Source of the DNA: Tubulanus polymorphus
Lineage: Eukaryota > Nemertea > Palaeonemertea > Tubulaniformes > Tubulanidae
Length of the DNA: 64,000 nt
NCBI RefSeq assembly: GCF_964204645.1
Contig: NC_134025.1
Location: forward strand, 24,954,001 to 25,018,000
Direction: 5' to 3'
The notes below the pieces were generated by a model. That model had not been told where the DNA came from, ran no database searches, and saw nothing but the letters and a program-made list of their open reading frames with translations. Each line of letters opens with the position of its first letter. Positions within the stretch are counted from its first letter, which is position 1. The translations under genes were made by a program, and so were the position numbers. Of this stretch, positions 1 to 64,000 are shown piece after piece.

Positions 1-999
1 CGTCTGTGATTATTCAGTCGACGTGCAACTGACGCAGTTGAGGAAGGTATTAAAATTGATACAGTGATAATAGTGCTTCACTGACTTCCCGGGGAGTATA
101 GAATTTATCCGATCAAGTCGAACTACTTTTCTCGGCACTCTCTGAGCTGTGACTTGTCGCGGATTAATACTAGTCATCTCGAGAGCTGATTGGCGCATGT
201 TTCTCAAATTTTTTTCGCATCGTGCGAATGTATTTGTTCACGGGCACTCGAAGATTTCATGATACACTTAGCATCGATTTGAAATTTCAGTAAAACTCAG
301 AAAAGATTCCCGCTTTCAGATAGGTCTTTGGAAATTTTTAAGTTTTTCGTTCGATTTTGAAAATATAGAATTCTATATCCATTTGATTTAGAGATAAAAC
401 GTTTTGCTTATCTAATGGCAGTTAACGAATTAATTCAAATATATCCCCATCGATCATTTCTAGACCTGTCATTTCTCCGTGTTACACCAATATTTCTAAA
501 CTCGCACGTGCAAATCCGATATGTAGACGCTCAATTCAAAATCAAGTGAGTCGTTTGGCGAGGAAATCGAGTATATTTGTAATCGAATCGCGGTTTTCCT
601 GCACGCGATGGTAATGTGTGGGTAAGGGGAAAATATGTGGACGGATGACTTGGTCAGATTGCATGCTAACGCAGCAGCAAGTCATAAACCAGGAAAATCG
701 CTTCATCATTATTCAATTTCTAACCGTCGTTTCGATTAGCATAATGTATAGAACTGATACTTCATTCTGTTTAAAGACTGAATTAACACGTCCATATATT
801 CATCATTAATTGAATTTCTAAACTGTTTCTATGTAGGCTACTCGACTCGTATTGAATACCAGTCAGTAACATGTCTGCGGTTTAGTTTTACGATCATAGA
901 TTTTCACAAAGACCACCCGATTATAAAAGCTTACCACCAACGATTAGGTAACTAACTAATTGAATACATGATGAATGATTCTGTGTTTGGATTCTTTAG
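1..999. other. 5' flank or first intron of the tailless gene
   Basis: This stretch precedes the first secure tailless exon. It is AT-rich and has no recognisable gene. The exon beginning at 1000 needs one base from an upstream exon (phase 1), so exon 1 lies here or beyond the window. One frame-compatible candidate runs 635-680: ATG at 635, then MWTDDLVRLHANAAA, leaving one base before a GT at 681. It would give a residue string ending [12 protein letters not shown], loosely like the start of insect tailless. Its donor (GTCATA) is poor, so I do not adopt it. Confidence 0.5.
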
Positions 1000-3900
1000 G
1001 TGACCGCCTTCTGGATATTCCGTGTAAGGTTTGTGGCGATCGAAGTTCTGGTAAACATTATGGAATATACAGTTGTGATGGTAAGTGAAAAAATATTCGT
1101 ACGATCGACGTAATCTATGCCGGCAAACCACATATTATACGCAAAATAATGTAATTTTTAATGCGTTACTTTGATTTCACAATTGATCATCAATAATATA
1201 AAAAACCCGATTTCTTTAATGAAGACTCGATTCGTCTTTTTTCAAATTTTGTCACGGTATCGGTGTTGTCTTTCAGGTTGTTCCGGGTTCTTCAAAAGAA
1301 GTATTCATCGCAACCGTGTTTACACGTGCAAAGCTCAAGGTGATTCAAAGGGAAGATGTCCCATTGATAAAACACATCGTAATCAATGTCGAGCCTGTCG
1401 TCTTAAGAAGTGTTTTGAGGCCGATATGAACAAAGACGGTACGTTAGAATTTACATTTATTTTCATATTCAGCTACTTTTAAACTACTCCCGCCGATGTA
1501 TAAAAGGTTTAATATCCTTTTTAGTAGTTTCAATGTCGGTCTTTTCGTGGTCATGTATCGGTCAGTTTCAGAATGCATATTTTTTCGTATGGTTTTCTAC
1601 ATTCTCGCACCGCTTTGAAACTAGCGACGATTTTTGAAAGAAATGTATAAAACGGAACTGGTAATTGCAGTAATACAGAAATTTCCAAATTCACACAAAA
1701 ATGAAAATATAATATTAATAGAATCTGAGGCTAATTTGTGTGTCGGATCACTGTGAGATCTCGATGAACTTAAAATGTAACGGATCTTGCCGGAGGGAAT
1801 CCTTTGCGGTGTAAATTACATCAAACTTAGAATCTACAATTTTACTTGATTGGATTCGTTCGCGGGTCTTCTATTGTAGAATATTCGAGTGCCCTTACAA
1901 GTACTGGCGACAAAAGACGCAATATGCTGTCCGTCTGCCTTCATCTTGATTATTCATTTCAGGTCAATTTATCATTTAATGCACCGAGAACAAACGCCTA
2001 ACGGCTCCGAAATATCCCCCCGTCGTTTTATTGAAATTGACGAGCTCTCTAAACGTCTTAAAGCGAAACATTTGAGCCGTGTACCGAAGACGCGACAATG
2101 CCGCGTGGCGACTGACGTCTTCCTAAAAAAAGGAACACAACCTATTGATATCCGTGAAAAGCGCGCTGGGAAGAAAACGTCTGCAGGGGATACGTGCACC
2201 CGTGCGCGTGGACTTTTCTGTTCATTTCAGTGGTTTCCTATTCGAAAAGGATTGTCAATTAAACTGTGAAAAAGCCAGCATGTTTGCTTAAAGTTTGTAG
2301 CTAATTATACTGTGCATACACTTAGAGTACCAACCGTTCTAAGAATTTCATATTTATTTTTCTGATATTATGTGGAAGGTTTTCATAAACATATATATAC
2401 AGCTTATGAGATGGATCCCATTCGTCTGCGGGGACATGGTTATGAAAACTATATTTCTTTCTGAGATCGATTTCATCTGGCAAAAAAATTGCCTAAATGT
2501 CGACGATCGGTAAAAATATGTAACATGAAAATATATTGTATAAAATGGCTGAACGTTATTTGTTGGTGTAAACTGGTGGAAAATTGGCACGCTGCATTCA
2601 CTGCGAATGGTAAATATGAATTCGATAGCTGGGATAACTCGAGCGGAAGTGACAAGTTGGTGGATCTTTGACAGATCGACACTACAAGATCATCTAAGCA
2701 ACTTGGACCAGTTCAGCTCAATGAGGCGAGCGACAGGCATTTGACATTGCGCCAAATTGCGAATGATAATCAAAAGCTTCAATTTAGATTTGCTGCCGTG
2801 TGACATTGCCTTTTACCTGTCAATCTTTACTGCGTTAGCTTGTTCGTTTACTTCGAGATGCACCGTTTTTACGCGGGTTTATTTTCTTAAGCTTATCAGA
2901 TTTTTATTTCGTGTATTTTCCTACAATAGATTGAATATGTTACGTGCCGTCAGTTTGTACATGGGGCACCGTCCAAGTTTACAATTGATATCGACGTTCG
3001 TGTCTTTCATTGGATTCTTGGCTTCCATATCTGCTTTAGATCTAATCTTCTTAACTCAATCACATGAATTGATACCGATCTATTGGCTTGTCATGTATCT
3101 CTTAATCTGTGACTTAATGTAACCATGGTCGAAATACGCCCATGATGAGCCGTGCTTTAGCGGGCGTACCACGATCTGTCAACACAGTGGCTCAGACGAC
3201 GCTCTTTAGTGGGAAAGCTAACAACAAAATACAGCTGGTCGCATTGTGCGGAAAATTATACCGGATAAGGACGGTAGGAATAAAAGTTAAGTCGCTCACG
3301 ACAGAGGAGATGTTCATTTACCAGAATTCGTTGCCAGTTTTTCTCCCGAACAAGTTAACGAAGCTGAATGACTACGGCTAATGACGCCAGAAATGACTGA
3401 CGTGGAAAATGATACATTAGACAAAGGGCAGGCTGTGTAGCACGCAGCTCCTGTTCTCCGAACGAAAAAAAATATTTCTTAAAAATTATTATTATTATGA
3501 TAAGGTGGCAGGTAGAAACTTAGATGATGGAAATGTATATCCATCAATTGTGTTAATCGAATTCAAGAAATAATATCGTTTTGGATAGATATTTTCAGAA
3601 TAATATCCCGCAATTAATCAGCCAGATCTAAAAAAAAGCTATGGGAAACACAAATATCCGCCTAACCTGACGACACACAGCCTATCCGTACGGCGGTGAA
3701 ACCGGTCGGAATTATAGAATATTTCAAACCGAGAGTTCCCGATTGATTTCTAGACACGGAAACTTAACGACCGATTCCCGGGGTCGATTCGAAATCCTCC
3801 TCGAACCAGAGAGACTTTTGACTGTATCGACAAACCAGTTTATCACAGAGCCTCTTCGTCAGCGCGCGTGGAGAGTTCAGTTTCATTGGACATCAACATC

Positions 3901-6900
3901 TCCTGTCACATATTGATGATGTAGTTTTACTTTAAAGACCGTCTGACATGCGTGTGGTTTCTAGTGACAATAAATCTATAAGAGCCCCGTCATTCACGTA
4001 ATAATCCATGCAACCAATTGGCTGTTCATCGCCCGACAATTGGCTGTGCAAGAAATGCATGCTTCTGTCTCTTTAAACGAATAATGAGTTAGTTATTTGA
4101 AGGTATTCTTATGGGACCGTATACTGATTTGATAAACAATTTTTTTCTGATATCGTACGTAATATATATCTTAATCATTGGTCTTGATTAAGATTAGACT
4201 ATCTTATAAATATGAACATATTATTTCATTTTTGAGAAAATAAGCTAATTTTGGATAAAAAAAATATTCTCCCTGAGTACGTTTTGTACTCGACGTTCAA
4301 GGCTCAGTGCTATTCAGATATATAAATTTCTGCTTGTGGTTTTGAAACATGTGGTCGTCATTTTATTCTTGCCGCCGGGCATCATAAGTGACATTGATCT
4401 TTTTAAATTCAACTTGGAAACATAATGAAAGGATTGATGACGGTTGCACACTTTAATTGGTAAAGTGAAATCAAGCAGTTGCCAGGTTAAATTGATTTCT
4501 TCAGGCAACATTCGGGATTCGCCACGCTTTTCATGGTTCACCATCAAATGCGACTTTTTAAAGAAATGAATTTACGAGCAATTCACCTGTGACCCGAAGA
4601 CACGAAACTGTTTGATAAGCAAACACAATGATTGGCGACATCTGCTGAGTAAATTCCAAATGGTATAAAATTTTCAATAGATTTTCCAATGCGGGGCAAT
4701 TTTTCGTAAGATCTTGGATTTACTAATCGAGATGAAATCTTGTAGATCGTATTTAAGCTGAACGAAGACCTTTGAAAGAAATTGAGGTGCAAGAAATTTC
4801 AAAAATAGCTCTCGTTCTTATCATTTCAGCTGTGCAACATGAACGAGGCCCTCGAAAACCTAAAAGCAAATCAAATGATTCTCAGCAAATGCTTTCTTCT
4901 GGTGGCTCTTCAAAATCGGCTGAAAGTCCTATAGATCTGAGTTTAACGTGCCGTGGGGACATGTCACCATCATCAACGCTATCGCCTGAGCCCATCTTGT
5001 CGGCTTCTTTTCTGCAAACGTTGCTCGTAGCCGAGCAGTATCAGGAGTCGCCGATAACTTGCCCGTTGCAGATTTTACCGAGCATCGAACAGCCAAAAGT
5101 CCAGAGTGAACCGTCAGCATTTCAAGTGCCAACAATCGCCAGAGAATCGCTACAAGAGGTGACTGCTCGGATGTTGTTTGCAATTATCGGATGGATCAAA
5201 CACGTACCTTCGTTCAAAACGTTACCAAGTAGAGATCAGGTAAACACATTTTAGGCAATAACGATGTAGGCAAAATGTATTGTCTAAACAAGTGTAAAAA
5301 TGGGCTCTTAGTTAAAATTTTGTTTGATTTGGTTATTTGGCCAAGTGAACTAATCCCTAGTCTCGATTTTGAAACTTTACCCATAGGAAATCGATATTCA
5401 ACGCACAACATCTCAATCCGTCGGTTTATATTATTCTTTCATTTGCAACCTTTTTAATCCACGTCATTTCTAACGGCAAAACAGTATATATAACCATGTT
5501 GTAGTATACGTCATTTCATGAATTTTTCCACCTGTTCGACCGCTAGAAAATACGTGGGTGGCTATGCCGCCGATCTCCCACTGAGATTCACTTTCGCTTG
5601 TCACAATTGTCTTCAGAATTGGCAAAGATCCTTCGGGAAATTCTCAATAACATACGTACAATATGATAAACGGTGCACACGCGCCGTAACCACAACGGAG
5701 TTTGAGAATAGATTTGAAACATCGGGGGACCATAGATTTTATTACGCAATGAATGATAGACCGATAGTTATTATATAGTTGGTTGCATTTCGTCCAATCG
5801 TATACTGAATATGAACTAGTTTTGGCCCCGGTCACGACGTAATCAATGCGAATGTAATTAACAAATCTTCGCTCTTCGTTCACTTATCTGAACATCGGCT
5901 CGCTCGAAGTAAGAATGGCACTTAATCAACACCCAATCGAGTGAATGGTTGTTAACATAATCAAGAGCATCTTCGTATAATATCTTAAGCGTCCTTCTTA
6001 ATTACTTATTGTCTGATTGTAACCAATACAATATACCTAAAACAAGAATACGCAATCAGATGTCTGTCCGTTCCCTCAGACAAAATCACAACATCAAATC
6101 ATTCACTACAACAATAATCACAATTGATGGATTAGCATTTCACTTTGCATAAACACATGTAATAAAACCCTTCAGTTTAGTGTCTAGTCTGTGTTTGATA
6201 AATGTATCATATATTGGGACCAGTACCAACTTTGTAATCTTTCAACTCTAAACACTAAATTAGTGTCAAATTTACTGGGTTCTAGTTCAATTTTGTTCAG
6301 TTGAAAATTGGAGTAAAATTCACACGACGTCTAAAGAATCCGTGTACATCATATTTTTCTAATTCATTTTTTAGATCATCTTGTTGGAGGAATCGTGGCG
6401 GGACTTATTCATTCTGAGCCTGGCCCAATGGAGGGTACCCCTAGAAGTACAGAGTATACTCGACTGCGCAAACGTCTCCCGAGAACACATCGGAAGCGAG
6501 AAAATGGCGACATTTTTATCAGATATTCGCTACATTAAAGACGTAGTCAGCAGATTGTTACAGTTCAACGTCGACATCACCGAGTATGCTTGCCTTAAAG
6601 CCATTATCATATTTAGACCTGGTAAGAATTCATTTTTTCAATCACGCTTGTAATTTGTTTTTATGTAATTCGCAGGGCTCTTTTGTCTCTTATGTGCCCG
6701 TGCTAGAGACCTAGGGTAAATCCATGCATTTTGAAATTGATATTGAAAAGTTGCCATATATCATCATCTCAATCATTACAAAATTATTGGGTATAGGGTA
6801 AAAGTTATTTCTTTTCAGTCAAAAGTTAAAAAGTGCTGATCTAGCGTCCCTGGTAATTGATTGATACTAAATGTTAAATTCCTATTTATGGCTATTTTGC

Positions 6901-7153
6901 AGAGACTTTTGGTCTTCGCGATCCGAGTAGTGTGGAGACTTTACAAGATCAGTCGCAGGTGATATTGGGCGATTATATTCGTCGGGTTTATCCACATCAG
7001 GCGACCAGATTCGGTAAGCTGTTACTGATACTTCCGTGTCTGAGGGGTATAAGCTGTAACGCTATAGAAAGACTGTTCTTCAAAGAGACAATCGGCGAAA
7101 TCCCAATCGACCGACTTATTTGTGATATTTACCAGAGCGACAAGTTACAATAG
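1000..7153 (+). CDS. NR2E1: Tailless/TLX orphan nuclear receptor (NR2E1), 5' incomplete
   Basis: DNA-binding transcription factor of the tailless/TLX family, known for control of brain and neural progenitor fate. Coding exons: 1000-1080, 1277-1438, 4830-5239, 6375-6621, 6903-7153, stop TAG at 7151; phases agree at all junctions. About 383 codons are present against about 385 in human TLX, so only a few N-terminal residues are missing. Exon 1000-1080 carries the first zinc finger ([18 protein letters not shown]); the next has the P-box CSGFFKR, the second finger and [12 protein letters not shown]. The following exon opens with AVQHERGPR, the tailless C-terminal extension, then a low-complexity hinge. 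The last two exons hold the ligand-binding domain ([26 protein letters not shown]; ending [12 protein letters not shown]). Oddity: nine residues lie between the first two cysteines of the second finger (KAQGDSKGR). Family assignment is secure; orthology is by protein similarity only. Confidence 0.96.
1439..4829 (+). other. Large third-to-fourth exon intron of tailless
   Basis: A 3.4-kb intron separates the zinc-finger exon from the hinge exon. Open frames at 1889-2269 and 2757-3122 are not flanked by a matching exon structure and resemble no family I know. The second is hydrophobic but unconvincing. Introns of this size in developmental regulators often hold enhancers, but I see no specific site that I can defend. 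Confidence 0.6.
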
Positions 7154-7314
7154 TTTCTTGGAGGAGCGAAAACAAATTAATTTATACAAAAAGCACTGCA
7201 AAATTATGAGTACAATTTGATAACGGAAATCGTAAGTTAATTTCCAATGATTTGGCTCCATATGCTCCAATAGTCGACATGTTAAAGCTAAGTGGTCGAT
7301 GTTGCAGTAATCAT

Positions 7315-7320
7315 AATAAA
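7315..7320 (+). promoter_or_regulatory. Candidate polyadenylation signal of tailless (proximal)
   Basis: AATAAA lies 162 bp after the tailless stop codon. A second AATAAA is at 7720-7725, which would give a longer 3' UTR of about 600 nt. Which one is used cannot be told from sequence. Confidence 0.5.
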
Positions 7321-8979
7321 GAAACTATATAATTTTGCTTATTCGAACTGTACACGATGTGACGAATTTAAAACTGAGCATGAGATCTTAATTAAATTCA
7401 AACGGGTTGAATTCTTTATATTGAGCTGAGAGCATTGCATGACATGCTGTATATAAACCTATATCTGACAAATGTTAATAATCATTATTTATTTATTTTA
7501 CAAATCTATTTATTTCATTGTTTTATGTATAAAGTATTTGTAATCACGGCTGTTGTAAATGAATATCAACGAGGTCCACGTACACACCGCTGAATTGCTC
7601 ATTCATAAAAAACCCTTCAAAAACATCATTAAGGGACACGAGAAGCTACGTAGAAGAATTTGATATCATGTACTGATGTAATATATAAATTAGATTTATG
7701 TACGCATGTATATATGGAAAATAAATTATTGAGTTGTTATTTATGAAAAAAAATTACTGACTGTATTTTGGATTTTTGAAATTCATGTAATTTTTCCTGG
7801 TTGTGCAAAAATCTCTCATTTACTCGAGACGGGTGCGGTTATTTTACATTTATGGGAAGAAGCATTTCGACACGGCAAATCTAAACAGACTTGGATTTAA
7901 ACTATAGCCATGATTTCCAGAAGAGCGAAGAGTTTGTTAACAATGAGAAGATCTTCAATTTTTGAGAAGTGAAAAATAACCAGTTGAAAGAAAACCAGGC
8001 TATTTCTTATTACACATGTGAAATGCAGTTCCCAGTTAAGAAAATATAACATCATAATGAACCGTCAGCTTATTACTTAGGATTGATATTTCAATCAATA
8101 TATTAGGTGGTATAGTCAATTACCGGGATAATTAGATTCTTTTATAAATTGAACATGATTTGCAACTGCTGTTAGCCGCGCACATATGATAAATAAGCCG
8201 AGGACAATATTCGATTTTTGAAAATAGCGCATCAAGTATCATACGAAAAAATGACTAGAGGATATTCTTTCTTAGTGAAAATAAGAGAATAATGAAGTAT
8301 TTATCCAATCGAAAAGTGATATTTGAAGGTTCGGTAAAATGTTTACTTTACATCAAAGGTAAGTGTGTGTTGGACTGCGCTCGGACAGTTTCTGAGATCC
8401 CGTGATTGTCTTTGTCAAAGCCGATGAAGAAAGATCAATTTGCCGCTAAAAGAACCACTACAAAGCAATCGATGATAACTCAGAGGAGGAAGATGAAATC
8501 GTGGCTGCAGTCAGCATCCGTTGCTGCGTTAAACGTGGGAAAGCGACATACATTTGATGCTTGGCCGTGTAATGCGACGGTAGGATCAAACTATTAGCAA
8601 ATCGTTTCAGCCGTTCCCTCAAAAAGACACTTAGAAGAGAGATGTGAGCATTATGCCCTTAAATGTTTGCCAAACAATTTACCTTAATATGTTCTGTCTC
8701 GGCTTAGAAATTATCGAACTTCTCAGAGGGTTATCTTCAGTCAGTGGCAAACAGGCGGAAAATTCGCTCTCTCGGCGAAATAGGACTCTCACTGGCAAAT
8801 CATTTGCGGCAGTAGACACAGAAGTTCTCTCATAAGTGAAAGGACAAGTTCTTCAAATGGCACGCTCATGTATATTTTATTAGGCTTTATTTAGCTTGCG
8901 GTGGCAAATTTCAATTTGCAGTATTCGTTTCCAGAGTGGAAGCACACTCAGTAGTCAGTAACGTGTCAGTTCGCGACAC

Positions 8980-8992
8980 TTTCCCGCCAAAA
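8980..8992 (+). promoter_or_regulatory. E2F-like site upstream of ORC3
   Basis: TTTCCCGCCAAAA matches the E2F consensus TTTSSCGC and its A-rich far half. It lies about 760 bp before the ORC3 start codon, within a short CpG-richer patch. ORC genes are known E2F targets in animals, so a role in S-phase transcription is plausible. If so, an untranslated first exon probably ends in the 9.0-9.7 kb interval. Confidence 0.5.
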
Positions 8993-9743
8993 CGTCCCTC
9001 GGTAGACGCTGTGTTCGGAGGCAATACGTGTCTAACGAGGTGGTTTTTGGTGATGGGTTTTGAGAGTTAAGCAATCATCTTGATGCCAACAAATGACATC
9101 AGTCATTCTAATGACTTCAACAATCATGATCTTGTTAGAGTTGTTTGCTTTGGTTGTTTGTTGATTTGCAAAAGACCACAAAACCGAGCAGCGGGCCCTT
9201 GATTCGAATTACGACTAAAACTCGTGACCATGTTTGCTCGGTGTTCGCATTTTGAATGAAAGAATGAAAGTAGGCTGTTTCAGGAAAAAATTGGTTTCGA
9301 ATGCTACAGCCTCCAAAAAGGAATGGTTATCTCAAATCGAAATTTAGATGTGTGAGATATCAGGCCCGAAATCGATTTCAACAATTCCGGCGGTAGCCCG
9401 CAGAGTCCGTGCCCATATACATATTCCCGATCCCTCGAATAGCGCGGCGTGATTGCAACTTTTACTAGACTCGAATCCCAAAAATATACAAATATTAAAT
9501 CTGTGATGAATCTATAAAACGATTAGATAAAAACGATACTGTCATATATTCATATGATATTTGTCTTTAAAGAATCGGTGTATCTATTTGTGTTTTGTTA
9601 CTACTGACTTCCTTCTTTTTTGAAAGTCGCCCTGGCAAGTGAGTAGGTTCTCCACACTCGAACGCGGAAGTTTCAAGTTCATGAATGAAATTTGTTGTCA
9701 AACACAATAATTCCGCAATCTTTCCGCATTTATAGCTTTTACC

Positions 9744-14810
<5,067 letters not shown>

Positions 14811-14886
14811 AAACCAGTTTTCTCATCATCAAGATTTTGCCCGATAAAAATGATTTTCTAAAATAGATTGTGATATTTCCGAATGC

Positions 14887-14892
14887 AATAAA
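14887..14892 (+). promoter_or_regulatory. Candidate polyadenylation signal of ORC3
   Basis: AATAAA starts 77 bp after the ORC3 stop codon and is the first such hexamer downstream. It leaves about 230 bp before the first receptor gene. Confidence 0.6.
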
Positions 14893-15040
14893 AATGGAAG
14901 TGAAAGTCTTTTGTTCGCGTGTTGGTCAATGATTGACGTATACCAGTACGTACTCTTTGTAATATCTTATGTAAATTATGAAATTCTCGTAAATGCTCGA
15001 GGCTTATCGATTCGTTTAGGTTCGTAATGATATAGATTGT

Positions 15041-15072
15041 TTCTGATTGGACATTCTGAAACCAATTTCATT
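15041..15072 (+). promoter_or_regulatory. Upstream block shared by receptor genes 1 and 3
   Basis: TTCTGATTGG, then a three-base step and TCTGAAAC, lies about 80 bp before the start of receptor 1. The same arrangement (TTCTGATTGGTCAATCTGAAAC) lies about 95 bp before receptor 3, near 18413-18440. It includes an inverted CCAAT box (ATTGG). It may be a shared promoter element or simply duplicated flank. Confidence 0.4.
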
Positions 15073-15123
15073 TAATAGTGGATTCAGCATTAATTTAGTT
15101 TCAGAAGGCTTCAATCGGTAGCA

Positions 15124-16173
15124 ATGAATGTCACTACTATATTTAAGTCTTGTGATGAACTGAGACCTCCCGTTAAATGGGATTATCAGTTAAGCGTTTA
15201 CTTATACATATTCGTGTATGGACCTCTAACTGTTGTCGGTATTTTCTCCAACATCGTCAGTTTATTCGTATTCCGTAGACTTCAAAATCCGACCTATCAT
15301 ACAATCCAGATTTTGGCTATATATGACACTTTATTCATAAGCAGTGCTTTTCTGATGTATCCATTCAGAATTATTTACTTGTATATTGTGCTTGGTGATC
15401 TTATTCTAAGATTTGACGACTGGCATTTCGGTCGGGAAATTATCTTGCCTGTTCTACCGTTATTTTACACATTTCAAACTTTACGCAATTGGGCAGTCGT
15501 TGTTGTGAGCGTTGAAAGACTAATAGTTGTTGCTTTCCCTTTGAAGCACTTAGCTTTTTGGATGAAAAACACGAAAATGTATCTGACCTTATTCATGGCA
15601 TTAATGTTTGTAGCGTTACATTGGACGTATTTCTTTCCTAGATATATTCCAATACTATGGAAATGGCAATGTTTAAAACGAGGCCAGTATGCATTTACCG
15701 TTAATTTACCGCTGAATTCCGAGACGTACAACATATTTGTCTACGACGTACTTGCGGATGAAATGAATTATTTTCTATATCTGATTGGGACAATTCTAGC
15801 ACCGTTTATAATTCTTATGATCAGTAACATCATACTTATCTTCGTTGTTTGGCGGGCGAAACGTCTACGAAAAGATCTCGGTGCTCGTGGAAGTGAAACT
15901 AAACATGACCGAATCCTGCTTAAGATGGTGCTATCGATTGTAGTTGTTTACTTTATTTGTGAATTTCCAGCTTGTATTGATAGGCTTACGTGGTTGATTG
16001 GAGTTCCTTTCATAAACGAAGACATCGCTATGATAATTCGCAAAATCGGTTACGTTTTGACGATAGGGGATTCATCTGTAAATTTCCTCTGCGCTACAAA
16101 CGATTCGTTCAAATACGAAGCGCGACGCAATTTTGCAAAATTACTCAAATATTGTAAGCTATACAGATTCTGA
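15124..16173 (+). CDS. Intronless class A (rhodopsin-family) GPCR 1
   Basis: A single-exon, 349-aa seven-helix plasma-membrane receptor. Helices lie near residues 24-50, 59-85, 105-139, 151-171, 213-243, 265-290 and 299-325. There is a short extracellular N-terminus with an NVT glycosylation site at residue 2 and Cys10. Class A landmarks are present but altered. ECL1 has the W-x-F-G motif (residues 100-103), but the disulfide cysteine expected at the start of helix 3 is replaced by Ile. DRY is ERL (131-133), and CWxP is CEFP (279-282). Compared with its two neighbours it has lost two codons (Ile-Tyr) in helix 7, at the position of the NPxxY tyrosine (SSVNFLC instead of SSVNFLIYC; junction at 16089/16090). 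The start matches the neighbours' starts. Overall feel is peptide-type (FMRFamide-receptor-like), but the ligand cannot be named. The helix-7 deletion could impair G-protein coupling. Confidence 0.85.
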   Translation: MNVTTIFKSCDELRPPVKWDYQLSVYLYIFVYGPLTVVGIFSNIVSLFVFRRLQNPTYHTIQILAIYDTLFISSAFLMYPFRIIYLYIVLGDLILRFDDWHFGREIILPVLPLFYTFQTLRNWAVVVVSVERLIVVAFPLKHLAFWMKNTKMYLTLFMALMFVALHWTYFFPRYIPILWKWQCLKRGQYAFTVNLPLNSETYNIFVYDVLADEMNYFLYLIGTILAPFIILMISNIILIFVVWRAKRLRKDLGARGSETKHDRILLKMVLSIVVVYFICEFPACIDRLTWLIGVPFINEDIAMIIRKIGYVLTIGDSSVNFLCATNDSFKYEARRNFAKLLKYCKLYRF

Positions 16174-16786
16174 CGATATTCGGTAATTTCCATGCTGTAA
16201 TGATGGAAGATAATAGCTGTGAATAACGTCTCCCATAGTTTGTGAACAAAAAGCGTGATAACTTACAGATTTCTGATTGGGCGCAAACATTTCGCCAGCT
16301 AACTTTTCTTCAGATTCTGGACAGGAAAGTACTGGTTACAGCGGTTTTACCGTAGTAGTGAAATAAGATTAAAAACTGACATGTATAAATACGAGTTTTC
16401 ATCGCGAATTAACGTACGTATGTATGATTCCTATAATGCTGGATTGATTTCATCCGTCCCAATAATGGTTTTACTGCATTAAGCTTTTCCTGTACTGGCC
16501 GAAACAAATTTCAGCTGATTCTAATGCAATTAGGATTTTTTTGGAATGAGGTTGAAAAAATGTTGGACACATAGCTTTCTCAGTTGATCTTGAAAATGTA
16601 GACGCCTAATCGATCTGCCTGCTGCAGGCAGCTGACTTTCACTTGAATGCGCATCTTTTTGCCTTTTCATTTCTCATCTTTAACCAGTTTCTGGCAAATA
16701 TTGCTCACCTAACTGTCTAACCGGTAATGAAATGGGCGAAGAAGAAAATGTAGCATCAAACGCAAAAACCCGACCTTTTTAAAGAT
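16174..16786. other. Spacer between receptor genes 1 and 2
   Basis: This is a 613-bp tail-to-tail spacer between convergent receptor genes. I see no gene in it. The word TTCTGATTGG occurs at about 16271, echoing the upstream block of receptors 1 and 3, but without the rest of that block. Confidence 0.5.
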
Positions 16787-17863
16787 TCAGTGGCCAGATA
16801 CAAGTTCGTTTTCAGAATTCGATTTCGTCATTAATATGTTGCGGTACAATTTCAAAAACATCTGACGCGCTACGAGTTTGAATGAATCGTTCGTAGCGCA
16901 ATAAATGAGAAAGTTTACAGACGAATCTCCCATCGTTAAAACGTAGCCGATTTTGCGGATGGCCATCGCAATTCTCTCGTTCATGAAAGGCACTATCGCC
17001 CGAAACCGGTCAATACTAGCTGGAAATTCTAAAAAGATATAAACCGCTACGATCGACAGAACCATCTTGAGCAAAATTTGTTCCTGTTTATTTTGACTAT
17101 CAGTGGAGATGAGCTTCGCTCGCAGACGTTTCGCTCGCCAAACAAAGAAGACAAGTAAGATGTTACTGATCATAAGAATCATAAATGGTGCTAGAATTGT
17201 CCCAATCAGATATAGGAAATAACTTATTCGATGCACAAGTGTATAGTCATAGACAAATACTATGTATCGCTTCGGATTCAACCAAATGGTAAATGCATAC
17301 TGGCCTCGTTTTAAACACGGCCAATTCCACTGTATTGGAATATTCTTAGGGAAAAAATAAGACCAATGTAGAACAACGAATGTTAACGCTAGGAATAAAC
17401 TTAAACAGATTTTCGTTTTTCTCCTCCAGAAAACCATATGTTTCAACGGGAAAGAAACGACTATCAATCGCTCGATGCTCACAACAACGACGGTCCAATT
17501 GCGTAAAGTCTGAAAAGAATAAAATAACGGTAGAACAGGCAAGATGATTTCCCAGCCAAAATGCCAGTCGTCAAATCTTAAGATAAGATCACCGAGCACA
17601 ATATACAAGTAAATAATTCTGAATGGATACATCAGAAAAGCGCAGCTTATGAATAATGTATCATATACAGCCAAAATTTGTATCGTGAAGTAGATCGAAT
17701 TTTGAAGTCGATGGAATACGAATAAACTGATGATGTTGAGGAATATACCGACAACAGTTAGAGGTCCATACACGAATATGTACAAGTAAACGCTCAACTG
17801 ATAGTCCCATTTAACAGGAGGTCTCAGTTCATCACAAGACTTAAGTGTAGTAGTGACATTCAT
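16787..17863 (-). CDS. Intronless class A (rhodopsin-family) GPCR 2, inverted copy
   Basis: A single-exon receptor of 358 aa, in opposite orientation to its neighbours. I start it at the Met whose context (MNVTTTLKSCDELRPP) matches paralogues 1 and 3. An in-frame upstream ATG at 17998 would add 45 residues that have no counterpart in them. It keeps the full helix-7 string SSVNFLIYC, has ERL in place of DRY and LEFP in place of CWxP, and lacks the helix-3 cysteine after WHFG. The C-terminal tail is longer than in the others (ending NELVSGH). Residues from the end of helix 3 through the second extracellular loop are identical to receptor 3, with near-identical DNA (see findings). It was probably produced by duplication with inversion and later partly overwritten by gene conversion. 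Confidence 0.87.
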   Translation of the reverse strand: MNVTTTLKSCDELRPPVKWDYQLSVYLYIFVYGPLTVVGIFLNIISLFVFHRLQNSIYFTIQILAVYDTLFISCAFLMYPFRIIYLYIVLGDLILRFDDWHFGWEIILPVLPLFYSFQTLRNWTVVVVSIERLIVVSFPLKHMVFWRRKTKICLSLFLALTFVVLHWSYFFPKNIPIQWNWPCLKRGQYAFTIWLNPKRYIVFVYDYTLVHRISYFLYLIGTILAPFMILMISNILLVFFVWRAKRLRAKLISTDSQNKQEQILLKMVLSIVAVYIFLEFPASIDRFRAIVPFMNERIAMAIRKIGYVLTMGDSSVNFLIYCATNDSFKLVARQMFLKLYRNILMTKSNSENELVSGH

Positions 17864-18508
17864 TGCCAACGATGCATACAGCTTCTTTAAATGATGCAAT
17901 TCAAGAGATTTGAAAGCCCAATTACTTTTACAATAGTAATAACTTTCGAACCCGTGAAGATCGATAGAATTCAACATCCTTCGCATAATTTGCAGCATTC
18001 ATTTCTTTATCATATCATTTACAACATTGATTTACATACGAACACAGGTTTCAGTAACATTTTTATTGCATTGAAATTTCATATCACTATCTGAAAATAA
18101 GTAGCATCATGAAAGAATTGCATCTACTGTCACTTCAGCTCACAATGATGGATCAACGAAAGGCGGACCATGTAGAATTATCGTACTGACTGTACAGCTA
18201 GAACAGCAGAGCCAACAGATTAGTGATATCATATGAGATACCCTTCCTAAGATAAATCATGATATTTGTCATCGTAATCTAAAAGTTAACTAATATAAAA
18301 ATTCCGTGCGTGTCGATCAGTGTATGTATTCTGGATATAAGGAATCACAGATTTTTTCCGTAGTTATGGATTTTTTATATTGACTAATAAATATAAATTG
18401 CTCGGAGGTCTTTTCTGATTGGTCAATCTGAAACTGATTTTTCTATCTTCCTAAATTGCAACAATGTGATAAAGGTTTAATACTGGTTTATATTCTAAAC
18501 GGACAGCA
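17864..18508. other. Head-to-head spacer between receptor genes 2 and 3
   Basis: This 645-bp spacer separates the divergent starts of receptors 2 and 3. It includes the optional 45-codon upstream extension of receptor 2 (to 17998) and the ATTGG-containing block near 18413-18440 before receptor 3. No other gene is visible. Confidence 0.5.
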
Positions 18509-19558
18509 ATGAATATCACCACTACATTTAAGTCTTGTGATGAACTGAAACCTCCCATTAAATGGGATTATCAGTTGAGCGTTTACTTATACATATTCGT
18601 GTATGGACCTCTAACTGTTGCCGGTATTTTCCTCAATGTAATCAGTTTGCTCGTGTTTCAACGACTACAAAATCCGACCTACCATACTATTCAGATTTTG
18701 GCTATATATGACACTTTATTCATAAGCTGCGCTTTTCTGATGTATCCATTCAGAATTATTTACTTGTACATTGTGCTCGGCGATCTCATTCTAAGATTTG
18801 ACGACTGGCATTTCGGCCAGGAAATAATCGTGCCTGTTCTGCCGTTATTTTATACTTTTCAGACTTTACGCAATTGGACCGTCGTTGTTGTGAGCATCGA
18901 GCGATTGATAGTCGTTTCTTTCCCGTTGAAACATATGGTTTTCTGGAGGAGAAAAACGAAAATCTGTCTAAGTTTATTCCTAGCGTTAACATTCGTTGTT
19001 CTACATTGGTCTTATTTTTTCCCTAAGAATATTCCAATACAGTGGAATTGGCCGTGTTTAAAACGAGGCCAGTATGCATTTACCGTTTGGTTAAATCCGA
19101 AGACATACAACATATTTGTCTACGACTATGTCCTTGCAGATAAGATTAATTACTTTCTATATCTGATTGGTACAATTCTAGCTCCGTTTATAATTTTAAT
19201 GATCAGTAATATCATACTTATCTGCGTTGTCTGGCGGGCGAAACATCAGCGAAAAACTCTCGTGGCCGCCAGCAGTCAAAATAAACAGGAACAAATGTTG
19301 CTTAAGATGGTTCTGTCGATCGTAGCTGTTTACTTCATTTTAGAATTTCCCGCTTGCATCGATAGGCTAACGTCGATTATCGGCGTAGCTTTCATTAACG
19401 AGAGAATCGCTATGATCATCCGCAAAATCGGCTACGTTTTAACGATGGGAGATTCGTCTGTAAACTTTCTCATTTACTGCGCTACGAACGATTCGTTCAA
19501 ATACGAAGCGCATCGAATTTTTGTAAAATTACGCAAACGTACGCGGAAACCGACGTAG
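18509..19558 (+). CDS. Intronless class A (rhodopsin-family) GPCR 3
   Basis: A single-exon, 349-aa seven-helix receptor, the most intact of the cluster. It starts MNITTTFKSCDEL with an N-linked site at residue 2. It has WHFG in the first extracellular loop with no following helix-3 cysteine, ERL at the DRY position, one cysteine in the second extracellular loop (WPCLKRGQY), LEFP in helix 6, and GDSSVNFLIYC in helix 7 as a degenerate NPxxY. AATAAA at 19735-19740 lies 177 bp after the stop. Closest relative by eye is receptor 2 in the middle and receptor 1 at the N-terminus (both share NPTYHTIQILAIYDTLFIS), so the cluster is mosaic. Ligand unknown; a neuropeptide-type receptor is a guess. Confidence 0.88.
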   Translation: MNITTTFKSCDELKPPIKWDYQLSVYLYIFVYGPLTVAGIFLNVISLLVFQRLQNPTYHTIQILAIYDTLFISCAFLMYPFRIIYLYIVLGDLILRFDDWHFGQEIIVPVLPLFYTFQTLRNWTVVVVSIERLIVVSFPLKHMVFWRRKTKICLSLFLALTFVVLHWSYFFPKNIPIQWNWPCLKRGQYAFTVWLNPKTYNIFVYDYVLADKINYFLYLIGTILAPFIILMISNIILICVVWRAKHQRKTLVAASSQNKQEQMLLKMVLSIVAVYFILEFPACIDRLTSIIGVAFINERIAMIIRKIGYVLTMGDSSVNFLIYCATNDSFKYEAHRIFVKLRKRTRKPT

Positions 19559-19782
19559 ATTCGGTGTCTTGGAGTTCACATCGATAGTCGGCAATTTTCA
19601 AATAGTAATAGGAAGATAATAACCGGTAGATAATAGCCGGGTAATCACGATAGTTAACTCAAGTTTCGAATATTGAGACGTGTCGTACTGATAATCATTC
19701 AACAACTTACAATATCGACCCGAAACGATCGAAGAATAAAAACTTGGAATTTCTTACTTTACTTTCATTTTTTACCACAACT

Positions 19783-20602
19783 ATTTATGATAGGATAATA
19801 CTTTTCAAACATTACACAATATGACAGTCGTTGTTGTGAGCATTGATGATTGATAGTCGTTTCTTTCCGTTGAAACACTCTTTTCTGGAGGGGGAAAACG
19901 AAAATCCGTTTTACTTAACGTTCATTCAATTGCCTTGGTCGTATTTCATACTCGATGTATTCCAATACTGTGGTAATGGCTATCTAAAATGAGGTCAATA
20001 TGATTTAACTATTTGGTTGAGTTTTTTCAATGCCTTGAATGAAACATTTTCTATATCCGATGGGGAAAATTTAAGCACCATTTATAATTCTCATTATTAT
20101 CAACATCTCATTCATTGTCGTTGTTCGGCGGACAAAACGACTCCGAAAAAAATCTCGATAGTCCTAATAAAGAGGAAAAAATGCTGCAAAAGATTATTCT
20201 GTCGATCATATCTGTTTATTGTTTTTTAGAATTTCCAGCTTGTATTGGCAGGTACACAGCGATCATGCATTTTATGGACGACGGAATCTCTATGGCCATC
20301 CGAAAAATTGGCTACTTTAACTGGTTAAGGTGGTTCAATCGAATAAAGTGTTTACTTCATTATAGAATTCCCTAGTACTTGTATCGATATAGGCTTACAT
20401 CGATAATTGGTGAACCTCTCGTTGACGAAAGATTCGCTATGATATTTTGCAAAATCGGTTATATTTCAATGATGGGAGATTCGTCTGTTAACTCTTTTTC
20501 ATTTTCTGCGCTACAAACAATACATTTAAACGCAAAGCGCGATAGATTATTTTTTTGTTGTAAAATTACACATGTATATACATATACGCGGACATCGACG
20601 TA
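19783..20602 (+). pseudogene. Broken, chimeric fourth receptor copy
   Basis: Sequence alignable to receptors 1-3 from the end of helix 2 onward, with many frameshifts and stops. 19783-19900 matches the helix 3 region (the string coding TVVVVSI is intact, then frame-broken). 19930-20110 matches helix 4 to helix 5. 20130-20320 gives a helix 6-7 segment, VYCFLEFPACIGRYTAIMHF then AIRKIGYF, closest to receptor 2. A second helix 6-7 segment follows at 20350-20560: VYFIIEFP, TSIIGEPLVDERFAMIF, ISMMGDSSVNSF, closest to receptor 3. So two different receptor 3' ends lie head to tail. The N-terminal third of a receptor is missing. No intact product is possible. Confidence 0.85.
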
Positions 20603-20754
20603 GATTCCGGATTTTCGTGTTCGTATCAATATTCAAAAATTTCTTTACGGAGAGATTAACCTGGAAATCATGATAAAGTTGAATACTATCTCCAGAAAAA
20701 GATTATACACATTTACATTGGAACCACAATCTTGGGAATTTCTGTTTTGATTTA

Positions 20755-23700
20755 TCAGCATTGGATCAATGGTGATCTAAATTTGAAGTATTTTTTTAAA
20801 CGAAGTTTCCTACGTGCATTTTGGCTATCACTGAAATAACTTGTTTGTGATTGTCCTTTATTCACGTCTTTTTGCATCTCCAAAATGTCTGAAGACCTAG
20901 ATGGTGGTTGGTCATTGTTATAAAAGCTCCCACGGCTGAAGAGTAGCCATGGAGTCATATCAAAGGTTAAAGTCGTGTTTCGAATGATATTAGCGAGGGA
21001 GATGCCGGTCGACTGATATTCAATGTCTTGAACGGTCCTTCCGGTTCCAAATGAAAGGTTGCTTTGGTCAGCGGCGGCGAAACTGAAATGAAAAGATAAA
21101 CTGTACGAATAGATTAAAAACAGGAGGGGTCGAAGAATTTATTCGTATCAATTCAATAATTCATCTGTAAATAGATACATGTTAATCGAATTTACTCGCC
21201 AAATTTGATCTAGTTCCTCACGGGAATCATTTTTATGTGATATATTTTGTAAACGTTTGTTTGTGAAAACACTTAATTCGTCGTTAGACGATATAGACGA
21301 GTTTAGATTTTAGGACAACTGCATAGCTGAAAGAAACTATTATATTGCACTAGCGACTAAGTACGTGAAATAACATAGAAAGTTTACCTTTTCTTATGCT
21401 GCTACCGTTGAAGTCGCAGGACGGACATGTAATGGGAGGTAACACATGCTGGAATCTCAATCAGAAGCAAGGGGTTCACATGCACATTGAACATTAACTA
21501 TCATTAAGAAAAATGAGTTGCCGTATCTGCAAACATACATTCTTAACAGCAATTGGCCACACGGAGTACAACTCAGCTACGAGCAAGTTCAGATAATTGC
21601 TCGTAGAACTCAGTAAGGAGCCAACAACTTAGATAAGCCATATCTAGCAGGAAGGGGTCTGGGTGAGCTCACGGGGCCCATTTGAACCTTTGAATCATAC
21701 TAAACTATGAAATTGATAATTATTCGGCTCTATGATCGTTAGCCGAATCTAATACAATGTATCAAAAACCGTTATTTTTAGGTGATCTGCATAGATTTAT
21801 TCAATCGAGGTATAAATATCACAGAATCATCGTATACAAAACTGAACTACATTACGTAGCCTTTTTTAGAAATCAAAGACCGAAGATTATCGTTACGATC
21901 ATAGACATAGACAGATTGCAAGTGGCCCGTTTAGCAAATTGGTACATATTTTACACTACAAGTGGACATCGCGCTAACAGGATTATCCATCATCCAGCTA
22001 TCTATGAATCAGTTCGAGGGGTATCTACCATTATGTGTAGCCTACATGTACAGCGAAACATTTAAAAACATCGTAGCAATATTAGCAATGTGCAACATTG
22101 CGAAGTTATTAGATTAGCAAAATATCATGAAATGTTTTTAACTCTCAAAGTCGCTGGTTTACGAAACGAAATAACGAAATGAAATGAATATTCGGCGTGA
22201 ATTGATTGGTGGGTAATTTGCATATGACGACATTTACAACAGATAAAAATGTTTCATTCTATGTACAAACTTATTTAAAAGAAATAATGAAAAGGAAAGC
22301 TATTAATACTATTATAGGTCGTTAATACTACGATTTTCTCTAAATCCAATGGGTTGAACTGAGGAACCAAAAATCAGATCGCCTTATACTCACGATCAAC
22401 AGAATAGTAACTAATTCTTTTGGATTTAGGGAATGGTTGGTTAATACAGGCTCTAAACACATATTTCGCCTATGTATCTCTGCAAGCTTGTTTATAGTAC
22501 ACATTGAAGTAGCTAGGCTTCTCTTCTCTAAAGGCACTATGGTAATTGCTAGGCTTCAAATGATCACATTTATCTTTGACGCGTTCGTTAGTGGTGTAAT
22601 CCCAAGTGTCCCACGGTTGCTTACATGGCTTATAAGTGTGACCTGTGATGTCATTAATGCTGAACCTATGCTTGGTGTGGTGATAAGAATTCGTCGGTAT
22701 GTTCGGAATTGATATACTGTTTCGGAAAGTTGGCGTCGGTCGCGGCTGCAACAGCGGAGACATGTTATCCGAAGAGCTTCGTTTCCGTTCGTCTTCCTCG
22801 TTAAGTGGGTGCCGTAGTAGCTCTTGTACTTGGTACAGTTTTACAGTAATGTCTTTGCCCATAAGATTTGTCATCAGCGCCTTGGCGAATGGTTGCGACT
22901 TTAGATATGCACAGAAGTCGTGTGGATTCCAGGTCAATAGCCTACAATCTTCAACAGCAGTAATTGTCACCTGAAATAAATATATATGTATATATATGTG
23001 CAAAGTTTACAGATTCAATGATAATGCAATGAAGCGATTGCGAATAAATGTTAACTTTTGATCTCTCACTGAGGGTCATTCTAGATTTTCGATAGCAAAC
23101 GGATCATATATTTTTTCTCTAACACCCTACAGTCAAACATTGTCTGTGGGTTTTGTTACTATGAGTTATTTGACTGATGAATAAATGAGACACGTAAAAT
23201 AAACGATGGATATCAACTAATCATGATTTATAATCATGATTTCATAATGATTTTCATCGGCGATGCAACTGGAATCGCATTGTGTATACCTGGTAATTTC
23301 CTTGTTCTTCTAGATCAGGTTGATAGGCTTCATATTCAGGTGAATCGACGTACTGATTTACTTCTATGTAATGCAGAAACAAACTCTCGCAATTCACCTT
23401 CATTCTGTAATATTCAATCAGCAGTTCATTTTCGATACGAGGCAATGAGAAGATCTTTCTTGAGAAAATTAAACTATGATCAACGAAGGATTTGATTTCT
23501 ATCTTTAAAAAAACTGACTTGAATATTGTAGGAAAAATGAAAGGTGACAAAGTCTGTATATTTTCTATATGTGAATGCATAAAAATAAGAAAATCAGGGC
23601 TGCGTTTTCCAAAAGTAGAGACAATATTAATTGGTTGATCTATAAGAAAGGGGACATTCTTTGAAATTCTTAGCGAGTTTTTTTTCTTATAGAAAATTCA

Positions 23701-26074
23701 CTTCATATATACGAGGAACTATGTACTACTTTCACCGCAGAAACTTCGTCCACCTTTTTTTAAGATTCATATCCCCAGGACGCCACAGAATTTGGATTTT
23801 GCGGAAAAAACCTTCTTTCGTTAATTTTTGGTTATGTCACAGAAAAGTTGGTGAAAAATTGCTAATGGAAATTAATTATCTGTGAGAAAAAAGAGAAAAA
23901 AACACTGCAAAAGAAAAATGTGTGTATCATGTCCCCAGGGCGCTTTTCGTAGAACTAAACCCACTGCACACGAGCGAAATTGCGATGCGCAAAGTTCGTA
24001 CGCATTTTGTCCATCGCACGCATGGCGGAAAATACACCCAATAAAGGAGTCACAAATGTGGAAAAATCTCGGGCAGACTATGCGGGAACGCTGTTTGTTC
24101 GATCATTTTTTCGAATCCATTTCGCGTAAAACTCCGCCGAGATAAAAAGCTAAGCAACGGCACTCAATTTTGCTGGACGAGACGCTACTTTACTAACGGG
24201 ACTCCTTATCATTTGATTGAGTTATGATTGGTATTTATGATTGGCACCGGCACGATTTTTCCTTCCTTAGGTAGGTGTTATTGGAAATATCAAGAGTGAC
24301 AGCGAACAGTGATCGAGGAGAAATTAAATTGAATACGCCTAATGCGTTTGTCGTAAAATACGTGATTGTGGACCATCGACCTCGCTATTTTTGTCAAAGC
24401 CAGCTCGTATATACGGATTACATCTAATATTGAATACCACTGAAGAACCAAATCTACACTGCTGGTCTTGTCAGATTATATGCCAGTAATAGGTTATTCA
24501 AGATAGTCGAAGGGAAAATTCCGAAGCCATTATCTATAAACAACGTAAGGTGTATACAATATATGCGTTTGGCTCGTAGAATTTATGCATCTCGCATTTT
24601 GAATAGGAACTGATTCTAGCAGAAAACTGAAAAACATTTGAGCTACTTCAGTGCAGTACAGCAATGCTAAAGGATTTTCACGTATACACCGCAAGTTTAT
24701 TTTTTGTCACAGAAGGTTAATGGACGTGCACGAGCAATTTTTGTTTTAGCAGATTCTCGAAAATTTTTATCACTCATTCACTTCAGATTGCAGTGTTCTT
24801 ATGAAAATCAATTGAATTATTCATAAGACACACAAGTACTTCGAAGAGACCTTCAGTATGATAAGATGAGACCCCGCTTGTTTTTCAGTAGACGCTAGAT
24901 TTGTTCCCACTCGGAACTGACGCCCGAGGACGTGGATGGCATCACGATACCAATTATAAAATGTCACTTTTCACTTTCTGCTTTGAATGTTCAAGCTATT
25001 TATAGATTATTTTCCTCGCGTATTATATTTGTTATTCAAAAATAGCTACTAACGCAGGGCAGGCCATATACACAAAATAAAACGCGTTGCAAAACGATTT
25101 TCGAATATCTTCATCTAACATTAGTAATCAATCTCGATAGATATCTATTCAATGACAAAAACAACATACTCCTCGGGCGAAACGTATCAACATTACGAAT
25201 GGTAATTTAGTGGGATGAATTATTTTCTAACTCCGATCAAAATTGTTACTGCTGAGAAATAACAACAACGTGAAAACGTGATGAAATAGAATATCTATAA
25301 AAAAAACCATCGAAAACAAAGTAAGCTCATGAATAAAATTGTTGATTCATTTCACTGGTTTTAAAAACCGCAATGAACGTAAACTTTCGACAAAAAGTTA
25401 CCAATTCACGTCGCTTACAACTGTATGAAGAGATAAGATTCCCCACGGTCAATGAGAGAATCGACTTACCTGCCTGATAATAGTATTGAAAGCTTTTGAT
25501 TACAGGGAGATCGATACTCCTCAGCGTATGTAGCACCTTTACTTAAAGTCGTTATCCGAGCAGAACTGACCATCTCTTTAAACATTTTCTTCGGCAGTTT
25601 GAATGGCTTGAAAAACTGATAAAGGTTTTCTAGTTCGGGGTCAATTTTTACCGGATACTCGTGACGCCCGTAGTAAAATAACTGCACAACGTTGATGACG
25701 AAAAACGCGAGATTCCAACTCATCACGTCCCACATACACATGTACATGCCTCCCCATAGAATCAACAGCAACGATCCCATGGATAGGCAACTGCGCACAA
25801 GCATCACATTGTATTTAAATCTGTTAGGTACCAAAAAAGCCAAAGCAAGGCATAAACTGCCGATTTGATACAGAGTATGTTGGGTAACTATCCAGTTTTC
25901 GCATGTCTCCTGGTCTGTTTCGTTATGCGACGTATGATTTGAGCCATTCACAATAGTAAAATTGATGTATGACTGAGCTGTTGCCGATGCGAAAAGCCCA
26001 TCGATCCCGACTGTTTTGTAAACGCTTTCATTCTGATGGGATACGTTTTTGTTTTCTACGACGACGTGATCCAT
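20755..26074 (-). CDS. POPDC: Popeye-domain-containing protein A (cAMP-binding membrane protein)
   Basis: Popeye family: three-pass plasma-membrane proteins with a cytosolic cyclic-nucleotide-binding-like Popeye domain, linked to muscle and cardiac function and cell contact. Exons in coding order: 26074-25470, 23404-23290, 22970-22501, 21082-20755, stop TGA at 20755-20757; phases agree; 505 aa. The N-terminus has six N-glycosylation sequons (Asn 10, 15, 38, 43, 46, 51), then three hydrophobic helices (about residues 60-135). The Popeye domain runs from SILLSGR|MKVNC through QYVDSPEYEAYQP and GNYQ|VTITAVEDCR to MGKDITVKLYQVQELL. The DSPE core of the cAMP pocket is kept, but the usual following Trp is Tyr, and FQVT is YQVT. 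The long serine-rich tail is poorly conserved. The last exon is placed from frame continuity and splice signals only and is the least sure part. The 2-kb first intron and 1.4-kb last intron hold nothing recognisable. Confidence 0.9.
21577..21606. repeat. Perfect 10-bp hairpin in Popeye A last intron
   Basis: CTACGAGCAA and its exact reverse complement TTGCTCGTAG are separated by a 10-base loop. Flanks ACTCAG and GAACTCAG add a direct repeat. It could be a small foldback remnant or chance; no function is assigned. Confidence 0.4.
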
Positions 26075-27575
26075 GAGGTTACTATAACATGTGGAACCAC
26101 AAATGCCATCACATCGGCGTACTGGTTTACGATCAGTTGTTTTACCAATACCACTGAAATGACAAACGATCCAAATATAGTCATGAAAATACTAAAATTG
26201 TATCGTTAGTTTTAAATGATGTTAGATCAGTAAATTCTGCCATCTGCATTTTATTCTACCAGTGTCATAAATGGAGAAATTATCTTAGCGCGAAAACTTT
26301 CGCTTCAGTTCATTTCCGGTAACGAAGAAACAGAAAAGGGCATTACGAACTGATATCAGATTTCGAAAGATACCGTTAATAGATATTTTTTTATAAATAA
26401 ACTCGACGAAAGCAGTTTATCCCATGCGATGATACAGTACGTATGTAGTGGAGCAAATTTTCTGATACGTCCCCACCCTGTTTTATAAATAACAATACGG
26501 TGGATGCGATACTTTATCATTGTGACGTCATATGTATATGGATTAGCTATGCCGTAAAAGGCCTTGTGACATGAGTAAAAAAGTAAGGATACATCAAACG
26601 GCACCAAGAAGCAGTAATATGAAAGATGAGTTAACGCTGCCAGTGTTCTTCGCAAACATCAAAGGATCGCTTATTCTTTTGATCGTTTGAAGTTAAAAGC
26701 ATTTCGATGAAATTCTAAGTTTCGGAAGGGTTTATGGCATGAAAATAATTGCAATCGAAGTTTCTGGTCTTGCGTTCGTCGCAAAGCGTCCTACATTTGT
26801 AGCGTATTTTTTTCGGGATTTACTACATGTATTTCCCAAGCGCTCGCCTCGCGTTTTCATTAACATCCTCACAAGAAAAAAGTTGGACTGCGTTCGTAGT
26901 CAACAGAACCTAGCGGGCACATTCTACACAAGACGCCACACTCAATCAGTCTTTGATTCACGATGCCCTGCAGTGAAGTCCTCGGAACGTTATGAAAAAA
27001 AGCATTTTTAACACCAGACCCGTAGCAAGACATGCCTGAAGGACTGACTCAAATAACACTGAATGATATGAAATGAAAACGTTGCTGACACTGGCAAACG
27101 AAGCTGTTTATTTTGCTGCAATGAATTTGTATACATTGACGACGACATATGAGCCAACATAACTTTCTGACAACATCGTAACTATCACAGGCCTGCTCAA
27201 TCTATTTCAAACATTTCCATTTTTGCCCACGAAGTAAGAAAAAAGCCATTTACATATATGTATATGTCCTATCGTATGTCATAGCTTTGTGAAAATACTT
27301 CTTTATCAGTACTTGCATAGGGGAAAGCCAATGTTTATTCGGTAATGTGTTTTCGTCGGGCGATAATTTTATCGCGTCAACTCCCCTGACGGTGACAATA
27401 AATGATTTGATACAAAAAACTGTGATGAGACCTTTGACGAACGGAGAGTCTTTTGTTTCCTATGGTACTTCCGTCATCAGCATTGTCAACTTTTACAAAA
27501 AAAATCCATAGTCAGAATTTTTGATTCTACTGAGTACATGCACATGATTTGAAGAAATACGATAGAAAGTAATAA

Positions 27576-28098
27576 AAGAAGCTTCCAGTTTCTAGGCGCC
27601 ATTTTGTGGCGGTCCCTCGAGGTCCCCTTGCTGCGAAAAATCAAATCTCAATGTTCAGTGAATTGGCGGTGCGCGTAATCTCAAACTCAAGCGGTTAAAG
27701 ATCTGTTGTCAAGAGAGATATTCCAAAAACAAATTCAACCGCAAACCCAAATTGCAAATAACGGTCTGTAACCTCTGAAAACATGGGAATTGTAGCTTAA
27801 ACCGATACTGGGATATTTCAAAATGAATTAAGTTCGCAATTTTTTGACGCGTGGATGAAGTATGCGGTCCTTGCTTCATATCGTCACTGCTCTCGATGTT
27901 GCGTTCGAAAAAAACCTGAGAATTACCAACAAAAACCTGCATTTAATTTCCTCTGAAATAATTTATGAATTAAGTTTATCAAGCAAGGGAATGCAAAGCT
28001 AATTGATATTCTATCAAAACTAATTTTTTCAAAAGAGGGGGTAAACTATAGACCTCCAGGGACGCCACAAAATGGCGCCTAGAAACTGGAAACTTCTT
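27576..28098. mobile_element. Non-autonomous element with about 50-bp terminal inverted repeats
   Basis: Arms at 27576-27625 and 28050-28098 are inverted copies of each other with only a few differences. Both read AAGAAG, CTTCC or TTTCC, then AGTTTCTAGGCGCCATTTTG and TGGCG. The roughly 420-bp interior has no coding capacity. The outer flanks are A/T-rich (AATAAA on the left, TTTATT on the right), so the target-site duplication is unclear. The structure is that of a MITE or short foldback element. I do not recognise the terminal sequence as belonging to a named superfamily. Confidence 0.75.
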
Positions 28099-28501
28099 TA
28101 TTTCACAAAACGTTTCCTGACTTAAGAATGCGTTTTGCAAAATTGCTTTCCTTCAACATTGAAGAGTAGGTGTCGTAAGCGCACGTCATTATCTCAGCGA
28201 GGTCAGACGCGGGACTTGTTCTTAATAAAAGAGTATTTTTTTCGCAATTCGATATTTCAGACATAGTGTAATAAGATACATGCGTATGATGCGCCCGTGC
28301 GTCTCGAGAGTGACACATAGCAATCTCGATCCCAATTACCATTTACGTGTTACATTAAATAATGTGTCGTCTGGATAGATTCGTTTAGTTGCTGTCTATT
28401 ATTATCTGCTCGGCTTCACGATCCGTAATACAGAAATAATTGGCCAATTAGAAATGGGTTGATCGATGTTATTGCTTGTACAATTTCAGGTAGTTCTATA
28501 G

Positions 28502-28712
28502 TGTCTGATTTAGGGAGGATGCACCCCAAAATCGGGTATATCATAAAGTTAGAAACATCGGGGAACAATGATTCATTTTTAGAAATACAGGGAACATGGA
28601 TTTAAACTTTTTGAGGTCAGTTTAACATTTTTCGACTTTCCATAAACTTTCAGGGCAACTTGACTTTTTAGGGGGCGCACCCCTGCGCCCTCCCCTAGAT
28701 CCGCCCCAGACC
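28502..28712. mobile_element. Degenerate MITE with GGCGGATCTAGGGG-type end
   Basis: The right end read in reverse complement, GGGGCGGATCTAGGGGAGGG then CGCAGGGG, is a GC-rich terminus of a kind common in degraded hAT-like MITEs of invertebrates. The left end (28502-28527: GTCTGATTTAGGGAGGATGC then ACCCC) is a diverged inverted match to it. The interior is AT-rich and non-coding. The unit is about 210 bp. Superfamily placement is inference from the look of the end. Confidence 0.45.
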
Positions 28713-30014
28713 CAGACTTTATAGACTGGTATTTTCTTTATTCCATGGGTTAACTAATTGAAAACGAATTGAGTTAGCCCCAGGTTAAAGTTAATACCCG
28801 TCTATAAAACTAGGCCCTGAGTTTTTGCCTATTTCTTGCCTATTTCTTCTACGACACTTCATTTCCTAAAATATGCGAAGAATAATTTTCCGTATGCATA
28901 TCCTACTATACATTCAAAATGATATATTCAAAACTTTTTTCAAAATAATGTATTCATGCGCGGAACGGAATATATGTACGAATATTGTCCGGTGGAAAAA
29001 TTCTTATTGTCTCCGCGGTACTTATTATAACTCGTGCCGCACATCAGAATTGACCATTTTTGGCAAATAGATTGCTTGCAAAGAAAGTCAACTAATGCAT
29101 ACTGATTGTGTCGTGTAAGATCGCGTGTATATTTTCCGACATCTTGTATCGTCAGCCGCATCACAATTGATGTTTTATTGCCGTCGTGTCGGTCATTTTT
29201 ATCTATGCTAGAAAGGACTTATGCGGCCTTTTTTCCTATATGTATACCGATATCTACTTTGCTCATGTTCTTTAGTAGTCCGTATCAAACCGATACTTGG
29301 CCGTTGTTCCCTCGAGTCGCAGAATAACGACGATCAGCATGACGAATACTGAACGAAGCCGCGTGCTAATATTTGTATTTCTGTTGAAATGCTTCGGTAA
29401 ATGAAGCCATGAAGACAAGCGTAAACTTGGACAATTCTATCAACACACGACTATCCCAGGCCTTAAAAACGAGTATTTTATACGGAGTTTAAAGAAAAAT
29501 ATCTTTGAAGTTCACTCTTTGATATAGAAGTATCCTGTTCAAATGTCCATATCGATTGGGTATCGCGATGGTCAAAATCAGATACAAACGTTTCCTTTAA
29601 AGAATACAAAGATATTCATTGTGAGGCATGATACGCTAAGACAAACACTAATGCGAACGTATTTGGTGTTGAAAGAAAAATACTCTGGATGTGGTCCTAT
29701 AAGTCATAAAAGTCAACGTTAAGTTTGTGATTTAGGTTGCGTTTGTTATTTGCGAATATTGATATATCCCTGCCGGGCAATGGCTATGAAAATCGTGTTG
29801 CCATGCATAAATAAATGTCGTATCCGGCATTCTTAATTCGTTCGGTAAATACGTAAAACTGACGATGAATACGACGAGCTTTGATAGGTACAGGCATCGT
29901 TTTACACCTAGTTGTCTGACTGGCAATCGTGTACTGGCATAAATGAAGAAAGCGAATCCTACTCGATAATACAAAGCAAACGACAGCGGACAACAGGAAA
30001 ACGAAGCTGTACAT

Positions 30015-30064
30015 ATCAAAGCGAAACTGAACTGTATGGATCAAAGCGAAACTGAACTGTATGG
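30015..30064. repeat. 25-bp perfect tandem duplication
   Basis: Two exact head-to-tail copies of a 25-bp unit (ATCAAAGCGAAACTGAACTG plus TATGG) with no spacer. This is probably a recent slippage duplication. No gene context. Confidence 0.8.
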
Positions 30065-33000
30065 CCCTTTCTATCAGGTTGAGAATAAAGAATGATCTAG
30101 TTATCAATGATTGTATTATTCGGGATCAAATTTTACGAATTACCTCTTGTTAAGATTTGACAATCGATTTAAAAATTTATTCTTTAAAAAAAGACAACCG
30201 ATCCAGCCGATTCAGCCCCCACATAACCCCGGCGGGTGCTGGGCGCCGATGTAATGGGACTTGCAATTGAGGATCTCGTTCGAGTGTCCAATGATAAAAG
30301 AAAGATGACGATTTGACTCAATAGGTTGATCAAATCTTTGGAAGTGAACTAATTTGGATCAAGAGATGGCTCAGCCTAACGATGTTGACGAAGGAAACAA
30401 GTGAAATATGGGCACGGTGGACGGCTTGACCGAACACTAACATTTTCGTTAGATAAACATATCATAATGCTCATATTGATAAGACGATGTAAAGTAGGAA
30501 GTAAGAATGTCAGTAAGTCAACAAAGAACCAAGCGGACGATGAGAGTTATACGTTACACGTAGTGGCGACGACGACAGCTGTTTTATTTCCCACATAGTA
30601 CCGGACAAGAATCTTGTGTGTGGTCGTCGAATAATTGACGAAAATAACTACTTTTACGAGGGAAATAGCGCAATCTAGTCAGTCCACTCAATAATGGCCA
30701 CGCATGCAGATTGCTAGTTCAAATCCACTTAGGTATATAGGTAATCACATTCGCTGGTTTTTCATTCGTAGAAATCTCCATAAAGATATGATATAGCAAT
30801 GACAGAAATGATGTAAATAGAACTAATAGCATCCAATAGGCTGCATAAAGAATATAGGAAAAAATCGTATTAAGAAATTATATACTCGAAAGGGCAATTA
30901 GCAATTGAAGACCTGAAAAAATCCTGTCATAAATGAAATTTGGACTAGATGACTTTTGTTTTGCGACCAAACACCGTTAGGCTGATTACTGTGCTGACGA
31001 ATGATGTTTCCCGCCTCATCGGGCTCGTATCAAATTCATAATCACGCCAGAATACTAGACGTATTTGCACCAAGAGAACCCATAGCGATCGAAGTAAACC
31101 CGGCTTATATCAGCTGCCGAGATTGGTAAAAAGGTAAATATTCCATCATCGCCACCAAGTGCACCGTTGTTTTACGCCTGATATTACACGCAACATGATT
31201 GCCTTAATTCTTTATAGCGTCAATCGTTATCATTTTCATTCAACCATTTTAAGAGAAATCTCACAAATTAACGAAAACGTTTTTCAGATTCAGACATGTA
31301 TTCGAATATCTTCTTCCTCTAAAAAAAACATCGATCCACTTTTATCCACCAACATAAGTGGATTTCGTCATGATTCCATCATCAATCGGTTCATAAATGC
31401 CAGTTTGTATCTGAAACGTCGAAGTCGAAGGGACAAGAATATTTTTAAATCATTAAAGAATATTTTTAAATTCCTAAATCGTCTCGGATTAATTGAGTGT
31501 TTTAATTCTTGTTCTAATGAATTGAAAGATCTGCGTGTCTTATGACATCCGATTTTTCGGTAGATTACATTTTCAAAAGATGTAACTCCCGTAACATTGC
31601 TATGTCTGGTAGACACTTCCAAGAAAGAAGACTTTGACGATTATGTAACCATATCTTAGCGTTCTGAGGAATCGAATCGAGACACCGTCAATTTTCTTGG
31701 AAAGCGACATTGGAGACAAATGCTCTCGGAATGGTGCCAACTACTTTTTTTTACAAATATAAGCCGACTTCTAAAAATACATTTCTCCCACTTATTGAAT
31801 ATTCTGAAGCTGGTGGCTGAAAATTGGCAGCGAGACGCGTATCAGTGTTGATTCGATTTGAGTGATAACTTTTGATTTTTCCTGCTCGTTATCAATATCC
31901 AGATTTTCGCACGCAACTATATGCGCAGCCGATAATCTGACAGACGATTCTCTCTGTGATGGTTGTATTTCGTGCAAGAGGAGACCAAACCAAGGACAAA
32001 CTGGTGACATTCGAAAGAGGCGGCTCAAATGTGTTTCAAAAATTACGAAAACTGTAATCCGCATAATATTGACCGTTTTTTACTCCCCACGGCCATCAAA
32101 CATTCCTGATACGCATCTATTCCCGACACGCACAAATTGAAATGAATATTTTAGATTCGCCTGCAAGGGACGCGGTTGAAATTAATCTACTTCCCTTGTT
32201 GTCAGCCGATAAATAATCATATTTTATGACATGAATTGCTTCCCGTTTTGAGCATAGAAGTCCGCTGATGATGTGCGCCGAAAATCTAATGTTTGTTTTC
32301 CCTTGATTGAGTGTTTTCTATAGCATCTCATTTCCCATCGTTACGTAACTTTTTTCTTTACTCTTCGGGCGTCAAATCAATCGTTGGGATTGATAATATC
32401 GCCTGAAATCCGTTCGGTAAATTCGATTTCGACAAAAATGCGTTAATATCGACCCGGCGCGCAGGCCGACAACGAGACAGGGAATAGCTTCTGAAAGTCC
32501 AGGAAAAATCAAAGCGACTGCACCTGTGCGTTATCCTCTAATTCCCAATGTAATTATTTTAGATTCCGGTGTCGTCTGATAGTGACCAACGAATCGATCG
32601 TCGATTCCGGCAGTGTTTCTGTCGTTATTAATTAGTTCCATTCAACGAATAGACAATAAGACTTTCAGTTTGTGAGACATTATTATGCCAGTTTTCTCTC
32701 CATTCAACCTGCATGCCGAATTTTTTCAATATTCATCTGTTTTGGTGATAACAACTCAGATAAACCATGGACGTATAAACTAGATAATGCATCCACAGAT
32801 GAATATGCCGTGTGTTCCAAGTTTTTTCGTCATACACAGATATCATATTCAATCTACGAGGAATTGTCGTAGGCAATTCATTATGTTTTTTCTTTTGTAT
32901 AAACGATAAGCCCCCGAACAAACGGACTCTACTCTGTACGTAAATAATTCTTTCTATCGCCGAGTCGTTATTCGATACGCAGCGGTTTGTATACGGAATG

Positions 33001-34149
33001 ATTTTTATATTTACAAGCTGGTTCTAATCTTGTTGGATTTCAGATTGTGTTTACGCGCTGTCAGCCAGTCTGTGATGGACGGGAATTTCACAATGTCCGA
33101 AAGACTGCCGCAACATACGTACATCTCTGTCTTCGATTCCACACACGTCTGGAGCCTGCGTCTCTTGACTCATCCCCGGGGCTTATCAATCTATTATCTT
33201 CCACACATTCGTTTAATCATTTGAAAACGTCGGCGTATCCCACATTGTATAAACTTTATTTTACTCCGATACAGAATGAGAAGCAGGGATAAACTGAATG
33301 ACAAAGGAATTCATTCGTTTCATTTTTTTTTCGTTACGCTTATTCGAAGCGCTCGTAAACTTAAGAACTTCGTTTTTGGCTCAGCGAAATTTAGACATTG
33401 AATTAAACGAGCGGAGGATTTACGATCGAGTTACTACTCGTCAATTCAGATTCGTTGCGGTAATTTCAACCGATTGCCAGATACAAATTGTCATAATAAA
33501 GAAGTGTTAAATCATCCCGCGGGTGCTGCAAAAACTGGATCCAGCTACTGCGTAATTTACTTCGTAACGAAATGTAAAACTGCTTACAAAACCGTTCACT
33601 GGCAAATTGGGTGAGTTGATTGATTCTACGCGAAGATTCTCGTCTGACAATATTATTAGACCTTCAAAGTGACAGTTAATTTCATTACATCGGATCATTG
33701 TTAATTGTCACTCGATTGAATTGGGACCGCTGTCTCCGGGGATAGCACCAGTTTAAAAACATCCACAGAAATTGCCACAATAGAAGTCTTGCTCCACTGT
33801 CTTAGTTCCAATCGCAATTTGGCCTCGATACCAAGACACTGCGTAGATGGCTTCATCCTTCTCTTGGGATCGCTGATCACTGCCATTCAGAGTCGTAAGT
33901 TAGTATCTTTGATAAAATTACTTTCGAGCATTGCGTTTTTTGTCGAGACTATATTATCATTACAATAAATAACAGCAAATAGCAAATAGCGCAGATGTCC
34001 AAAAGAAATTAATGCTTCACACAAGGCTGACGAATATCGTATCACAAGATATGCGGGAAGACCTGTTGAAATTTATCTATTCGCTTAGCTTAATTTGATT
34101 TTCTTAATTTCGCTCACGTCAGATTTTTTGGGACCGTAAAATTGTTTCC

Positions 34150-34262
34150 GACTTGAGTGATATCCGAGTCGGATGTTATGTATTTCTTAGATAGTGTCAC
34201 AAAAAAATAATATATCAAACACTATCCGAGTTGATCGGATCCGACTTGGGAGGAGTGTACTG
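34150..34262. mobile_element. Possible TA-flanked MITE remnant
   Basis: Inverted or related CCGACTTG / CGAGTCGGAT strings at 34153-34179 face ATCCGAGTTGATCGGATCCG then ACTTGG at 34223-34249. The right side ends ...GTGTACTG then TA, that is, a terminal CAGTACAC in reverse complement with a flanking TA, as in Tc1/mariner-type elements. The left terminus is not clear. Confidence 0.35.
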
Positions 34263-36778
34263 TAATAATAATTATGGGGTGCACTATGCAACTTTTTGAC
34301 GCAATGATACAAATAAAGCGATTGCAATGCTACAACATAAAGTTGCTAAGTAATTGATAAATCGGATTTTGAGCTGATGATCGCTTGGAGTTAACGGCTT
34401 TAAAGGTAACAAATTTCAATCTATCATTTGAATTTGAACTTCCCAAGTTTTCAGCTATGGTTCATTTGAATCACAAGAATCTTTCATGTGATTCCTTGTA
34501 CTAGTATTCAATGACTTAAGCGCTGAAGGATTCACAAGCCTCCAGGTCCAATGCCTCATCATTTGATACATTTGATTTTATTTTGTCTACTGTTCATATT
34601 TATTGAACGCTCCGCATGTTTTACAGAAAAAGTGAATGCCTTACAGCTTAAACGATTTATGACCACTTTTGCGCGAGTTGAAAGCCTTTACGTATTCATC
34701 CCATCAGATGTAGACTTAACCTGATACATTTTTCTAAAATCATTCGGAACTGGTTGTTAAGATTGCAAATGCAATCTTCGAAAGGACGGCACTAGCATAC
34801 AGGGATTCCCTGTATATTTCAATCGTTTGGCTTCGGTTAGTGTTTGATCGGAAATGCACGTCTAATTCGTTTTCGTGTTTTCTTAATGGAACTGCATTCA
34901 ATTTCAGGATATATTTGCAAGCTTCGATTGAAAGTGTCTTGCGCTTAGTAGATGCGGTCTGCTTTTCGTTCGTAGTAGATGAACTGCAGTGTGTGACCCT
35001 AAAAAAAGCAACAAACTCGCGATCGAACATGCTAATAGATTGGCTCTTTATGCGAAATAATAAATTGCCTCTAACCAACATTAGCGGACGAAATCATGAA
35101 AAGGCGATTTAACCTTAGAAATTAAGACACTCGGAACATAGTTATTTCAAAGAGAAAAACGTTAGCCTAATGTATCAGCCGACTGTCGACATGAAAGCAA
35201 AGCATAGAACCAGGAAACAAGACGTCACGGACACAGAAATATCGGATAATTCAGTTGACGACGGGTCGGTCTGAAGTGGTTGCAGGGATACGAGTATGCA
35301 GAAAAGCCGTGTGGGGTTCATTTTGAATGAAGTTCCCTGGTTGAATCTGTCATTAGTATAAGACGATGGTGGCGTTATTTTGATGCGACTGAAATTCCTC
35401 GACCGTCACGAAACACATATACACACGCCGAAAAAAATCATAACGTAACAGGATCAACAAGGATATTCTAACCAACTTGGAATTAATCGTGACGTGTGTC
35501 GCTATTGAATACCTATCATTTTTTTTACTCAAGCGGATTAGCAAACAACGCACAATATAATCTTCGTACGCCACTATTTCTCAAAAAGAAATGACAAGTA
35601 AGGATTGATGGCGACCACGAGTAATGGATCATAACTTCGGATGGCCATGCAGCTCGGGATTATTTGAGTCTTATCCTTAGAGTGTGGCCCAGAAACAAGT
35701 CAGATTTACCTAACCAGGAATAGATCTGAAATAAGGGAAATCGAAGTTGATCCCCGGATTAACTTGTTTGATTTACTTGACTGCTAAATGGGTGGGGTAT
35801 TTTTTATCGTGCGTTACAGCCGGAACCTATGGGTCATTGCTCGTAGTTGCTCTGAAAGAAATTGCTAATTTCCGTCGGGAAATCTTGTATCCAAGTATCC
35901 AAAATAACAAAATAAGCCAGTTCATGGAGATGTAAACAGACTGTTGTCTGGGTGGGGGTGGGTTGAATACATGAAACGATCCTTGCTACAAACAATAATT
36001 TTAATGTCAATACGTATTTCAAACAAGAATATGGGAGCTGATTCGGAACATAACCTGAATTTTCTTTATACGAATGAAGACGCTAACGCCGAACGCCAAA
36101 ACAAGGAAAAATGGCAAAATTGGCGAGCTAAAAATGAATTTCCCGTTCTGCCCGCCCCTCGCCCAGTTTATCGTTGCTGAACTACTAACATAAGTATAAT
36201 ACACAGGAATGTATTATTACATGTAAATGCAGCCACGCAAAAATGAAGCAATCATTTGGATTTGATGAACGATTCTCTTGTATACAATACTTAATGACGA
36301 TACCTAATTGTCTGAAACGGATGTAAAATTAATTTCTCCCACATATTCATGCTGATCATTCATTCAGATTCCAATAATAGTTCGACCGTGTAGAAGTATA
36401 GATCTTTACGTAGAAAAGATTTTAAGCGTTTTATTGCATTACGTTCCTGGCGTAATGCAAATATGAATTTTTATCAATCAATCTATCAATCTATTGAACA
36501 GATCGGGAGTAATAACAACGGTTCCCGATAACCTGAGATACCGACGAAGGAAAATTAATAATTTTGTTGTTAACTCAAGCGCGCCGTTCACGTAGCAACA
36601 GATATTGTGCTTAGAGAAAGTGGTCAATTTCGTCGTGCAACTGCCACACAAAAGAGCATATCCGGAAAATGTGTGTTTGTTGGCTATCTTACTTTTTGAC
36701 GCCGTAAAAACCGTTACAATAATGTTTATATATACATTGATACCTAGTATGCGTTATTTAAGGGGATCTGTGTAAGTT

Positions 36779-36960
36779 GATGTGCACTACGTAATCGATA
36801 TAGGCGTTTCAAAATTGTAATGAATATTGTGAATTTTGGCGTTTATTTTCTAATCAGATATATAAAAACATAATCTGTAATCAAATATATAACCCTTATT
36901 TCATTTTCGATAAATTTCAACAACTATTTTCAAGAGGATGTGCACTACGTCATCAATATA
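36779..36960. repeat. Pair of 24-bp near-identical motifs
   Basis: The motif GATGTGCACTACGT, then (A/C)ATC(G/A)ATATA, occurs at 36779-36802 and 36937-36960, identical at 22 of 24 positions and in the same orientation. Sequences on either side do not match, so this is not a longer duplication. The second copy contains a CRE-like TACGTCAT. It may be paired binding sites or chance. Confidence 0.4.
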
Positions 36961-39900
36961 TGATGTCCCTACCGTGTCTATTCGCCCAAATGAACGTCAC
37001 AAATTTACATCAATTCCTTCGCTGTGCACCTCTCTGTCGGATAAAATATCTGGAGTTAATGCAGATTCAAGCCGCTACAGCGAAAATCATCTATTAATTT
37101 GCTAGTCACGCTATGAAGCCTTTCATCGTATCATGCAACTAATCACAAATGATTATTTAAGCGTAACTTTTTCGTAATTGAATCGCAATCAAAACACGGT
37201 AGTTTTTTACCTCTGGCACATGCCCCCATCCTGCGAGAATATACGGTGTGATATAGTTTGTGATGTTGATGCATGAGATATCGCTCGGCATGAAATGAAT
37301 AGCGCAAGGGTTTTAACATCCTTTTATCTAAGTCTCCTTAGACTAAGAGACTCAATTAGCGGGGAGCAATTGTGAATGTTGTTAATTTTCGATACATGTC
37401 TTCATCAGGGTAAAGTAAAGGTTAGCGACATGAAGTAACACTACAAGCAAAACTCGAAACCAATCTACATAAGTATTAGTTATATTCATCAATTGACAAA
37501 CAGTCGCCCAGACACTGGTGCTATCGGCGATATCTGAATCGAACTTAGTAATACATCTTAATCGCCACGGAACAGGCTAGACTATGGAAAACGTGAACGC
37601 ACAGACGGATTATAATCGTAAAACGCCGAACGAAAACATTGTTTACTTTTATGCTCCATAAAAAACCAACATCGCGCAGAGCACGAAATAGTATAATTTG
37701 TATGTCGAATCTAATCATCTTTTCTATCTCACATTCAGGATTTGAAAAATATGCATACTGATACTGTACACTAATTCAGTAACAAAATGAATGATATATC
37801 ATGCAGCCCATTTTGAAAACTCATTCTAAGATTTCAGATATATACATTCGTTGTTAATTATTGCGTGTAAGGTCTGCACATTTTATATTCAGCCTGGCTG
37901 AGTTTTGTGATTATCGCGGTTGATATATACATATGGCCATCGTCGGTTCGATTCCATGGGGGTATTGTTTTTAACCGTTTGTTATATGTGCCATCACATC
38001 ACATCCGGTGACTGTCGGACCATGCGTCCCGCCAGGGCCCTGTGCGCATCTACCCGGCACACTAGAACTAATTAGATTAATAGCGGATAATTTTTCTTTC
38101 GACGTTAATGCATCATTTCCTCCGCGCATTCTCATCCTATGGTCCCGGGCTATATGCACAATTTATCGGCATCATCATTAAGTATGGACCGCCGTCATCA
38201 GCCATCGGCTCGACAAAAAGAGGCCGAGTAAAACACTCCGGTAAAATTATTCAATTAACGCTAAAAATCGAAGCAGTTGGCTCTGAGAAGTCCTTTAAAC
38301 TTGACCTTATTAGTTACTAGTATCGGGGCTGCTTTTACCAGTCGTCTGAGTTAGGCTGTACGTGTGATTAATTGGTATACGCTTATCCACTTTCAGCGCT
38401 TATGTAAACGAGGAGTCCGTCTTTATAGAGTTATCTATACGGACATTGGCAGTCTATCAAGGACCATCCGGCATTGGCTTTTTAGCCTTTTTTGTGTCGA
38501 AACGTGTTGTCGAGGGAGTAATGCTGGTCGGGTGTGCCGGAAATGGTGTTATCAAACACGTCAACTCGTACGGCTGAGTTTTGGTAACAAATCCGCCATC
38601 TTGATACTTCTCCAAAGAAAAGCTGCTTACGTACAGTAACGCGAGCGGAAGATGTGTGATTAAGCGGATTTTGCGAGGATTCTCGATAATAATGCCCGAA
38701 ACGTGTCTACGGATGCAGCTTTTTTAGGGTGAATGTCTTCGATGTTGTTTTTTCGCCCGTAGCGCATGAATTTAAAAAGCACCTACAAATCATGAAAAAT
38801 GTATATTACGAGTATTTTATTGCGTAATGTATACATGAGATGACAGTTTTAATCGCAGTCATTTTTTCTCATATTATGTAATGCCATATTTTCGTGTCGG
38901 TTACTTCAAGCGCTATACATATACACACAATTTAGCATCATGTCGCCGGTTTGTCCTGCCCGGTCACTATTGAGAAGGCGAATAAGTTGAGATAAATTCG
39001 ATCTGACAATGTGTTCTATAAGATACGATCGTATAGCGCGTAAATCAACTTATTGGGCGAAACATTAACTATATGCCCCATATATATATATAATACGATG
39101 ATTATCATCTGTAGGCGGCATATACGATGTCAAAGCCACATGTTTCATTGCGTCTGATAGAAACAAAATTAAATTTCCTATACACGGGAAATTCCGTTAT
39201 AAGTTAGGTGTGGTGGTGGTCATCACTGTACAATAGTATATACTTAGTTGAGTTTATGGCCATTACCTCTCCATAACGAATATAATGGGTAAGCGAGTGG
39301 CTGTTTCTGACCTCAAAAACTACTTTTACAAATCAATTTATTTTTAACGTGTACCGCACAGTTCATTAGAAAGATAATTTATTTCTATGCATCTATGCGT
39401 CAAAAAACCGAGAGTTTTATAAGAAGACATTACCGGCAATTCGTTTCAAGTCGTAAAAGCATTCAATTCATATTCAACACGTAACTTGGTGAAAATTACT
39501 GAGCGAATTTTAACAGCACCCTTGACACCTACGTTACTGCATGAATACCCAAAACACTATACTAACACTCAGTCTTATCATGCATAAGTAATTACTATTA
39601 TATCATTCCGAGGAATCTAAATATTTTAGCGCAATAAGATTTCTTTTTAAAACGACTAAGAAAAGTTCGATTCATATCTCACCCGCCGTATAAGCCGCAT
39701 TTTTTTCGATGAGCGATCACCGAATTGTAATATTTTCTATTGATCAGTCGCCTACGGGTGTAACTTTCTTTGACATGTGAAAATTTATGACGACCGAGGC
39801 TGTTGCTTACTAATTGCCACATACATCACTTTGCCTAAAAGTCATTAAATCAACTAGAGATGTCAGTTTTTCAAGGGTCGTTTTATGGTCTCGATATCAC

Positions 39901-42900
39901 CAATTCTAATTTCATCGCAAACCAATCCATAATTTCGAGTGTAAAAATGAAACTTTATTCAAGAACATACATTTTTCAATTCAATTTGCATGTATTTATG
40001 TATCAACCACTATTGACATGTCAATTTTATAGCTACGCCTTAAACTAATGTTCTACACATAAAAGTGCCTTTACTGGTCCCACGGCCGCAGTTTGATCTT
40101 TATTTATGATAAGAAATTGACGGCAGGAAAAACTATTGCAAGTTCATCAAATTCTAAGCAGCGCCACTGGAATAGAGTCCTATATAACGTGTTTATTGCC
40201 GAAGTTCTATTTGAAAACGAAAACTCATCATGTGGTTCATTTTTGTTTCGCTTGAGTCTAGTTTTAAATCCAATAACCAATTGTGAAATGTCTCCGCCGT
40301 CGTATTCGTCTGCCGGATCTGTAGTACTGTAATGATATGTCGCCGTGAGGCTTTCGATTATGTCACACACGCAACGAAGCGCAATCATTTTTTTCGTTCA
40401 TTACATTGCGTAACGAAGCCGGCCTGCATTCTACGGTCGATGCACCAGAAAATATATCAGGAAAGACAAATTGAGATTTCGAGCGTTAAAAGACTTTGCT
40501 GTGTACAAATTCAGCCATGATGACGAGGGTTCGGATCAGAGTTGCTGCGACTCAGGAATTCCCTTATCTCATCAATTTCCGTTGTTCGATAAGCAGAGTT
40601 TAAGTTCAAATTTTCGATATTCATAAAACTAGGCAGATTTCTTTGTTGCAATACCATTAGCCATACATTAGAGACTGCACAACACAAAATTCTCCCGAGG
40701 GCGAATTCGGAAAAATTAAACATCACCTTTTTTATCTATGATTTCATCAATCATATATACGTACATATATATGATGTTCGATTTCACAACACAGCAGAGT
40801 CCCAGTACAGGTAATTTTATGACTTTCCGATCTGTTTTCATCTACACGGTTCGGATGAGCTCTTCTCCACGGATCTCCTAATGGATAAGCCACTGGAGGT
40901 TGCAATCAAATAGCATTCTTCACGACAGTGATCGAAGGTGGGGGCTATTTTTATTTATTTCCGCGGCCATCTAGTCAATATCCAAGAAGAAAAATCCAAT
41001 AGCACGTCGTGAGTCGAATTCCCGTTACATTGTACCGGTAACCCTAGACACAATAGAAAAGGCACGAGAAAAGAATTGTATTATACGTGATCAACGTTCT
41101 GTGAACAAGATCCTAGAGGGTGCGTAATGAATTCAGTATTGCATCTCCGCCGAGTATTTTGTATATATATATAATTTGATCGATGTAGCTCAATTCAATG
41201 CGACAGAGTTGTGTCAATAAAACCAAACGATCAGATCTTCTTGGATTACACCCACGCACTCACATCTGTGGTTGAGGGAATCGTGAATGAATTAGAATGC
41301 AACCCCCCTAATTAAAGCTCGGCAATAAAGTGCCGCTGCTGCTGCTGCTAAATATGTTGAATCGGTTCAATCTTAACCTGTTTTTAGTGAAATTAAACGA
41401 AGAAAGATGACTGCCTAATCAAATAAAGTAATCGAAACTGAAGTGACGATCTCTAGAACTCTACAGCGATCTCGAGACAGATCGTCGCTTAAAAAAGACA
41501 TTAATTACGGACCGATCCGCACACACGCACAAGTCAGGTTATCATGAGTTATAAGAGGCAGGTAAGGATAAATCAGACGGAGTGTTCGGTTAGATTCAGC
41601 TGAAGCCCCCGGGAAAGCTCTCGACCTCTCTGCGACGGTTGCAGAGATTGTGCGTCACTGCCATGTGACGTTGAAATCTGTCTTCCACTGCGCGCAACAA
41701 GTTGATTTGAGATTTGACATCAGGGTTTACCTCGATGAATGTAGGTAACTAAAAACGTCGCATTTCGACTCAGCCATCTTCCATCGGAGATCAGGTATAA
41801 TCCCAACATTGGGTGTGGTTAAACAAATACATGTGAATTGATATCGCACGACACAAAAGATTTAGATTGATGTTACAACCTCATTCATTATAACTTACTA
41901 TAGCCAGTATACGCCCATTCGATATATATGATCAGTAAGATATATATACGGTATATGAAAGAAACAGATTTTAAATGAAAATGGCACCAAGTGATAGCTG
42001 TTCATCAATTAGGAACTGACTGGTTACTATTTGATCTATACCGAATATTCGTGTATAAATTCGCCAAATTAAGTTCTTTGTCACTCAGTATACACGGAAA
42101 ATATCTCGGGTCTATTTAGTCGGTGATTTTGCTTGATTGTCATGACAACAGCGTAGACTGTGCTGTTATTCTGCCACGGTGATAAACGCGTGTACCTTTT
42201 AATAGTTATTTGCTCTAGGTACGTTTTTTTGCGTTTGATTTGCATTTAATTAGGCGGCTAAGTGTTGCTTTACGAGCAGAACGAATTTTGATAGAGAGGG
42301 GGGATTCGAAGAAATGCCGCTGAAATCTCGTGGCAGTAATACGAGTAGTGTTTATGGCAATGATCGCGGTTTAAGATGATCACGGTTATAAAATAATCAT
42401 GGAAGAGATCAGATGAGCGAATGTAAATGACGTCCTGACGTAGCATTCGGTTGGTTCGTATACAAGCCAACGCTCACGGAGAGTGGGCATAGAAAAGAAA
42501 AAAAAATCAACCATTACAGAACTTTCTTTTATAAGAGAAGGGTTGGCCATAAAAGCCTGAGCTTCCTTTCGAAGAGCGGGGCTAGGCAAAAACCACCACT
42601 CTATCCCATCCCACTCTTAAAAACGTCGCCATTTGTGAACGAACTTATTGATAATATTTCTTTCTTTATATATATATGTACATATTAAAGGCAGGGACAT
42701 CAAGTAATGAAATTGAAAATTTAAATGAAGGTCAATTAAGGGGTAGATGAAATGTGTAACGCCTACGTATCGCTATAGTTTTTCGACTAGCCTCTCACCC
42801 CAGATCACTCACTATCTCTTTCGCTAAAAAACCTCAATGCGGTTTTTAGATCAAGTGAAAAAAAAACCGATCATACTATTACATCGGTTATTCTAAACAA

Positions 42901-45343
42901 ACTTGTTTTGCGAGTCAATTACGGACACCGATATGAAAGAAGGATATTTGGACACATTTTATGGGTTAATGCATTTGTCATAACAAGTCCTCATCAAATA
43001 ACATAGAGCTAACTGTACAGTTGACAAATAGTTGAGAAGCGATATTTGTTAATGTTCCGAGAATTCATAACACGAAATGAGAATGTTAAAAATGGGATTT
43101 TTTGCAATAAACTCAGATAAATTTCATTGGACTAATTACATCAAGTGGCTCTCCTATTTCAATGTTCCGATGATACAGGTATTTTAGATAAGGAAGATTT
43201 CATTCAATTCTGCTCCAAATAAATTGAATGCACATTTCATCATAAATTGTTTTTTTTTCTAAATCGGCGTCAATCAAATTTCTATTTATCGGATCTAGAA
43301 TTATGTTTTATTTTTCAGAATTAATAGATTCAGTTCGCATTATCCACGCTAAAGGAAAAAGCACTATTACGGTAGAATTATTACAGTACTTTAAGCGGAA
43401 ACAGTCCTTTTTCTTACGAAAGATTTAGAACGAAACTGAGATTACAATTAATAAATGAAACGCATTTTGTAACACATTTCGAAGAGCAACTAATTCTGGA
43501 TTTTTCTATACGCTTCGGATTCAAACCTAAACAGATACCGGCATGCTTTAACTATGCATGGCATGAGACGGGTGGGACAAAAACGAGAACATTCTAATAA
43601 TTGTCAGTATATCTACAAGAAACCAGTCGTCAGGACTTACCTCAGAAATTACAGTTATCCAAGAATAAGTTATCTATTCCGTAAAATATATCGTTGATTT
43701 GCCGTCGAAAGTATCATTCGAAATACAGCGCTCGTCAGCTTCTAGAAGCATGATCTCTCGCTGGCTTCTCGTGAATCGATTTGTAATCAGATACACTGTG
43801 CGACTGAACGTGTGGCCTCGGGATACACCCGCGTCGAAAAACCTCCATCTGCCAAACAACCACCTCACCAACGTAATTTGTCGTTACATCATCGGGAAAT
43901 CAACTGAAAATTGACGACAAATACCTTTCCATCGTCGATTCTGCGATAATTGAAAGGTAAGAGCTGAGAGATAGATGAGTATCGACTCCAAACTGCAACC
44001 AGTTGCAGCCACTATTCCAGACGAACCAAACTGTACATGATTACATCTACAAAAGTATACGTCTCTGATGGGAGGGGTTATAATTGTCCTCTGCGGTTGA
44101 TACAGCATCTCAATGTACTTTTTTGTTGCTATCTAATTGGAATTAAATGAATTATTGAAACTATAGAATTATTTATCCTGCATCATGATTGATGAGACAA
44201 ATACGGATGCATCATTAAACTGGAAAACGATTTCAGATAAAGTATCTTGTGCAATATTTCTCTTAATCCTTTTTCCCATCCGATGATAAGTGGAAAGTTT
44301 GTTGAAATTGTTTATTTGATGTAAAAGATTAGGGTCTACAACTTGAACCCACTACTAATGAAATATGCATAACTATAAAGGAACCATTATGGCCAAACTC
44401 TGGTGACTAAAAAAAAGACATTAGCTCCCCTTGCCAAAAATGTATTAATGTACCAGTTCATTAGAATAACCTTGATAGTACCATTCCCTTATGAGAACTA
44501 TAAGCTTTTATGGGGTAAGGGAAAGCTTTTTTCGAAGCCACAAGATCCGCATTGGGGGTTTAACTCGTCTGATTTAGCCAAACAAAACGCAATATTTTGC
44601 CGTAATTCGCCATTTCTCTACAATGTAATTGCTTTACGGTTACAGGATATAATTCGTTACTGTCAGCCGATTTCCTCATAACGATATTATTACCAAGTCA
44701 AATGCTACTTGAGCGCGGTGCTTGCAAAGTGTACAGTTTCATATCATTGATTACGTACGTCGTATGATATGTATTTTACCGTGGTCAGATGTAGAAATGA
44801 TTGATTAGGTGAACCCATGACGTTAATTATGCCATTGGCTACTTAGACGGTTGGAACCGATATTGTTTTAGTTTCGGTTATTAGCTTTGGTACACGTATC
44901 TCATCGGAAAGGCCCCCAACTTAGTGATCGTTGTTGCGAAAGCTTATCGCAGTCGGATTCTTTGTGGGAGGGTCATAATGCAACATATTAATCATTTTCA
45001 ACCGAATACCAACCACCGTATTTGGAATTCACCGAGATCTCCGAGGACTAAGTTCCACGTGTTACTATGGACTAGCCAGATAATTAAATTATTTTACTCC
45101 GGTGTTGTAAGTCTAGTTGACTTCAAGAGGTGCCTCTCAAATCAATCCATATACTGTGTGCGGAAACAATTATGAAAGTCAGAACTAACGATCCAATGAG
45201 AAGAATAAGTTGTACTGATTTTATTACATTCCACAAACAGATGATTTATTGATAAATATATTCACAACTACGGAATCACCCCATCGATGTATCAGTGGTA
45301 AAAAAGCAACAAAAAAGTTTACAACGTTCACTAATAAGTTTTT

Positions 45344-45349
45344 TTTATT
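45344..45349 (-). promoter_or_regulatory. Candidate polyadenylation signal of Popeye B
   Basis: TTTATT on the plus strand (AATAAA on the minus strand) lies 28 bp beyond the Popeye B stop codon. Another is at 45245-45250. The closer one would leave a very short 3' UTR. Confidence 0.4.
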
Positions 45350-45376
45350 GCAGGAGAGAGAACTTCCCGTAAGTAT

Positions 45377-47216
45377 TTAGACTTCAATCTGTGTAATTCT
45401 GTTCAAATTATTCGGTTTTCCATTGGTAAATTTCGTCGGGAACGGTTTTCCTTCTTCGTCTGCAGTAAATAAAAAGTAGAAAATACTGTTTAAACGTTGG
45501 CCTCGCGCAGGCGATATACACGGCATAACGGGAACATTGAGCTTTATACTTAGTTCGTCGAATAAGTCTTCGTCTTCCAACTCTTCTGGATTATCGGCGA
45601 CAGTAATCGCTGTTGAGTACGACTGGTTCTGATGCATAGAGATTATCCGCCTGTTGAACACTGACGGGCGTCTACTATCGCCAGGAGGAATCATAGCCGT
45701 TACGCTCGGCAATCGAACATCAATCCGCGATCCACGATTTTTTAACTGCAACGAAAAAAATTCCCAATTACGAAAGGACTTGGCGGAATTTTGTATTTTT
45801 CCGTACATTCGAATGATTACCCTTTCGTTCAAAGCGTACAGTTTGTTAGTGATGTCTCGCCCGATCAAAGTAGCCATTATTGTGGCTAGATAAGGTTCTT
45901 TGATAAACAGGTATTGTAGAGCATCTCTTTGCCATAACATGTAACGACATGGTCCAACAGCTATAATCGTCACCTTCGAAAATCAATTATCAAAAATTTA
46001 TTTGCATTGTGATTAATCAATGGTCTTTGATTAAGTACTTCATTTTCGGTTGTACCTGATATTTCTCTTCTCCTGTTGTCGTGCTCTCGAATTCGGGCGA
46101 GTCTAGAAACTGTTTCTCGTGAATATGATGGAGAAACTGGTTGTTTGACATCACAGAAACGCTGTAACGGAAGATTCCCGCAGGCGTGTGTGAAATGCGA
46201 TAATTTCATTAATTGATATACTAATGATACACGCGAAATCTGATGCGCTGATGATTACCTTCCACTAATTAACAAGCCAAGTCTGTCTGTTCTAGTGACA
46301 CCCTGTGTGGCGTAACACTCCCCGGGATACATGCTCAATACTGTCGCGTTTTCAGTGCACGTCAACTTCTTCACTAATTTCCTGCCAAATAAACCCAGCA
46401 ATTATAAAGTGGCTGACTTAGACAGGTGATAGAAGAAAATCATATTCAAAAAAATATATATCAACCTTATTTTCGTATAAAAAGGTCCAAATCAGCAGGT
46501 AGCAAGTTTGACGTAATACCCGAATACGATCCCTACAATTCAAGTTTACGATTCAAGACTAAATTAGTAAGACAAAGCTATATTACCTTGATACTTTCAG
46601 CGGTTGAAAGAGATTTGTGTAAATTTCTTCGATTTCGGGCACGAACTTTATGGCTTTTAAGCGATACATAATGAAAAACACCTGCACTGCATTGAGCAGA
46701 ACAAATGCAAAATTCCAGGAGAAGATATCCGGCGCACAGAGAACGACCCACGCCCATGTGCAGAACAGCAAGAATCCTGGATAAGAAATTAAACTCTCCA
46801 ATGATTTATCTTTTACATCTACCTTTTTACATTTCCATAGCTACGGTTACGGAGATGTCAAATAACCTACCAAATAGTAGCCCTCCGTGGAGTAGAAGCG
46901 ATCCAAAAACGCCATGAGGTGCCAGGTATGCGATTAGGCAAGCAACATTTGCAATTTGAAATACGACGTGGTTCGCAGAGTGCCATCCCTGGCATCCCGT
47001 AAAATGGGCACCAATAAGTTCATGTTCCCAGGGGTTATCATTATGCAAGGAATGGTTGAGTTCGTCATGTGGTTTCAGAGTATGCGAATGTTCCATCTCG
47101 TCTGGTCTGGTTAAATATAATTTTGATTTATTTGTAGACATTTCAAGAACTGATTTCGAGACTGAATGACTGTTGATTGATAACGATAAGAAACATATCG
47201 ATCCGATATCAAACAA
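45377..47216 (-). CDS. POPDC: Popeye-domain-containing protein B
   Basis: Second Popeye-family gene, same strand as A and about 19 kb away. Exons in coding order: 47216-46871, 46776-46587, 46381-46259, 46161-46056, 45973-45377 (stop TAA at 45377-45379); phases agree; 453 aa from the first ATG. An internal start at 47141 (MSTNKSKLY) is equally possible and would give 428 aa. The N-terminus has NKS and NHS sequons. Membrane helices follow (VVFQIANVACLIAYLA; HGVFGSLLLHGGLLFGFLLF; FAFVLLNAVQVFFIMY), then EIYTNLFQPLKVSRKLVKKL. The Popeye domain includes LLISG, FLHHIHEKQFLDSPEFES, KYQVTIIAVGPCRYMLW and LIGRDITNKLYALNERV. The cAMP-pocket aspartate (DSPE) is present; the usual Trp after it is Phe. 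Two introns that gene A lacks interrupt the N-terminal half. The tail (TADEEGKPF...) does not resemble gene A's. Confidence 0.93.
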
Positions 47217-49184
47217 AGTTTAATGTGGATTACTGAAAATCCGATATTTGATTGTAGCCGTCTACTCACATTATAGAGTATTGCAGCGTTTAGAGCGCTG
47301 TACTGCACCGTTGTATCAGCATCACCAGGAAAACTACCACTGCAACTACTAGTGCTAAAACCAAAAGCCACCAACATAAATCGATATATCAACTGACAGA
47401 CAAAATGCATTACTTAAAAGCTAAAAAGCTATCCAATAAGATACCAATACCTACGCGAGTTGCGGATTAGATATGTCTAAAACATCTTGATTTTGACTGC
47501 AACATCCTCATGATGCGAGCACTGATACTCCTGACTCCATCAGTAACACTACAGATTCCGCTCGCTTGGTGTCGCTCTCTGGAGCAGCTGAACATTCGCG
47601 CGTTCATCCATCATCGACTTGCCATCAATCCTCGGAGATGTGCATCATGGAAAAACAATTCCTCGCAATTCAGCATTCAGTGACAGCTTTACCTTCTCGA
47701 ATGTCTTTGCTGAGATGTTCACATGTTGTTCACAACACTTGAGAAAGACGTGCCAGATGACTGGTCGGGAAAACTCAGCCGCTGGGACTCAAGGAATCTC
47801 ACCGTCAATACCGGTACTACAAATCATCTAATAAGTTAGAAATAGCGATGATTGATACAGAAGAGGAATGAAATAATCCCTTTCTTCACATATACATATA
47901 TTCTTCGTTTTTTTTATGAGCCTGGCGTCTTTCGTTGAAAATAGCGGCAATTCGAGAAACGCACTGGCACGGGACCCAGAGGTCCTGCGTGTGGCGCCCG
48001 GGGGCCGGAGGACGAGGTAAACTTCTGGTAAATTATCCGTTCCGTTGTCAATTCGACGAGCAGAGTGCATAGCAGGTGCGATCAGTGTTGCAAGTGCATG
48101 GCCGAATATATTTGAATCCCCGAAATCGTCGAGTGATTAAAGCACTAACTAGCCGGGCCCCGGCGCCTGGCCGGGTCACCCGGGCGGCTTCACGACGACG
48201 CTCTTCAATGGAGATCTTTCGCGGCGCTGGTCGCACTTATTCGAATTTGAAAATCTCTAAAATATACAAAATACTCTAAACTGAATTGGAGAAAGACTAT
48301 TGAAATGCTATAATCGAGTGTAATTCTGCGGAATATTGAGTACAGGGCTTATAATTGAGCTGACTTCGTTCGCCCAGATTAGTCCCCGATGCCAGCCGCG
48401 GCAGTAGAGTCTAACACGAATAGATTTTGATATTCTCGGAGCCACCCTTTACCCTATATCTCGTACACTAACAAATATTCATTTCCTGGTTTTGTTATTC
48501 GTAAATAAATTATGTTACACAGTGGCCCATTGATACTACATAAAGTTGTATTTGGTAAATATAGGTCTTTTGAGATATTTGTTTAATATATAGTCACTTT
48601 CGTCACTCGAATAGTAGTTGTTTACATCGGTATTTGTAGACAAAATTATCCCGGTGGGTCTCGGCCGTGCTAATTACCAACATTAAAAGGCTAACGAGTG
48701 ACATTTGCAGATAGTTTCCCCCTACTTATCCGTACTAAGGTTGTTAGGTTGTATCTAGAGTTATCGTAGATTAGGAAAAATAGGTAGCTCCAAACCTCCA
48801 ATTCTTCTAGAATGATCCCTGTGAGGACACAAGGTAATGCTTGAGAATACCTACTGTTAGTGTTGACTGTTGTTAGCATTGGGCCATTAGATTTGAAAAG
48901 GTCAAGGAGAAGGGTGTTGTAGTAGGTTCAGAGGGATAAGCTCAGAGATGAATTTGGTTTGCCCATCAAATATTGTACTACAAGTTACATAAGTGACGCG
49001 ACCACGCTTAGTATTTACTGGTCCCATTCATGATTTTGGGTTCACTAGGTGTGATTTAGGTCTTGGCAAACCTTTTCAAAAGATTCACAAAAAATGCTGT
49101 ATTCCCTCATTTTCAGACATATTGGCGTTCATCTTTAATAAGCACTGATTTCTGGTTACTGATTCGGTAGAACAACTCGTCCCA
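47217..49184. other. Divergent spacer between Popeye B and ARMC2 with a CpG-rich patch
   Basis: The two flanking genes point away from each other across 2 kb. Inside is a GC- and CpG-dense patch at about 47960-48240 (for example GCGCCCGGGGGCCGGAGGAC and GCCGGGCCCCGGCGCCTGGC) that stands out sharply from the AT-rich surroundings. It is full of short GC palindromes. It could be a shared promoter or CpG island, or a GC-rich repeat. No coding exon was recognised. Confidence 0.5.
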
Positions 49185-52100
49185 ATGGACAAATCAAGCG
49201 CTGCGAAGAAAACAAAAAGTGACAGACCATTCTATGAACCCTCGGAGAAAGTGCCGACTAGTTCGAAAATAATCAACGAAGCGAGAACTTCATTAAGATC
49301 GGTGAGAACGAATCGACCCTTCACTCCTCGAGAAGAAAACCGTACTTTGTTTGGCACAAGCAGCAACAGAAACAAAGATGCCAGACCACCGAGTGCATTT
49401 AGGTTAGTGATATTTATCATCATTCTTTCATAATAGAAGTTCAAAAAATGATGAAATGTGACTTGTTTAACTGTGAAGGCACTTATATATTGGCTTCGCT
49501 CAATGAAAATGGATTGGCAATGTACATTTTAAGAAATGTGTAGAATAAAGCTTTCAAGTGAGATTTAAATCTTTTTCTTAGTTTGGGACCTCATCATTTT
49601 GATGGAAGTGATTCGCGTCCAGTATCCGGTACACGTCTTAGTCCAATCGATCACGTATGTATGAAATCTTGTATTCTTTCGTTCAGATTTTATCAATCAA
49701 TCGTTGTTCACCATAGATTTTCTTAAAATATCCTTAGAAAAAACCAGTCGCCGCCGCTGATGTTGAATCGTTATTGTTGTGTCCGAAACCTCCCGTCGAC
49801 CCAAACCGTCCAGTGAATGTACGCAAGAAAGCCCGTCCAACCAGTTTAAACCAATCACATAGCATCGAAAACCTTGCAGAGGAATCTCCTCGGAAAGCTG
49901 AATCTGGTAAGCATTGTATCACTCAATCAGCATATACCTATTCATTGCCTAATGATATAAATCTATGCTTGGCAATCTGAAGTGTTAAACTTTTGATCAA
50001 ACAATGTCAAATAATTGTATTTTTAGTCGTTGAACAACCAGACACTGAGAGACGAGTGCACAGTGGTCCGAAAGAAAGAACGAAATTATTATTAGACGAA
50101 CGAGGGGAAGGAGATGGGTGCGAAAATTCATCGAAACCGGATAAAAAGTAAATGATTCCACTTTAGGTCAAAGCCTCTGACTGTTATTGAATGCGTCATA
50201 TATGTTTTACCAGTCCTGAAGTGTATTTAAATGTGATGGGTATTTGTTATCATTTTCTGCAGACGAACTGAAAGTGGATATGTTAGTGATTCTCAAAATG
50301 CTGCATCCAGTCGCACTTCTTCCGCTACCAGCGTTAAAGGTAAAATGTTGTTGCATTCGAATTATGAGCTATACATAATGTATTAACACAGTTTATAGCA
50401 TTATGGAAAATGTTCTGATTATCTTGAAATATTTTCGGAAATGCGTCTTGAATATCTTCGATATGTCTTAGAATATCAATAGATGAGGTGTTTACAGTAT
50501 TTAGGTTATCTATGTTGTTTCTTTTATTGATTAGCTTCACCTGTACTCGAAGATGAGACTAATCCTGAACAGAATGTGTATTTTCAACAAGAAATTAAAC
50601 CATTATTGGAAGAAATGATGATTAGTAAAGGTAGGTGTTAATCATTTTTCTAAAACTCCTATAACTTCCTAAATGAGAAAAATGATTGATTCTCGTTTTT
50701 GCTTCAGGGGATGCGGAAAAGTTGATAGGACTTGCTAATCAATTGTATCAGATTCTTGAAAGTAAAAATCTTCTGGGAAGGAACTGTATACGTCGATCAT
50801 CTATACTGAAACATATCTTCAAATTACTCGATGTTCCTGAGCCTAAACTTCTCATACTATTGGCGAAGATTATTTTTGCTGTGAGTGATATATCATCGTA
50901 ATTATTCTGTCCGTATCTGATTTTATTTCGATTTTGTCTCTTAAAACGTACTTTTTCAATACTTCAGTTTCATGTTAGCGGTAATAATCTGACGAATGTT
51001 TGTAAACTGGTCTTCAAAGTCAGCAGAGATGATAAAAATGATGAACTCTTTGTCGAAGATAAGAAATTATTGGGTAATGATAATGATAGATTTTGTTTTT
51101 ATTTGGTTAACGCTATTTTCTAAAATATAACGATACAATATAACATGGATGAACAACTTCTGAATTTTACAATACACTGTACATGTAAAAGATATACAAT
51201 ACATTTTTCAAAAACTTGATTCTAAAAGCAGTAAAATCGAAAAGCAAAGATTTTCAATGGTAATTTTTGTTTCAGATTTACTGGTAACAACTGTAAAAAA
51301 GAGTGATCCATCGAATACATGCGATGCGCTGGTTTATTCTATCGGTGCTTTAAAGTTCCTGTCGGGAAACAGTACAATACTAAAAACATTAGCTAAATTG
51401 GGTACAATAGAGGCTCTATCCGGAATACTAAGATCTGTGAATAAATCTGTAAGTTCATTAGACGATCATGATGCTTCGTTTACATACTATTCGCTTCTAC
51501 AGTTCATGAATTATTGTTTCAGAATTCATTATCAAACCATCCCAGTGACCAAATGGGGCATGTACTAGTTCAGGTATGTTCGTCGTTTATACATCGTCTT
51601 CGGTTATATTCCGTCAGCGATCTCTCTACTATTTGTTAAATTTTCAGATGGTCGCGTGCTTGCGAAATCTGGCTGATACGAATTCTAGTCGCGAGAAGTT
51701 CATTTCTTGTCATATCATCGAGGAGTTACTCGATGTATTGGACACGTACACACACGATAGTGACATCGTTCTGCATATTTCACGTATATTTAGGTAAACA
51801 TCTTGCAGGAAATGGCAGCTTTATACTACATCAGTATAGAGTTTCGCATGAGTCTACTTCTCTTTACTTATGCTATACAACTTTTCATTACGATTTCAGT
51901 AAGCTAACATTACATGCAGACTGCTGCAGTATCGTTACTAAGTGCACGACATCATACAAAACAATGATGCATGTCCTCACAAAGCATTACAAAAAAGAGG
52001 TACGTTGATTCGAGTATATTGCTACCAGAAATTTAACATTTTGTATTTACTCAGCCCATTCAGACCTACTTTATCCAAGACCAGATCTGGTTGGAAAGGA

Positions 52101-53758
52101 AAGCCAAACATTGATAATATTCATTTTAGGATGTGGTGGTACGGTTAAGTTTTGTCCTCGGAAATCTCACCGCGAAAAATGATGAAGCGCGTTTCGCCTT
52201 GTTCCATCAGCCGAAAATGATCGAATCATTTCTACATGTGTTCAAGTCATACATCGATCTCGATCAAAAGGTACGCGTATAGTTCTATGCGTAGTCGGTT
52301 TTCTAATCGTTCCTGAAAAATCAATCGATAACTCGAGAAAAATGTGGGCGTTATCTTGTCTCATTTCAGTTGTCATCTGTTGAATTTGCTGCTTCGAGTG
52401 ATACCGATAAGAAAGATCTGACGAAAGTAGAAGATGTGCTGATGAAATTAGTGCGAGTGCTTGCTAATCTTTCTATCAATGAGAAAGTGGGCGCTGCATT
52501 AGCAATGAATCCTAATTGTCATCAATTATTGTTATACATCATAGGTAAGAATCTATCGATACCCCTAATTGTTAACGCTCTGGACTCTAATCAATCTCTC
52601 CTCATCGACATTGTTCCTGATTTCAGATAACAAGGATTTGACTAACAGCGAAGAACTAGTGCTAAACACAGCTGCTGCGATTAATAATCTCACATATTAC
52701 ATGTACGCTGATACGGAGAATTTAGGTTTACAGATGAACATAGCCGAATGTAAGTGAGCTTTAATTAAAATCCGGAGGTAGTGTTTTAGTTTATAAATAT
52801 AGTAGAACTCGCTAAATTCGGATTTTTCAATCCGGATTTTCAATTAATTTGAATTAAACATTTGGTCTATTTGAACTGATGTGTCGGTCCGTTGTTTTAT
52901 TTGCAGCAATGGTGAAGTTAGTCTTGAACGATCATATCGAAGGAATGGTTGAGGCCGCTCGTGTATTTGGAAATCTGTCAAGACTAAAACCAATAAGGCA
53001 ATTTCTTACCCAGCACAAAAGTAAGGCAGATCTCACTCATATTTAACAAATCCCGGGAGAACTGGTGCCTGAAAAATGGTGCGGATCTTTTATATTAACA
53101 ACTACCATTATAATTACAGTTGATAGAATGTTGATTGCACTGCTTGATTCGGGCAGTCGTGATGTCGTCTACACAGCTTGCGGAGTTCTCATCAATTTAA
53201 TGGCAGATGAGGACAAAAGACCGACATTGAAGGAAGAGAATGGAATTGCTAAGTAAGAGATTGAATAATAAACTTCTATTTTTTGTAAATGAATAAGCGC
53301 TTATTCTTATATATTTTCATTGTGTTTTCAGGCTCGTTGAAGTTTTGCGCGATTTCGGACAGAATGACTGGCAACTCGCGGGCATGGTTTGTCAGATATT
53401 ATGGAACTACAGTAGCAAAATCAAAAGTACAAATGATTGTTTCGGTGCAAAAGAGTCCATGGATATGACCGAGGTGCTAGTAGAGTATTTAGGTGAGTTT
53501 AATCGAGTGATGTATTAACCTGAAATATTGCAAGTACAAAATGTGTTTTCAAAAGCAATTTATGCCTGTATCTCTTTGTCTTCTTCAGATGAAGAAGTAG
53601 CTTTCTTGAACTGTAATTCGGAAGAACTGAACGATGAAGTGATGTTTGAATATCTGCATGACGTCTGGCAGACGGATTTCTGTCCTGTGGCAAATCAACT
53701 ACTGCAACGTATCGAACTCAACCAATCAAAATTTGAAGAGTTAGATGGCCCGAGTTGA
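49185..53758 (+). CDS. ARMC2: Armadillo repeat-containing protein 2 (ARMC2)
   Basis: Armadillo-repeat protein needed for assembly of motile axonemes (sperm flagella in mammals). Nineteen coding exons: 49185-49402, 49582-49654, 49738-49906, 50027-50147, 50263-50339, 50535-50630, 50708-50880, 50968-51073, 51276-51448, 51523-51573, 51648-51793, 51900-51999, 52130-52270, 52370-52544, 52627-52749, 52907-53020, 53120-53252, 53332-53492, 53589-53758. All phases agree, giving 839 aa (human about 867). The disordered N-terminus has the family signatures NEARTSLRSVRTNRPFTPRE, ARPPSAFSLG and SRPVSGTRLSPID. From about residue 230 the chain is helical armadillo-type repeats (YSIGALKFLSGN, MVACLRNLADTNSSREKF, VLANLSINEKVGAALAMN, VYTACGVLINLMADEDKRPT). 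The near-C-terminal RDFGQNDWQLAGMVCQILWN is diagnostic. ATG context is CCAATGG. The gene is convergent with claspin. I see no clear AATAAA close downstream. Confidence 0.97.
52799..52846. mobile_element. Possible MITE end in an ARMC2 intron
   Basis: AGTAGAACTCGCTAAATTCG, followed by GATTTTTCAATCCGGATT, looks like the CAGT...AATCCGGAT end found in the ORC3 intron element at 14034-14228. Only one end is seen, and the call rests on short similarity. Confidence 0.3.
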
Positions 53759-55438
53759 TTTTAACTTATTTTGATATACAATGCTGTCATGTTTATTGTG
53801 CACACATGTTGTTCGATTCACAGATATTTGCTCTATTTATCTATTCTCAGACACTCTCAGACTTTCTTAACGAGTATTGTGTGCATGTTTATCAATGAAA
53901 TTCACGTAGATGACCTCAGGTCAGGCAGGCTTTTTGTGGCTTTTTGAATGGTCATGTACATTAAGAAACGAGTCTGTTGTTCCCATACAATGTACTGATC
54001 TCAGTTATATAAATAAGGAATTTATGTAATCATTACGTACGTACATGTATGTATTACATTGTTTATCAAACATGTTAGAGTTGTGTTTTTTGACATTATA
54101 GGAATGAAGGTACATCTGTATTATATTGCCGTCCAGACTATCAATATATAATGATGATAGATTCGGTCCCTAATGCCGTTATTTCTCACGTCTTTCGTGT
54201 AATGTTTTCTGAATGATACAATGTATATAAAATGTTTACTTCCAAGATTGTATAATTCTTTCCTGCCAATTGAATAGGAATATGTGTATAAAAGTTCCGC
54301 AGTCCCTGCAAGTGAGATTTTCAGTGGATGCAAATGAAACATTATTCATCACTTTTCTCTCGATTCTTATTATATTTATAGCCTTAATTAGCAGTACTTA
54401 GTTTTATCATGTCGACCCGTCCAGCCACGTGAGGATTATGTTCGAAGTTTTGTGTGCACTTCGAGATTTAATTATTTGCGCATTGAAATTGATTTAGCTT
54501 TATATTATTTACTGTAATGATATTTTCATCCGTCCACCACAGTATGATAATTAGGTTGTTGTTATGATGCTGATATATTTTATGGTTTAAATCATTATAT
54601 ACCGACTGATTGCGTATGCAGTTAATGAGCACAAGCAAATGATACAGCTCTTTATTTTCAAAGAAAATCAATGGCAGCTTGCTTCCATTAACTAATTTTA
54701 GCTATGAGCTGAAAACCTTAAATGCGGTGAATGAAGAAATTTATCGATAGTTTGTTACATATTTAATATTTGAGAGTGATGTAAGTGTATTTATTTTCTA
54801 TCAATAATTGTGCATATAGTTTAAGTAAAGATAAACCAGAATTTATTAGTAGTTAAGATATGTCGTTTCAGTTCAATCATTGGGAATTGTTCAAAAGATC
54901 TCATTTTTTCAAAATCCTCGATGTTTGTTTGAAGTGACTCGGCTTTATTCTGGGCAAGGCATAGGATACAGTCTTCAATATAGAATAGATGAAAAAGTTT
55001 TGCTGATGATCCTCTGGTCCTACTTAACTTCAATTCAGCTCGTTTTTTGGTCAAGACAGTCCAATTCGCACTCAATCTTGTAGAATATAGAAGTTTTGCA
55101 TGTGACAACATTGTTTGCCCATCTGTGCTGGAGACTTGTACTAATCAGAGGATGAAAACTTCAAGGGTGAGTCAAGTAAATAACTTATTGCGTTCGCCAC
55201 TCAATATAGCAAAGTCACAACGAAAAAGCAGATAGCTGTATAGCATTTGAATATGGTTGGAACAGACTCCAAAAAATAAGAATTTAATGTACATGTACGA
55301 CATCAATTTGTATAAAATATAACAATATATTGCTCTGATATACTAATTACAACATACTAATGAATGCATACAATCTTGAAATAATTTCGATAGAAATCCA
55401 ACGACGAATCTTTTAACCTCAGTTTTGTGGTTTTAATC
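53759..55438. other. Convergent spacer between ARMC2 and claspin
   Basis: 1.7 kb of AT-rich sequence that must hold both 3' UTRs. No canonical AATAAA stands out close to either stop codon. An open frame on the minus strand (54821-55111) has no recognisable content and is probably part of the claspin 3' region by chance. Confidence 0.5.
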
Positions 55439-58400
55439 TCAGAAATGATTGAATATGCTGTTTGCTGACTTTGAATGTTCTAACTTTAATCTCTTGCGCG
55501 GAGGTTGAGCTGTGCTGGCCACAGTATTTGATCTGGATAGGTTCTGCAAGTAGAAAATGTCAATATTTGCTCACTTAATCGAGCTTAACTTACAGGATCA
55601 TAAATTCAACCAAACGGAATACCACACCTTTTTCTCTAGCGTTTTGACATCGGGTGATAAAGCAGAAAATACAAATTTACGCGAGTTCACAGCTTGTCCC
55701 GGATTCGCCATAGGTTTAGTTACTTCGGCTATTTTTGCTAAAGTCGTTTTGTTTCTACTCAAAAAAGATCCCTTTCTTTGAGCCTAGAACGAAAAAATGT
55801 GGAAAATAAATCACAACTACTTAATCAGTTTTATTGTATAAACACAGCAGTATTAAAGGATTAAAAGGATACATACTCTGAATCCAGATGCTTTCTGGCT
55901 GTTCTCTTTTGATTCTTTGTCAGCTGAAAATAATAAAACCACTTGAAAATAAATTTAATGATTAGTTGAGAGAATTCATCCGTGTTAAAGCTCTGGTTAC
56001 TTTCTAAAAGTGGAGCGGAATCAGGGGGCGGAACGCGGAATAGCGTGTCTCGAGTATTTGCGGAATAGACGAACACGTAACGACTTAGATGTTTTTTTAT
56101 CGCGGTTAATGCGGTATTGATATACTGATATACAGTCGACTGCGCTTTAATTTCGGAGCCGATTTACACAGACTTTTGGTCCATTAACTACATGTATATA
56201 AGCTGATTGTAGTAACCAAACTGGTTCATCCGTACAGGCCTTCTACTGACACCGTCATTGGCTGGTTGTCAGCGTCACGCTTTAGAGGATTTTTGGGTTT
56301 ATCACGTCTCAATCCAGATATAACACAATGATATTTCAACAGTGAATCGATAACGATTTGTTAACTGCGGGACGTGATGTCTGTACGGCGTACTGAGCCC
56401 TAACGCACTCTGCTCCGCTTTTAGAAAGTTACCTAAAGCTCTTATAGAGTCATGTACCTAATGATTTTTGCAGAATTCTACTGCTAAGTTTCAAGAATTG
56501 ACTGCTTTCTTCGGCTACATCATCCTGTTTCTAAAAATGTTGAAATAATTATTCATTGAAGTACATGAAGATTTTCGATCTATATGGGTCCACATATGTA
56601 ATATCTATTACTTGTAACCCCTTTTGCATGACAATTTTGACTTAAAGGATAGTGTACATCAAACACGGCATTGTAATTTACCAACAGCCCGTACCTGTTC
56701 TGCCAGCCATTTTTCTCGTTCAAATCGTTCTTTCCTCCATTTGATTTCATTTTCATTATCGTCATCTCTTAACTCCGCATTACCATCATCATCGAACATA
56801 TCCTGAGATAAATCATCATCTGAAACAAATATAGAAGCCACTCCTATATGTTCTTTAAATACATGTATCTATCTTAAAAAAATTCTAGGCGTCTTCTGAG
56901 TGAGCTACCTGACCTAAATGTTTCCAAGCGAATCTTCGCTGTCTGCCTGCTCCATCCGAGTGTAAGTCACCATCCGGTAAATACATCTCTTGCATCAACC
57001 TCAACTGCCGTTTATCTTCATCGATCAACGATTTTCTATTGATTAAAAATTCAAATTCAGTATTTAGATAATTCAACTCCAAACATCCCAGTTACTCAGT
57101 TCTGTCGATAAATCAGTTGCTTACAAATGCACACGTCCAACTTGATCGCGTAAATGTGATTCACTGCCTACGAAATCAGCATCTCCTGCTTCGGCCTCCA
57201 TCACATCATCTTTTTCATCTAAATCTAGATCCTCATCACTACCGGCTTCGCTTCCTGACAGCTCTGCTTCCTGTTCTAAAAATTCTTTGCGAATTTTCCT
57301 GTAAATAATCAGAAGTTATGCATCTATATCAAATACTTCACTATTATTCACAGAATGGGCAGTTTTCATATCAACATTTTAGGTTGTTACCCTTTTTTCT
57401 TTGATTTGAATCCTGTGAACGATGGAGGGAATTCTTCATCTAACACATCATCCTCATCTTCCTCTTCATTTTCATCATCATATCTCCTCTTTTTGGGGTT
57501 ATTTTCCTCGTCACTGTCCAGATTGTCCTGAATATAGACAGTCATTCGTTTTTAAAGGGCATGTTTAATTGCGAATCAAACTTATTCCTCAACAAAAATC
57601 AAGAGAACTACAACCCAGAAACAACAGTTGTGATCCTTCAGAAATAAACTACCGGTACAATTTATTTGAATAATCATCCAGTCTAAGAAACTGGGGGAAA
57701 AAAGTTTGAACAGTTACCTGTTGATCTTCATTATCTGATACATCACCATCTTCATCATCAGACTTCAGCCGTAAATCGAGATCATCTTCTAGATCAGCTT
57801 CTTCCTCTTCTACCTGAGAACTTTTTCCAAAACTGCCATGAAAGAAAGAGCACAGTACCTAACTGTTATCTAGTGGGATGAAGCTAGTGACAAGGGATGG
57901 AAATATTGTGCAAAAGATATTACCTCGATGGGACAAATTTCCCTGAGCACAAACCATCCAGTTCATCCAATGAATCAGGATTTTGAGTTGAATCAAACGG
58001 TCGCTTAGTTTTTTCAGTTGGTTTTTGCGTAGACATTGAACTAGAAAAGAAACAATACTTAAGTCCATCTTTTGTTTACAGGAATGCCTATTATAATCGA
58101 TCGATCTTCCCATCGGACAACGAAAGTTTCCTTTGCTTCACAAATTATAGGACAACCTTAATCTTTGAATGGACTGAATTACATCATGATCAATAGATTT
58201 ACCTCGTAAAATTCCCTGAACACAAGCCAGCCAATTCATCCATTGAATCCTGCTGTTTCTGTGTTCCACTGACTAGATTCTTCAGCCCAAATGCACTTTT
58301 ACCAGTAGCAACTGAAAACTGTCCCGAACACAAACCGAGCAGCTCGTCACTAGCATCCGGAGATTTCAACGAAGAATCGACTAATCCTGCCAAATTCAAC

Positions 58401-61400
58401 TGGCGTTTGCTCTGCTTCTTAGCAGATGAAGGAACTTTCAGAAATCTTGAAATACAAAGAATATGTATCGGTATGATAAGGCGGCAAGGAAAAACCAGGC
58501 CCAATCAATAATACACAAAAGATACGGTTATATTTACCCATCTTCATCTAGAAGCTGAGATTGACTTTCTTCTATGAATAAGTTGACTTGATTGCAAGAA
58601 CGTTCACTCTGCGTATCTGAATATAAATCCTGCGAATCTTCTATTGGCAAAGTGAGTAGAGGCGGGATCTTAAAAGAACTGTCTTCATTCTGCAAAGAAA
58701 AATTATAGCGACTATGATATATCAAAACTGACAATCAGGTCAGAAATCTTGAGTTTTTAATGCTCACCTGTCGCGTTTGAGGAGTTTGCGTATTTGGGAA
58801 TTGAGTAAACATATCAGGTGTAGTAGGACTAGCTCGTCGTTTATCAGAAACAACGATCAAATCGGGCAGATTCTCTTCTTCTAAACTAGAATCTTCAGAA
58901 TATTTGCCTTGTATCTTTTCTGACAAATTCGAGAAGTTTAATGATAGCAGCTTCTTGTTACTACTGCTACCAGTAGACTTAGGTGCGTTTTTCGAGATTT
59001 CTTCCTCTGAAAGTGATATGTTTATATATCATGACAATTACATATCACTGCACGGCAATGGTCGAGTGGTTTTCAAGCTATCAATTTCACTGGATTTATC
59101 AATCAGAGATTCATGGTTTCAAATTTTAACTTAAGATTTGAAACAGGGTGGGACAGAGTTTCTTAGAAAATTATTTTACCATCATCTTCTTCATCAGATC
59201 TGTCTAATTTCAGATTCATTTCTGACTCGCTCTGTGCATCATCAACATCATCATCATCTACAGCCTCATCATCAGCAAATGGATTTTCCTAATTTTTCAA
59301 CAAAAAATAAAAATTTTGATCCATTTTGTTGTGGAGATGCTGCTAACTTCTTAAACTAGGGGTCCAGGGACACCATTCCACCTGGGAAAGGGCCAGAAAA
59401 TGCACATGTGTTTAGGATTGATAGTACAATATGGTAATTTACCGAAAAATTTGTTTCCGTTTTGTCTACAGACTGACAAAGTGAATGCAATAGCCCACTA
59501 TGGCTTCGCCCTGAGTGGGCTAAAGGTACTAAGTAAAATCATGACACAAACCTCATCATTATCATTATTCTCTTCCGCTTCAACTTCCTCATCATCCATA
59601 TGGTCATCTTCACCTTCCTCTTCACCGTCTGTATCAGATTGATCAGTTAATTCGGCTTCCTCCTCGTCAAATCCTTCTTCATTTTCCATATCATACGATT
59701 CCATGCGCTTTTTCAAGGCTTCTTCACGTTTCAGTTTCATTGCTTTCTTCAGCTGCACCTTTAGGCAACCGAGTTTTGCTCCTGACAGGGCATGAAAATG
59801 ATATACATTTAAATTATTTTTCTATCAGCCACCGATTAATCATTTTTTGATTATGGTATTCCTACCTGGTTTTCCGAGTGCTGGATCATTTTCTTTCTCC
59901 ACAGTTAATGGAACTGTCATAGTTTCCATGTGCAAACTCTCTTTATTATTGTCTTCATCGATTTCCTTCTTCACAATACTGAAACAAAGCCAAGACAGGC
60001 TTTTGAAAAGTGTCATTTCATTATACAGAGATTATCATAAGTGTTAGTTGTTGAACTTACTGCACTTTCACCTGCGCAGGGGATTTCAGACAAGGTTTCA
60101 CTGAATGCCTCATCAGTTTTTCTCTCAATAATCCAACACCCGATTTTGGTTTATCATTTTCACCCTCGCTGTCGAAATCTATAAAATCCCCGTCAGCAAC
60201 AGCCAAACCGATACAAGGTTTTAAATTGATAATATCGTCGGATAAATCCTGTTTCACTTTCGACCATAATTTCATCGATTTCGGCGAAGGATCGGTATTC
60301 AACTGAATGTCAGTAAGAGGTTCTTTGATATTATCAGCTCGCTGGCTTTGAGCACTAGTTCCGAGATCAGTTTCTTCAAAATCATCAGCACCATTGAATA
60401 CGGATAACTTATTCCCAGTTAGAATTTTTTCATCGATTGATTCTACAGCAGGGTCCGAGTCAGTCTCCTGAGAGACACTAGCTATTTCTGCGCACTGTGT
60501 ATTCACTAAACAGCCAGAGTCTAGAGTAGCGGGTAGTTCATTTTCTATTGCTCGCTCGACATTTAAAGACACATCGTCGTTTTCCGGTATCGCGTTTATT
60601 TTTAAATCAGTTATCTGTAAATCGGGGAGTTCTTCGTCATCATCGCTGTCGTCCAAACCAAATTTATCGTGCAGATTCTTCGAATCTTGTGACTGAGTTT
60701 TTACGTCGCAAACTCCTTCATCGATGGATTCAGCTGCAATTTTTATCTCTTCCGAAGAATCCTGCGATCGATACTTCTGTAATTTGCTTTCCTCCGGTGA
60801 ATTTTGCGATCGGTTTTTTCTTCTCGGAGGTTTTGAAGGGGTATCCTTAGACATTTGCCTTGAATTAATTAATAATACAAATTGGGCAACATGAATCAAA
60901 AGTTTTCAGGAAAAATCAAATAACTTTATTTAATCTTATACTTGCAATACCTGATAAATGTTGATGTAGGGCGTAACACGCTGATGTTTGTCTTCCGTCG
61001 ATTTAGAAATTCGCTCAGCGACCTTGGTTTCGGTTGATGATAAGGCAACCTTAACTCACCCTCTACAAGAACAAAATAACTGAATAACTAAACCTTATCA
61101 AAAGCTATTCTAAAAATTTCTTTTCAGATACCCCCGATACCTCGGACCATTCTCTGTGTTTCACTGTGGATATTCTTCATTTCATCCATACTCCTTTTTG
61201 CAGCAGCCCGTTGCTGAGGACGATCCCTCTTGACTGTTTTTCCTGCACCCTGAATTACGAAAATAACCATGATTACTACCATCTTTATTCAAAATTATAT
61301 TAAAACTCAAAATCAGAAAACCATCACAACATATGCTGCTACCTTGGAATTTGTCCATCTGCCGATCTTTTCCTCTTCATTCTCATCCTCTGATTTTTCA

Positions 61401-62019
61401 CTGTTGCTATCAGAATTAGAACCACTATTTCCATTATCATCATCAGAGTCTGACTCATTGCGAACATTTCTAGCAGATCCATTCTCTGCATCGCCTGTAT
61501 CTTCATTATCTGAATCCGCCTTACTTTCATCTTCATTCTTATCCTCAGTATCATCTTCATTAGCAGCAGCAGCAGTATCATTGTTATCATTTTGAGAATT
61601 GATCATATCATCTTTGCTGTTATCATCGTCCTCATCATCATCATCATCATCAATGATCACTGATCTTTTTATAGTTCTTTTCCGGCATATATTCTCCTCT
61701 TCACCTTCATCATCACTGTCTATATCAGCGGTATCAGCAGTTTTGTCATTTTTAACATCTGCCTCCGTCACCATTGTAGAATTATCTTCACTTGCTGGTC
61801 GTCCTGGTGCTGCTGGAAATAGTAAATTTCATGCCAGTTTAGTTAAGCTGATCTGACGGGTAACAACAGTCCAGTTACTGATGAGGGCTCTGATGAGTGA
61901 CTGTCCGAAGAAGACCCAGCGAGAATATTGTCCGATTCAAAGAACAACTCACCTCCGTCGTCTTCGTCACTTTCAATTTCCGCATCAAACAGATCACTAT
62001 TCAATATTGATGAATCCAT
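55439..62019 (-). CDS. CLSPN: Claspin, replication checkpoint mediator
   Basis: Nuclear fork protein that presents Chk1 to ATR. Exons in coding order: 62019-61953, 61812-61343, 61249-61141, 61062-60951, 60858-60061, 59978-59866, 59781-59552, 59288-59180, 59006-58768, 58689-58538, 58445-58203, 58040-57924, 57832-57718, 57527-57391, 57298-57125, 57035-56914, 56819-56695, 56524-56458, 55923-55877, 55783-55628, 55543-55439. Phases agree; 1268 aa (human 1339). Landmarks in order: acidic N-terminus; [39 protein letters not shown] then an acidic run; [10 protein letters not shown] and [12 protein letters not shown]; three Chk1-binding repeats [94 protein letters not shown]-terminal SANSIFNHF. The start is the first ATG in the exon whose donor (GTGAGT) fits the next exon's phase. 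The exon 61812-61343 acceptor could shift by 3 bp. Confidence 0.96.
55987..56442. mobile_element. Inverted-repeat element filling most of a claspin intron
   Basis: Arms at 55987-56019 (AAAGCTCTGGTTACTTTCTA then AAAGTGGAGCGGA) and 56409-56442 (its diverged reverse complement; shared core ACTTTCTAAAAG(T/C)GGAGC) bracket about 390 bp of non-coding DNA. Both arms lie within the 534-bp intron 55924-56457 of claspin, so the element makes up most of that intron. This suggests either an old MITE insertion or an intron born from one. Confidence 0.5.
61631..61652. repeat. (CAT)n microsatellite coding poly-Asp in claspin
   Basis: Six to seven perfect triplets read as consecutive aspartates in claspin exon 2 on the minus strand, within a longer acidic run. 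Interrupted CAT/GAT-rich tracts recur through other acidic exons (57180-57500, 59180-59700). Length variation here would be in frame. Confidence 0.8.
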
Positions 62020-62100
62020 CACTGTAGCAGTCAATAATTTACGAGTGGGATTTAATATTCAGTCAGAATTTAGGCATGTTTCTTTTCTTTTCCGTTTGTT

Positions 62101-62115
62101 AAATCTCGCGCGAAC
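62101..62115 (-). promoter_or_regulatory. E2F-like site upstream of claspin
   Basis: On the minus strand this reads GTTCGCGCGAGATTT, close to the E2F core TTTSGCGC with one mismatch, about 85 bp before the claspin start codon in a locally CpG-rich patch. Claspin is a known E2F target in vertebrates; use of the site here is inference. Confidence 0.45.
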
Positions 62116-64000
62116 CCGGAAATGTATTTGTCGTCCTAAGTATCGCATCCAGGCAATAAGAGGGTAGCTCCGTAAGAAGGGCATCGGCTGTATCTGTAAC
62201 CAATTCAATTCAATTAACCTTTATTGATCTCATGTGCCAATACAAATCGAAGCCGCAGTAGGCCTACAGGAATAACCATTGCAACCGTAATGTAATTGTA
62301 TCAAATACACAGGAAAAGCTATTGTTCAATTTGAATCATTTTCGTTGTGTCGTGGGCCCAAGGACAAGGTTCCTCCAAAGGCCAATAACACTCAGACAGA
62401 ACGCCGCCTGACCGCCCGGCTGCTCATTAATATTTTCATTCAACTCTACATAGTCTTCCCTCGTATTTTGATCATAATGCACCTTGTGCAACCTTGAGAG
62501 CAGATTGATATGTAGTGATTATCTTGCGTTGTCATAACAAACTATCGCTTTCATAAGTAGTTTGAACCGCATTCCAAGATGTAGAAAGTCCTCCATTTGT
62601 TTATATCTTAACAAGTTTCTTGCAGCAATCAGATGGATCCACATGTGCGAGTGGCTGGAAGCATGCTTCCGGAGAAGAGCAGCACCGATCAAATTTATTT
62701 CAGGGGAATTTGAAAAAAAAGCAAACACCTTTATGACATGTTACGTAACGTTTCTTCTTGAACTCTTTTTCCGATGCAATAATGTATTTTTTACTTAATC
62801 GAAAGATAGTTCGTCGTTATGCTGTAGGCAAAAAAAAGATCAAGCGTCCCCACGATATGAAAAATATTCACGGTTTTGGATCTGATTAGTTTTTAAGGGG
62901 CTTTGTATTTGTTTCTCTCATAAAAATCACGCGTGAAATTGTATACGCTTTCGGCTAAACTATGCAACTGAACTTGTAAAAATAGCTTCCTTGGAACAGA
63001 TGGTTCATGACTTGAAACCAGTTTACTATAGTCGATGCTTCACTAATGAGTATGATAAACCAATTAATTGTACCAGCTATAAACTTATAAACCTACGGTC
63101 TATCAGTACTAATGCATCAAGCTACGTGAGCGTACTTTAATCGTAAAGTCTTACAGCGCTGGCCTCCAATCTCAGATTATTATTGATGTTTCTTTGAGCT
63201 ATAAACGGATGTTCTACCATTCTAACGATATCAAACGAAAATGAACATTTAGATGGAACCATTCAAGTAGTTAAATGATTCTGATTTCTGGTTTCAATCG
63301 GATGAATATCAGATCCACGCGTAGATGTGAGTCAGCCATCCAGCCAACCAGACGACATGGGCAGGTGGAATGTTGTTCCTATAACTATCTGCAGTAGCTT
63401 ATCGATCTATCTTCAGACCTTTCATCGAAGCAATTTATACTAATTTACTAGTTTGTTTTAGCTATTTAGCATTCCGAACGCCTCACAAAAATCGCTTCGA
63501 AAGAACTCCAAGACCTATGCTAATCTATAAATGGAACTTTCCTTGACCAGTGATCAGTTATACTCTATCCTGCTCTCTTTCAATCGATTCAGCTAAATAT
63601 AAAATATCTAATACATATTTTGATATAATTTATTGATGATCTGTATAATATTTACACGATTCGTTAAAATAAATAAAAGAAATATAACACAGTTTTAATT
63701 GTATAATATACGCCACGAAGTATTCACCAAAATCAATAAATACGAATTGCAAACGTGCCACAAAATATCTACTTTCTCAATACGTTGCTTCGATATCGAA
63801 AAAATTAGTCCAGAGTAAATGCATCTTCAACTATTAAAATCCACACGTTATTTCATGGATTGTTTTTTAATGCCATATTATTACTGATTGCTGCCGCTAT
63901 TTTAGTATGGTCCATTACATTATTACACCTGTCCGAGGTCTGAAAACAGAAGTTGAAGAAATGTCAGGAACTGGTTAAAGTATTATAGCAAATCTACTTC
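62116..64000. other. Upstream flank of claspin; possible LINE 3' tail near 62200
   Basis: Nothing coding is recognised. At 62200-62226 the plus strand reads CAATTCAATTCAATTAACCT then TTATTG. On the minus strand that is an AATAAA followed by a short (ATTGA)n repeat, a style of 3' end seen in CR1/L2-type retroposons. The open frame at 62519-62728 (minus) could belong to such an element, but I see no reverse-transcriptase motif. The rest, to the window end, is AT-rich with no gene seen. Confidence 0.4.

Follow-up and report, generated by a model that had tools for sequence, protein, structure and literature searches.

A sharply bounded tract of near-identity in head-to-head receptor paralogues of Tubulanus polymorphus, with interlocus gene conversion as its very probable origin

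Ectopic gene conversion has been discussed for the Drosophila pairs Hsp70Aa/Hsp70Ab and Hsp70Ba/Hsp70Bb, which are tightly linked mirror-image paralogues (PMC3924832). In Caenorhabditis, conversion has been reported in inverted as well as direct neighbours, including the adjacent paralogues of hsp16, hsp70 and fog-2/ftr-1; there the lengths of surviving tracts are concentrated at 50-200 nt, averaging 117 nt across the genome and ranging from 12 to 2,958 (PMC3966223). Here we describe two receptor genes, R2 and R3, that resemble these systems in being adjacent, inverted paralogues. They lie in a window of 64,000 nucleotides (the whole stretch of DNA analysed) from the genome of the nemertean Tubulanus polymorphus.

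A cluster of intronless receptor genes

The cluster is composed of three open receptor genes and a decayed fourth copy. R1 (15124-16173, plus strand, 349 aa), R2 (16787-17863, minus strand, 358 aa) and R3 (18509-19558, plus strand, 349 aa) are intronless 7TM receptor ORFs whose lengths were counted from the homologous ATGs at 15124, 17863 (minus) and 18509; the open frame of R2 extends to 17998, beyond the ATG homologous to the starts of R1 and R3. R2 and R3 are arranged head to head, and their start codons are about 645 bp apart. When the whole window was compared with itself, R1, R2 and R3 appeared as full-length diverged copies and R4 (19798-20642, plus strand), which is absent from the first-pass annotation, was found after R3 in direct orientation. 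R4 has lost its 5' end, carries frameshifts and gaps and is about 62-71% identical to R1-R3 across most segments. Beyond the coding sequence and the DNA directly bordering it, the copies show little similarity to one another.

In a Pfam profile search R2 matched 7TM_GPCR_Srw (PF10324, 1.3e-9), R3 fell slightly under the cut-off for 7tm_1 (PF00001, 30.3 bits for a cut-off of 30.5) and R1 gave no match. Seven hydrophobic segments are resolved roughly at best; a SIERL motif (E-R after TM3) is present in the receptor sequence, and among solved structures R3 weakly resembles the serotonin 2A receptor in sequence (E 0.002). As single-exon, clustered ORFs, R2 and R3 are like the large, tandemly expanded families of intronless rhodopsin-like/Srw chemoreceptor-type GPCRs, and this family pattern suggests a chemoreceptor role for the R1-R3 family. 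R1 is without two codons of the TM7 motif (Ile-Tyr) as a result of a 6-base deletion and reads NFLCATN where R2 and R3 read NFLIYCATN; given this deletion and the lack of a Pfam match, the function of R1 may be impaired.

Elsewhere in the window we observed Popeye-domain (POPDC1-3) exons, apparently of two genes, at 25469-26191, 45380-45982 and 46830-47219 (minus), a nuclear-receptor zinc finger at 1162-1479 (plus) and a 54-base inverted repeat (27571-27624 and 28051-28102, 92.6% identical) that is possibly a small mobile element.

A sharply bounded tract in R2 and R3

The first-pass annotation had described a 230-bp block shared by R2 and R3 with one mismatch, set in flanks diverged at synonymous and replacement sites alike, with R1 different throughout, and had read it as recent gene conversion. 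These observations held in full. The tract occupies 17288-17517 of the minus strand in R2 and 18855-19084 of the plus strand in R3, and 229 of its 230 bases are identical; the sole mismatch, TTA in R2 for CTA in R3 within AAATCTGTYTAAG, is silent, both codons encoding Leu. On contig C1 the two blocks lie at 24971288-24971517 and 24972855-24973084. The tract corresponds to amino acids 117-191 of R3, starting in the second half of TM3, where the SIERL (E-R-L) motif lies, and continuing through ICL2 and TM4 to ECL2 including its cysteine. The ends are sharp, since differences between R2 and R3 start immediately outside on either side, reaching 42 of 346 positions (12.1%) in the 5' flank and 104 of 465 (22.4%) in the 3' flank, with replacements such as KRYI in R2 for KTYN in R3. 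Inside the tract R1 is 21-22% different from both R2 and R3. A genome search found no further close copy of the tract.

With one silent and no replacement difference, the tract has a dS of 0.021 (rough 95% range 0.0005-0.115) and a dN of 0, compared with a dS of 0.55 and a dN of 0.13 in the R2/R3 flanks. Its silent divergence is about 4% of the flank value, with the wide interval just given. The first-pass annotation had named a synonymous divergence as high in the tract as in the flanks as what would refute conversion, and this was not observed. Silent differences amount to 1/48 in the tract and 69/178 in the flanks (Fisher p=4.7e-8), and at the flank rate the probability of one or fewer differences at 48 silent sites is 1.7e-9. 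The GENECONV-style test suggested at first pass was run as column permutations, which presuppose exchangeable sites: none of 1,000,000 permutations was as extreme for R2/R3 (256 polymorphic columns), compared with 2,200/1,000,000 for R1/R2 and 80,335/1,000,000 for R1/R3, and when only R2/R3 codons for the same amino acid were used the count was 47/1,000,000 (4.7e-5). A longest-exact-run test on the silent codons of R2/R3 gave p=0.012, the lone mismatch splitting the tract, and was dropped for a mismatch-tolerant segment score.

Such a pattern might be expected if purifying selection at silent sites, through RNA structure, codon use or an overlapping element, had preserved the tract. Some segments of the receptor family are indeed above average in silent identity, with peaks near the intracellular loops, and one such bin (codons 135-149) falls inside the tract. 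However, the whole tract is not silent-conserved in other groups of the family, and the silent sites of R1 are close to saturation across the tract codons, with a dS of about 1.0-1.1 from R2 or R3 inside the tract and, for one 30-codon window, a silent divergence as high as 0.89. A shift in codon usage is no explanation either, because the GC3 of the tract (0.434) is within the range of the R2 and R3 flanks (0.41-0.48). The near-saturation of R1 makes selection at silent sites, which the first-pass annotation had also considered unlikely, very unlikely indeed, and we give it almost no credence.

The tract and its surroundings also support different gene trees. With R4, which is decayed and therefore an approximate outgroup, R2 and R3 share 13 derived sites in the tract and R1 and R3 share 1, whereas in the right flank without the TM7 patch described below R1 and R3 share 16 and R2 and R3 share 9 (13:1 versus 9:16, Fisher p=0.0007). 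Conversion from or to R4 was considered because R4 seemed nearer to R2/R3 over the tract's first half, and was rejected: with R4 as outgroup, mostly R1-unique changes explain the pattern.

Two weaker patches, both absent from the first-pass annotation, were observed in addition. One is a smaller patch of R2/R3 identity near TM7 with a 56-nt exact core, located at 16902-16957 (minus) in R2 and 19421-19476 (plus) in R3, and has p ~0.003 with the main tract removed; the other lies at the 5' end, links R1 and R2 weakly and has p ~0.002-0.003. Both values are uncorrected for multiple tests.

Origin of the tract

A bounded block identical at silent sites requires non-reciprocal copying. When inverted copies undergo a single crossover, the intervening DNA is inverted and the copies do not become alike. 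The silent-site contrast, the permutations and the gene-tree conflict support the first-pass reading, and we consider it highly probable that the tract arose by interlocus gene conversion between old head-to-head paralogues, with about 230 nt copied one way. The likeliest route would be that a break in one gene was mended by homology-directed repair from its neighbour, the segment from the end of TM3 to ECL2 being copied in one direction, probably recently. The single mismatch would then be a silent change that occurred since copying, or the halves of the tract may have been copied separately. Distances to R1 inside and outside the tract, compared in search of the direction of conversion, were confounded by regional rate differences and left the donor indistinguishable. 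The tract is of a known kind and is the product of a known process, so that it holds little surprise and reveals no new process.

The template need not have been the neighbouring gene. Because the genes have no introns and the family has possible inter-chromosomal tracts, conversion with a reverse-transcribed copy (cDNA) as template would look no different. No positive evidence points to a cDNA, however, and the neighbouring copy, 1.7 kb off, is a sufficient template, which makes this route improbable in our opinion. Alternatively, a third copy, since lost, might conceivably have converted both R2 and R3.

Near-identical inverted repeats can mislead assembly and polishing, and one tract could have overwritten the other in the consensus sequence. 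Against such an artefact, the flanks diverge by 12-22% over a few hundred bases, enough for any read that extends beyond the tract to tell the copies apart; the one silent difference between R2 and R3 survives; and the assembly resolves an inverted repeat elsewhere whose 3-kb arms are 99.3% identical. The diverged flanks and the separated repeat indirectly indicate that a collapse is unlikely, and we regard an artefact as a highly improbable source of the tract. No second haplotype copy of the R1-R4 cluster was found in the genome.

The receptor family and related systems

A protein search identified at least 117 matching places for the receptor family in the 268-Mb genome (77 contigs), and two additional searches led to further members; the next relative of R1-R3 in the protein search of their own genome is 44% identical. 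We tested 700 family pairs of 70-98% DNA identity for silent-site tracts with the mismatch-tolerant segment score, and R2/R3 was among the strongest. In the direct neighbours L084/L085 a 318-nt segment is 99.4% identical, compared with 88.9% outside. Tracts were also detected in L026/L028 (direct neighbours) and L015/L039 (35 kb apart), and possible tracts also link genes located on different chromosomes, as in L042/L050. Family tracts occur in direct as well as inverted pairs. At p<0.01 they were found in 3/7 near inverted and 4/32 near direct pairs (Fisher p=0.09); these pairs are non-independent and partly hand-picked, and we make no claim that inverted orientation matters.

In one subfamily (L008, L011, L016, L017, L040, L042, L043, L050 and L066, on C1, C3, C8, C10 and C11) the identity between chromosomes is about 82-90% for codons 60-110 (TM2-TM3) and mostly 54-73% for the region from codon 150 to the end. 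Amino-acid-corrected silent identity was raised at TM2-TM3 and near the intracellular loops in the groups tested, for which repeated conversion, constraint or the two together may be responsible. It is possible, and we suggest it only tentatively, that the R2/R3 tract is one case of segmental homogenisation throughout the family, with receptor genes exchanging short segments on the same and on different chromosomes, TM4-TM5 usually being left to diverge, and with mosaic receptors as the outcome.

Several other observations were made in the family. In L008, L015, L017, L025, L042, L043, L050, L065 and L066 (C1, C3, C10 and C11) TM2-TM3 (about aa 64-135) is strongly silent-conserved between chromosomes, and about 40% of silent codons differ outside it; this conservation may reflect repeated inter-chromosomal conversion or nucleotide-level constraint. 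L096 (C3:22.27 Mb) contains an inverted repeat (69-3101 and 6453-9501) with 99.3% identical arms of at least 3 kb, each with one receptor gene, and there are zero silent differences between the two genes. On C9, L047/L048, 596 kb apart, and the matches at 2841326 and 2990947 are identical or equally scoring receptor copies at distances of hundreds of kilobases, which may represent either a recent segmental duplication or a haplotype duplication in the assembly.

With its clear limits, the R2/R3 tract is a clean illustration of conversion in receptor paralogues arranged head to head, from an animal genome whose intronless receptor family is large. Mosaic genes must be reckoned with whenever gene trees, duplication ages or tests of selection are considered for this family. 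The Drosophila Hsp70 pairs differ in being heat-shock genes for a strongly conserved protein, whereas R2 and R3 are 12-22% diverged outside the tract. The Caenorhabditis cases concern other gene families, some of them with population or experimental-line data, whereas R2/R3 come from one assembly. Both the length of the 230-nt tract and its setting fit the published worm and fly cases.
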